Assembly: GCF_000687475.1 (NCBI RefSeq) | Contig: NC_057320.1 | Location: forward strand, 3,410,001 to 3,474,000 | Length of the DNA: 64,000 nt | Direction of reading: 5' to 3' | DNA from: Ustilaginoidea virens | Taxonomy: Eukaryota; Ascomycota; Sordariomycetes; Hypocreales; Clavicipitaceae | Part shown: positions 1 through 64,000 of the stretch, in pieces | Layout: every line of letters starts with the position of its first letter | Position numbering within the stretch: position 1 is the stretch's first letter | Translations under genes and position numbers: made by a program | Notes under the pieces: generated by a model | Told to the model about the DNA's origin: nothing | Database searches by the model: none | The model's input: only the letters and a program-made list of their open reading frames with translations

Positions 1-2
1 AG

Positions 3-1445
3 GCTAGATTGGTTGTTAAGGGTTTTATGCAAGTCGAAGGAAAGGACTTTCAGCATACCTATGCTTCTACCTCTATCCCACCTACCTGGAGGGTTATACT
101 GGCTTTGGCTGCTAGTAATAACTGGGAAATAGAGCAGATCGACTTTATAGGCGCCTTCCTAAATAGCGAACTTTCTGAGACCATTTATATGGATATTCCT
201 GACGGATTTCTTGAATTTACAGAGAGCCTACTACTAACTAATAGCGATAGCAAGCTTTGGTCTGATATTCAACGGCAACGGCTACTAACTTTACTTAAAG
301 AAGCCGGCTTTAATCCTTCTATTAAGCAAGCTATTTTACTAAAGAAGGCCCTATACGGGCTAAAACAAGCACCCCGCGAATGGCAACACCGGCTAAAAGA
401 CCTGATTTCTAGTGAAGGCTTCTTACCTTTAGCATCTGATGCTGCCGTCTTTTATAATAAGCAAACCAGCACCTTTATCGTCACTTATGTTGACGACTGC
501 CTATTAGTTGGTCCAAATATAACTTATATTAACCAGCTAAAAAGGAAATTCCATAAGGTCTATGCTATAGAAGACCGCGGTCCGGCTTCCTTCTTCCTAG
601 GCGTACAGATTATACGAAATAGGAAGGAAGGTCTATTGTGGCTACACCAAGCCCAATTTATAGCAGAGGTCTTAGCTAAATTCGGCTTACAGGATACTAA
701 ACCTCAGCTAATTCCACTTCAACCAGGGATTCTGAATGAATCTAGTGGAAAAGACCTCAGCCCTACTGATCAGAGCCTTTATCAGAGCCTTACTGGCACT
801 ATAATGTGGCTTATGATGATGACTAGGCCCGACCTAGCATTTCCTACCCAATACCTCTCTCGGTTCATGTCTAAGGCAACTAATGTGCATTTAAATGCTG
901 CGAAAGGCAGCTTTAGCTACCTTAAAGGCACTGAGAACCTAGCTATTTGCTTTACTAAAAGCAATCAACAGCCTATTATAACCGCTTATTCTGATAGCGA
1001 TTTTGCTGGCTGTAAAGAAACCTCTAAATCTACTGGAGGCTTCCTTACTACTATTAATAGTGGTCCTATTAGCTGGCGTTCTAAGCGAGCCTCTTTAGTA
1101 GTGCTATCTACTTTAGAAGCTGAATCTGATGCATTACTTGAGACTATCCGAGAGGTCCAGTGGCTTTCTAACCTTTTTAAGGAGCTGGAAATCGATATTC
1201 TACGCCCTATACCGTTATACTGCGATAATCAGGGCTCCATTTCGAATTCTAATGACCCTAATCAGCACGCTCGCACTAAGCATACGCTATTAAAATTCCG
1301 GTATATTAGGGAGCAAGCCCAGCTGGGCTTAGTTAAAATTACCTACTTACCTACTAATAGTATGCCTGCTGATGGTCTTACGAAGCCACTGCCGGGCCCT
1401 AAATTTACTAGGTTCCGCGAGTTACTAGGTCTTAGGGCCTGCTAA
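3..1445 (+). CDS. Copia-type Pol polyprotein, C-terminal part (reverse transcriptase and RNase H), cut by the window edge
   Basis: This is the C-terminal half of a Ty1/copia Pol polyprotein. It opens inside the RT fingers (ARLVVKGFMQVEG) with no start in the window, so the 5' part lies off the left edge. Visible motifs in order are LYGLKQAPREW, the RT catalytic YVDDCLLVG, RNase H AYSDSDFAGC with the SKSTGG segment, TLEAESDA, YCDNQGS, and the closing ADGLTKPL. The frame is open to a TAA at 1443-1445, followed by a purine tract and the 3' LTR. The same region in the second copy (9,454 bases downstream) is full of stops, so this copy either escaped RIP or inserted later. Whether the whole element is intact cannot be seen. 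Confidence 0.95.
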   Translation, partial: ARLVVKGFMQVEGKDFQHTYASTSIPPTWRVILALAASNNWEIEQIDFIGAFLNSELSETIYMDIPDGFLEFTESLLLTNSDSKLWSDIQRQRLLTLLKEAGFNPSIKQAILLKKALYGLKQAPREWQHRLKDLISSEGFLPLASDAAVFYNKQTSTFIVTYVDDCLLVGPNITYINQLKRKFHKVYAIEDRGPASFFLGVQIIRNRKEGLLWLHQAQFIAEVLAKFGLQDTKPQLIPLQPGILNESSGKDLSPTDQSLYQSLTGTIMWLMMMTRPDLAFPTQYLSRFMSKATNVHLNAAKGSFSYLKGTENLAICFTKSNQQPIITAYSDSDFAGCKETSKSTGGFLTTINSGPISWRSKRASLVVLSTLEAESDALLETIREVQWLSNLFKELEIDILRPIPLYCDNQGSISNSNDPNQHARTKHTLLKFRYIREQAQLGLVKITYLPTNSMPADGLTKPLPGPKFTRFRELLGLRAC

Positions 1446-1572
1446 CTTATACTAACTTATATTAACTTACTAAGGTTTTTCCTATGTTTTTCCTTAGCAC
1501 TTTTATTGCATTTTCTTTCACTATCCTTTATACGACGATTAGCTTGCTATTACAGTAGCTAATCAGAGGGGG

Positions 1573-2292
1573 TGTTAAAATCCTATAGTAGCCTACTAGG
1601 CTGCTGGCCTAATACCCTACTGGCTTACTGACTTTTTGGCCCTTATACCGCCTCTTAGACTTACGGTAGTCTTTCTTACCTTAGGCCTTTGCCTTTTACC
1701 TTAAGGATTTTCAGTGGATTATTTACTGTATATCAAGTAAGGTAGGCCTTGTTAAAAAGGTGTGGCATTGCTAAATTAGCGTGGTGGGCCTACTAGTGTG
1801 GTGGCGGCCTACTAGTGTGGTGGCTAGTCTACTAGTGTGGTGGGTAGTCACTAGCGTGGTGGCTAATTACTAGTGCGGTGGTTAGAGTGGTTAGAAAGGC
1901 CGGATATAGTGGGGCTGCTGACGTATCATATACGTGGCATAGTGAGCATTACGGGGAGCTATCTTACTGGCTACCCTGAATGCCTGGGCCCACCCCTCCT
2001 TCGTGTATATATAGGATAGCTTTCCCCCTTCTTTCTAGATAGTTGAAGGGCAGCACAATCGAGTCTGTTAATGCACTATATGCCTCTTAACTTCCACCTT
2101 CCCTGCGTTTCTGGTTATCTTATATTTGCCTTGCCTTTACACTTGCCCTGCTTTATAGCACTTGTATAGTCTTAGGACTTAGTGAAAAATCTAGTATTTA
2201 TACTAAGATTAGTTCACAGGTCGCAGACAGTCTTATGCCATCTAGCTAGCTAGTAAGGCTTTGCTTTTATAGTGACCTTGAGAATTGCAATA
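1573..2292 (+). repeat. 3' LTR of the left Copia element
   Basis: The repeat starts TGTTAAAATC directly after the purine tract AGAGGGGG and ends TTGCAATA. It matches both LTRs of the complete element downstream (4,411-5,154 and 11,018-11,761) but is about 24 bp shorter. Part of the length variation comes from an internal degenerate minisatellite (TACTAGTGTGGTGG-like units, about 1,780-1,890). Confidence 0.9.
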
Positions 2293-2863
2293 GTAGGCCT
2301 TGCTAAAAAGGTGTGGTATTGCTAAATTAGCGTGGTGGGCCTACTAGTGTGGTGGCGGCCTACTAGTGTGGTGGCTAGTCCACTAGTGTGGTGGGTAGTC
2401 ACTAGCGTGGTGGCTAGTTACTAGTGTGGTGACTAGTTACTAGTGCGGTGGTTAGGGTGGTTGGAAAGGCTGGATATAGTGGGGCTGCTGACGTATTATA
2501 TACGTGGCAAAGCGAGCATTACGGGGAGCTTTCTTACTGGCTACCTTGGATGCCTGGGCCCACCCCTCCTTCGTGTATATATAGGATAGCTTTTCCCTTT
2601 CTTTCTAGATAGTAGAAGGGCAGCACAATCGAGTCTGTTAATGCACTATATGCCTCTTAACTTTTTACCTTCCCTGCGTTTTCTGGTTATCTTATATTTG
2701 CCTTGCCTTTACACTTGCCCTGCTTTATAGCACTTGTATAGTCTTAGGACTTGGTGAAAAATCTAGTATTATACTAAGATTAGTTCACAGGTCGCAGACA
2801 GTCTTGTGCCATCTAGCTAGCTAGTAAGGCTCTGCTTTTATAGTGACCTTGAGAATTGCAATA
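2293..2863 (+). repeat. 5'-truncated second LTR copy in tandem with the 3' LTR
   Basis: Directly after the terminal TTGCAATA of the 3' LTR the sequence resumes at an internal LTR position (GTAGGCCTTG, equivalent to position 1,742) and runs to a second TTGCAATA at 2,863. About 571 bp are thus duplicated head to tail. The complete Copia element in this window has single LTRs. Template switching in reverse transcription or unequal recombination between LTRs could produce it. Confidence 0.85.
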
Positions 2864-4405
2864 GAAGTGTCTGCTTATAAGAAAATTATTGATTTACTGC
2901 AGTAAACCGAATCTATATCTGCCTCTATATTATGATATAGATAAGTGGGTTTAATTGAATTATTATTTATATCTCGGAAGTTATAAACCATACGAAAAAC
3001 CTTTTTGGATAATAAGACTTTCTTTTGTCTTAGTTTATTAATAAAAAGCGTTAGTGCTATTTATTTAGAAATATCTCGATATATTATTACTGCTTTCTCT
3101 ATTACTAGGAAAACCTTTTTAGAGAATTATTAATGAGCTATTATATAGTAAAACTATTTTATTTTCTTTGGTTTAGCATTTAGTATAAGAGGGATATAGT
3201 ATTATATTAAGTCTGTAGTGCGAATATCCTTTAGTTTGTGAATAAAATAGTCCTTATATGTATAGTATAACCGTTTAATAAGCATTTATTAAGTTATTAA
3301 CCCTACCCTATTCCCTAACGAAATACTAGATTATTTAAATTATAAATAGACTATTTTATCTGGTATAGTTATTAATAGTCGATTTATATATAAATTTCGA
3401 AATCGAAAGGGATACCCCTTTAAAAGTGGTTTTCCTATATAAATTAGTAAGGTTAGTTGTCCAGCTTTATCTATCGGTATTATATATTCCATCTTTCTTC
3501 TATTACTATTAATTCCTATAGTGTACTATAGTTTTAAGAAGTTAAATATCTTTAAATTAGGTAAATACTTTATCGGTTTTATATTAGAAAGGTATATCTT
3601 ATCCTCCTATTCTTAGTACTAATAATCGTTACTAATTAATATACGAAAAATTTCGAATAAATCTAATTTTTAATCCTTTTATCTCTTTAGATTATTTTCT
3701 TCTTTTTATTTAATCGTCTATTTGAATTTAGAACCTTTATTTTCTCTTTCTTTAATTATTATAAAAATAATATTCTTCCTAATATAGGAGTATCTTCCTT
3801 TACTCTATCGGTTAAATTGACTTTATATAAGTTTCTAATTATTAGGAATTAGTTTAAAAGACGCTAAGTAGTAAAGCAATAAGTTTATTAATAATGGTTT
3901 CTATAATACTAAGGCTTTCGAATTATTAATTCCTTTATTTATTCTATTAATCCCTTTTATACCTAATACTATTTTAAGTTCCTCTATAATTAGCTTTTAT
4001 TAGTATTATAAAGTAAAAATCTGCGAATAATTGCTAGCCTTATTATCTGTGGTAATTAGTTTTTCGATAAAGTAGTATATATATCTATAGCGACTATTGC
4101 TAATTTATAAGCTTCTTCGTTTATATTTCGTAGAGTCTTTTCAACTTCTTTTAGAATTTTTCGGTTATCCTTAATAAACTTAACCTTATTATTAGAGGAG
4201 GTCTATTTTGGAGAAACTAAATATCGAATTTTAACTTATTAGAATAGGTCTAGGTATAGGTATATCGGCAGAACCTATAAGACTCCTCTTATGCCTTTAA
4301 GCGTAAGTTTATCTTCTCTATAGTATTCTACTGTATTTATTCTTTGCAGCTAAATCTTTCCTAATAAAATATCCTATTCTTCTTAAGCTGGTATAATATA
4401 AAAGC
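2864..4405 (-). mobile_element. Older LTR-retroelement relic, part B: end of protease and start of reverse transcriptase
   Basis: Read on the minus strand, this AT-rich stretch keeps one dominant frame broken by TAA/TAG codons where CAA, CAG or TGG is expected, as RIP would leave. Near 4,348-4,374 it reads DILLGK-I-stop-L, matching the protease-end motif DILLGxxWL. Toward the left end it reads FRMVYNFRDINN, then IKPTY, then a degraded FLxADTS, resembling motifs of an RT palm in Gypsy-like Pol. The frame stops abruptly at 2,864 against the Copia LTR, so the rest of RT should lie beyond the left Copia element, outside the window. Family assignment is by motif only. Confidence 0.7.
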
Positions 4406-4410
4406 ATACT

Positions 4411-5154
4411 TGTTAAAATCCTATAGTAGCCTACTAGGCTGCTGGCCTTATGCCCTACTGGCCTACTAACCTTCTGGCCCTTATACCGCCTCTTGGACTT
4501 ATGGTAGTATTACCTTAGGCCTTTGCCTTCTACCTTAAGGATTTTCAGTGGATTATTTACTGTATATCAAGTAAGGTAGGCCTTGTTGAAAAGGTGTGGC
4601 ATTGCTAAATTAGCGTGGTTGCCTACTAGCGTGGTGGCGGCCTACTAGCGTGGTGTGGCATTGCTAAATTAGCGTAGTGGCCTACTAGCGTGGTGGCTAG
4701 TCCACTAGTGTGGTGGTTAGTTACTAGTGCGGTGACTAATTACTAGTGCGGTGGTTAGGGTGGTTGGAAAGGTCGGATATAGCGGGGTTGCTGACGTATC
4801 ATAGCGAGCATTATGGGGAGCTTTCTTACTGGCTACCTTGGATGCCTGGGCCCACCCCTCCTTCGTGTATATATAGGATAGCTTTTCCCCTTCTTTCTAG
4901 ATAGTAGAAGGGCAGCACAATCGAACCTGTTAATGCACTATATGCCTCTTAACTTCCACCTTCCCTGCGTTTTTGGTTATCTTATATTTGCCTTGCCTTT
5001 ACACTTGCCCTGCTTTATAGCACTTGTATAGTCTTAGGACTTAGTGAAAAATCTAGTATTTATACTAAGATTAGTTCACAGGTTGCAGACAGTCTTGTGC
5101 TATCTAGCTAGCTAGTAAGGCTCTGCTTTTATAGTAACCTTAAGAATTGCAATA
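4411..5154 (+). repeat. 5' LTR of the complete Copia element
   Basis: 744 bp, TGTTAAAATC to TTGCAATA, preceded by ATACT. It contains a run of degenerate ACTAGTGTGGTGG-type units (about 4,615-4,755) and a TATATATAGGATAG stretch near 4,867-4,880 that could serve as a TATA element (inference). Confidence 0.92.
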
Positions 5155-5168
5155 GGTTATAAGCCTGG
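5155..5168 (+). other. Primer binding site for a half tRNA-iMet
   Basis: The 14 bases directly after the 5' LTR read GGTTATAAGCCTGG. This is the complement of the anticodon-arm segment of fungal initiator tRNA-Met, except for one G-to-A change at 5,161. Copia elements are known to prime from a tRNA-iMet half cleaved in the anticodon loop, not from the tRNA 3' end. Confidence 0.75.
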
Positions 5169-5928
5169 GTTTTACTTCTTTGTTTTAACCCTACCTTTTT
5201 GTGTTCACCCCTTGGTCTCTTTTGCTTATTAGTACTACTAATATAGCTATCCTTTGGTATCTTCGGCTTACCCTTATTAACTTCGGCTTACCTATTATCA
5301 CCTTTGGCTTACCTTTATTACCTACGGTATTACCCTACGGCAATTAACGGCGTACCTAACGGCAACTTATAGCGTAACCTTACGGCACTTTTAGCGTAAC
5401 CTTACGTTATTTTTGGCGTAACCTACGGCACCTACGGATTTTATAGTGTGATATCTACTATACTATACCACTGTATAATACCTTTGCACCTAGTGTACGA
5501 TACCTACTATACTATACGGCACCTATTATACTCTTCCACTTATAGCACTTTTGGTATAGCATTTACGGCACCTTTTATATTACGGCACCTATAGCACCTA
5601 CGGCACCCACGGCACCTACGGCACCTACGGCACTTACGGCACCTTTATATTACGGCACCATATAAGCACCTTGAATACCAACGCTATAATACGGACTTGC
5701 ACAACGCCTACGGCATCCGTGCTTTTTTATATTGAGACCTGCCGCTATATTCTGCGGTTACCTTTTATAGTAGGCTACTAGCCACTATATTTACTAGCTG
5801 TCTAGCTAGTTACTCGGTTATTTTACCAGTTATTCGACTATTTTGCTAGCTATTTAGCTAGTTATTCCTCTGTTTTTACAACTATCGGCACTATTTTTCA
5901 ACGGATTTTTAAACCCTTTTTGCCCACT
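5169..5928 (+). repeat. Copia leader with ACGGCACCT-type tandem repeats
   Basis: The untranslated leader between primer site and gag holds imperfect tandem units of ACGGCACCT or TTACGGCACC type, densest at about 5,560-5,665, and looser CTTCGGCTTACC units around 5,260-5,320. No reading frame is supported. The stretch may contain packaging signals, but nothing in the sequence shows this. Confidence 0.6.
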
Positions 5929-8900
5929 ATGGTAGAGTTAGGATCCTATAAGGTCCCTGAATCCGATACTGAAGTTGATACTAATGCACAGCTATAGCTA
6001 GATATGGACGATATAAAATCCCAGATAAATATACTAACTGACCTTATACAGGGCCTAGTTAGTAGGCAAAATAACAATACCTAGGCTACCTAGGCTACTA
6101 ATAAGAAGCCTACTAAAGCTACTGAAGCTAGACCTTCCACTAAGACTACTACTAAAGATGATGATAGTGAAGCTGACGTTATGGAAATCGACTAACCTTC
6201 TACTCTTATAAAATATAAAGGTAAAGAGCCTATTTATATAACGCTACTAACAACTATCACCAACTAAATTAGTGATGGGGCTATTAAGGAATTAGCTAAG
6301 ACTACCAACCGCTTTAAGGAGTCCCAAAAGCTAAAAAGCCCCTATAATTTCGACTAGTGGAAGCAGGCCCTTACAATACAACTCAGGGCCTTTAAAATAG
6401 CTAATTTTGTCAACGACCCCTCTATAGTAAGGCACTTTGATGAGTCTAAGCAGGCACTTTTACTACTAATACTAAAGAATAGCTATAGTAAAGAAGCTGT
6501 AGAGGCTATAGATTGGTGTAATGACCCAAAGGAAGCCTACCTTTTACTAGTAGCCTAGTACTACCACTCACCAGAAGTACAGCAGGCACACTTATACCCT
6601 ACATTTCACACCCTTACATTTACCGGTTATAAAGGCACTTTAGAGGCTTTTAATAGCGAATTTAATAGCTATATATCTCGCCTCAGAATCCTAGGTTCTA
6701 AGATCGACTCTTTTAACCAAGTTAACTAGTATCTTTGGGCTGTAGAGGGGGTATTTACCTGCTGGACTGAACGCCAACACTCTATGATTAGGGCTTATAG
6801 CGCCCAAGGTGTTATTAATAGCAGCAAATTTAACCTCTAGTATTTTATGGTTGACCTACTAGAAGAATAGCATTCTAAAGGGTCTAATAAGGTAGCTACT
6901 AATAATAACCCTAAGCAGCTTAAGGCTTCTAAGGACTCTAAGAATAAAGGGTCTACTAATACCGCTTCTACTAATAATAATAGCAAGAATAATTCTACTA
7001 ATAATAGGAAAAAGAAGTAGCAATAGAAGAAGAAATAGGACTGCAGCAAACAGCAAAATATTGAGGCTTTTATTATAGGCAACTATAATACTTAGGATAT
7101 TAATATATCTTATTCTTCTTCATCTATATCCACTGATATAAGCTATAGTATTAAATCAGGCGGTAAGACCCCTAAGGATGCCCTCCTTTACGATACAGGC
7201 TCCACTTATCATATTGTTAATAATAAGAAGCATTTTACCACTTTTCACTACTTTGAGAAGGATGATAAGCCTATTATTACTACTAGTGGTGGCCTTATTT
7301 CCCCTACTAATTGGGGCACGGCACGATTTACTATGCTATAAGGCGTTAATCCCACCAAATAGGGTATTATAGAGCTTAAGAATGCCCTATATATTCCTAC
7401 CTTAGATATTAATATTATTAGCGGTATAAAGCACTATGCCGCTAAAGGGGTATTAATTAAAAATCAGCTTTAGTCAGCAAGCCGTAAATGCATCGGTATT
7501 TTTAACTTTGAAAAATACGGCTTTTTCCTTCTATAGAAAGGAATAGACACACTACTACTGCATCAACCTTGCAGCCATTATACTGTTACTAATAGTATAA
7601 CAGTAGAGGTCCCCAGCCCTATTAACCCTGCTGATTATAGTGATCCTGAGGATACCACTATTACCCCTATTCCTACTACTGCAACTAGTAAGGAACCTGT
7701 AGAGGCTACTAGCCCTACTACTAACTCTCCCGCTATTACGACTAGCGAAGAGCCCGCTATTACGATTAGCGAAAATCCCGTAGTAGCTACTAGCCCTACT
7801 CCTGCCCCTATAGCTGCTGATACAGAATATCAGAAGTTATTACAGTTAGCCGGCATTTGGCATGTACGGCTAGGGCATATAGGTATTCAGCTACTTAAAA
7901 AGACTTATGCTAATACCCCTGGTCTTCCTAACCTTAATAAGGTTAAAGATGCTGATTTTCGCTGCCTAGCCTGTATACAGGCTAAGAAGGTTAGAAGACC
8001 TTCTAAAGATGCGATTCCAAATCCAGCTAAATGCCTGGATATTATAGAAGGTGATACTTTTGCTATATCACCTATGCTATATAATAAACGACCTATTGCC
8101 CTTATATTAGTAGATAGAAAATCCCGATTTCGTTGGCTATACTTACTGCCTAATAGGGAAGGCACTATTGTATTTAAAGCATTACAGAGCTTTATACAGA
8201 GCCTATAGGTCAGATATGGTAAAACGCCTGTTGAATTCCACTATAATGGTGGAAATGAAATCAATAAAATGCTTAGTGATTGGCTTGTCGAATAGGGTAT
8301 AACTTTTAATATATCTTGCCCTTATATTCACGAACAAAACGGCCTAGCTAAGCGGTCTATTAGGGTTATAGCTGATAGGCTACGTGCTACTATAGCCTGG
8401 TTAAGGCTTCCATCTAACCTCTGGTCTACTGTAATTACTAGCGTTGTTATGCTAGTAAATATAACAGCTGTTACTAATAGACCTTTTAGCCCCTATCAGG
8501 AGCTATTAAAGGATTATAACCATATTACGCCGGAGCACTACCCTGATCTTATTAACCTTAGGGCCATTGGAGCAGCTATTAAAGTACTTATACCATACGA
8601 AAAGCGTGTAAAAAGCCGCAAATTAGTGCCCTATACCGAGCCTAGTAGGCTCCTTGCCACTCTAGGTAATAATACTTACCTAGTCTACCTTCTAAAGAAG
8701 AAGGTTGTTACTAAAACAACTTTTATTACCTTTATTCATTAAAATGAAGGTATAGGCCCTATTTCTAATGGCCTAGAAGGAGACTTTCATAGAGGGCAAA
8801 ATATAGGTTCAGAGGGGGTATTTAGCAGAGAACCTGCTATTTTATTGGATGACCTAGAAAGCATTCCTGACCCTACTAACTCTACTAACCTTACTAGCAT

Positions 8901-10896
8901 TACTAACACTAATGCTATACCGGATGACCTAGAAAGTATGCCGGACCCTACTAATACTAGCGTTATTAATACTAATGCTACTTTAGATAACTATCCTACC
9001 TTAGATAACCGTCCTATATTATAGTCCCCGGCTACTGTAAAGGATAACCTTATAGATATCCTTACTAGCCTTACTCCTGCCGACCTTACTAGCCCTGCTG
9101 GCCCTGCTGGCCTTGCTATACCTGCTAGCCCTACCGACCCTACTAGCCCTACCGACTTATTCCCTAATCAGGATTTATACCACCTGATATGGGATTCCTG
9201 CTATGCAGCTAAGCGTAAGCTAGCTAAAAAGGCCCCTAATAGTACGCCTAATAGCTAGAAGGATGTATTACGATGCCCTAAAAAAGAAAAAGACCTTTGG
9301 ATAAAGGCACTATTTAAGGAATTCGAGCAGCTTTTAGATACTAAAGTTTTCTAGTTTATTCCTAAGTCTAGCGTTCCTATTGATAGGAAAATTATACGCA
9401 ATAGGCCTGTTTTTCGGGTTAAAAAGGATGCTAATAATCAGCCTATAAAATATAAGGCTAGATTAGTTGTCAAGGGCTTTATGCAGGTCGAAGGAAAGGA
9501 CTTCTAGCATACTTATGCTTCTACCTCTATCCCACCCACCTAGAGGGTTATATTAGCTTTAGCTGCTAGTAATAACTGGGAAATAGAGCAGATCGACTTT
9601 ATAGGCGCCTTCCTAAATAGCGAACTTTCTAAGACTATTTATATGGATATCCCTAATAGATTTCTTGAATTTACGGAAAGTCTACTAACTGATAGCAAGC
9701 TTTGGTCTAATATACAGTGCTAACGGCTACTAACTTTACTTAAAGAAGCTGGATTTAACCCTTCTATTAAGCAAGCTATCTTGCTAAAGAAGGCCCTATA
9801 CGGGCTAAAATAAGCACCCTGCGAATGGCAATACCGGCTAAAAGACCTGATTTCTAGTGAAGGTTTTTTACCTTTAGCTTCTAATGCTGCCGTCTTTTAT
9901 AATAAGCAAACCAGCACCTTTATCGTCACTTATATTGACGATTGCCTATTAGTTGGTCCAAATATAACTTATATTAACCAGCTAAAAAGGAAATTCCATA
10001 AGGTCTATACTATAGAAGACCGCGGTCCGGCTTCCTTCTTCCTAAGTGTATAGATTATACGAAATAGGAAGGAAGGTCTATTGTGGCTACACTAAGCCCA
10101 ATTTATAGCAGAGGTTTTAGCTAAATTCGGCTTATAGGATACTAAACCTCAGCTTATTCCACTTCAACCAGGGATTCTAAATGAATCTAGTAGAAAAGAT
10201 CTTAGCCCTACTGATCAGAGCCTTTATTAGAGCCTTACTGGCACTATAATGTGGCTTATAATAATAATTAAGCCCGACCTAGCATTTCCTATCCAATACC
10301 TTTCTCGGTTTATATCGAAAGCAACTAATGTGCATCTAAATGCTGCAAAAGGCAGCTTTAGTTACCTTAAAGGCACTGAGAACCTAGCTATTTGCTTTAG
10401 TGCTACTAAAAGCAACCAACAGCCTATTATAGCCGCTTATTCTAATAGCGACTTTGCTGGCTGTAAAGAAACCTCTAAATCTACTGGAGGCTTCCTGACT
10501 ACTATTAATAGTGGTCCTATTAGCTGGCGTTCTAAGCGAGCCTCTTTAGTAGTGCTATCTACTTTAGAAGCTGAATCTGATGCATTACTTAAGACTATCC
10601 GCGAGGTATAGTGGCTTTCTAACCTTTGTAAGGAGCTAGAAATTGATATTTTACGCCCTATACCGCTATACTGCGATAACTAGGGCTCTATTTCAAATTC
10701 TAACGACCCTAATTAGCACGCTCGCACTAAGCATACGCTATTAAAATTCCGGTATATTAGGGAGCAAGCCCAGCTGGGCTTGGTTAAAATTACCTATTTA
10801 CCTACTAATAGTATGCCTGCTGACGGTCTTACGAAGCCACTGCCGGGCCCTAAATTTACTAGGTTCCGCAAATTACTAGGTCTTAGGGCCTGCTAA
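5929..10896 (+). pseudogene. Degraded Copia gag-pol (gag, protease, integrase, RT, RNase H), one frame with many stops
   Basis: From the ATG at 5,929 to the TAA at 10,894-10,896 every recognisable domain lies in the same frame, so the parent was one gag-pol frame without frameshift. Order: gag; protease DTGSTYHIVN (about 7,192); pre-integrase WHVRLGHIG with CLACIQAK; integrase; the Copia-specific LYALK/YTEPSRLL region; RT with YIDDCLLVG; RNase H. Stops replace Gln or Trp, for example TAG at 9,505 for CAG and TAG at 9,541 for TGG relative to the intact left copy. The integrase catalytic Asp and Glu appear changed to Asn (8,245, NGGNE) and Lys (8,350, LAKRS). All fit C-to-T at CpA on either strand. 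Not functional. Confidence 0.92.
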
Positions 10897-11007
10897 CTTA
10901 TACTAACTTACTTTTACTAAGGTTTTTCTTATGTTTTTCCTTAGCACTTTTTACTGCATTTTCTTTCCCTATCCTTTATACGATTAGCTTGCTACTACAG
11001 TAGCTAA

Positions 11008-11017
11008 TCAGAGGGGG
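11008..11017 (+). other. Polypurine tract of the complete Copia element
   Basis: A purine-rich run ending AGAGGGGG lies immediately upstream of the 3' LTR. It is the expected plus-strand primer, and the same arrangement precedes the left element's LTR at 1,573. Confidence 0.8.
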
Positions 11018-11761
11018 TGTTAAAATCCTATAGTAGCCTACTAGGCTGCTAGCCTTATGCCCTACTGGCCTACTAACCTTCTGGCCCTTATACCGCCTCT
11101 TGGACTTATGGTAGTATTACTTTAGGCCTTTGCCTTCTACCTTAAGGATTTTCAGTGGATTATTTACTGTATATCAAGTAAGGTAGGCCTTGTTGAAAAG
11201 GTGTGGCATTGCTAAATTAGCGTGGTTGCCTACTAGCGTGGTGGCGGCCTACTAGCGTGGTGTGGCATTGCTAAATTAGCGTGGTGGCCTACTAGCGTGG
11301 TGGCTAGTCTACTAGTGTGGTGGTTAGTTACTAGTGCGGTGACTAATTACTAGTGCGGTGGTTAGGGTGGTTGGAAAGGTCGGATATAGCGGGGTTGCTG
11401 ACGTATCATAGCGAGCATTACGGGGAGCTTTCTTACTGGCTACCTTGGATGCCTGGGCCCACCCCTCCTTCGTGTATATATAGGATAGCTTTTCCCCTTC
11501 TTTCTAGATAGTAGAAGGGCAGCACAATCGAACCTGTTAATGCACTATATGCCTCTTAACTTCCACCTTCCCTGCGTTTTTGGTTATCTTATATTTGCCT
11601 TGCCTTTACACTTGCCCTGCTTTATAGCACTTGTATAGTCTTAGGACTTAGTGAAAAATCTAGTATTTATACTAAGATTAGTTCACAGGTCGCAGACAGT
11701 CTTGTGCCATCTAGCTAGCTAGTAAGGCTCTGCTTTTATAGTGACCTTGAGAATTGCAATA
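11018..11761 (+). repeat. 3' LTR of the complete Copia element
   Basis: 744 bp, the same length as the 5' LTR and nearly identical along its length. It ends TTGCAATA and is followed by the target duplication ATACT. Confidence 0.92.
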
Positions 11762-11766
11762 ATACT

Positions 11767-14129
11767 AATGCCAGAATGCCGCCTGCCACTACTTATATAT
11801 ATACGCAAATGGTAATAGTATATTTATTATCGTTTGCTATCTTAACCTTTATTGGTTTTTGCAGTTGCAATTGTGGAATTTTATATCTTATTAAGAAAGT
11901 ATCGTTAATTAAGTCGATATTCAAATTATTATCTATTAGGACTAAATCGTATTATACTCCTTTAATATAGGCGGTAATATATCTTAGAATAATCGCCATC
12001 TAACCCTTAGGTTTTATAATATTATTAAAGGCAATAATATAATTTATACTGCCTACTACTTATCTTTTTTTATTCTTATTATCGTTATAAAATAGTATTA
12101 TTAAGTGTGAAATAATAGCTTTTATAGTATTACTTTTCAGCTTTCGCCTATACTATATAAGGTGTAAAAGTTGGTATCTAATAATTGGCGCGACTTAGAG
12201 GAGTTATAATATATTAATAGGTATAATTATATTCTTTAAATATTACCCTAAGTCGAATAGTGGGATATTATATTCTTCTATCGCTTAGATTTTTTCTAAT
12301 TTTAATTGTCGATATAGTTATAATAATTCCTTGCGTAGTAGTTCTTATATAACTATATCCTCATTTTATATCTAATATAGAATAATCGGTAGAAGATAAA
12401 TTAGTATAGCTAGAGTTTATAATAGAACTTATAGATTTAAAAAGGGCATATTAGAGGTTCCCAAAATATATTCTAAATATAGTCGCAGTAATAGCAGTAT
12501 TTTTTAAAATTATTCTATTGTAATTTCTAGTAGTATCTATGCCTAAGCTGGAGCTTATCTATAATTAATTAGGACGATTAGTAAAAGATAAATTAGAATA
12601 GATTATCCTATAGTCTGTATCTATATTTCTAGTTTATCTTTTAGGTTTAAAAGTTCTTTAATGCGGTATTGGTTAATACTATCGAAATTTATTGCCGCTT
12701 TTAGTATATTTTTATATATTACTTTATTCGGGCCCCTTATTATTACCGGGTGATTTTCTTTTCCTCTTAATACCGCTATAGTTTTCTTATTATTTTCATC
12801 ATTAATCTTAATATAATAAGGAGAATGATATAAAATAGTTCTAATAGTATATGCTATAAGAGCTGGACGTTTTTTAAAGCCCCTTAGCAGAATATCTGCC
12901 GCATCTCTAACTGTTTGCACCAAATTAGCAATTAAAGGGGTCTATTAGTTCTTTATTAAATCTAGTTCCTTTCGTCTATTATGTTTTATTTATTCGCTAG
13001 TTTTTATCTACTATTATCGATATCTATTAAATTCAGTTAGATTAATACAATTCTTTAAGGAATATTAGTAGCCTATATGGCCCCATTCTCCGCAATTAAA
13101 ATACTAATGATAATCTGCATTTAGTTAAAATTCAGTATTCTTAGTATAAGCACTTATACTAAGTCCCGAACTTAATTCACTAGTCGATAGTATATTATCG
13201 TATTTAGATTTTCCGTATTAATTATATAGTTTTATGCCTTTAGCTAATCGCATTATATTAAAGGCCTTTAGTCGTTAGATAAAGTTAAATATCCTTTTTT
13301 CTATTTTTATATTCTATTCTATTTAATATATTATTTTCTTATCTCTTTTAGCCTATTAGTCTAGTATCATTCGAAGGGGGTCTAAACTTAAGGCTGGTTT
13401 ATTATTATCTTCTAAAGGAAGTAATTTCTTACCAGATAATACTTAGCATCTATAAATAATACTTTTTAAGTCTGATATCATTAAATCAGTTATTACTATA
13501 GTGCCTTTCTAAAGTCCTCTACTATAAAGGCAATTAGCGACTCTTTTATATAAGCATTAGTCAACCTCTCTATTAGATATACTAAGAACTATATTAGTAA
13601 GTAGTAGTTACTTATTAATAGACTTAACCTTTGCAGAAAGCTTATCTGCACGGGTTATATACACTTTTAATATTTTACCTTTCTTTCGATAGAAATCGAA
13701 AACTTCCCTTCGAATTATTACCTTAATATAAGGATCTAGATCTTTAAATTTCTTAATAAAATTTATTACTAAGTCAGACCATTTTCGTTTATTATAGTCT
13801 AAGTTTTTATACTAAATAAAGGCCTTTCCTCTTAAGCTAGTAATAAAAATATTCTTTATAATAATATCGTAGTAAGCGGTTATATAGCCGCCTACTATAG
13901 CAGATATTGCTAAATAATTATCGATATAATCCTATAGTAGTCTATCTTTAAGATATCCGGCGAACGAAATCACGCCTATTCCTATAGCTATAGGGAAAGG
14001 GGAAGGTATTATATTCTATATAATTGCCGGTTGTTTTATTAATTTGGATTCATTTATTAAGTCGGATTCTTTTATTAATTCGGCTTATACTAATTCAGAT
14101 TCTTTTGCTAATTCTCTATTAAGTTCCAT
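11767..14129 (-). mobile_element. Older LTR-retroelement relic, part A: gag, zinc knuckle and start of protease
   Basis: On the minus strand an ATG at 14,129 opens a gag-like frame with a retrotransposon-gag core (GKAF-x-xYKNLDYNKRKWSDL, then FIKKFKDLDP, around 13,740-13,850). A CX2CX4HX4C zinc knuckle lies near 13,061-13,104, with first and last Cys changed to Tyr and a Gln to stop; a 100-residue open segment follows at 12,621-12,923. It ends in a protease-like NIDLINDTFLIRY region that runs into the Copia target site at 11,766. Removing the Copia element and one ATACT continues the same frame into DILLGK at 4,374. Stops sit at expected Gln/Trp codons, pointing to heavy RIP. The exact superfamily (Gypsy favoured) is inferred. 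Confidence 0.72.
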
Positions 14130-15700
14130 TTTTAGAGGAACTAAATAAAGATATTAATAAGCAGGAAAAAATAAACTAAAAGAAAATAGATCTAATAGTG
14201 AATGAGTTTAGTATTCCTAATTATCTCTCAATTTAATAAATAATAGTCTTAAGAACTATAAGAGAGGGGTTAAAATAATGCCCTAATCTATATCTTAATC
14301 GTAAAATATAGATATTTAGATAACAGGAGGGAGGGCGGGATAAAAATCTAAATAAAAATCTAGATAGTCGATTATTAACTAACGAAAGTTTGGTATTACT
14401 GTATTTGAAAGGTTTAAAAGTTTCCACTATTAAAGACGGTTTTATAGGTTTTTAAACTTAATTAGTAAGGGAAGAAAAAAGGAGAGAAAAGGAAGAAAAA
14501 AAGAAAAAAAAAAAAAAAAAAAAGGGTTAGACTTTAAAGGGTTTAAATTATAAGTTAATTTCTTTAAAGACTAATAATTCTTTAATTATTCTACTAATTG
14601 ATTATAAAAATTATTAATAAGTTCTACAGACTATTCTACTAGATCACACTAGACTAATTCTACTAGACTCCCTAAAAGAAGAGAAAAGAAAGAAAAGTCC
14701 TCCTCTAAAAAAAAAAAAAATTCTTCCTTACATTTTACCTAAATCGTAAGTATAACCTTCTTCCTTCCTTCCCACTTTTCAAGCAATATAGCCTCACATT
14801 ATACTAAGGTAAATAGCATATTTTTATCTATAATTTCGCTACTTACCCTAACAAAATCGCCTCATCCTCAATCCAGCTTAGTTCAAATATACCTTAGTTT
14901 GTGACTTAAACTATAGGTTTCTATTGTAATCAGTAATTCTAGTAGCTCCCAACTTTAAGCCAATTTAGGTTTATATCTACCTTTATCGCTAGTAGTTCTA
15001 TTATTTATCTTAAATTGTAATCTCGTAAGGATAAAGTCGTATTAAATCGCATTTTCTTAATTTAACCATAGCCGAATTCTTCTAACCGTAGCCAGGCATT
15101 ATAGGATCTTAATTTAACTGCAGCCGAATTCTTCTGACTGCAGCTAGGTATTGCAAGAGTGACCGCAGCCACTAAATTCGATATAGACCCTTATACGCAG
15201 TTATTAGTCTAATCATTCGATTTAACTACAGCTGAATTTTCTTCTTCTGACCGCAGCCAAGGACTCTATAGGCCTTCACGCGCAGCTATAGACCTGACCT
15301 AACTGCAGTTAGGATTTTTCTGACCGCAGCTAGGAACTCTATAGGCCTTCACACGCAGCTATAGACCTGACCTAACCGCAGCTAGGATTTTTTTTGCATT
15401 ATAATTATAATTATTCGGTCGTTTGTAGTATTTAGTTTCAAAAAAAAAAAGGGTTTATGACGTTCCGTACTAGTATGGATGTCCTAACGGAAAGTAAAAA
15501 TTCGCAGATCGGATGCTTAAACCGGGTATACGAGACTTAAAAAAAAAAAAAAACCTTAAGAAGAAGAAGAAGAAGAAGATTAAGAGGATAAAAAAGTAAA
15601 TATAATAACGTCGCAGAGAATATGAAGTCCCAGTCTCATCACCATGAATTCTTTCCACTGACCATGGGGCCAAAATGTGTTATGTAGGAGGGTTGCTTTT
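14130..15700. repeat. AT-rich, gene-free stretch with degenerate tandem repeats
   Basis: No reading frame is supported. There are A-rich runs at about 14,490-14,525 and 14,705-14,720. Between about 15,063 and 15,390 are repeated CCGCAGC-containing units, clearest as two near-identical copies of about 70 bp (from about 15,255 and 15,320) sharing CTATAGGCCTTCAC and CTATAGACCTGACCTAAC. This may be the leader and LTR of the older minus-strand relic. The composition shifts sharply to ordinary GC near 15,680-15,720. Confidence 0.55.
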
Positions 15701-17834
15701 CGAGCTAATCTAATCTAAAACCCCCCACTATTTATCCCTTCAACAGCACCCGCAACCGCAGCGCTGACGCATACATACAACGAACGGGCTTTTGACGACC
15801 GTCGGCCCAGGGGCTGAGGCCGCCTTCCGTCTGGCCTTGTGGCTTGCTTGCTCGACGCGGGCGTGGCGTTGCGATGCGTTGCGATGCCAAAGAAACGAAC
15901 GATGATGCTTTCGATCCATCGCACCGTCCACAGACTACGTGAAACCATCCATTCTCCAATTCTGGCTCGCATGGGCCATGTCCGAGCTGCACAAAGGCAT
16001 GATGATGGAAAGGAAAATTGGTGGGGGGGGGACAATGAGGCTACTTTGGCTCTCTCTCTCTCTCTCTGTCTCTGTCTTTTTATTTTTCTTTTCCGTGTCC
16101 AGACTCGGTACTCCGTGATGGGTCCGCACCAGACAACCTTTTTGAAATGACTCACAAGAGCAGCTGGGGTTCCATTCGGGACTCCCCTGGTCCAGCCTGG
16201 TTGCTGCATGTCTCTGCTTTGCTGTCTCGTCCGCTCACTAATTTGGCTGGCTGCTTGTTCCTGCATTATGTACCACATATGCAGCAGCACCACCAGCAGC
16301 ACCACCAGCAGCACCACCAGCAGCACCATCAGCATCAGCACTCCGTCAGTCTGCAATACGTACGCAGGAGCAAGTAGTAGTAGCAGCAGCAGCCACATGG
16401 TCCGGACTCCGGATTGACAGGGGAGAGTGGGGATGCCGCAATCACGGCAAAACGCATAACGCCCACTCCCAAACCCAAACCTCTCGGTCCCGTCATCCGA
16501 TGGCTCAGAACTTCAGAATGCCTGATATGCTCCTCCGTTGGGGGCTACCGAAAAGAGGACCGGGCGAAACGTTTCGGCAGAGCAGAAACAAAGGAACAAA
16601 AAAAATATCCAGCGCCACAAGTGACGAGAATGACTGCCGGGTGTCCATTCAGCTTCGCGGCAGGAGAGAACATTGAACCAAACAACTTTGCGTGAGGATG
16701 GACGCATCCGGTGTGTTTGGTTCGACTCTGAAACATGGCCGGCTCCTGGTCCAGTTGGCATCATGGGCGTGTCTGGCTGGCGTGTCTGGCGTGTCTGGCC
16801 TTTTGCCAATGACGTGTGCTGCCATGATGATGATGGGCGCTGGTACAGAAAAATTGCGTGTCGTGTCCCTTGCCGTTGATTCCTCCCCACTCTTGGACGG
16901 CGCGGCGCATCCAACTTGGACGCGAAGGTCGTAGTTTGCACCTGGTGCCTGGTTTGTCAGGCGCTCATGGTGGTGACGTGGTTGAATCCCGACTGGCTGG
17001 ATGCCATTGCGGGTTGCGGCGGCTGCGCAGCCAAGAAACACGAGAACATTAGTAACATGACCGACTTGACGGACGCCAGGGCAAGAAATGATGAAATGAA
17101 ACGCACCCATCCACGGATGGTCAGGAGTGGGGGAGTGCAGACAGACTTGTCGTGGCCAGCCGTGGGTAAGCTGGGAAAGTACTGTACATGTGTACCTAAT
17201 TTATCGATAGCCACACGTGGGCTACAAAGGCCTGGCCCGCGGCGGCCGATGGACTGTATCTGGTCATGTCTATATCTGGTGGCTTGCACAACGGCGCTGT
17301 CATGATAATGTCCCCAGCCGATTCTAGCGCCATAACTTGCCCGGCTAGGGGCTGGGTTAACGGTCTGGTGCAGCCCAGCACATTACGGCTGGGAGCAGCC
17401 TGGCCAGCGTTGAACTTTGAAGGCATTGATCAATGAATGATTCGATGGATCCCCGCTTGTTTCATGGGGCTGGGCTGGCCCCATTCATTCAATCATCAAT
17501 GCCACTCCCGGAAGTTGGGACCTGAAATCATGGCGATGCAGGGCAAACATTTCAAAACATCAAGCTGATAGGCAGCCCTACCTTTTCCACTAGAGCGGCA
17601 GTGCCGTCATTTCCTTTCCTTTCCTCTCCTTTCCTTTCCTTCCTCTTCTTTCCTTTCCTTCCTCTTCTTTCCTCCTCTCTTCTCTTTTCTTTTCCTTTCT
17701 CTTTTCAGCGTTTCTACAAGCTGCCGCCGGTAACGCGATGCTTGGTCCATGGCGTCGACAAGGCTTGAAGCAGCAGCAGCGGCAGCAGCAGCAGCAGTGA
17801 TTTGCCACACCCAGCGGGCGGAAGAGACTACATA
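15701..17834. other. Gene-free stretch of ordinary composition with microsatellites
   Basis: I see no protein family in any frame. Low-complexity runs are a 12-bp AGCAGCACCACC array at about 16,280-16,345, a CT run near 16,050-16,070, and a TTTCC/TTCCT pyrimidine tract at about 17,608-17,705. Short open frames here translate these repeats or lack family resemblance. Confidence 0.5.
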
Positions 17835-17902
17835 TCAACCGACCTGTGCCCCCCCCTTGTCATTCGACCCCCCCATAATAACTTAACTGACCTGACCAAT
17901 GC
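17835..17902 (+). repeat. Left arm of a 68-bp inverted repeat
   Basis: Starts TCAACCGACCTGTG and ends CTGACCAATGC. The reverse complement of 19,011-19,078 matches at 65 of 68 positions without gaps. The arms lie 1,108 bp apart and enclose the satellite and the TRIM. I find no clear target duplication outside the arms. Confidence 0.9.
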
Positions 17903-17959
17903 TCTTTCCTAATATAGAGATACGCTAATAAAGAGTAGTGGATCCGTTAATCTACAGTA

Positions 17960-18595
17960 GCCACTAGACTATAAGTATCTTTATATATATTTTTCTATAG
18001 AAAGTGACTTCTATTATATTTCTATTTAGTATCCCTACCTAAGAACCTAGTATTAGAAGAAAATCAAGTACCTTTATATAGACTTTTCTATAGAAAGCGA
18101 CTTCCTTTCTTTTTATTAGGTACGTACCTCTTGGGTACTTAGGTACTATAGTAGAAAGAAGTACCTTTATATATATTTTTCTATATAAAGTGACTTTTAG
18201 AACCTCTATTAAGTACCTTAGGTACCAGGTAGGTAGGTAGGTACCTAGGTTCTAGAAATAGAAAGAGAGGTACCCTTATATATATATTTCTATATAAAGT
18301 GACTTCTTTAACTTCTCTCACTAGGTACCCCTACCTAAGAACTTAGTAAAAAAAGTAGAGAAAGTACTTTCCTGTATTATTTTCTTTATAAAGTGACTTC
18401 ATTAATATCTTTTATTAGGTACCCTTACGTAAGAACCTAATAAAACAGCAGAGAAAGTACTTCTCCCTATACTTTTCTATGGAAAGCGACTTCTTTAATT
18501 TCTTTTACTAGGTACCCCTACCTAAGAACCTAGTAAAATATCCGAGAAAGTACTTCTCTATATAGTTTTCTATATAAAGTGACCTGACCCACTAT
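17960..18595 (+). repeat. Seven-copy satellite with a period of about 93 bp
   Basis: The core TTCTATAxAAAGTGACTT recurs with its AAAGxGACxT at 18,001, 18,094, 18,187, 18,297, 18,390, 18,483 and 18,576. Spacings are 93, 93, 110, 93, 93 and 93 bp. Between cores lie GTACC-rich palindromic segments such as TAGGTACC and CTACCTAAGAACCTAGTA. The array is AT-rich and does not code. It sits inside the 68-bp inverted repeat. Confidence 0.85.
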
Positions 18596-18627
18596 TCCCT
18601 AATAAACTAATTATATTAAGAGTATAG

Positions 18628-18999
18628 TGTTGCACCAAAAGTGTGACGCCACACAATGTGTGACTTTATTGGGTATTATGTACTGCGATACACCCCCCAG
18701 TTTTGCTAGCTAGGTCAATAGGTAGTAAGCTGATACACTTCACTACATTAAGGGAATATTTCTTAAGTGCATAACCCCATTATAGCACTTTTTAGAGCTT
18801 AGCTACTGGGTTTGGGTGTGGTTGGTTACTAATGATCTGACCAGGATTCGAACCTACAGCCTTGACCCACGTGCAATTTGCACAGATATTAGGAAGTTAC
18901 AGGTTTTGGTAAGACCTTCCCTCCCGGGCTCATAACTGTTGCACCAAAAGTGTGACGCCACTCAATGTGTGACTTTATTGGGTATTATGTACTGCGATA
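18628..18999 (-). mobile_element. TRIM (terminal-repeat retrotransposon in miniature), 372 bp, with half-tRNA-iMet primer site
   Basis: Two 63-bp direct repeats (18,628-18,690 and 18,937-18,999) differ at one base and are flanked by a perfect 5-bp duplication TATAG (18,623-18,627 and 19,000-19,004). On the minus strand the first repeat is followed by GTTATGAGCCCGG, complementary to the initiator tRNA-Met anticodon arm (the primer type used by Copia). The second repeat is preceded by ACTGGGGGGTG, a purine tract. Each repeat carries AATAAA on the minus strand. The 246-bp interior has no frame but holds a perfect Pol III B-box-like GGTTCGAATCC (18,844-18,854, minus). It is non-autonomous and would need Copia enzymes in trans (inference). 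Confidence 0.85.
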
Positions 19000-19010
19000 T
19001 ATAGCCCACA

Positions 19011-19078
19011 GCAATGGTCAGGTCAGTTAAGTTATTATGGGGGGGTCGGATGACAAGGGGGGGACACAGGTCGGTTGA
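19011..19078 (-). repeat. Right arm of the 68-bp inverted repeat
   Basis: Reverse complement of 17,835-17,902 with three mismatches. Six bases separate its inner end from the TRIM target duplication. Confidence 0.9.
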
Positions 19079-19235
19079 CCTGTACCCTCCGGGCGGAACC
19101 GAACTTGACTCATAGCGCAAGACCGGTGCATCCTTTCCCGCTGCCAAGGCCAAGGAGCGAAGTTGGACGCATTAAATCGAGCCTATTTGCTCCATGATGA
19201 CGACTCAAGGGATGGTCGCAGTACTCGGTGCCTTT

Positions 19236-19268
<33 letters not shown>

Positions 19269-19648
19269 TAGGGGAATGAGCCTGGCCTGGCTGGCTGGCT
19301 GGCTGGCTGGCTTGAAAGGGCCAGAGCCCAGGGCGGACAAGGCGGCCCAATCAGATTGACATGGTCATGGCTTGTTGTTCGCCCGCCCCCCCTTCCCACC
19401 CCCTTGTCTTCCCGTCTGGTTGTTCCTCGCCGTGACAGCCCCTCGGCACAACCCAGCGGACTTGACGGCCCGACAGTGACACCTCGACCGCCTCGTCCCT
19501 CCGAGTCGACAAGCTTTCCATCCATGTCAAGATTCGTGCCTGGCTTTGCTGGCTGCCATGCCACCTTGAACCTTGTGCCGCATCAGCAACTCGGGGACAA
19601 GACTTCTTTGGCTCGCAGACCTTGGCTCGCAGACCTTGTCGCCCAGCC
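19079..19648. other. Upstream region of ERV2
   Basis: No gene is visible. It contains a TTC microsatellite at about 19,229-19,269 and a GGCT array at about 19,282-19,312. It presumably carries the ERV2 promoter, but I recognise no specific site. Confidence 0.4.
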
Positions 19649-20527
19649 ATGGCACGTCGGCAGCATCTCAGCTTGACCATGCTCTTGGCCGTCGTCGTCT
19701 TTTTCAGCATAACCTATCTCTTCGGCACCTCAGGGGCTCGCCATGCTGTCTTGTCCTCGAACAAGTCCAGTCGCGACACCCAGCCCGCCGACGCCGCCGC
19801 CGCCGCCGCCGACCCAAAATCAACGGCGCCGCCACCAGCAGAACCCAAATCCGACTTGAAGATCGACTTGGATTCGATACCCGACCTGTCCGACGGCGAC
19901 TCCATCGCCCCAAAGCTGGAAAACGCGACCCTCAAGTGCGTCTTGTTCCCGTTGCTTCCACTCCTGCTTCCACTCCTGCTTTCCCCTTCCGCTTCCACTC
20001 CTGCTCCTCCGCCCGTCATGTCGCCTCTCGGCCTGCCTGTCACACGTCCCCCTCTCCCCAAATCCTGCTTGCTCCTCCTGCGCTGCTGACTACTTCATGA
20101 CAGAGCCGAACTTGGCCGGGCCACGTGGAAGTTTCTGCACACCATGGTTGCCAAATTCCCCGACAAACCCACCGACAACGATCGCAAAACCCTCGAGTCC
20201 TTCTTCCACCTCTTCGGGCGACTATATCCTTGTGGCGATTGCGCGCGCCACTTTCGAGAGATGCTGAGCAAGCACCCTCCCCAAACGAGCAGTCGCAACG
20301 CTGCAGCCGGGTGGCTCTGTGCCGTGCACAACATTGTCAATCAACGATTGGACAAGGCCCTGTTTGACTGCACCAAAATCGGGGACTTTTACGACTGCGG
20401 ATGTGCTGACGACGACAACAAAGCCAAGGCGGGTGCCAAGGACAAGAGGGAGGCGACTGAGGCTGATGGAAATGCGGCATTGAGCAAGCCGTTGAGCAGC
20501 AAGCTGGCAGATGCGAACATATCATAG
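19649..20527 (+). CDS. ERV2: Erv2-type FAD-linked sulfhydryl oxidase of the endoplasmic reticulum
   Basis: Erv2 oxidises thiols to disulfides with FAD and O2 in the ER lumen, supplying oxidising power to protein disulfide isomerase. Exons 19,649-19,935 and 20,104-20,527 give 236 residues; the 168-nt intron is GT-AG. A hydrophobic signal anchor spans residues 8-26, followed by an Ala/Pro-rich low-complexity linker. The Erv/ALR domain begins at LGRATWKFLHTM (about 99-110). The catalytic CxxC is C139-GD-C142 (YPCGDC), the structural pair C168/C185, and the FAD-contact helix WLCAVHNIVN. The C-terminal C194-G-C196 shuttle pair is typical of Erv2, not of mitochondrial Erv1. The ATG at 19,649 puts the signal anchor at the N-terminus. 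The next gene, PRE3, is on the same strand 561 bp on. Confidence 0.93.
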
Positions 20528-21088
20528 CCTATTTCGTCTACTCTTTTTTTTTTTTTTTTTTCGTTAACTTTTATTCTTTTTTTCCCCTAACGCATAGACT
20601 GTAAATACATGTTTATATTTTGTTGCAAAATATCATGGCTGTCGTTCAAAGCCCGAGTGCATTACATGCCCAGCTTGGCTTGGTATTCTCTAGATTGGAC
20701 CGCCTTCAACAACCGAAACGAAAAATAAATCAAGAAATGGATATGAAAAAAAGAAGAGAAATTACAAGACTTATCATTGTAATCCGTTTCATACACATGT
20801 TGATCGCATTGCCGACTTTTCTTCAAAAGGAAGAACGAAACGACTTTCGCCTGCATCACGTGCCGCATCATGTGACAGCCCCGTGAGGCTGCGTGGTCGG
20901 GGAGCTGCCTATGTGAGCTTGCAGACATGCATGCTTGCTTAGCTACCCACTGCGTTCTTAAGCAAGCAACAAGCCATTGAACAACGTCGTCAACCGATAC
21001 TCTCCCCCCTTCCCCCCCCCAATCACTTGCCAGACAACACGCGAAGCATTCCCCTGATCTATTCAACCAGGTCCTCGAACTCGGAATA
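20528..21088. other. Intergenic region between ERV2 and PRE3
   Basis: A T-run of about 18 follows the ERV2 stop (about 20,544-20,562). No gene or recognised site is seen in the rest. Confidence 0.4.
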
Positions 21089-22118
21089 ATGGAATTCGGC
21101 CACAAAGGCGTATTGAACGAAGGTGAGCCTCTGAGGACGGCGCTGCCACCGCTGCCAACGCTCTCCAGATACTGAGGCGACTTGACTAGATGGCATCCAC
21201 GTGGACATGGAGCGCCTCAAGAAGGGCGAGGTAAAGTAAGCATATGAAATCTGAGCACTAGCGCACAGCACGAGAGACGCGTGCTAACCATGTTGTAGTT
21301 TGGGAACCTCCATGTAAGACGCAGCCGCTCGACTCGGACGGAGGGCCCCTCGCATTCTGACCAGGAAACATAGCATGGCGGTCACCTTCAAAGACGGCGT
21401 CATTCTTGGTATGCTGCGACACGGCAACGCGTGTCACGCGCGGAAGGGCTGACCGCCGTTGGCAGGTGCTGATTCACGAACAACCACTGGGGCTTACATT
21501 GCGAACCGAGTGACGGATAAGCTGACGAGGGTGCACGACACCATCTGGTGCTGCCGGTCCGGCTCAGCGGCAGACACCCAAGCTGTCGCCGACATTGTTC
21601 AGTATCAACTGGGGTTGTTCGCCATGCAAAGCGGCAAGCCGCCCACGACGCAGACAGCCGCGTCCATCTTTCAAGAGATGTGCTATGCCAACAAGGACAG
21701 ACTATCGTAGGTCAACACCGCCTCCCCGCTTCCCACGGCTGGGGGTCGACCCTTGTGCGCCTAAGAGGAACACGCATCTCATTGACGACGCTCGTGCAGT
21801 GCCGGACTCATCATCGCTGGCTGGGACGAGCGTTTCGGCGGCCAGGTGTATTCGATCCCTCTGGGCGGCTCTTTGCACAAGCAAGCCTACGCCATCGGTG
21901 GCTCTGGTTCCACATACATCTACGGCTACTGCGATGCCCACTGGAAGGAAGGGATGGACGAGAAAGAGGCCGTCGAGTTCGTCAAGGGCGCATTAAGGGA
22001 GGCCATCAAGTGGGATGGCAGCTCAGGTGGTGTCATCCGGATGGTGGTGCTAACAAAAGAGGGCGCTGACCGGCACCTGTATCTACCGGACTCTGAGTAT
22101 AAGATTCGGCACGAGTAA
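21089..22118 (+). CDS. PRE3: 20S proteasome catalytic subunit beta1 (caspase-like)
   Basis: The beta1 subunit carries post-acidic (caspase-like) activity in the 20S core. Six exons give 229 residues: 21,089-21,122, 21,190-21,235, 21,299-21,313, 21,374-21,408, 21,466-21,706 and 21,800-22,118. The propeptide [13 protein letters not shown]... is removed before Thr30 (NLG-TSIMAV), the N-terminal nucleophile. In mature numbering Asp17 (GADSRTTTG) and Lys33 (VTDK) complete the active site. The C-terminal half shows [11 protein letters not shown], the [11 protein letters not shown] loop and RMVVLTKEG. Exon 3 is only 15 nt and encodes the NLGTS segment that includes the catalytic Thr. The GT-AG junctions are phase-consistent throughout. 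Introns cluster in the first third, as is common in fungal genes. Confidence 0.95.
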
Positions 22119-25100
22119 AACCGAGGCAGAAACTGCGCGCAAGATGAAGGTTGGCATTGTAGAATCAGTGCCCTAGGATTGGAGAGAGGCAGGGTCGAAC
22201 TGGGTGCCAGGGTTGTGACCAGCAATCTGAGCCTACGATGGACCGAGATGACATGACGCTTCTGTATAATACGTGGGTAGATTTGCGACCAACGGAACGA
22301 ATGCCAGGTCTTTTTCTTCTTCTTTTTTCTTCTTTTTTCTTGGCTTTACGTATATATATATATATATATATATATATCTCATCCACTCTCCGCTCTCCCG
22401 TTCTCCCTCCGTCTTTGTTTTCTTTCTTGGGCTTTCTTTTGGATTTTGAATCCCTTATTTAAGCGTCTTGACAGGATGAAAAAGACGTAATCTACGCGAC
22501 GCAAGAATCTTGCGCTTACCTTGGAGGGCCAGGGCGCGTTGCAAAGTCGAGACGAGGCAAAGGCAGGATCACGCAAAGGGGGGTCAAGAGAAGACGGAAA
22601 AGAGTTCAGCTGCGACAAGGTTGACAAGACCGCCCTGAAGCGGTGTGGCAAGGCGCGAGACAAGATGATGTAGACCAAGATGCACGAACGTGGTGTCTCG
22701 ATGGGGTCGAAAACCAAGGGACCAAGAGCATCCATCCAGTCTGGCGGTGTATAAAAAAAACGACTACAAAAGGGAAAAAAAGTGAGACACGGAGAGAGAG
22801 AGAGCGAAAGCCCGGGTTTCGCCATGTAACAAGACTCGGGTGGGCTGGAGGAGGGGGGCACAGGCAGCGGCTGCTCGCGTTTTGCGGATGCTTGATGAGC
22901 GCAAAAACGCCCGAGTCGAAGCACGGATGCCCTTTGAGCTGAGCTGAGCTGAGCCGAGCTGCAAATCTGCACGACGGGCGGGAGTCGTCGGAAAATGCAC
23001 GCCGGGTGCGGATGCCACCGATGCATGAGCGATCAAGGGGCGTGCAATGTCATGCAGAAGGGCGGAATGACGACGGGCATCCTCCATTGCGACTCGACTC
23101 GGTAATCGGGGAGACTGGTAGGGAAACTGACGGCCGTGGCGGCGACTCGCGACGGTTTGGACGATGGTTGGAGAAGACGAAAAGGCAAGCTTGCACTGGT
23201 GACTGCACGATGGGATCGGTAGGATGGGCGGGCCAGGTGGATCGAGGCAGCAAGCGGGCACGTCGAAGCGGCGGATCAAGTCTGCCTGCACCGGGTGACC
23301 GAGGAGTCTGGTGGTGGCGTGAGCGTTATATCTTTGATTTTTGATTTTTTTTTTTTGCCCCCCACCCCCCGTCGTGCTTTTTTTTTTTTCTTTTTCTTTT
23401 TCTCTTTCTTTTTGCTGCTTGTGCTGCTTGCTACGCTACGGCCGAGGGCAGCGACGAGGATTTTAACTTTTTTTTTATTTTGCTGCATGATTCGAGAGAA
23501 CAGCCCAGTGGCTTGGGCTGGAACGTCGCGTTCTCCGAGGCCTACGACTCGCGATAAGGCCGTCTCGTGTGGACCTGACAGCTTGCTCTGGCCCAGACGA
23601 CCCCACGTGCGGCATGCGTTGGCCGTGATTTGCGTGACTCGCAGAATGCGTACCTGGCCAAGTCGCGCTGCGGCTCGCGTCGCGCGGGCTGGGTACTTGG
23701 CCGCTAGGTACCTACCTACCTACATACCAGCCAGACCTTCCCCCTTATGCCTTATGCCCTCCCCCCGGACCCCCAATCTTGACTCGCCGTTTGGATGCCA
23801 ACGTCGCCCGTGCCTGAGCCCAGCTACGCCGGGAGGGCAAAAAAAAAAAAAAAACCCTGGTCCAAGCCCGCCCAAGCCCTCCCTAGTCCCAAGGGGGAAG
23901 CGTTCCCGGGTTCCGTCCTGATGGCAGCGAGAAGCCAACAAATCTAAAACCTTATCGGATGCCACCTCCCGCGTGAAGCTGGCGTTGAGCCAGTTGACGT
24001 GACGCCGCCTCTCACCCTCTCCCCCTCTCTCCCGGGGAGTTTCTTGCTGCTTTTTTTTTTTTTTTTTTTTTTCTTCTCTTCTGTCGGTGAGCCGCGACGA
24101 AAAAAAAAAAAGGGGTCAACCTTGCACAGTTGCAGCTGATTCGGTGCTTTCCGCCACGGGCCCAGCCCAGCCCAGCCCAGCCCAGCACAGCAACAGCAAC
24201 AGCACAGCACAGCCCAGCACAAGCCCAGCTTGTGGTTGGCGGTTGCCCTCCAGCTTGCTCCTTCCAGCTTGCTCCTTCCGCTCCTTCCCCTGTGGCGTCA
24301 CTTGCATCCAAGTCTACTACCGTGTCAAGATCCTGCTCCTGCTTTCCTCACCACCATACCATACCATACCATACCATACCATACCATACCTCTCTCTTTG
24401 CTTGCTCTCGCGCAAGCAACCTGCGGAACTCCCAGCATCGTCTAGTCGTCTTCAGCTCGTCTCCTCCCTCTTCCTCAGGTACGCACGCGCCAGACGGCTT
24501 TGCGACGCATCATCTCTGCTCCCGAGTCCCGACCAGCAGTGCTTATTCAGTGCGCTCGCCTGCACCTACCGGACCAGACGTCTGGTGTTTTATATGTTTT
24601 ATCCCATCAAAGCTAGATCGTCGTCTTGTACAATATCCCAGACACAGCTGCAGCATCTACAAAATCACGTAAGTTGGTCCATGTCTCCTTCGTGTTCATC
24701 CGGGCCCTTGACACACAAGTTTCCCTCTCGTGTGCTGTGTGTGCACTCGTTCCCATGTCCGCGCATGCTGTTTTGGCCTACAAATTGCCTGCCGCTCCTG
24801 TCCCTGCCGAGACGTTGCTTATCTAGCCGCGTGCGTCCCTTGGCCCATCAGCCCTCCTGGGCTTACCGCGGAAAACACCAATGCGAAAGCTGCTGCCTTT
24901 TGCGCCGGCGCAAGTGTAACACTGCCATGGGGGGGCGGAGGAAAGAAAATCAGGGGACGCATTGAAGAGCCGGGCGAAATTCCCTCATCCAGGTCGGTGG
25001 TGACCCGTGGAAGGATGGCTGGCTCGACGGCAGATAACAGTGGACGTCGCTGCGATGCTTCGCCGGCCATATACCGGCCCCGGACTAGGCTTCTCTCGTC

Positions 25101-25762
25101 GTCCGCCCTGGCTTGGTCTGCACACCTTGGAACGTCCTTTGGAATCCGGAGTCGCTGTCGGTGGAACATGACGGTCCTTTGGTTATCCTATCCTTGACCT
25201 CGGTCAACGGCTGGCTCGCCATACTTATCCGTCCCGCTTTCGACATGGCCCTTCTCGTCTGCCATCCGCTACCATCCCCCTACCATCCGATCTTCCCCGT
25301 GTCATCCGTTTATTAGGCGGCCCCCCACCCATCGAGGTCCTGCCTAGGTAGCTAGCTACCTCCTACCTATCAACATCAACCTACCTACCTAACCTACTTC
25401 CTATACTAGCGTCTTTCGACCAAGTTTCCTTTTGTGCCTGGCCTTTCTTTTCCCCTCTGCCCCAGTCGTAGGTTCGGTGTCTTCTGTCCAGAAACACTGA
25501 ATCGGTCGATTCCTCAAGTGAACAGCGTTCTGTGCCAGTTACTTTTTTTTCTTCCCCTTGCTTCTTCCATCATTGCCTGTGCCTCCTGTCTTGGGTCATT
25601 TTCATCTTGCATTTCCAAACTTAGTACATCCGTCCCACGTCTTGTATTAACGTCGTCTTGCGTCTACTGCTAGCCACCGTTTGTCTAGACCGCCAGAGTC
25701 GTGATAACTGCCGTCTTGCGCTTCCGCTCTCGTCACATCGCCTCGCCTGCTGATACGATGCG
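22119..25762. other. Long (3.6 kb) gene-free upstream region of the cyclin gene
   Basis: No protein family is recognised in any frame. Low-complexity tracts include a TA run at about 22,351-22,377, GAGCT units at about 22,936-22,962, several T and A homopolymers (for example about 24,050-24,072), CAGCC units at about 24,160-24,185, an ATACC array at about 24,352-24,391 and CTAC runs near 23,705 and 25,375. Much of the right part is pyrimidine-rich and could be a long 5' UTR (inference). Confidence 0.45.
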
Positions 25763-27485
25763 ATGGCCGCTATAATCGGCGACTTGGTACCCGATCTATC
25801 TCGATTCCATGACATGATTGTCAATCCTTCCTCACGGCAGAATCAACGACAACAACACCAGTCGTCGCCCCCACAACGCCCGCGCTCCCACTCCCGATCA
25901 CAAGCACGAGATTCTCCGCCCCGCCCGTCCTTGAGCAGACCAGAACGCGCCGCTCCCTCGACACTGCGATCTCAACGACGCGACATCACCGAGGGCTCGC
26001 CGAGCAGCAGGAGGCGTAGTAGCTCGACTCGAGCCGCGACTCGAGCCCCTCCCAGTACCGGCGGCGCCGTCTCGACGGAGAACACGCGCCTCTTCAGAAT
26101 CCCCTCTCCGCCACCTTCTTCCTCAACCCGAGCCGCTAGTGATAGTGCTTCGCCCCCCGACGATGCCACGGTTGCATCCATGGCACCACAGATTGGAGAC
26201 ATTGTCTCTGCGGCACAGCAATCCTTGCGCAACGATGCAAATCCAACAAGCGATGCAGCATATCAACAACAGCAACCTTCCCCCCCATCCAGCCAAAGCT
26301 TCCATGTCCCCGACACCTCGCTGGCATCATCGTCCTTCAGCCATGTCGAGTCAATCTCGACAGAGGAGACCTCGCAAGAGCCACAACAGACCGTCATTCA
26401 TGTTCGAGACTTGGCACACATGCAGAGTCTGACGGATGCAAAAATGCTTGGACAAGGCAGTTCCGCGTCTTTGGACTCGACAGCTCAGATCAAGTACGAG
26501 ATTAGCGGGATGCCCATTGCCGACATTATCGAAATGGTGGCTGCGTTGCTCACCAAGATTACCACTACCAACGATTTTCAGCACGACGCCATGCAGCGGA
26601 ACGTGGCTCACCAGCAGCAAGCAAGTCAGTCCAACGACTCTGGCTCGCATATGAGCCCCCTGAGCCACTCAGTGCTGGCGTTTCACGGCAAAAACGTTCC
26701 CGGAATCACCATTATGAGCTACCTATCCCGCATCCACAAGTACTGCCCGACAACGTACGAGGTGTTTCTCAGCCTACTAGTCTACTTTGACCGCATGACG
26801 GAACGAGTGAACGAGCTGGTGGTGAGGAGCGAGCGGGCCCGCATTCGAGCGCCGCCTCGTTCGCAACCGGCCTCTTCCGGGACTTGGCAGAGAGACACTA
26901 CCATGAGGGACGACACTCATGACTTTGATGAAAGTGACTCCGACCTGGCCGACGACGACGACAATGACGACGACAATGACGACGACAATGACGACGACAA
27001 TGACGACGAAATGACTGACTCGCCCACAGCAGCGAGTGGGCCAACCAGTCGATCAGCAGATGACCAGGGCGCAATCGTGAGCCCGGCCACTTATTTCGTG
27101 GTGGACAGCTTCAACATTCACAGATTAATAATTGCCGGCGTGACGTGTGCGAGCAAGTTCTTCTCCGATGTGTTTTATACAAACTCTCGATATGCCAAGG
27201 TAAATTTTCTGAGTTGTTCCGCGATCTGGAAGGGGGGGGGGGGGGGGGGGTACTTTGCTGGTGAGAGGGAGGAAGGAATGGAGGCAGCAACCAAGCTAAC
27301 GAAGAAACAACTTGTAGGTCGGTGGTCTCCCGCTTGCCGAGCTGAATCATCTAGAAATTCAGTTTTTGGTGTTGAACGATTTTCGTCTCGCCGTTCCAGT
27401 GGAAGACCTGGAGGCATATGCAACCATGCTGGTGGAATTTTACGCCCGCGAGGTCATGCTGAAGCAGTCAGCCCCAGGTGCTTAA
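25763..27485 (+). CDS. PHO80/PREG-like cyclin with an acidic insert in the cyclin box
   Basis: The C-terminal part is a Pho80-family cyclin, the class that partners PHO85-type kinases; in Neurospora the homologue PREG represses the phosphate regulator NUC-1. Exons 25,763-27,199 and 27,318-27,485 give 534 residues. Residues 1-300 are Ser/Pro/Arg/Gln-rich and probably disordered. The cyclin box reads ITIMSYLSRIHKYCPTT, then LLVYFDRM (about 315-345), and resumes at YFVVDSFNIHRLIIAG and KFFSDVFYTNSRYAKVGG to LNDFRLAVP. A linker of roughly 90 residues splits the box and contains an Asp/Asn repeat (DDDN units, about 396-416) coded by a 15-bp tandem array. The 118-nt intron holds a run of 19 G. The ATG at 25,763 is preceded by an out-of-frame ATG at 25,758. 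The exact paralogue (Pho80, Pcl6 or Pcl7 type) is uncertain. Confidence 0.87.
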
Positions 27486-28834
27486 AGACGAGGCGAGGGC
27501 CCACGGTGAAGACGGCTACTTTCATACGCAGAGTCTCGCAACACGGCGGGCTCGTCTGGCGACCGGTGTGGGGTGGGAAAAGTAAAACGGCTGGAACCGC
27601 TTGTTTTTGATATTGGCTGAGCTACGGTTGACTCGACTCGCCACTTTCGTCGTGGCGGATGGGTGGAGTCGAGAGTTTTCCAAGACAGGATGAGCAAGAG
27701 CCCAGAGGGCCAGCAAAGTGGAAAGGCGACATGTCGTGGACGGGCTTGGGATTCTACGGAATCGATGAGGGAGGACGAGAAGAACGACGGGAAAGCGGCG
27801 GTGCAGAGACGGACGAGTAGATGATGACTGACTTTTTTTTTTTTTTTTTTGGGTTTCTTTTTATTTCTTCCTCTTCTCCTTTCCCTCTTTTTCTTCTTTT
27901 AACTTTTTCCTCTTCTTCCTCTTCTTCCTCTTCTTCCTCTTCTTCCTCTTCTTTGTCCTCCTTGTCCTCCTTGTCCTCCTTGTCCTCCTTGTCCTCTTTC
28001 TCCTCTTTCTCCTCTTTGTCCTTTTATTTTCATCTTCATGTTTTATCTTTGTCTCTTGTCTTGGTTAGATACAGGCGGTACAGCTCACGGCACCTTTGCG
28101 GCGGGTCATCAAAGGCAGAGAGAGTTTGGGGGACAAGCATGGGCGGATGGATGCATTTTTTCCCCATGCATCGTATAGGCGTTTGACGGCGTCTTGCTTG
28201 ATTTTGCCGCGGCATTGTCACGGGGGGTTCCTCTCCGGCGGGTCTTTCTGGCCCGGGCGGTTCCCGACGCGGCGAGCAGTCTGTGTGTGTGTGTGTGTGC
28301 GTGTGCGTGTGCGTGTCTTTTGGCTGGTTTAGAATTTTGGAAGAATCAAGTTGGAGGCACGCGAGCCGGGTGGTTTGGTGCTTGGTGTCTGCGCAGGGCC
28401 AGTTGCGATGCGATGCGATGCGATGCGATGCGATGAGATGCGTTGATGTGATGTCATGGCTGGCCATGCTGCAGGTGGAATGGATGCCTCATGTCGTCCG
28501 TCAATGCTTCCATTCCAGACGCCTTGCGCAACGCTGCAATCCGACAATCATACCATACCGACATGGCGGACGACCAAACGGCTCAGCTTCAATCTTTTTT
28601 TGTACTGGACATATTGCATAGTCTACTCTATTACTAAAGAAGAAAAAAAAAACACTTCGTATTTTGCGCCCCCCTCGCGTCTTTTCCACCAAAGTTAAAA
28701 AAGACCGGTAGAGTAGATTGGGAACAGAAAAAAAGAAGACAAAGAAAAGACAAAAGGAAGACAAAAGGAAGGGAAAAAAGAGAAAAAAAAAAAAAACTAA
28801 AAACAAAAACAAGGGACGTTGGAAAACCCATGGC
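27486..28834. other. Convergent intergenic region with simple repeats
   Basis: Lies between the 3' ends of the cyclin and tyrosinase genes. It holds a T run at about 27,833-27,850, CTTCTTCCT and GTCCTCCTT arrays (about 27,905-28,020), a GT run (about 28,280-28,315) and a GATGC pentamer array (about 28,406-28,442). No gene is supported. Confidence 0.45.
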
Positions 28835-29212
28835 TTAGCTCGAATGAAAAAGCTCCAACCTAGTTACAGGGGCCCCCCATTCTGGCAGTTCCGTCTCTCC
28901 TCCGGGTATGCGGACATTGGACGTCGTCACGTGGATGCGCAGACCGTCGACATGGGCCGGATTCGCTTCGGAGCCGTTGCTGCGCTGCACCGCAAATCGC
29001 AACTTGCTGGCCAGGTACGGCCCGACAGATTGGGGCGACAAGTCTGCAACCTCGCCAGCAGACACCACGCCCATGATGGCCGAGGTCAACGGGACGGAGC
29101 CGGAAATCTGGGATCGGGATCCGGTGCTGCGGTCCATGGCGAAAATGGCCACCGATCCAACCAGGTTCCGAGCGAGCGTCCAGCCGGCCCGCGTCGTCGT
29201 CGTCGTCGCCAT

Positions 29213-29243
<31 letters not shown>

Positions 29244-30897
29244 TCTCCGAGGAAAAAGTGGACGACATACGATCCGTCCAGGGCTTCGACGTTCACTCGA
29301 ACATTGGCTATCCATTCGACGTAGTGGCTTGGCCCCGAGCTCGTAGGCCGTGTCCACGGTTCGGACCCTTTTCCAAGCCGCCCTGCTGCCCCGGACATGA
29401 GCCCCCGGGGACTGGCGGAGCCGTACCAATTGTTGATCTTGCGAATCAGGTCTTGGCGAACGTCTTCATCATACCCAGGGGGCGCAATCGTGTCGGCATA
29501 GCCGTATCCGAACGCGTCCGTGCTTCTCGCCATGTCCGACGTCCAAAAGGTTCCGTCCTCACCGGCGTAAAAGGGGGTCAAGGGCGACGCGGATGACTGC
29601 ACGGTCCCCTTTACCGCCGTGAAGCTGGTTTCCCCGGCCGGCATGGGGGTGATCCAGGCGGACGGGTTGAGGACTTGCCACATGGCTATCAGGCGATCGG
29701 TCATGGTGTGGTGCAGCAGGAAGAGAGGGTCGAACGAGGAAAGCGGCACATATGTGAGGTGCCCTTTGGATCCTCCGTATATGTGAATGACGTCGTGAAC
29801 GGATTCGATGGAATCCAGCTGGGAAAGGCCCTGTGATGCCGCCCAGGCTTTGTTGCTGAAGGAGTTGTAGTCCCGGTAGCTGGAAAACAAGACGTACAGG
29901 CGCTGCTGGATCTCGGGCAGCTTCGACAGCAAGGCCGTGTTTGCCTCGTCATTGTTCGATGGGGGGGCCGTCATGCTAACCGCCGTCTCGGGAGCGCGTT
30001 TTGTCTCGTTCCACTGCTTCAACTGCTCGGCAGGTTAGCGCTGGCCAGCAATGCTCCGTCACCCGAACAAACAAGAAAACGTACTGGGTTCCATATCAGG
30101 GCCTCCTTGTCCAGCGGGTGGAACTGATATGAGTAGAGGGGGTTTCTGATGTTCTGCACGCCGTTCGGCCCGGATTGCAGTATGAATGGGCTCCAGAAGA
30201 CGTCGGGGAGAAACGTCTCGCTCGCCGGAGCCTTGAGCGACCAGTCCCAGTATGGGAGCCTGAAATCTGCCGCCGCTTTTTCGTACAGCCCTCGTTCGGT
30301 GGCGTTGGCGAACATGCGGGCGATGGAATTCGCCATGGCATACAGCTGTTGCTGCAGCTAAATGTCAGCCCTGCGCGTCTGCTGCTGAGCGGGCGTCGCA
30401 TTCACCTCGAACAGGGCCAGGTACGGCCGATGCCACATGGGAAACAGAACGGAGCTGTGTGTGCAGTAGCCGGATTGATTCGCCCCAGGTAGTGGCTCCA
30501 CGCCGTTCCACGTCGTGAACGGCACGCCATGTATGCCTGTTATGCTTGATCAGGAAAAAATGGATCACGGTAGAGCCAAGAACGCCCCCTTACCGGCAAT
30601 CTGGTACCAAGAGAGGGGATTTTCTTGGTCGGCGTATTGGAACATGCTGAGCGCCAAAATGAAAAGATCCCATCTGTACCTGTCGTCTCTCATCTGCCGA
30701 ACTTCCAGCCTCAACGGAAGGGACCCGTTGGACGGGACGGGAAGGCGGCCGACGACGATGGGAGCTCCGGCATCGTCACGGCGACCAAGGTTTGATGCAT
30801 CGATCCCGAAGTCGTATGACTGGGACGAAACGAGCGAGAGGAAAGTGAAAGTGCCTAGAAGACAGAAGGGAAAGCGTATCCAGAATTGTGCAGACAT
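28835..30897 (-). CDS. Tyrosinase (type-3 copper monophenol/o-diphenol oxidase) with signal peptide
   Basis: Tyrosinase oxidises phenols to o-quinones, a step in melanin formation or cross-linking. Exons 30,897-30,594, 30,536-30,406, 30,357-30,085 and 30,022-28,835 give 631 residues. Residues 1-26 form a signal peptide ([15 protein letters not shown]), so secretion is likely, unlike the classical intracellular Neurospora enzyme. CuA ligands are His104, His128 and His137; Cys126 in YCTH is placed for the Cys-His thioether. RLPYWDW follows. CuB is H312/H316 (VHDVIH) and H340 in [16 protein letters not shown] marks the end of the core. The remaining about 240 residues form the C-terminal extension usually cleaved for activation, with a ten-Pro stretch coded by a GGC run. 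The third intron has tandem acceptors (30,026 or 30,023), both in frame. Confidence 0.93.
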
Positions 30898-31916
30898 TGC
30901 GTGAAACTGCCAGTCTCCCTAGCAAAGGGGTTAGCGATAGCAACTCGAGCTCTGGGTCGATTCCAAGGAAAAGACGTCTTCTTTTCTTCTCTTGTTCTTG
31001 TTCTTGTTCTTCTTCTTCTTCTTCTTCTTCTTCTTCTTCTTCTTCTTCTTCTTCTTCTTCTTCTTCTTCTTCTTCTTCTTCTTCTTCTTCTTCTTCTTCT
31101 TCTTCTTCTTCTTCTTCTTCTTCTTCTTCTTCTTCTTCTTCTTCTTCTTCTTCTTCTTCTTCTTCTTCTTCTTCTTCTTCTTCTTTATTCCTTCAGGACC
31201 CGTTCTCCAGGTAGTGTCCAAGAGGTTTATTTTGCAAGAGCGATGGCCAAGCCTGGAGGACTGGCGTCGTCAGCTGCGGCGTTTGATGGAGAAGAAAAAA
31301 AGCAGTTGACAACATGAATCGGGATCAACCCGCAAGCCCGGCGTGGCACAGCTTTTCTAGAGCTAGCCACAGAGTCCGATGGCATCGGCATTCTGTGTAC
31401 GGAGCATAAAGCAGCATGAAATCACTAGCGCAACATTGAACCGAATCAGCCGAATTCCTAGGTTGGATAGATACCTAACCTAAGGGAGGGAGGAAGTCTT
31501 GGACGGCGCCTTGGCAGTCATACAGATGACAGGAGCAACAGCTTCCGTCGGGTGCCGGTCGTGTGCCGGTCGTGTGCCGGGTTCGCTTGAAGAAGCGTAA
31601 CTGCCTTGCTCGGCCAGGCCTGGACGTTTCCCATTGTCGCACCGAGGCGACAAAGTCGTGCAGTCTGCCCTCGTTTCGCTTTTCACACAAAGGCCTGCTA
31701 GATTCAGTCGTCGGCCACGGAGGGCAAGTACAAGCTCGGGATGGCCCGTTTCGTGTGCCTTGGTGTCTTGACAGCAGCATCTACTTGGGAAAAACACAGA
31801 TGCATGTGGTGCGCGCCGGGCCTGTGACTCGCACGGCTAGCTACGGACTCCGGAGCTCCTCGACTTCTTTTTAATATGTACTTTGGACTATACTTCCACG
31901 CATCAAGCATCAGGCA
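30898..31916. other. Intergenic region upstream of tyrosinase and downstream of threonine aldolase
   Basis: Contains the tyrosinase promoter, dominated by the long TTC array listed separately. No gene is seen in the rest; frames over the array are pure Ser, Leu, Phe or Lys. Confidence 0.5.
31007..31184 (+). repeat. (TTC)n microsatellite, about 59 units, upstream of the tyrosinase gene
   Basis: An essentially uninterrupted TTC array of about 177 bp, introduced by TTCTTG units, begins about 110 bp upstream of the tyrosinase start codon. On the sense strand of the gene it is (GAA)n. Long GAA/TTC arrays can form triplex DNA (established knowledge); an effect here is inference. Confidence 0.95.
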
Positions 31917-33318
31917 TCAGGCCTTGCCGTAGATACCCTTGACGGCTGCTGGCGCTGGCGGCTCGATATGTTCAGACGCCGCAAACACCTGCTTGAACAC
32001 TCGCTCCAACCGTTGCAGGACATCGTGGCCATTTTGGGCCACTTGGTAATGTGTGACTAGCCGTGGTCCAAACACGGCGAGGCCGGCATTCCTGCTCAGT
32101 TGGATAAATCGATCGTGGCTGCAGCGAGCCGAGTCGAGATCAATCCAGCACATGTTTGTGTGCGCTGGATGAAGCAGCTGACCACCCATGCCAGTCCACA
32201 AGGCCTCTACCTTCTTGGCCATGTCGTGCGACGCTTTCAGCCAACCGTCACTCCCGTCCGCCTTTTTGCCGAATGTTTCGTCCACAGCCACTCTGCCACA
32301 CGCGGCGATGAATCCCGGCTGTCTCATGCCGCCACCAATGGACTTGCGAACCCGTCGACTGTGCGTCAGCGTCTTCTCATCGCCGACCAAGATGCTTCCC
32401 ACGGGTGCTCCGAGACCCTTGGAAAGGCACAGGCTGACCGTATCAAAGTGGGCACAGAAGTCGGGCAGCGTCCCAGCACCAGCGGCGACCGCTTCCCACA
32501 GTCGCGCCCCGTCGCAATGCATCCTGATGCCATGTTCTCTGGCGAATTGGGATATGCGCTTGACCTCGGCTAGCGGCATGATGATGCCATCGAGCGTGTT
32601 TTCAAGACTAATGACTCGAGTGGGGCATGAGTGGACGTCGTCACTGAGAACAACGTTTTGCTTGATATCCTCGAGGGTTAGATGGGTGCCATTCTCTGCA
32701 ACGACGGGTCTAACAGTAGCGCCGGTGAGAGACGAGACCCTGCCAGAGCAGATTTGCGGGTTAGCGAGTCTCTGGCCAGGTGAGCTGCCACACAAAAGAC
32801 TGAGGTGATGACGAACCCGCCAGCCTCGTACTGAATGATGTGCGAACGATGGTCGCACAGCACTGAATGTGGCGGTTGCGTCAGCAGACTTCGCAAGGCA
32901 ACCTGATTGCCCATGGTGCCGGAGAGAACGAAGAGACCGGCTTCTTTTCCAGAAAGTGCCGCAACATGTGCCTCGAGGTCCATTGTTGTCTTATCCTCGC
33001 GAAACACGTCATCGAGTAGAGTGCAAGACTGAATAGCGGCGAGCATCGACGGTGTCGGTGTTGTCATGACATCGCCTAACAAGTCATCAATCAGTCTGTC
33101 TGATGGTGCCCCTGCCAGACGATTCCACGGCGCCAGCGCCAGAAAAAGGGAGAGGACGCAAAAAGGCCAGGCAAAAGGAAGGTAAACTGCTGTCGGTTCT
33201 CACTCCTCAAATCTAATGCGGATGGGCCCTTTGCGCCAACCCAAGCATTGCGTGCCTTGTCGTTCCCCGACGTACACCCAGTCACACTAGCCATCCTCAC
33301 TTGTGCCGCCAGCGACAT
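31917..33318 (-). CDS. GLY1: Low-specificity L-threonine aldolase (PLP enzyme)
   Basis: Cleaves L-threonine or L-allo-threonine to glycine and acetaldehyde with pyridoxal phosphate. Exons 33,318-33,204, 33,075-32,817 and 32,739-31,917 give 398 residues. The family start LDLRSDVMTTPTPSML is restored across intron 1, then LLDDVFREDKTT, GLFVLSGTMGNQ and HSVLCDHRSHI. Exon 2 joins exon 3 at IIQYEAGG/VSSLTG. HCDGARLWEA contains Asp201, and Lys232 in SKGLGAPVGS is the PLP Schiff-base lysine. The intron-2 donor is GTTCGT, weaker than usual, but the only GT that restores the frame. The start is the first of two in-frame ATGs (33,318; the other is 33,294), so the N-terminus is uncertain by eight residues. 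Confidence 0.92.
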
Positions 33319-33693
33319 GGACTTGCCACACGACAATAAGCGACTGTGTTGGGAGGAGACGCAAGATAACCTGCCTTCAAGGGTGCTTTTTGTCCTTGTC
33401 CAACGACGAATTAGGCGACAGCGTTGAGGACAGAGCAAAGGGTTCATTACTGCACCACGCGGTGCAGAGTGAGGAAGCATGCAGCTGTTGGCGTGTTGAC
33501 CTTGTCGTGTTGACCTGGTTGGACGATCTGTCGGATTTGTACTCCGTAAGAGAAGGCTGAGACTGGGAGCGACCTGGCATAATCCGGGGCAGAGGCCAGC
33601 CAAGATGGCGGATATTTGTTGGGGGCAGGGTCGAGCGAGAGGGGAGGGGGCCAACTGTGGGTCGCCACACTCGCCGCCTGTGGTGTGGTGGCC

Positions 33694-33719
33694 GGTGGGG
33701 GGTGGGGGGTGGGGGGTGG
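33694..33719 (+). repeat. G-quadruplex-prone tract near the threonine aldolase promoter
   Basis: Three runs of six G separated by single T, bordered by further GG pairs, about 380 bp upstream of the aldolase start codon. The geometry favours G-quadruplex folding; a role is inference. Confidence 0.6.
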
Positions 33720-33807
33720 AGTGGATGAGTGGATGGGATTGACCATTCATGGATGGTGGGGATGAGGCGGGGAGCCTGGAGGGAAGGAGGGGCTCAAACC
33801 ATACTCA

Positions 33808-33843
33808 GCCGTTAGCGCCGTTAGCGCCGTTAGCGCCGTTAGC
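33808..33843 (+). repeat. Four tandem copies of GCCGTTAGC
   Basis: Four perfect 9-bp units lie in non-coding sequence upstream of threonine aldolase. No known binding site is recognised. Confidence 0.85.
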
Positions 33844-35247
33844 TAGTGCCTGGTGTCAATGTCTGGTCTGCAATCATGGATATACAACGCTGTTGGGTAT
33901 ATTTAATGCGGCAGCCATCTGGCCGCGGGTGATGGCTATCTAAAATTTCTAGTTCCTCCTACGGAGTACATCGTTCCATGATGGACGTGCATGTGAGGCG
34001 AATTTGGTTGGGAAAAGGAAAAAAAAGGATAATGAATTGATAGGAGATGAGTGCAGCATAGCGGAGACAAGCAGCCATGGATGAAAACATTGATGAATGC
34101 TACATGTACCCTCTTTGCTCCGTACAGAAGTCATGTTTCTCTGAGAAGCCACATGCAGTTGTGCCTTCGGTAGGTGGGAGCGAGCGAGCACTTGCTTGCC
34201 TTGGCCGCACTTGCACTTACTTGCCTTTACCGCCCACCAGACGACCCCCCCATGTAAAAAGTAGCCTCTCCACCAGATAGAAGCTTACCAGACTGCCCAT
34301 CCGCAACTTTCAAAGTCACGATATGCATTGGCTTGTTTCTTTTCCCTTCTGACGAGCCACAATTTCTCAGACGCATTGTAGGGCATTTCAGGGCATTGCA
34401 GGGCAGGGCTGGAAAGGACAGGCACGACAGGCATGACAGGAATGAGGAGGGGAGCCAGACCCGGCGCGTGGAAAGCAAAAGAAACGGCTGGTGAGTAAGA
34501 CGCAATCCGGCTGCTGTCGCTATCAATGTTGGATGACAAGGGCAAAGGCAAGAAAAAAAAAAGAAAAAAAGCAGACGAAGAAAAAAAAAAGGCCAACAAG
34601 CTATCCTGACAGGCCGCCATATGTGCGTGGCTGCAATGATGAGTTGGCCAACGCATCAGGGTGGCCCGTGTGCAGCGACAACGCAGCACCCACGCAGCCA
34701 GTAACAGCTTGTCAGGGAGGTAGGCGCTGGTGCTGATACTGGTTGCTTTTGCTTTTGCTGGTGCTGGTGCTGGTGCAGGCAGTCGGCCTTGTCCCTCTCC
34801 CTCGGGTACGCGAAATTGAATGGATATATTACCGGCCGACATCTCACAATGTTCCCAGACACTTCTCACTTCCTTGGTCCTTGCAAAGTGCGTCTGGTCG
34901 CGAATCTCGCTCCTCTCGGCATGAGAATCCGCTGCCTACCTGCTCTCAAAGCCGTGGCAGCCATGTCGAGCAGAAAGCGAATCGACATGTTAAATAATGG
35001 AATTCAAGACGCAACAGCTCGTCATGAGCCATGAGAGGAAACGCCATTCTCACATTCTCCTTCATCGGAAGCTCGCTCGTGTGCCTTTATTCGCCATTGT
35101 CTCCCACTTCGGCCATTGTGCATAAGCCTCACATGCGATTCAGACAGAGAGTTACCCTGCTATTTACAGAGTCCCACGCAGCCTACAGCCCAGGCACAAG
35201 CAGACAGGACAGATGGGCCATAGGGAAAGCCGACAAAAAAAAGCCCA

Positions 35248-35279
<32 letters not shown>

Positions 35280-35837
35280 AAAAAAAGAAAGGAAAGAGAG
35301 AGAGGGGGAAAAAAAAAAAAAAAGACAGAAAAGGAAAAAGAATGGGAGAAAAAGAAGCAGACGGGACCCGAGCATATTGGCAGGATTTCCCATTTACCGC
35401 GTGGCCCCCGGCCTCGGATCATAATCTAGTTGCTTGATACCTAGTCGCTACGCTTTCCGAACACCCTGGATAAGCCCGGAAAACAACCCTCAACGTGACC
35501 CAACGCACAGAATCATTCATTACGTGCTACCAAGCGGCTTCTATTCGATGACTTGGGAGAAAAGAGGTGAGAAAAAAAGTAATCATTCCTGCGCTGGTTC
35601 GTTACATACTGGAATAAAAGAGTAACAGGTTGGTCTCCCCATATGCCAAAAAATACCTACCCATGGCTACCCAAAGCTCCCCCATTCTACCGGCGGAGTA
35701 TAGCAAGTCGCATTATGTGAGGAGCAGAGGACGAAGGCATCATCTTGTGCTGCAAGCTGTCACGGTCGTTACTGGTCATCATTGTCGTCAGAAAGTCATG
35801 TCAAACGGCGCAAAGTGAGCGGGAATGAATTCCCCCA

Positions 35838-36641
35838 TCATCGGCTGGCCCACTTGACAAGGAATTGCACCACGGCATCGAGGTTGGTTTCCTCCTTGGC
35901 ACTGATGCCGTAGCAACAGACCTCGCGACCTTGAATGGACTTCAAGTCCAACTCGTCAATCAGCTCATCCACGGAAAGTTTCTGAGTCAAATCGGACTTG
36001 TTCCCTAGTACGAGAAGAGGAATTCCGGCCAGGGTCGGATAACTCATCAAGGAATGAAGCTCCTCCTTGGCTTGGGCAATGAGAGCCATGTCGGCAATGT
36101 CTACGATGAAGACAATGGCGTTGACGCCACGACAATACCTCTCCCACATGGTACGAAACCTAGGCTGGCCACCAATATCCCAGCATTTCAGAGTCACATG
36201 GCCTTGCTGCACACGCTTCATGTTGAAGCCGACGGTCGGTATCGAGCTGAATACGAGAGCTTGGTTAGCGATGCCTCCGGATTCGGGACCAAGGGGGATC
36301 GCGCGCTGCCATGTTGCATCCGACACTGTCGGCGAGCCAAGGAAGGTGGGTTTGCTTACTCGAGAGTAAATTCACCACCCTGCAAAATGCGGTTAATGCA
36401 CTGTGATCGGACGTATACAAGGCAACAGCACTTACAGCCAAAACCCTCAGGAGCGACGTCTTGCCGGCATTCTGCAGGCCTACGAGCGTGACCTCCATCT
36501 CCATGGCCCTGCGCTTGAGCCATCAGCAAGCGAGTCACACGACATAACCCTGGTGCCTAGACGGAATGACCAGCCCACAAGAGGCACTTACCAAAACGTC
36601 CGCAATAACCAGTCGTACACTTTTCTAAATATGCCCGCCAT
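35838..36641 (-). CDS. ARL8: Arl8-type small GTPase of the Arf family
   Basis: Arl8 GTPases act on lysosome/vacuole-type membranes in organelle positioning and fusion. Exons 36,641-36,592, 36,508-36,436, 36,379-36,360 and 36,246-35,838 give 183 residues, close to the family's 186. The N-terminal amphipathic helix MAGIFRKVYDWLLRTFW lacks Gly2, so it is not myristoylated, as is typical of Arl8. Motifs: P-loop GLQNAGKTS (27-35), switch I SIPTVGFN with Thr52, WDIGGQ (70-75), NKSD (130-133) and the SAKEE loop. Exon 3 is only 20 nt (GGEFTL). Every junction is GT-AG and phase-consistent. The position is divergent from a gene-free region. Confidence 0.95.
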
Positions 36642-38801
36642 ATCTATCGCCAGGGATCCTTTGGCTTCTATTTGCGGTGCGGATGGAGTGGTGGTGATGA
36701 GATGCCAAGGCACGTCTCTTCTTTCTTCTTGCTCCGGGCAAGGGTTTGCCGCTGGAACCGATCGATCGTTTAAGAAGGGGGCGGATGGTCGATCTGGAAC
36801 CCAGTTTGACACGACAAAAGTAAAATCAAATAGAGGTTCTTGCGCCCGCAGAAAATAGACGGCCAGGGATACCAAAACGCAGAGACAGCCCTGTGGGTGC
36901 GGGAATCAAAATAGGAACAGCTATCGGTCGGTGGGAGGTGGGGCTCTGGGGAGTCTCGAGTCTGGACCGAGCCAAGGAGATGATGCGCTGGTCCTTCTGG
37001 CGTTGGCCGTTTTTTATGTCGACTATGTGTTGATGAATGCAGGATAAGAGTCTGTCCGCGACTTGAGGTGTCAACCCCGATGCAGGACGATGTGATTCGA
37101 GTTCAAAGCGAGGCTGAGGTTCGCGCATCGATCGAAGGACAGACGAGCATGGCATGCGGCAAAAAAAAAAAACAAAAAAAAAAAAATAGGCGGGACTGTG
37201 GAATCTGGATGATGATGGGCCTTTGGGGGGGGGGGGGGGTGGGTTGAAGGAGAGCCAGGGCCCACCCAAGACCCCAAGACGGGAGATGGCGGGCACCAAG
37301 AAGCCAGGGTGCCGGGATAGCCAGAAAGCAGCGGACTTGGGGGGCGGGGACGACCCGTCTGGTGGTGCCCTGGTCCTTGATGGCGTCGGCACTCCAGTCT
37401 GGTCAACCAACTCTAGAAACAGCACACGAGCCAGGAGCCAGGAGCCAGGAGCCAGGAGCCTGAGGCCTGAGACCTAACCTACAGTGAGTGGGTGTAGGAC
37501 CTCGGGCAAAAGCCGTCGATCTGGCTGGCAACATAACCGTGCGGCAACCAGCAACCGGCAACCGGCAGCTACTTTACAGAGGGCGGCAGACAGGCACGAA
37601 AGGCGAGGGAGGACCAGACCAGCATTACCGAGTAGTGTTGCCCAGTTCTGGTCAATGCCTTTTAAGATTGGACCCGGGGTAAACTTGCGGCAGAAAGTAT
37701 GCCAGCGCTTCTGTGCCCGCAAAGGCAAGGTACGCAATGAGGGGCATTGAGAACCCTCGACACCCGTCAAGTATAGTATACTGTTCAGCGTTGTTGACCT
37801 TTGAGAATCCAGGCGAGGCGGCGGGGCGCATCTGCCCGAGTAACCCGGTTGCTTGTTGCTTGTGTGCAAGGGAGAGGGGGTCAGGGTGCCCGTCTTGGAG
37901 TCACCAGACCCTTTTATGTGTTACAGCTTACTCCGTACTCCGTACAGCGCAAGAGACTGGCAGGGACCCACTTTTACGCCGAAAGTCGAAGCCAGCCTCG
38001 GTTGAGCAGCTACGGACTAGTTGTTCACGAGTCAAGAGTCAAGCCTTTACAATGTTCATGTTCACCAGCGGTCTGTCGAGACACATTTGATCCGTGTTGA
38101 ACAGCCATCTTTGACGGTGTGGATGCCAAAAATCCAGCTCCATCGGGTTCGGCAAGTTTGATGAAGCCAAGCATCGTATTGTTCATGTTCAGTTCATATG
38201 CCATCCAGGGCCAGCATCAGCAGGGACGACAGCCCGGGCCTCGGCAGTTCCGCCGCGGTCTTCGCGTCCGGCGGCCAGGTTCAGGTTTCATTGTTTCCCC
38301 ATCGAAGCAGAGGTTGGTAAACCAGATGACGTCGTCTCGACAGCCCGCAGGCTCGCCTTGGCCCGTTCATGACCGACAACGACTCGCATGAACCTCTGGC
38401 CGGCATGTGGCTGCAAGACGAACCCGGCAGCTGGCGTCGGTCCGAGAGGGTCAATGCCGACTGGGCGGCCGAGAGCTGCGTTTCTCGGGGTACACGCTGC
38501 CCATTTTCGAACGCCGAAAGTCGATGAACGACAACGTCGACGAGATGAGAGGCATGGCTGGTGGAAAAATCAAGTCCTGGAATGCAGTTTTTTTTCTTTT
38601 TTTTGCCCCAACACCACGCAGTCGCTCATGCAAGTATTTTTTCGAACCGCAAGTCCCGACTAACAGCAGGAAAATTATGCCCCATAGTCGAACAAGCAGG
38701 TCGTAGTAGAACATCGGCCGTCTTATATACATGTATGCTATACCACACGGCGCAAAAGAGGAAAAAAAAAATCAAAAAAAAAAAAAAAGGAAATGGCTAA
38801 A
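36642..38801. other. Gene-free stretch of 2.2 kb between ARL8 and PRM10
   Basis: Includes the ARL8 promoter. Tracts: A run (about 37,160-37,185), G run (about 37,227-37,240), a CAGGAGC array (about 37,432-37,460), ACTCCGT repeats (about 37,927-37,942). Short open frames show no family resemblance. Confidence 0.4.
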
Positions 38802-39664
38802 CTAGAAACTAAACAGTCCGCTTCGTCGCTTCCCCAGCGGGTAAATTACCATGGCGCTCATGAACAAGCCCACGGCAATGCCAATGGCAATCTGTATCAT
38901 GGACGCGGCGACGTTGAAGATGACGGTGTTGAGCGGCTCGGCCTGGTTGAAATGCACGGTGCTGGTGCCGTTGATCACCGTCGAAGAGTTGGTAAGCCTG
39001 TTGGCCGTGCTGAGCCCGCTCAACAGACCACCGGTCGACGCCAAACCTCCCGGCACCTGGACGAAGATGGCGGGGATGAGCGTCGCGGCCGCCACCCCGT
39101 GCCGTAGCCGGGAGTACAAGTTGGCCAGGATGCCGACCGACAGCGCGCCGAGCGTGTTGGAGATTTGCGGGCTGCCGACAAACCTGAGGCTGCTGAAGAA
39201 GTTGACAATGTAGCCGACGAAGGCGATGAGGATCATGACGGGCATCTGCTGCCACTTGGCCTGATAGAGGATGCTGATGCACAAGATGAAGAATGGCACA
39301 AAGATGAAGCCGTAGGAGCTCGACATGGGGTCGTGACACGTGGTGGCGGACGTGGCGTCGTTGTCGAAGAGCCCGTAGAGAGAGGCGCCAATGGTGATTC
39401 CGAAGCCGAGGAGGAGCGAGTAGATGATGGCGTACACGATCCGGATGGACCCGGGGACGACGGCGCGGGACTGGAGCTCGAGAGCTGAACACACTACATT
39501 GTGTTATTCTTGTGTTGGGAGACGCACACACGAGCTTAGTTTCAGGACGAGACACAGGTCCGGCTGAACAAGGCAAAGCAAAGGCACACAGCATCTCAAG
39601 CAAAAGCAAAGCCCCGGGGGGGGTGTAAGTAATCAAAGGTGGCGAAAAAGCGGCATGATGTGAG

Positions 39665-39710
<46 letters not shown>

Positions 39711-41614
39711 AGAGAAAGACAACAGAGAGAGAGAGAAGAAGCACCAGGACGGGCCGGGGGCGGAGCCAGGACTCAGGACTCACAAACAGAGTATCCGGGC
39801 AGGAGCATGACAATGCCGCCTTGCGCCAGGGCTGAAAAGCAAAACAGCTTGCCGTCGGCGATGCTGCCAAAAGCGCGGGCCAGCAAGCTGACAATGATTG
39901 TGGCCGTCACCTCAAACACGTTGCTGTACAGTTTCGACATGGGCGCCACAATCAACTGCAGAAACCCGACCAGACAACCGAGGCAAAACACGACGGGCAG
40001 GTCGATTAGGCGTGCCGAGAAGGAGAAGGGAGCGCAGGTGGCGCTGGTCAACCCAAAGACGACAACCCTCGTCCAAGCGCCAAACTTGTCGCGGGAGCTC
40101 ATGAGCTCATCGAGTCGACGAATCCCCTCGTCCACGCCTATGACGTCGTGCATCACCTCCTTGTAGATGTGGTGGACGTCCTTGAGCTTGCCCAAGTCGA
40201 TGCCCTGGGCGACGCGGACGATGCGCACCTCGGTCGTGTGGGTTGACCTGTCGTCAAAGGAAATCAGCATGCAGCCGGGCAGGTACAGAAACTGGCCGTC
40301 AATCTCCAGCACCCTGGCCGTCATGGTGAGATACTCTTCCAGCCTGTGCGTAGGCGCGCCGTACAGCATCAGCGCCCGGCAGAGCTTGATGATGTAGTCT
40401 TGTCGCGACAGAGTTTCGGCAATGTGCACCGTGATGCGGGCCTCTTCTTTATGCCAGTACGCGCTGAGGCGTCCGTTGCTTGTTCGCCTTTTGTTGCCGG
40501 GGCGCTTTGGTTTGCCGGGGCTTTTCGGCTCGGGAACCTGCATGTTCGGGTTCGCCAGCCGCGTGGAAGCCTCCACGAGGTTGGCTAGTGTGTCCTGAGA
40601 GCGGTTGTTTTCGTACCACTTCCTGCGACAGGTGTTGGGCGTGGCAGTGCCGGATTCCAATCCTGGCGGCGTCCATGATCCTGCGGCAGTCGACGAGCTC
40701 CAGTTGCGGCTGTGATGCGCGCCTTGGGGTCCCGAATCCGTGGGCTTATACAACTTCAACAGCTGAGAAAGAACGTTTCCGCGATACTGCTTCGGAGCCG
40801 GCACGGTGTACACTCCGTCATACAGCCCTCCGTTCAGGTCGCTCGGCGTGACCCGAGACGGGCCAGCAACGGCCTCGTCGTCCGCAGGGGAGCTGGGGGA
40901 GTTGGACGACGCAAATCGTCGAGTGTGGGACTTGACAAGATCGTACGCCTCTTCCTCGGTCGCCTCCCGTTCGTCTTCGTCGTTTTCCGGTGTCGGAGGT
41001 TGTCGGTCGGTTGCCACGGCTGATTCTGCCAGCCTTCGAAGGGGGATGTCGCTGGGAAGTAAAGCCCCATCGCGCTCCCCAACCGTCGTGCTCGACGACT
41101 CTATGGAGGCTCGAGATCCTGGAGGAGAGTCGCGAAGAACCCTCGCCGCGACTTGCTGAGCTCGTTCCTGGGCGGCAACGGCAGAGATTGCCTTTTCAGA
41201 GTCTACGCCTGAGCCCATTCGGAGATCCTTGGTTGTGATGACGGCCCCACAAGAGTTTGCCCTCAGGATGGACGGCCGTAGCTTTGGGGAGGGCGTATCC
41301 TGTCGCTCCGGTGTCTTGGAAGGCGGCCTCAAGTTGACAAGTGGGACCTGCGACGCTCCAGCGTTGCTATTGAATCTGACACGGCCCTTTTCTCTCCTTG
41401 CCGCAGCGGCGGCGGCTGCTGCGTCAACGCGGGATGAAGGCGCAGCAGTTTCCGCAGCCGGAGGCGGGTTGGCTGAGGCAGCAAAAAAGTCTTGCACCAC
41501 CACCCTGTTGCCATCGCTCCCGACTTCCGCCAGAGTGCTTCGTACGTTGGGGCGAAACCCGCCGTGGAGGTCAGGCTCCGGGTCGTCCTGCGCCGACTTG
41601 GATGAAGAGGACAT
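38802..41614 (-). CDS. PRM10: ThrE-family membrane protein (pheromone-regulated membrane protein 10 type)
   Basis: Fungal Prm10-like proteins combine the two halves of the ThrE/DUF1212 amino-acid exporter family; the fungal substrate is not established. Exons 41,614-39,784 and 39,493-38,802 give 840 residues. Residues 1-380 are Ser/Pro/Arg/Asp-rich and probably disordered and cytosolic. The ThrE core starts at RQDYIIKLCRALMLYGAPTHRLEE and GQFLYLPGCMLISF, then about ten hydrophobic segments follow, including FGLTSATCAPFSF and LPVVFCLGCLVGFLQLIV. The splice restores LLPGYSV/LCSALELQSR. After it come IIYSLLLGFGITIG, GALSVGILANLYSR and a final VAASMIQIAIGIAVGLF. The 290-nt intron holds a run of 41 A on the plus strand (41 T in the transcript). 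Confidence 0.9.
39669..39709 (+). repeat. Poly(A) homopolymer of 41 bases inside the PRM10 intron
   Basis: An uninterrupted A run on the plus strand. In the gene's transcript it is a U run in the 5' part of the intron, starting about 75 nt after the donor. Confidence 0.9.
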
Positions 41615-43391
41615 TGGATCTCGGGGACAAATCCCAGCTCACTACCTCGAGAGATTAAACAAAACAGAGGAGAGGCTGAGACGAGCCAGCACGGAAAGGA
41701 AAGAGAGGAAATGGTGGGGTGATGGGGCATGCCGACGGAACAGGACAAAGCGATCTCGGCCTCCAAAACAGTACTACATTGTACTTCCAAACGGCTATTT
41801 TGGTACATGGGTCATAAACGATCGTACGCCATGTGGAAGCAGGAGACTTGCCTTGGGAGCGGAATCGCAAGTGTGGGCGAGTGCGGATTACTAAAAACGG
41901 TCTAGCTGCCAGATACAATTAGCCAGACTTTCGCTTCTTTTTCCGGCCTTGGTCCATCGTCACTCATTACGGTGCAAGGAGGTGAGATCTAGGACCGGCT
42001 TGATGGCCGCGGCGCCGGATCCATGATGAGTTGCTTCTCTTTCTTTCCTTTTCCAGGAACAGTAATGGAGAGGACGAGATAGTCAGTGGGGGAGAGTGAG
42101 GGTCTGGATGAGGAAAACCCGTGTCGAACCGGAAGGGATTCAGAATGGACAAATAGGCGTGGACATTGGTAAACTGAGCTGGCCCCATCGGGCTTCCTTT
42201 TAGCCTCTTTGTTTTACTTGGCATGGTTGCCAAGCTACATTAGCTAAACGTTACGTGTGGGCTGCTCTCTGGCCCTTGCCGGCAGTGGACTCGTCCCCCG
42301 GACGGGGAAAACATTGACCGAGACTCTGAGAGGCAATCATACGATGCGTCTCTCATAAAAGTAGGCATCTGGGTGGTCAGCAAGCAAATGAGCGTTCAGT
42401 TCAGTTCAACTTGCTAGGAACTGACGGCCTAGAACATAATCACGGTGGCCAACTCGATTCTCAGGAAGCAGCATCATCACGTCGAGTTCTTTTGCGGCCC
42501 TCGTGTTCTGTGGAGAACCAGTCAGCCATTTTCCTCCTCGAGTGCGAAGCGCAAAACGGCCATGCCTTACCTGGCACCGAAAGAGACCCGCTTGGTTGTG
42601 CTCGCTGGAGGAGAAAATTCTGCAACAAATACGGGGTCCCGCTGTCCCATCAATCTAATAAGAGTAAGATCACCATTGTGACGATGCCTGCGGACTTTGA
42701 GGGGTATTTTGAGCAGGAGCGGGAATCGATTGAGTCGACCGACCTGCCTGGTGGAAGCAGCCATATTTTATCACTCGTCGTGACACTTTGGACGTCGTCT
42801 GGCAGATTGGTTCCTGGTGGCTTGAAAGATGCATGTTCCTCGCTGATCACTGATCGGAACGGCTGACCTAAAAAAGCGGACATCGATGTTGCACAGCATG
42901 ACCAGGGCCCGGGGCATCGCGTGGCAGGGTTTCACTTTCGAGCTTTGCTCTAGTCCGTACTTGCAGACACAACTGACAAACTCTGATTCTAGAATCAATC
43001 TCGGCAGCCGGCTAAACTCTCATTATCGACAACTGATAAGGCACGTGACGTGATCTTATCGGAAACTTTTTTTTTTTTTTTTTCCCTCTCCCCCCCTCCT
43101 CGTGCATCGCGTCGCCGACTGCGTTGCAGCTGGGCTGTAGCGCATCAACATTACCTCAGCTTGTCTGGTGCTTTGCCTCGAGCTTTCTTGCTACTGAGGA
43201 GGCCCCCCCCCCTGTATTCCGACCCCATGCCCGGCATTTGCATTCGGTCTTGGCTGCTGCGCATCAGGAAGTAGACCGGTCATCTTCCAACTTGTCCGTG
43301 TTGAGTTCCAGCCTTGTTCTCTTCTTCAAGCAGAGTGACGTGGATTCTGCAGCTCACAGATCCTCGGCTGCTGAGCCCTTAGGCCGCCGTT
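41615..43391. other. Bidirectional promoter region between PRM10 and RPA135
   Basis: No convincing gene. A T run (about 43,066-43,083) and pyrimidine-rich sequence lie upstream of RPA135. A frame at 42,411-42,866 shows no family features and is left unannotated. Confidence 0.4.
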
Positions 43392-46300
43392 ATGGCTCCC
43401 TCGGCCACCGATACAATCTGGGATCATGAGTTTCATACCTTGCGCCGACAGGCCCTTTTCCAGAATCCCCCAAAAGATCATTCCGCCTACCCAGCTCTTC
43501 AACTGGCAGTGAACCCGCACATTGAATCCTTCAATCGCATTCTTGGCGACAATGGGGAAAAGGGCCTTGCCGCGCATGCATTGGCTGATATCGGCGTCAA
43601 GACTTTCCTAGACGGCGACGAGAGGACTGGGCCAGAGGGGAAGAATCGCCTCGATATTCGCATCAAAGATGTACACTTGCAAAAACCGCAAGTTCCCCCT
43701 TCAAACAAGACGGCGCGGAACCGGGAAATCCTTCCAGCAGAATGCAGGGAGCGACATGCTACCTACAGGGGGAAGCTCTCCGCCACGTTTGAGTACAGCG
43801 TCAACGGCGGCGACCCAGTTGAGTTTGTTCGGGAGCTGGGCCAGGTCCCTGTCATGGTCAAGGTACAGTTCTAGAATACAGTGCTTCTGGTGAATGGGGT
43901 GCCATGGCGCCGTTTTGCAGACGTGGAAGCTGGCTAACCTCTGGAAACAGTCGAATCGATGCTACCTGGAAAACAACTCTCCAGAGCAATTGGTGCGGCG
44001 GAAAGAGGAGTCGGAAGAGCTGGGAGGTTACTTCATTGTCAACGGCATCGAGAAGATCATCAGGTTGCTGCAAGTGAACAAGCGAAACTTTCCCATGGCC
44101 ATCAATCGTCCCAGCTTCCAAAACCGTGGCGTCGGCTACACGCCGTATGGTATAATTGTTCGATCGGTTCGACCTGACGAGACTTCCCAGACGAACGCGC
44201 TGCATTACCTCAATGACGGGAACATTACCTTTCGATTTTCATGGCGCAAGAACGAGTACTTGGTCCCGGTCATGATGGTTCTCAAGGCATTGGTGGAGAC
44301 CAACGATCGGGAGATTTTCGAAGCATTGATTGGGCCCATGGGATCAAAGGCGACGGAAAACACCTTCTGGACGGATCGGATCGAGCTGCTTCTGCGGACG
44401 TACAAGAGTTATCGGCTCTACACAAAGTCGCAGACTCGGGCGTTTCTGGGGGGGAAGTTCAGGGTCGTCCTCGGTGTTCCCGACACCATGTCAGACTACC
44501 ACGTCGGCACAGAATTTCTGAGGAGGATTGTCCTCGTTCACCTGGGCAATGCTGATGTGACTGAAGAGCACGACCATGACAAGTTCCGGATGCTCTTGTT
44601 CATGATCCGCAAACTGTACGCTCTGGCCGCCGGCGAGTGTGCCGTCGACAATCCCGATGCTTTGCAAAACCAAGAAATCCTGCTGGGCGGCTTCTTATAC
44701 GGCCAAATCCTCAAGGAACGGCTCGACGAATTCCTGGGCGTCAGCGTGCGGGCGTCCCTGCGAGACTTCCTTCGACGGCATCCCACCACGCCTTTCACGT
44801 CCGAGGACTTCAGAAAGGAGTTCCCCGTCGCCATTTTCAGAAAAGCAAACGAGAACCTCGGCAACGCGCTCGAGTACTTCCTCTCGACGGGAAACTTGCA
44901 AAGCCCGTCAGGCCTGGACCTGCAGCAAACAGCCGGCTTCACAGTCGTGGCGGAAAAGCTCAACTTTCTCCGCTTCATCAGCCACTTCCGCATGGTGCAT
45001 CGCGGCGCCTTCTTCGCCCAGCTCAAGACCACCGCCGTGCGAAAGCTTCTGCCCGAGTCTTGGGGATTCATGTGTCCCGTTCACACTCCCGACGGTTCCC
45101 CTTGCGGTCTGCTGAATCACCTGGCCCACAAGTGCAAGATCATGACCGAGCCTGTCGACGCTTCCGGCGTTGCGGCCCTCGTCAGGGAGCTGGGCATCGT
45201 CGACACCTCCACTGCCCTTACCGCCGAGAACGTCGTGGTGATGCTGGACGGCAAGGTCCTGGGTTGGTGCACCCCCAAGGAGTCGCGGCGGATAGGGGAC
45301 TGCCTTCGGTACTGGAAAGTCGAGGGCACCCACGGCGTACCTCTGCAGCTCGAAATCGGATACGTGCCCCCGTCAGAGGGGGGCTCGTACCCCGGCGTCT
45401 ACATCGCATCGACACCGGCGAGAATGGTTCGGCCCGTCAAGTACTTGCCTCTGCAGAAGGAAGACTTCATCGGACCGTACGAACAGCCGTACATGTCCAT
45501 CGCCGTCGTCCCGCACGAGATCGAGTCCGGTGTCTCCACCCACGTGGAGTTTGAGCCCACCAACATGCTGTCCATTCTGGCCAACATGACGCCCTTCTCC
45601 GACTTCAATCAGTCGCCCCGAAACATGTACCAGTGCCAGATGGGCAAGCAGACAATGGGCACTCCGGGAGCAGCTACCCGCTACCGAACGGATAACAAAT
45701 CATACAGGCTGCAGACTGGCCAAACGCCCATTGTCCGAGCGCCGCTTCACAACACATACGGCTTCGACAACTTCCCCAACGGCATGAACGCCGTCGTTGC
45801 CGTCATCTCCTACACGGGCTACGACATGGACGACGCCATGATCTTGAACAAGGCCGCTCACGAACGGGGCTTTGGGCACGGAACCATCTACAAGACCAAG
45901 AAGATCTCACTCAAGGACGACTCCAGGGTGCGTGCTACCAAGAGCGTCACCAAGGCATTTGGCTTCGCCCCTCACAGCTTTGTCAGCGCCCAATACCAGG
46001 GCATGCTGGACGACGACGGCCTTCCGCACGTCGGACGTCTCATCCAAGAAGGAGACGTCATTTGCGCGTGGCACACCGTCACCCCGGACTACAACGGCAA
46101 CCTCGTCAATCTCGACGGCATCACCCACTACGAGAAGTACAAGGACGCAGAGACCGGCTTCGTCGAAGAGGTTCGCCTCATCGGGGCCGAAAGCGGCAAC
46201 GAGCCCCTGCAGACCATATCTGTCAAATTCCGCGTGCCGCGGTCCCCCGTCATTGGAGACAAGTTCTCGTCGCGGCACGGACAAAAGGGCGTCGCTTCCC

Positions 46301-47184
46301 AAAAATGGCCAGCGGTCGATATGCCCTTCTCCGAGAGCGGCATCCAGCCGGATGTAATCATCAACCCCCACGCCTTCCCGTCTCGGATGACCATTGGCAT
46401 GTTTGTCGAGTCTCTGGCCGGCAAAGCGGGAGCCCTCCACGGGCTGGCCCAAGACTCGACGCCCTTCAAGTTTGACGAGGACAAGACGGCGGCAGACTAC
46501 TTTGGCCACCAGCTGATGAAGGCCGGCTACAACTATCACGGCAACGAGCCAATGTACTCGGGCATCACCGGCCAGGAGCTCGGCGCCGACATTTACATCG
46601 GAGTCGTATACTATCAGCGGCTTCGACACATGGTCAACGACAAGTACCAAGTCCGAACCACCGGTCCCGTGGTCCCTACGACGGGTCAGCCCATCAAGGG
46701 CCGCAAGCGCGGTGGCGGCATCCGAGTCGGGGAAATGGAGCGCGACGCCCTCATCGCCCACGGTACCGCGTTCCTCCTGCAGGACCGGCTGCTCAACTGC
46801 TCCGACCATTCCAAGTCATGGATCTGTCGTCGCTGCGGATCCTTCCTGTCTGTCCAGCCGACCGTGTCCCAATTCGCCCCGGGGAAGAGAAAGGCCCCGA
46901 GCATGGTCCGCTGCCGCAACTGCGCCATCAAGCTCGACGAGACCGAGGGCGTGGACCTGACGGAAGTCCAAGGCGAGATCTGGGAGGACGGCCAGGGCAA
47001 CTGCTGGGTCGGCGGCGACCAGACGACACAGGTGGTTGTCCCCGGGGCCCTCAGGTATCTCGACGTTGAGCTCGCCGCCATGGGGGTCAAGCTGAGGTAC
47101 AGAATAAGCAAGGCGGACGAGCCGAGGAAGGGACCCATGCGGCCGACGGGCCCTCCAAAGGCAATCCAGGCAATCAAGGCTTAG
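43392..47184 (+). CDS. RPA135: RNA polymerase I second-largest subunit
   Basis: This is the beta-like subunit of RNA polymerase I, which transcribes rDNA in the nucleolus. Exons 43,392-43,862 and 43,951-47,184 give 1,234 residues. The splice yields MVK/SNRCYLENNSPEQLVRRKEE, the expected family segment; the intron has a CTAAC branch site shortly before its acceptor. Lobe, fork and hybrid-binding landmarks are visible: GYFIVNGIEKIIRLLQ, PESWGFMCPVHTPDGSPCGLLNHL, TGYDMDDAMILNK, GDKFSSRHGQKG and the INPHAFPSRMTIG segment. A C-terminal zinc site is formed by C1116/C1119 (CRRC) and C1145/C1148 (CRNC). An alternative in-frame acceptor at 43,920 would add ten residues not expected in the family. Confidence 0.97.
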
Positions 47185-47759
47185 ATGGCTCACCCAGCTC
47201 GGCCCTATTTGAAGCAGCACAGCAAAACGGGCGTGCGGGGGGGAGAAATTGACGAGTTTTGATGCAACGTGTAACGAGTAAAGGGGTTTTTTTTTTTCTT
47301 TTTTTAATCTCATTCTTTTTTTTTTTCTGTTGCTCTTGCCCTTTGTCTGGTTGTTCCCTACCTAGTTGGCATACCCTGATCCATACATGTCTTTACAAGA
47401 GGAGTCATTACACCGTGTTTCCCTTCCAGCGTCGAAGTGCTGTTATCGCGTGTCGTTACACCAGACTCCTACGCAATGGCAACGAAATCAAGACCCCCCG
47501 TTTGATAACGCCCCCCTCGAGACCAAGAATAACAGCAGAGAAATCAGAAGGGCTGGAGAAGGAGGACGAAGGAACAAGGGACGCGGATCAACAGGGCGCC
47601 TGATATGATGATGGGGTGCTGCCTCAGAGCCCGCAGAAGGATTACAAACCCTCCATGGAAAAATAACGCCTGCGTCTCATCATCATCCGGGCGGACAGTC
47701 ACCACAATAACTACCTACCACACCTCGTCTCCGACAATGCAGAAAGACTCGCCAGCCGG
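47185..47759. other. Convergent intergenic region between RPA135 and the YbjQ gene
   Basis: T-rich runs follow the RPA135 stop (about 47,286-47,328). No gene is seen. Confidence 0.45.
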
Positions 47760-48320
47760 CTACGCCAGCTGAGGAGGCGCCTTGACCCCGTCATCCACCT
47801 TCTCCACCACGCAGGCCGTGCCATACGCAGCCGTCTGCGCAAAGCCCCCCATGTCCCCGGCATCGAAGCGCAGACATATGACGGCGTTCCCCCCGCGGCG
47901 CTTGCACTCGTCGACCACGCGGCTGATGGAGTCGTTGCGGCAGCTGTACAGCATCGACGTGAACCAGCGGAGCTCGCCGCCCGCGAGGCTCTTGAGTATC
48001 ATGCCCAGGCTGGCGGCCAAGTTGCGGCTGCGGACCGTGATGCCGTACACGGTCCCTAGCACCTGGACGACGCGGTACCCGGGAAGATCCATCATGGCTG
48101 TTCTCGGAGGGGCAGGGGCGAGCGTTTGTCAGCTTCTGGTCTGTTGTTGTTGTTGTTGTTATTGCGAGCAGGCCAAAAGAGGCGGCGTTTGTTTCGGGGG
48201 GGGGGGCTCCCTCTCACTGGTGGTGATGACGCCCTCGGTTTCGGTGAAGCAGTGCAGGTCGGAGAGCTGGGGAGGGACGTGGGCCACGTCCTCGGCGTGC
48301 TTGTTCTGGTGTCCGGGCAT
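47760..48320 (-). CDS. YbjQ/UPF0145-domain protein (putative metal-binding fold), function unknown
   Basis: Exons 48,320-48,218 and 48,097-47,760 give 146 residues. The first 35 residues form a polar leader (PGHQNKHAEDVAHVPPQLS) ending FTETEGVITT. The YbjQ domain then reads LPGYRVVQVLGTVYGITVRSR, LGMILKSLAGGELRWFTSML, ECKRRGGNAVICLRFDAGDM and AAYGTACVVEKV. The family is called heavy-metal binding in databases and forms pentamers in bacteria, but no reaction is established. The splice is GT-AG (GTGAGA donor) and joins VITT to MMDLPGY in frame. No neighbour suggests a partner. Confidence 0.87.
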
Positions 48321-49444
48321 TTTGGCGGAAAGACGCCCGTGGCGATTGTCCCGGGGGCACGGAGTAGGATGGTTGGTTGGTGGTTGACTGGTGGTTCTCA
48401 GCTCGTGCGCATCCCTCGTCGGGGCCTGTTGCAGCCATCGTGGGCGGGTTGGCACTGGCCTTGGCCTGTCACGTGATTTACCCACGCCGTCACTTTTCCT
48501 TTTTCAAAGTCAATGACTTTTATTCCTCGCATTCAGGATCGAAGGAAGTCTGGTGTGTCTTGTCTATATCGTGTCTCCGCAAAAGTGACTTGGACATTAT
48601 GTGCGTCTACAGCACGGAGTGCCGTGTTGTAAATTACTCCCGAGGGCAGAAGATGTGCCACGCTGTGTGTTTCACCATGTAGCGAGCGACTTTGTAGGTC
48701 TCGCAGCGTTTCGCATCCTGCATAACCTCTGCCTGTAAAAGGCGTGTGTACCTTGGCTACGAGTTAATGTTGATGAAGAAAAAGCGGTAGGATTGTCTGT
48801 CCCGTCCGAGAATAAGCATGACGACACGAAGAGCGCCATGGCCATGTGGGGCAGCGTCAAGGAACGAACGAACGAACTGGACTGGACAGCTCGACGACTT
48901 ACGGCTCGCTGAGCTGACAAGAGCGCCAACAGACCCGAGCGTTGGTTTCGCAAAATCCCGCCACGGACTGTAGATCCTACTCTTCACAGCCCATCGTGGA
49001 ACGCCCTGGAGTTTTTTTTTTCTTGGCATCAATATATATCCATCCATTCCATTCCATCCATTCCCAGTTGGCGCCCCTTCCCACCGCTGTGCGAGACGCC
49101 ATTTCGCGGGCCGTAAAGTAATCCCTGAGCAGTGACTGACCCTGCTTCCTTGCCCCTTCACTTCTCCAGTAGTGAGTGTCTTGCTATGTGCCCGCTTCCC
49201 CATCCCTCGCCAGATACCGTCGTTACAATTGCATTTTCCTCCAGGGCATGCAGTTGAATCATGCCAAGCCCATTTAAAGTTTGATGATTTCCGTTTATCG
49301 GTCAAAGCCTCGCGCGCCATCACTTGAACCAATGTCAGCATCCCAACCTAGTCCCGCTTTGAAACCCCTCCCCCCCCCCTCTTTTTTTTTTTTTTTCGTT
49401 CTTTTTTTTTTCAATTATTTTCGTTTCGCAATCAGGTCGTCATG
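48321..49444. other. Intergenic region between the YbjQ gene and ISU1
   Basis: Upstream of the YbjQ gene and downstream of ISU1. T runs occur near 49,011-49,022 and 49,380-49,411. No gene is recognised. Confidence 0.4.
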
Positions 49445-50318
49445 CTAGGCAGCCTCTTGCTGCATCGTCTCCCGAATCGTCTTGGCAGTGCCAGCCAGGT
49501 CGGTTATCTTGGCCTTTGGATTCTTGCCGTGGTAGTCGGCGATGGCTGCCTTGATGGCGTCTTCGGCGAGCATGGAGCAGTGTACTGCAGCCTGTTAGCC
49601 GAAACTGTCCCCAAAGTGAAAACCTGTGGGCGAGACGTACGCTTGACGGGGGGCAGGCAAAGTTCTTTGGAGATGTCGACATTGCGAATCTTTGAAGCAT
49701 CCTCCACTATTCTTTGGGTTAGTTGCAAGTGGTTTCTGAGAGTAGTCGGGCACCTCCGGGTCGCAATCGTTCATCCATCATGACTCGTGGCGGAAACGGA
49801 AGATGCGTGAACGACTACTGTGGGAGACAAGAAACGGGGCATCAAGGTAAATCAAACTTACGCCGCATGCCCTTGACGAGTTCGGTCAAGTAACTCGAGC
49901 TTGCAATTGCGGACCCACATCCAAAAGTCTTGAACTTGGCGTCGGTGATTGTTCCCGTCTCCTCGTCCACCCTGATTTGCAGCTTCATAACGTCGCCACA
50001 GGCGGGAGCGCCAACGAGCCCTGTGCCGACAGCGGGATCCTTTTTATCCATGGAGCCTGGGTTTCGGGGCCGGCTATAGTGGTCGAGCAGTGCAAGGAAT
50101 ATATGTTAGCTTGAGGCTCCAAAACGCTCCAAAACGTTCCAAAACAGCAGATGAAGACCCTGTCGCATCCAGCATGTCCCGCTGATGCGCTTTAGGCGGG
50201 TACACTCATCTTTGTCATGATAAAATCTGCGGCCGGCCGTTTGAGGAACGATGGCGGCGCTGACCATGGGCAAAGGCGTTGCCCGGATTGCGCGAAGCGG
50301 CGCTCTTAGCGAAAACAT
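49445..50318 (-). CDS. ISU1: Mitochondrial iron-sulfur cluster scaffold protein; contains an AT-AC intron
   Basis: Isu1 is the U-type scaffold on which [2Fe-2S] clusters are built in the mitochondrial matrix before transfer with the help of Hsp70. Exons 50,318-50,210, 50,089-49,862, 49,706-49,641 and 49,584-49,445 give 180 residues. Residues 1-30 are an Arg/Ala-rich presequence. Cluster ligands are Cys67 (GAPACGD), Cys94 (TFGCGSAIASSS) and Cys137 (LHCSMLAEDA) with His136 beside it. The Hsp70-binding motif LPPVK is at 130-134, ending at an exon edge. Intron 1 (50,209-50,090, 120 nt) begins ATGAGT and ends CAC. Only this AT-AC excision restores the invariant YHDK/VLDHYSRPRN; no GT-AG pair does. 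The other introns are GTAAGT and GTACGT types. Confidence 0.93.
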
Positions 50319-51581
50319 GTTGTCGGTTGGTGGTTGTTTGTGTTGAGTAGATGAAACGGTTCGCGGTGAAGCTCGAGGCCGGATGGCAATTTCTCGAGGC
50401 CGGATGGCAGTTTCTCGAGGCCGGATGGCAGTTTATTTGATGGATCTAGGATGACGGAGGAAAGTTGCGATGTGGCTGGAGAGAAAGTCCAAGGGTTGTG
50501 TTGTATAACGTGCGATTGGGGAAAAAGGGGGGGGGGGAGGAGAAAATGATGCGGGTGGCAACGGGCGGCGTGGTAAGATGGATGGATGAATGACTGTGGT
50601 TGGGTAGGCGGTAGGTAAGCAAGGGCTCGGCATAACCCAGTGCGACGGAATACCGAGATTGATAAGGAGGAAACACCGGGAGCCCGGCTCATTGCACAGT
50701 ACACGCACGGTGAAAAACGGCCAATCAGAAGGACCCGTTCATGAAACACTGTGTGATGCCGCGATGACGCATGGGCTTTGGACAGTGCGGCCTGATTCTT
50801 TCGGGCTTGGCGGATCGTCTCATCTTACTCCAGCCTCGATGTCCGAAGGCAAGTCCGAGACAGAGACAGCATCGGCTTTTCGATTTGTTGAGTTGAATGT
50901 GCGGACAGATAATAGCCGACCATCAAGAGCATCGGGAAAAGACGTCCTCTGAACTTGCTCTCCGAGAAGCATCGTTGCACGCCCTCTTTCCTTTTTTTTT
51001 TTTTTTTTTTTTTTTTTTCCCTCTTTTTTCCTCTTTTTTTTTTTGGAGACTTCGTTTTTCAACACAACACACTGTGCTCCAAAGACACGGTCCCGCATGG
51101 CAGGTACCTAGCAGGTACCTAGCAGGAAGTAAATAGTAAGTGCTTTGACACCTGCTTAGTCGCCGCCACCCCTGATTCTTCAGGCAGTGCCTAGTGTGCG
51201 GAATCCCCAGGCGCCCAGCCGACAACTTGCGGCGCGACGCCGTCCCGTCCATCTTATTGTGCGACGTTGAATAAGCCACAACCAACTCCATCTCGTGTCA
51301 ACAGCCTTGGCCGTGAGGAGCACAAGAACCTCGACTCCCCCGTGCCTTGTGGAATTGTCCAGGCATAGCTCGTCGCTCACCGCCGCTCATCACTCATCAA
51401 GGAGGAGGTTTCGGCTGCAACTCGAGGGACTCTGGTCCCTCGTCATGGTCTCGTCTCCATCGCCAGTGCAGCTCGTCGTGTCGCCCCCCTCGTCCCTCAA
51501 CCTCGCCGTCCTTCTGCCCCTCGACCCGTCGCTCCATCACTTGTCTCCGTTGCCGCCAAGCGGCAGCTAGCCATCGTGGCC
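50319..51581. other. Divergent promoter region between ISU1 and the dipeptidyl aminopeptidase gene
   Basis: Holds the 21-bp triplicate listed separately, a G run near 50,528-50,537, a T-rich run near 50,992-51,044 and a duplicated AGGTACCTAGC (about 51,101-51,123). No gene is seen. Confidence 0.45.
50372..50430 (+). repeat. Three tandem copies of a 21-bp unit upstream of ISU1
   Basis: CTCGAGGCCGGATGGCA recurs at 50,372, 50,393 and 50,414, a 21-bp period, with nearly identical spacers. It starts about 54 bp upstream of the ISU1 start codon. Possible 5'-UTR or promoter element; no known factor site is recognised. Confidence 0.9.
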
Positions 51582-54547
51582 ATGGCCCCTTTTACCCATC
51601 ACCCGGACGGCCCGGCAAGCCCTGAGCCCGGCCGACCTTCGCACGACTCCCTCTCCTCCGTATCTACCACGAGCCTCGTCTTCGACCGACTTCAGGAAGA
51701 GGTGGAAAAGCATCCATCCGCCCGCAGGACCAGCGCGCGCAGCCGCTTGCCCCCGCGAGTAAAGGATGAAGGCGAGTACGACGATTCGGAGACGGGGCCT
51801 TTCCTCGGCGAACCAGAGACTGCTCCTGGGCGCGAACCCAAACCCATGGACAGGAGCCTGCGCCGCATTCTCGTCGCTGCCAGCGCCGTGTTTGTGACGG
51901 CCTGGCTCGCTGCGCTGGGCGTGTTCCTCGCCACGGCATCTTACAAGCACGCAAGAGGATCCGAGCACAATCGCAGCGCTTACGCTGAACGTCAGGGCAA
52001 AGCCGTCACCCTGGACCAGATACTGACGGGGTATTGGTATGCCGCGTCACACGACATCAGCTGGATCGCCGATCCCGACGGCGACGACGGTCTCTTGCTG
52101 CAGAGAAACGCGGCAGACGGATACCTGGTAGCTGAAGACGTACGCGCCCACGGCGACCGTGCCGGTGCTGGTGCTGGTACTCATGAGAGCTCGGGGACCA
52201 CGCTTGCCAAATCTCGGACGCTCATGAAAACTCCCCACTTCACCTACAACGGCGACGTCAAGATCCCGGAATGGAGCGAGCCGAGCCCCGACCTGAAAAA
52301 GGTGCTCCTGGCCGTCAACTGGAAAAAGAACTGGCGGCATTCCTTCACCGCAACCTACTTTGTCCTGGACGTCGAGTCCGGCAAGGCAGAGCCGCTGGTC
52401 CCCCGTGACCCAAACGCCACGGTGCAGCTTGCCGACTGGAGCCCCAGGAGCGACGCCGTCTCGTTCACCATGGACAACAACCTGTACCTCCGCCGGCTCA
52501 CCGGGTCCCGCGACGTGGTGCAAATCACGCAGGACGGAGGACCCGAGTACTTTTACGGCATACCCGACTGGGTATATGAGGAGGAGGTGTTTTCCGGCCG
52601 CTCTGCCACCTGGTGGTCCAAAGACGGCAACTACCTCGCCTTTCTGCGGACCAACGAGACCGCCGTTCCCGAGTACGCCGTCGAATACTACCTCCAGAGG
52701 CCCTCCGGGGAGAGGCCCGCCCCGGGCGAGGAAGCCTACCCGGACGTTCGCAAGATCAAGTACCCCAAACCCGGAGCCCACAACCCCGTCGTCGACATCT
52801 TGTACCACGACGTGTCCAAGGGCGGCGTCTTCTCCGTGACCGCGCCAGGCGCCTTCGGCGACGACAACCGCATCGTCTCCAACGTCCTCTGGGCAGGGCG
52901 GGAAGTCCTGGTCAAGCAGCTCAACCGCGTCGGCGACCACCTGCAGGTCATCCTCGTCGACCCATCCAGGCGCCAAGCCAAGATTGTCAACGACGTCAAC
53001 ATTGGCGACGTGGACGGGGGCTGGTTCGAGATTTCCCACGCAATGACGTACGTCCCGGCCGATGCCGGCAACGGCCGCCGGCATGACGGATACGTCGACA
53101 CGGTGGTTCACGACGGATACGAGCACATTGGCTACTTCACGCCCATGGACAACCCCAAGCCAGTCATGCTCACCTCGGGGCCCTGGGAGGTGGAGGACGG
53201 CCCCTCGGCGGTGGACGTGGTAAACAACCTCGTCTACTTTGTCGCCGCGAGGGAATCCGCCATCCAGCGCCACGTGTACTCGGTCAAGCTGGACGGCTCC
53301 GCGCTGACCCCCCTGACGGACACGTCGCAAGAGGGCTACTTCAGGGCCTCCTTCTCCTCCGGCGCCGGCTTCGCGCTTCTGTCCTACCAGGGCCCCGGGA
53401 TCCCCTACCAGCGGGTCGTCTCGACCCCCTCCGGGCCCGCCCGCTACAACCGCACCGTCGAGGACAACAAGTCCCTCGCGGACAAGGCCGCGGGGCACCA
53501 GCTCCCCCTCCTCGAGCACGGCTCGCTGCAGCTCGACACGGGCGTCTCGGTCAACTACCTCGAGCGCCGCCCGCCCGGCTTCACCCCGCGCAACAGGTAC
53601 CCCGTCCTCTTCCACCAGTACTCCGGGCCGGGGTCCCAGTCCGTCACCAAGCGCTTCGCCGTCGACTTCCAGAGCTACGTCGCCTCGGCCCTGGGCTACC
53701 TCGTCGTCACCGTCGACCCCCGCGGCACCGGCTTCCGCGGCCGGCAGCACCGCGTCGCCGTGCGCTCCAAGCTCGGCGTCCTCGAGGCCGAGGACCACAT
53801 CGCCGCCGCCCGCCACTACGCCTCCCTCGCGTACGTCGACCCGTCGCGCATCGCGCTCTGGGGCTGGTCCTACGGCGGCTTCCAGACCCTCAAGACGCTC
53901 GAGCGCGACGCCGGCAACACCTTCTCCTACGGCATGGCCGTGGCCCCCGTCACCGACTGGCGCTTCTACGACAGCATCTACACGGAGCGCTACATGCGGC
54001 TGCCCCGCGACAACGCCGCCGGCTACGACGCATCCGCCATCGCCAACGCCACCGCCCTCGGCTGCAGCAAGCGCTTCCTCATCATGCACGGCTCCGCCGA
54101 CGACAACGTCCATTTCCAGAACTCCCTCAAGCTGCTCGATTCCCTCGATCTCCAAGCCGTGGAGAACTACGACGTCCACGTCTTCCCCGACAGCGACCAC
54201 TCCATCTCCTTCCACAGGGCCAATCGCATGGTGTACCAGAGTGAGTCTCTTTCCCACTTCCGGCGCGAATACCCGGATTCCCCTCCCCCCCCCCCCCCCC
54301 CCCTTTTTTTTTACCAACGTCAAAATGCCCCTTTTTGGCATGGATGCTGCTGCAGAGGCCAAACGCAGACGAGACCGCGCAAAGGCACCTACCTTGGCTC
54401 CCGAGAACGTCCCCTTTTGACAAGGTTCGTCCAGCTAGCTGACCATGAGCAGGGTTGAATAACTGGCTGATCAATGCCTTCAACGGGGAGTGGCTCAAGA
54501 CCGCTCACCCCAAGCCCGTTGATACCAAGAGAAGACGCGGTCAATGA
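51582..54547 (+). CDS. dapB: Type IV dipeptidyl aminopeptidase (vacuolar, S9B family)
   Basis: A serine dipeptidyl peptidase that removes X-Pro or X-Ala dipeptides; fungal DapB/Dap2 forms sit in the vacuolar membrane as type II proteins. Exons 51,582-54,240 and 54,453-54,547 give 917 residues. A cytosolic tail of about 95 residues precedes one transmembrane helix (96-119, [23 protein letters not shown]). The beta-propeller follows, with WVYEEEVF (the Glu-containing dipeptide-binding motif). Catalytic residues are Ser763 (GWSYGG), Asp840 (GSADDNVHF) and His873 (DSDHSI). The splice gives [18 protein letters not shown]. The 212-nt intron contains 19 C followed by 9 T. The very GC-rich third positions create a long antisense open frame, which I reject. 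Confidence 0.95.
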
Positions 54548-55561
54548 GTTTCCACTACGCCTCCGCCCTCGGGTGCCCTCACATCTACCTTTCGAATACT
54601 GTCACAGCTATACCCGTTGAGGGTGTGCCCTCGGAAGTCGTAGCGACGATACCGCGAAAAAGCGCCCTTGCCATTAATGAGAAACCCCCTCAACTAACCC
54701 CACAAACCCCGGCAAGGTGCCCTGATGTGCAGCCCGCTGCATGTGGCCTGTTGCCTACTACAAGAGGCGGCTTTGCAAAGGTGATGATTAGGACGCGCAC
54801 CAGTCATTACCAATCCAAATTGTACAAATGTCCCGCCTGAGTTGGGGACAAGCACCATGCTTTTTTTTTCTCGGCTCGTGTTGCATATCGGGTAGGCGTA
54901 CAAGGGACGACAAGAAGCAGCGAAGCAGCTCTTGGGTTAAAGTGTCAGGTGTCAGGTCAGGATCGCTCGGAATTGTCATCTTTGACGTTTGTCAAGCGGA
55001 AGATATGCGCTTGGCGCAGCACATAGAAGCAGAATTGCCAAACAGATTAATGACTATCATACAACATGCGGTAGCTTCCAAGTTCCCTGATTCCTCCCCC
55101 CCCCCCCCCCCCCCCCAAATCGTCCCTTTCATCTTGACCGATATACGTTTTGCCTCCAGTCTGACTGCAGCAAAGTAATAAAACAAACATTGTCACTGAA
55201 CTTACCGAGCTTGAGGCCGCCATCCTGCCGAGTAATTCTTTTCGTGGCAGCAACGCCAGCGTATCGACTCGATGTCGCCGGCACCGTCACTTTTTCTTTC
55301 TTTCGCATCTAAACCTTTGCGTGCCAGTGGAAAACAGGACCAAAACCATAAATAGAAAAATAAAAAGTCGAACCAGCGATCGGCAACGGCTTCATGAGGC
55401 TCGGTGATATTCCCGCAGTCCTTGGCCCCCCCCTCTGCTGCCATTTATCCAGCTGTGGAGTTGGTAGCTGCCCCTTGTAGGTCATTGTGTGCGCCCGTCT
55501 TGGCCACTGAGAAGCGATTCGTAATCCAGGCTGGAATAAAGGCCCATACCGGCACTTGCAT
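54548..55561. other. Convergent intergenic region between the aminopeptidase and clathrin genes
   Basis: No gene is recognised. A run of about 20 C lies at about 55,097-55,117. Confidence 0.45.
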
Positions 55562-58500
55562 CTAGAAACCGTAGCCGGTGGGTTGCGCTGCAAAGCCGTT
55601 TGCTTGTTGGAATGGCGCTGTTGAGTTACCACTGCCCATGCTGCCACCTGGTCCAGCAGTAATCATGAGGCGCCCAGCACCAAGAATGGGCGTGTTATCT
55701 TCAGTCTTCTCCTGCTCCTTCTCTCTGGCCTTGCGAGCCTCGTTATCCGACTTCAGTAACGCAATCTCTTTGGTTTGCTGCGCCACCAAGTTGATCATGT
55801 ATGGCATGGTGAAGTCATTGAGGCCATGACGCCACGACAGCTCCAACACGAGGTCAGGTCGGATGAGGTCGTAGCATGCGTAGAGCATTCCGGTGTAGCA
55901 CTCGCGATGGCCAATGTCAACGAACTAGGGCATGGTCAGCAACGCCGTTTCATTTTTCTTTCTTCTGCTCCTTGCTTTTTTCTTCTTCTTCTTTGCCTGG
56001 CCTCAAAGGGGGTGTGCGCGTGGGGACTGGTCACTTACATATCGCAGCAAATCATTGACAATATCGCTCTTAGCAGACATTGCCGCAGTCTCGATAGCAT
56101 CCTTGTAGAGCTTATCCTGCTTGGAGAGGGCAATCGACTTCTCCCAGCGCTTGTTCTTACGGTATATGTTGGCAGCAACTTGGCGGAAAAATATCAAATC
56201 ATGCTTCTCCAGGCGGCCAGCCAGCTCAACGGCATCATAGTTGTCATAGTTTTGGACCGAGTCTCGCAGTGTCTTATAGTCTTCCTCTTCAATAAGCAAA
56301 TCGTTTACGGCCTCGTTGACCGTGCGCTTGTTTTGGGACTGAACACTCAGCAGGAATAGCTTGATCAATGGTAGGCTGTCGTTTTTCTGGAACATCTTCA
56401 CCACCCGATTGACATCGATGCGAGGGGTCAAGGCAGCCAAGAGGTCGGTCAGCAGGGATGGATGTTGCTCAACGTAGAACTTGATGGCACGGTAGTATAT
56501 CTCGAGATTGGCCACCTTGACGGCAATTTCCTTGAATTGCTGGTGATCCCACGAGTTTTCGGGTCGTTCGATTACTGCCAAGGCGGCATTGTCAAACTCG
56601 TCGTAGTGATAGTAGCAGAAGACAAGCTCGGGCCAGAGGTTCGCTTCTTCGCAGGCACGAATCATTTTGGGCATGTTCATTCTTGACCAAAAGATCTTGA
56701 TGTGCTCCATGAGACGCTCAGGGTGGTACTTGGAAAGGGCGATCCCGAGTTCGGTGAACATGCCCATGTGGGCGCGCTCGAGGCCAAGGCCTTGCTCAAG
56801 GAGGCTGATGAGCTCGTCAAAGTACCCGTTGCGCTCGTACTCCTTGACAAGTGTTTGCAATTGCTCGGCATCAACAATGAGGTTGAGACCGCAGATCTGG
56901 GCGAGGCGGAACTCCTTCTTCTGGACGCAGGCTTCGTGAACCTGCTTCCAAACTTTGATGTTGTTTGCTTTGCGGGCGCAATCCACCGCGGCCTGGTATT
57001 CGCCAAGGTGGACAAGAGTGGTGGCAAGCTTAGCCCAGTTGGAAACACTGCTGTAGAAGATTTTGGAGGCCTCGTACAATCCTTCCTCGTAGGCCTTGTC
57101 GCCAGATTGCTCAATGTTGGCCACGTTGGTACCTCGCAGGAAGTCTTCGAGCTCAGAAAGCTGATCGAGGCGAGCATATGAGAAAGCTAACGCGGTATCG
57201 ATGACGGGTTCCCTCAGAGTCTTGCGCGCCATGCGGAGATACTTGACCAATTCCTCATTCTTGCCAGCATGAGTGGCTGTTTCAATCACTTCCGTGTGGT
57301 TCCTGGCATCCTCGGCCTTGATATAGGAATCAATGGCATCGGGGACGCGAAGGCCATCAAGCTGAGCCTTGGCAACTTTGCTCCATACTTCAGGAATGTC
57401 TACCTCCTCGGCATAAGCTTGAGACCTATCGATACTGACAACGTGGTTCACAAGAACGTCGACAGCCGCGGCTTTGTTATCGGCCTTTTTGTAGATCTCA
57501 AAGGCTTCTTCAAACAAACCAACATCGATGCAAGAGGTGGCAATGTCGTCAGCGCTGTAGCCATCGAGTTTGTGAACGTAGTCCATGACACGGCCCTTGT
57601 CGGCCTTGGCAGCTGTGAACATGAGAAGGTTCTGCAGGTTCTGATTATCGCTAAAAGGTGACGGCTCGAGGACAATCTTTTCGAGGAGCTCAATGAGTTC
57701 AAGGGGAAGATCATTTTCGAGGAAGGACGCGACCGCGACGGAGACCTTGGCAGGATCCGTCGACTCGGGAACGGCGGTCGAGGTGACCTGATCAACCACT
57801 GACCGACGGTGGATATTGTTTTCGCTGAGGACAAAGTTCCAGAGTTCATTGTCGGAACGCTCCAAGAGGTAACGGGCCTGAGCCCGGTACATTGAGTTCT
57901 CGTTGGTGATGCTTACTAGTTCGAGGTCATTCTGGCCCTTGGAATACGCTATATACGCGAGGTTGGGATCGCGCTTTTCGCAGTATTTGCCGACTGTCAA
58001 GGTATCATACTGATCATTTTCCTTGAGAAACTTTTCCGGGTTGTTGTTGGAGTCAATGTAAATCTTGGCAAGGGCGTTATACACAGCTTGCTGCTGGTTG
58101 CCAGCCTGCAGAGTAGCTTCCAGGAAGGGCAACAGCAGCTTCAAGCGATTCCGAGACTCGACTTCAGACACGAGCTCGTCAACATTGATCTGGTGGGCAT
58201 CGACGGTGCTGAGGAGCTGTTTGATGATGCTCTCTTCACAATCCACGTCGAGCAGGCCACCAATGACGGCAGGTGTCCTGCCCGGGTTGACCCTCTGGAC
58301 GTAAGCCTCAATCGCCTGGAATTGTTGGTTCTGATACAGGTACAAGATCAAGTCGTGGACAAAGTTGAATCGGTCACAGACGATAATAAGAGGCAATTGT
58401 TCGGGAAGTTTAGCCTCTTTCAGGAAGTTCTTGACCTTTTCTGGGTTGTAGTAATTGCTGTCACGGCAGATACGCTCGACTTCGTTAAACTGACTGGACT

Positions 58501-60916
58501 TGGTAGCGGCCTCGATGTACTTGAAGTGAACATCAGCATCCTCGGAGAGATTGACAATGCTGCCGAGGTAGTAAAACAGGCCTTCCGAGGTCTTGTACTT
58601 TTCGAAAAGATCGATCAAGCGGACCGGGCCGAGAAGTTCAGAATACTTGGTGGCAATGTTGACGACGGATTGCAAGTTCTGGCGAATATTGTGCTTCATC
58701 ATAGCATCAAGGCAGTCGAGCGATTGCTCCACGGACAGCTTGCCGAAGTAGTTGCTCAGCCATTCCGGGTTGAAGTTGGGGCTGCCCGGAATGTTGACAA
58801 TGACCCGCTTGATTGCTTCCGAGTCTTCGTACAGCTCGAGTGCCTTTTGAGGGAGCCCAGCCTGCTCGCAGAGTTGAGCGATCCGCCCCTTGTCAAAATG
58901 GGTGAACATGTCATTACCGAGGATGGCCTCGGCAACCTGGGGCGCGTGCATCAAGTTCATCTCCAGCAGTCTAGTTTGCAGGCGAGCATGCTCCGGCCTG
59001 TTCTCTTTGAGGGCGTCCAAGAGAAAAGCCGTGGCCTGCTGAATCTTGGACTGGGACTGAAAAATGTCGCAGACTCGTTCGAGATCGACCAATGGGCCTT
59101 GCTCGCCATTGGCCAAAGCAGTCGCAAATTCGGCGCCCTTGTCAGGGTCGATGCGGATGATGTGTTGCAACAGTTGGATATAGTCGGGTTGGTAGCCAGT
59201 TTGGGCAGTATACGGTAGGATCTTGTCAAATTGCCCGGTTTCGGCAAAACCAGCGACAACCTTGTGAGGCACGTTCGCCTTGAGGTAAATGCTCAATGCC
59301 ATGTTGATATCACGGGGACGGACCATGTCACCAAGCTTTTCCGAGCAATCGAGCTTACCCGCCTTCAGCCACTTCTCGAGGAGATGCATGCGGTTCTGCT
59401 CAAGTATCGGCCCCGCGAGCTCGAGGGTCTCATGGCTGTTCAGGCCACCCTTGTCAAGGAGCATGCCGAAGTATTGCAGTATGAAAGCCAGCTGACTCGT
59501 TTGGGTGGGCAGATTCTTGAATCTGCTGATGGTCTCGGGGGTTCGAAGAAAGCCACGAGGGGAGTTGGCGGCAATTTTGGCAGCCTCCACGTAGTTGGCA
59601 GAGTTGAACAGATGATCGAACTGCTTCGCATAAAGGCTATCCGCCCCAGGCAGTCCTGCTCGTGAAGCCAACTTGATGGCAACCTGTGTATTCGCCGGAT
59701 TCTCGAGAAGATAAGGAATGATTGTGGTCTCATCCACCGTGACGAACAGGACCTGTCCCTTGCGGTTGATAGCCACCAGGCCGGAGGAATTGCTGTCGGC
59801 ACAGCTGGTGAAGATTGTTTCGCTCGAGATTCGATTCATGAAGAGCAAGGTGCCTGTCTCTATATCGTACAAGTGAATGAAGCCGTACTTCGTGACCATG
59901 AAAATAATACCATACTTCTGGGATATCTGTAGAGCAACCGGGAAGTCATTGACGGCCTCGGGCGGGAAGAAAATTTCGACAGCCTTCTTCGGGAAGACGG
60001 GGTTGGAGTCGACATGGTCGACCTCAACAACGTGCACTTTAGCTCCAGTAGCACTTCTGACAGCGAAGCTGAAGAGCTTGGTGTCTTGAGGAGCACCTTC
60101 GAGTCGAATAGATGCAAAGGAAGCAGCGTGACCTTCGATAGACTGGCTGATGCCGCGGTCCTTGGAGTACAATTGCATGGCTCCTCCCACGCGGCCTTGC
60201 TGAGAGGAGATGCCCACCACAACCATCCACTTACCGTCCTCGTTAGTACGGTAGTTGATGATTTGACAACCCTGGCAGGCGACTGAATGTTAGCCACAGC
60301 ATGACACCGCATGCGGAGAGACGGAACAAAAGGCTGCAAGAGGGAGAAGGGGAATCGCGCACATTCAGATTGGGGTTTCGGTCGAATATTTTAGAAGGAG
60401 CTTCTTGGCTGGCATCGTACACGTCCCAGTGATAAACACTGCTGGTCGTGACAAGGCCGAGAGTAGATTCACTGATCCACTTCCAAAACTGGACATCCTC
60501 GTTCATTGTGCATGATTTGAGCTTCTTCTTTTGTTCGAGATCGAAAATCTGAAGCGTCCTTGACTGGGCCTTCAAGGCAATGATTTGTTTGTTCCAGTGC
60601 ATAATGGCACTGTCGGCCTTGATGGGCCGTCGAGTGACGCTGTTTTCATTCTTGAGCTCCACAATGACAACTTCGGGCTGGGCAGCATCGTTCTTCTTCT
60701 CGCGAAGGCAAACGAACGAATCGGATTCCAGTGTCTGCGTGGTGGTGCAAAGTTAGTGTGGATCAATGAATCAAAAGACGTCCGTCAGTGGCATGAAACG
60801 GTGTGCCGGCAATGGGAAGATGGGCCTACACAGGAGTTGAAGCCAATAGACTGTGTGTCCACCCCAACATTAGAGAGTTGAACCAGCTCCTGAAACTTGA
60901 TGGGTATAGGCGCCAT
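55562..60916 (-). CDS. CHC1: Clathrin heavy chain
   Basis: Clathrin heavy chain trimerises into the triskelion that coats endocytic and trans-Golgi vesicles. Exons 60,916-60,830, 60,734-60,363, 60,271-56,039 and 55,924-55,562 give 1,684 residues, the normal family length. The N-terminal beta-propeller starts MAPIPIKFQELVQL and continues SKIFDRNPNLN/GCQIINYRT and GISSQQGRVGGAMQLYSKDRG. The leg consists of clathrin heavy-chain repeats (for example DLFEKYKTSEGLFYYLG and FCYYHYDEFDNAALAVIE). The trimerisation and C-terminal region is LLRY/FVDIGHRECYTGMLYACYDLIRPD, followed by a charged helix and a Gly/Ala/Gln tail. All introns are GT-AG and phase 0. Exon 3 carries most of the protein in one 4.2-kb block. 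Confidence 0.97.
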
Positions 60917-62394
60917 TGCGCCTGAATGAACCTGCAGTATCAGAGATGATCAACCAAAGTGCTGAGTTTGCGGTCGCCGGCTGAGGCTTCGAGGGATTGG
61001 CCCACCAGAGTCGCTGGTTGGTTGCAGCCGGTCTGGTCCAACAATGATCGGTGTCGAGCGGGTTTTCAGTGACGACGTATGGAGAAGCTGGCGGAAGCTT
61101 CCATGGGCCGCGCTGCAACGGGTGGGAAAGCGCGGCGATGAGGGGAACAGCTAGAATAGCAAAGGATTGAGAGAATCGAAGAGAACAACGAGAGAATCGT
61201 GTGCTCAGGACGGAGTACACCGCTGATAACAAGCAGGCGGAGTTGTCCAGGAGGGGGGGGGGGTGGTTTTGGAATGGAGTTGACGGTGGCTAGGTACGCT
61301 GTTTAGGGAAAGTAAAGGAGAAGAAAGGTCTACGGAGTAACTAAAGCCTGTTTGTTTGGGCTACCTGTTCCTTCACGACGACCAGAGCTGACAAGAGCCA
61401 GTACAGAGTACCACACAGCAGGTGCGTGGAGAGAGAGCTGCAGTTCGACCAATAGCGCGATGGGGAATTAAGGAATTTCCGCTCCGTTCCCAGTGGCTTA
61501 GCTTCGGGAACTGTGCGCCCCAGTGAGCACTTGGATCGACCATTGATAAGAGACGAAAGAGGTTTGTTGCTTTCTCTGTCGATGGCCGCGAAATGTGGTC
61601 GAGCCTGCAATGACGTGTAATTGTATCAAGACAGAGCGCAAATCGCAGAGAGCAAAGTCGCAAAAGTTACAATTGCTCTTGCAGACCATCTTCAGGGCAG
61701 GTACACGTACCTCAAGAGTGCCTACCAGGTACACGTAACCAACCAGACCCTCGTGCCAATTTAGCCCTAAAGCCACAATGGCAAAGGCACTGTGGCTGGT
61801 GCGGGGGGGGTCATAAAGGCTCAGTGCCGTGTCGCTGGCTGCACGTGCTGTGACTGACATCAATGCATTCCGGATCTGCCTCTGTTGCAGTATCCTTCAC
61901 CGTTTACTGTAACCGAGAAAAGGGTCAAATCAAGGACTACTTTTACTCCCGCCAAAGTTATAGTACTTTCTCCCTTTTTGAATTATCGGAGCTCAATCTT
62001 CCCTAACCGAGTCTGACTAGACTATCGACTTTCGTGGCGAGGACAAGTTCGATGCAGAGTCCCGAGGAAATGCATTTCGGCTTGTTTTGGGCCAAAATGA
62101 TGGCGAGAAGGAATCGTCTGCTGAAGCTCCATTACATTTCCACTTTGTCCGCGAGCAGCCAATACATCGAACTTGGAGTGTTGCGCTGATTAGAACCGAT
62201 CACTCACGATACACACATTTCTCCTAGTCAACGTTCGACTCTAGCACTGACCCAAGTCAAGTATTCCTTCAATTCGGAGGTGCGGGTTGACGTTGCCCTT
62301 ACAAGGCTGCTGCTGTACATGAGACGATCAAGTCGGCTGGAGAGGAAGCTCCAGGAACTACGGAGAAAAAAGAGGTGCTTTGGAAAAGCAGAAT
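60917..62394. other. Gene-free stretch of 1.5 kb upstream of clathrin heavy chain
   Basis: Presumably holds the clathrin promoter. G runs occur at about 61,253-61,263 and 61,803-61,810, and GTACACGTA repeats near 61,699-61,738. No gene is supported. Confidence 0.4.
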
Positions 62395-63462
62395 TCAAGC
62401 ATACTTCTTGATCATGCTCAGCAGTGCTTCGTCGACCTCCTTTGGATTAGTGGCATTCAAGTAATGACCTCCCCCATCCACAAAAGTCAATGTTGCCTCG
62501 GGAGAGTTTGTGAAAAGCTTGATATGCTCCGTGGGCACGACTGCGCCAAACACTGGATCTGCGGAACCCTGCATGGTAAACGTTAGTGACAGTGTCGGGG
62601 CACCAAGCGAGAAGATGAACCTTGCGAACCTGGAGCCAGTACACTGGGCACCTGACATCTCGCAGCCGGAAGAGAAGGCCGTCTCTCTCCATCAGACATG
62701 CCAGAGCCATTCGCAGCTTCCGGCGACCTTGATCCCCAGAGTAGACGGTCTTGACAGTCTCGTCCCAGAACGCAAGGGTCGCCTGAGGAACAGCTGCCGT
62801 AAAGCCCAGCTTGCCGACCATGCCACGCCAGACTTCGTCGACTACAAAATCGGGAGTTTCCGTGTTGCTGCACCAACTGTCATAGAAAGGCGCCAGCTGA
62901 GTCTGGGGATCCCAGCAGCCTTTCTCCCGAGATGCACTCGTCTCCGCGTCCATGGAAGTACCGAGAGGCAGGAGCCCCAAGATCTGGACCAAGTCAACGT
63001 CAGTGCACTTGTTGCTCCTCTGCGGTGGCGAAAAGGATTGAGCGGAGCAGCACATACCCTGTCGGGAGCCAGCAGGGCCATGCGAACCACCATCCATCCT
63101 CCTTGGCTAGTCCCGAGAGCGAATGCCTTCTTGACTTGGAGGGCGTCCATGACCTGTAGCGCCATGATGGCTGTGTCCCAGTATGTAAATTGCTCGGAAA
63201 CAGAGCTGGTTGCTCCATGTCCAAGTGGCTCGATGGCAAGGAGGTTGGCGGCATCGGTCAAGGTCTGGTTCTCGAACTGGCCATTGTAGAGTGATGAGGT
63301 TGTGCACATGGAATTGATGAGCACTACTGTCGGTTTTGAGGGGTCGAGCTTTCCACCATTGGAAAGTCTGTATCCAGCGTTGATGCCGCCCAAGTGAGGG
63401 ACTTTGATGGTTGTGGTAGCCGCCATGTTGTACAATGATGGCACTCTGGCTGAAGGGGGCAT
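62395..63462 (-). CDS. Alpha/beta-hydrolase-fold protein, substrate unknown
   Basis: Exons 63,462-63,058, 62,983-62,630 and 62,568-62,395 give 310 residues. The alpha/beta-hydrolase core shows KPTVVLINSMCT, LLAIEPLGHGATS and the nucleophile elbow LGTSQGG (Ser119). After a cap region (residues about 140-245) come the acid in GSADPVFG (Asp257) and the base in GGGHYLNATNP (His288). The triad is complete, so the enzyme is probably active, on an ester, lactone or related substrate not predictable here. Splices are phase 0 GT-AG. A second in-frame ATG at 63,426 (context CAACATGG) is a better initiation context than 63,462, so the first 12 residues may not be translated. There is no signal peptide. 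Confidence 0.85.
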
Positions 63463-63633
63463 GCAGGCTGCCAGGGAGAACCTCTAGTCTTTCCGACGCT
63501 CACGGGAGGGGGTAAAGAAAAAGTCAAACACAGTTGCAGGAGGGAAGGGTGGCTGCTTTATCCTGTTCCTTGCATTCACCACGTACACAACTTGATTGAT
63601 CAATTCGAGTCGAGGGCCCGTTCTACCGATAGA

Positions 63634-63667
<34 letters not shown>

Positions 63668-64000
63668 GCAGGCAGGCAACGTTGGGGTTATTGTCCTTGA
63701 CTCGACCGACGTGAAAAACCCTCGGCATTCAGTTCCCAAACCAGCATGAGCACGCGCTTCCCCAGTCTTCCAAGTCTTGTTGTCCCCGACTACGAAAGTT
63801 CCGAGGCCGCCCAGCACGTCTCAAACGTTTGCGCCGCGCGACAGAGCAGGGATTTCGAGCAGGGATCCCGAGCAAGCATCTTCATGAGAGCTAGCAGCCT
63901 AGCTCGGTGCTAGTGTAGCTCGGTGCTAGCTGGTGCATGTCGTGCATGTCATGGGGGCGTCAATGTGGGCATCACCCACTCCGTACTCCGTCCGCACTTG
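63463..64000. other. Right-edge intergenic region
   Basis: Contains a CAAG tetramer array grading into CAGG (about 63,636-63,678) and an ACTCCGT duplicate (about 63,979-63,993). No gene is seen up to the window edge. Confidence 0.4.

Follow-up and report, generated by a model that had tools for sequence, protein, structure and literature searches.

Gene structure of the ISU1 locus

The 64-kb stretch of Ustilaginoidea virens DNA analysed here, referred to as the window, carries on its minus strand a gene for the iron-sulfur scaffold protein ISU1, with four exons and three introns, the first of which begins with AT and ends with AC. The features of the locus are as follows:

50318 to 49445, minus strand: ISU1 gene, from the ATG at 50318 to the stop codon ending at 49445
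50210..50318, minus strand: exon 1, mitochondrial targeting region and YHDK, ending ...GACAAAG in phase 1; genome match to residues 1-36
50090..50209, minus strand: intron 1, AT-AC, 120 nt, with a unique junction at a site interrupted or read through in relatives
50204..50209, minus strand: 5' splice site of intron 1, ATGAGT, U2-like except for the A at +1
50105..50109, minus strand: presumed branch site of intron 1, CTAAC, with the branch A at 50106, overlapping the in-frame TAA of the retained form
50090..50095, minus strand: 3' splice site of intron 1, TTGCAC
49862..50089, minus strand: exon 2, VLDHYSRPRN...ELVKGMR
49707..49861, minus strand: intron 2, ordinary GT-AG, GTAAGT...CTAAC...AATAG
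49641..49706, minus strand: exon 3
49585..49640, minus strand: intron 3, ordinary GT-AG, GTACGT...CTAAC...TGCAG
49445..49584, minus strand: exon 4 with the stop codon

An earlier note on this DNA had placed an AT-AC intron at 50090..50209 of the minus strand in ISU1, and both its coordinates and its bases (ATGAGT at 50209-50204, TTGCAC at 50095-50090) proved exact. Excision of the intron leaves a 543-nt coding sequence for an ISU protein of 180 residues, with a predicted joint at 50210/50089 that reads GACAAAG followed by TGCTCGACC. Introns 2 and 3 both have CTAAC and G-T at +5/+6, and intron 1, with GAGT at +3 to +6 and a CTAAC whose branch A lies 16 nt from the last base, carries the same kind of signals as these two, its terminal bases excepted. 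Two sets of tandem repeats were also seen at the locus. Three 10-bp repeats at 50116-50145, directly upstream of the branch site, may explain the length of intron 1 relative to that of the Metarhizium-like P0121 described below, and three near-perfect 21-bp repeats, CTCGAGGCCGGATGGCAGTTT, lie at 50372-50434, directly upstream of the ISU1 start codon. An Rfam scan of the window gave no matches.

The junction between exons 1 and 2

In-frame junctions were enumerated for introns of at least 40 nt, with GT, GC or AT donors from 60 nt past the start codon onward and AG or AC acceptors no further than 60 nt into exon 2. Exactly one of the 80 junctions obtained, the AT-AC junction 50209..50090, yields YHDKVLDHYS, which bears out the claim that excision restores YHDK-VLDHYSRPRN in phase. 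Shifted AT-AC junctions were part of the same enumeration, none of them giving this sequence. VLDHYS (or LDHYS) is kept by none of the 22 in-frame GT-AG (7) and GC-AG (15) options, in agreement with the earlier view that no GT-AG alternative works.

The joint is present in P0001, a 179-residue ORF on a 1166-nt JGI contig, which reads YHDKVIDHYSRPRN and has YHDK joined exactly to VIDHYS. This record comes from a relative and not from U. virens. Since all three introns are absent from it, P0001 is most likely derived from spliced RNA. Three other arrangements were considered and set aside: a GT-AC junction at GTACCC, which would give YHDKDELLDHYS, for its poor donor and its conflict with P0001; a junction removing GATGAG...CACTG, which deletes the V and again conflicts with P0001; and splicing of the opposite strand, where the complement reads GT...AT and not GT-AG.

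Judged by densities in the window, ATRWGT would occur by chance at the point fixed by homology with a frequency of about 7e-4, and the corresponding figure for a suitably spaced CTRAC is about 1.4e-2. Frequencies as low as these argue that the arrangement of intron 1 is not accidental. Genome-wide, AT-AC-like patterns would by a rough estimate give about a thousand chance matches, which would swamp real ones.

The protein made by the AT-AC junction is also the most complete match to its family. The Pfam profile NifU_N aligns to it over positions 2-125 of 127 with 182.5 bits, compared with positions 11-125 and 163.9 bits for the GT-AG product that was tested, and the shortened start that results from retention of intron 1 matches no family in the profile comparison. 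The domain is covered as a whole, with its three conserved cysteine motifs (GAPACGD, FGCGSA and LHCSMLAEDA); the cysteines of ISU have a functional role. Across the junction and through YHDKVLDHYSRPRN, the product aligns without a gap to the ISU chains of structures 5t0v, 8tvt and 6w1d, which are of yeast and human proteins.

The 5' end of the intron in relatives

Intron ends in relatives were derived from protein codons and not read from DNA. The first protein search scored 7997 proteins, and relatives were counted among the best 120 of these, giving 24 named clusters. These belong by name to Clavicipitaceae or Ophiocordycipitaceae, except for Cordyceps sp. RAO-2017 (P0011), which is counted among the 24 for its grouping in the tree. 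Family membership was looked up for Pochonia and Hirsutella and is presumed for the others. Among these best 120 of 7997 matches, the contiguous motif YHDK-VLDHYS is absent exactly at the intron site in 20 of the 24 named clusters and present in four (P0011, P0013, P0016 and P0019). YHDK is kept in 17 of the 20 (it is lacking in P0015, P0023 and P0035), and in all 17 the next residue is D. The continuations differ: YHDKDKCRPRN is found in Metarhizium humberi and M. acridum, YHDKDNRPRN in M. rileyi and Claviceps lovelessii, YHDKDESLF... in several Claviceps, and YHDKDIRPRN in Ophiocordyceps sinensis and Purpureocillium lilacinum. To judge from their codons, these models are what a GT-AG gene finder would put out on AAAG/ATRAGT or AAAG/ATATGT, either by using the inner GT or by reading on.

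In the full set of 218 retrieved proteins, the YH.. motif was matched in 160, followed by V in 130, D in 22, I in five and N in three. The proteins with I are natural variants, and the three matches with N are to a C-terminal motif. The 22 with D comprise the 17 named clusters, three further contigs, Lipomyces and Lophiotrema. Since D is encoded by GA[T/C] and the exon ends in G, the first base of the intron in these relatives must be A, the second (T or C) being left free by the protein, and the donors of the clade fit ATRAGT or ATATGT. Misannotated models are enriched for odd ends, and the 22 of 22 should therefore not be read as a frequency; what it shows, at the level of codons, is the kind of odd end present. 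Four of the 24 named clusters carry the joined sequence in their models, and a GT-AG version of the intron in some relatives is therefore possible.

These same public models are what could be cited for an alternative in which the gene is truly spliced by GT-AG sites of this region, such as the GT within the donor together with TATAG, and makes a protein that lacks VLDHYS. Such models exist in Metarhizium and many other relatives, and the 22 GT-AG and GC-AG junctions do preserve the frame. However, none of them retains VLDHYS, the models vary between species at the site, as artefacts of prediction would, and the complete joint is found in P0001 and in the four named models, which leaves this explanation very improbable. 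Gene models based on GT-AG introns fail here, and as a result the ISU1 proteins deposited for many fungi associated with insects and plants appear to be faulty, lacking VLDHYS or containing translated intron.

The 3' end of the intron in relatives

In five proteins, P0121, P0124, P0125, P0213 and P0186, of which three are ORFs of the clade, the reading frame continues across the 3' end of the intron into LDHY. P0121 is Metarhizium-like and contains a whole intron of 105 nt, YHDK-DKWSSLSAASHQGPFFFFRSFTPFFAHIQLTCLILL-LDHYS; P0125 is Claviceps-like; P0213 is ascomycete-like by its position in the tree; and P0186, from Lipomyces oligophaga, has an intron of 78 nt and is a gene model, in which contiguity through the intron is assumed. 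The other four appear to be unspliced genomic ORFs in which the intron is still present. All five have Leu in place of Val, and since Leu codons, whose middle base is T, start with C or T, the last base of the intron would be C or T and not G. In P0121 and P0186, Asp after K implies that exon 1 ends in G, and hence that splicing would produce a Val codon. Each of the five also has a Leu-Thr pair that CTAAC could underlie, 12-21 nt from where the intron ends. The start of P0125, MSHFFPK, corresponds to DESLFPK of other Claviceps in a shifted frame, and fits a donor ATGAGTC.

Leu at the Val site is found in 57 of the 218 proteins, 47 of them bacterial-type IscU and ten mitochondrial-type. As Leu is natural in bacterial-type IscU, the argument for the 3' end is weaker in P0124, P0125 and P0213, where exon 1 is not seen. 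None of the 218 retrieved proteins that have both YH.. and the joined motif carries Leu at this position. Among the ten mitochondrial-type proteins with Leu at the site are P0005, P0023, P0035, P0126 and P0201, but these are spliced models in which the codon could be split between exons, and they serve as leads to further evidence on the 3' end, above all P0126 from Pyricularia. Followed through codons in this way, the comparison of intron 1 ends in related species that the earlier note had proposed shows that both an A at +1 and a last base other than G recur.

Copy number and retention of intron 1

When intron 1 is retained, the frame runs into a TAA stop at 50108-50106, after 70 residues; this is the TAA that, as had been pointed out, is put in frame by the AG before CTAAC. 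A protein search of the genome (37.16 Mb, eight contigs) matched the four exons of ISU1 only, so that as far as the search shows the gene is single-copy, with no second copy in sight for the job. Its protein is 88-91% identical to its four best matches.

The early stop might suggest a decaying copy of the gene, or an intron whose retention is the normal state and serves to switch ISU1 off. The record P0029 (130 residues, 13 members, 5 contigs), which starts with MDKK and has introns 2 and 3 joined, may derive from transcripts that retain intron 1, in which case retention could be frequent, or may simply be truncated. However, the frame and the cysteine motifs are intact, the identity to the best matches is high and no other ISU copy was found in the genome search, and we regard decay or default retention as highly unlikely. 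Regulated retention in addition to normal splicing of intron 1 is possible.

Distribution among ascomycetes

In a quick tree, the ISU protein of the window falls with Metarhizium, Pochonia and Claviceps in a fork of 21 rows with a support of 85, which includes three short stray fragments (P0128, P0152 and P0192). On this ground it is classed as clavicipitaceous-type. Outside the Sordariomycetes, the signature was found in two named species. Lophiotrema nucula (Dothideomycetes) reads YHEKDNPNVLSLLDHY, with a strong 5' end and a weaker 3' end, and Lipomyces oligophaga (Saccharomycotina) has both ends of the AT-AC signature. The donors inferred for Pezizomycotina are U2-like, whereas that of Lipomyces, read from YHAK-DIP in P0186 as AY-ATH-CC, has no U2-type G at +5 and is compatible with a U12 donor. 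No intron interrupts the site in P0153, apparently a genomic ORF, which lies on a 149 kb contig and is placed next to Xylogone in the tree. In two proteins from other eukaryotes, P0183 and P0130, read-through suggests an intron at the boundary between K and V. Its position would be one base away from that of ISU1 intron 1, of which it could be a shifted form, but it appears to be in phase 0 and GT-AG, whereas intron 1 is in phase 1 and AT-AC.

The most economical reading of this protein-based pattern, in which the two named species outside the Sordariomycetes are known from proteins, would be one old AT-AC intron. It is conceivable, although on balance we doubt it, that the intron had its AT-AC ends before Pezizomycotina and Saccharomycotina parted and was kept in several lineages afterwards by the fitness valley between G-G and A-C pairs. 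On this reading it may be a converted U12-type relic predating the loss of the minor spliceosome in Dikarya, as the U12-compatible donor of Lipomyces would allow.

The tree of ISU core sequences also contains a set of 46 rows (SH-aLRT 95) that holds the window sequence and 34 rows of the type PRNPGS. Rows of this type come from Clavicipitaceae, Ophiocordycipitaceae, Pyricularia, Gaeumannomyces and Xylogone, and the PRNVGS type is found in Beauveria, Neonectria and many others. PRNVGS occurs in eight rows of the 46-row set, mostly short fragments, and P0121, which was omitted from the tree, is the lone PRNPGS row outside it. One possible cause of the split is a pair of old ISU lineages that underwent differential loss; the tree has few columns and long branches.

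Which spliceosome removes intron 1

Searches of the genome for spliceosomal RNAs found U2 and U6 and gave no match to U11, U12, U4atac or U6atac, the minor families being without a positive control; in the control genomes none of the six families was matched, U2 and U6 included. Across more than 3000 genomes, a survey reports that neither Ascomycota nor Basidiomycota have convincing minor introns (PMC10639083). The consensus of the U12 donor is given as RTATCCTT (PMC2846911), and the U12 branch site, which lies shortly upstream of the 3' splice site, is near TTCCTTAAC (in part from PMC3033335). Intron 1 has instead the donor ATGAGT and the branch site CTAAC.

Removal by the minor spliceosome, as a U12-type AT-AC intron, would account for the terminal dinucleotides, and the Lipomyces donor deduced from protein is compatible with RTATCCTT at +1 to +6. 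However, neither the signals of intron 1 nor the ATRAGT or ATATGT donors of the clade are of this type, a TTCCTT near the end of the intron leaves too little distance to the 3' splice site and has no counterpart in the read-through proteins, and both the snRNA searches and the survey tell against it, so that this explanation is still less probable than those above. The earlier assignment to U2-type and not U12-type is upheld by the match to the signals of the two ordinary introns of ISU1, by the lack of detectable minor snRNAs in the genome search and by the recurrence of the ends in relatives. That sequencing or assembly errors turned GT into AT and AG into AC, which the earlier note had left open, is the least likely explanation of all, since two errors exactly at both ends, with the same signature in independent records of the clade and of many species, are not credible.

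The first and last guanines of an intron pair with each other, and in S. cerevisiae this G-G pair can be replaced only by A-C (PMC8283771). In C. elegans, which seemingly has no minor snRNAs, AT-AC introns are probably processed by the U2-type spliceosome (PMC3033335). We conclude with considerable confidence that ISU1 intron 1 belongs to the U2-type (class II) AT-AC introns and would be removed by the major spliceosome by way of an A-C terminal pair. On this model, the major spliceosome would recognise the intron by positions +3 to +6 of the donor and by the CTAAC branch site; in the second step its first and last bases would pair as A-C in place of G-G; and cleavage would fall behind the first AC that follows the branch site, joining YHDK to VLDHYS. 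ISU is essential, as is known from yeast ISU1/ISU2. If a single end changed, giving A...G or G...C, the second step would presumably fail and splicing of this essential gene would break down, and the AT-AC state would be held until both ends change together or the intron is lost. This may be why the intron has persisted. The claim that such an intron is unusual in an essential gene stands as far as its odd ends are concerned, but the intron is not private to the U. virens genome: it recurs in the clade and has traces elsewhere in Ascomycota.

Comparison with known AT-AC introns

AT-AC introns make up 0.019% of annotated fungal introns (PMC7072748) and 0.03% in another fungal survey (PMC4084796); they account for 69 of 14305 junctions in Trichoderma longibrachiatum (PMC4324775) and are among the rare classes in Fusarium graminearum (PMC3577648). 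These surveys concern the same terminal dinucleotides, but the figures cited here are totals and do not follow a single conserved intron across families. A class of U2-type (class II) AT-AC introns has been described (PMC7072748). ISU1 intron 1 resembles them in its ends and in its U2-like donor and branch site, and would share with them removal by the major spliceosome. Vertebrate sodium-channel genes are an example of genes with such introns. Unlike these, ISU1 intron 1 is fungal and short; it interrupts a housekeeping gene with a mitochondrial product, and the lineage is one from which minor introns are reported to be absent. The kind of intron is therefore a known one, and its conservation in fungal ISU1 is apparently new, no account of ISU1 intron 1 or of a conserved AT-AC intron in fungal ISU1 having been found among the papers listed in searches of the open-licence PMC literature.

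The nearest parallel is experimental. Yeast double mutants with A as the first and C as the last base of an intron were reportedly tolerated in the work of Parker and Siliciano in 1993, as cited in PMC8283771. The terminal base pair is the same as the one proposed here, but in ISU1 it is natural, recurrent and in an essential gene. Intron ends compared across ascomycetes would reveal whether both ends change together and whether the A-C pair traps the intron. ISU1 intron 1 looks like the natural counterpart, in a core gene for which the genome search shows one copy, of this classic yeast experiment.
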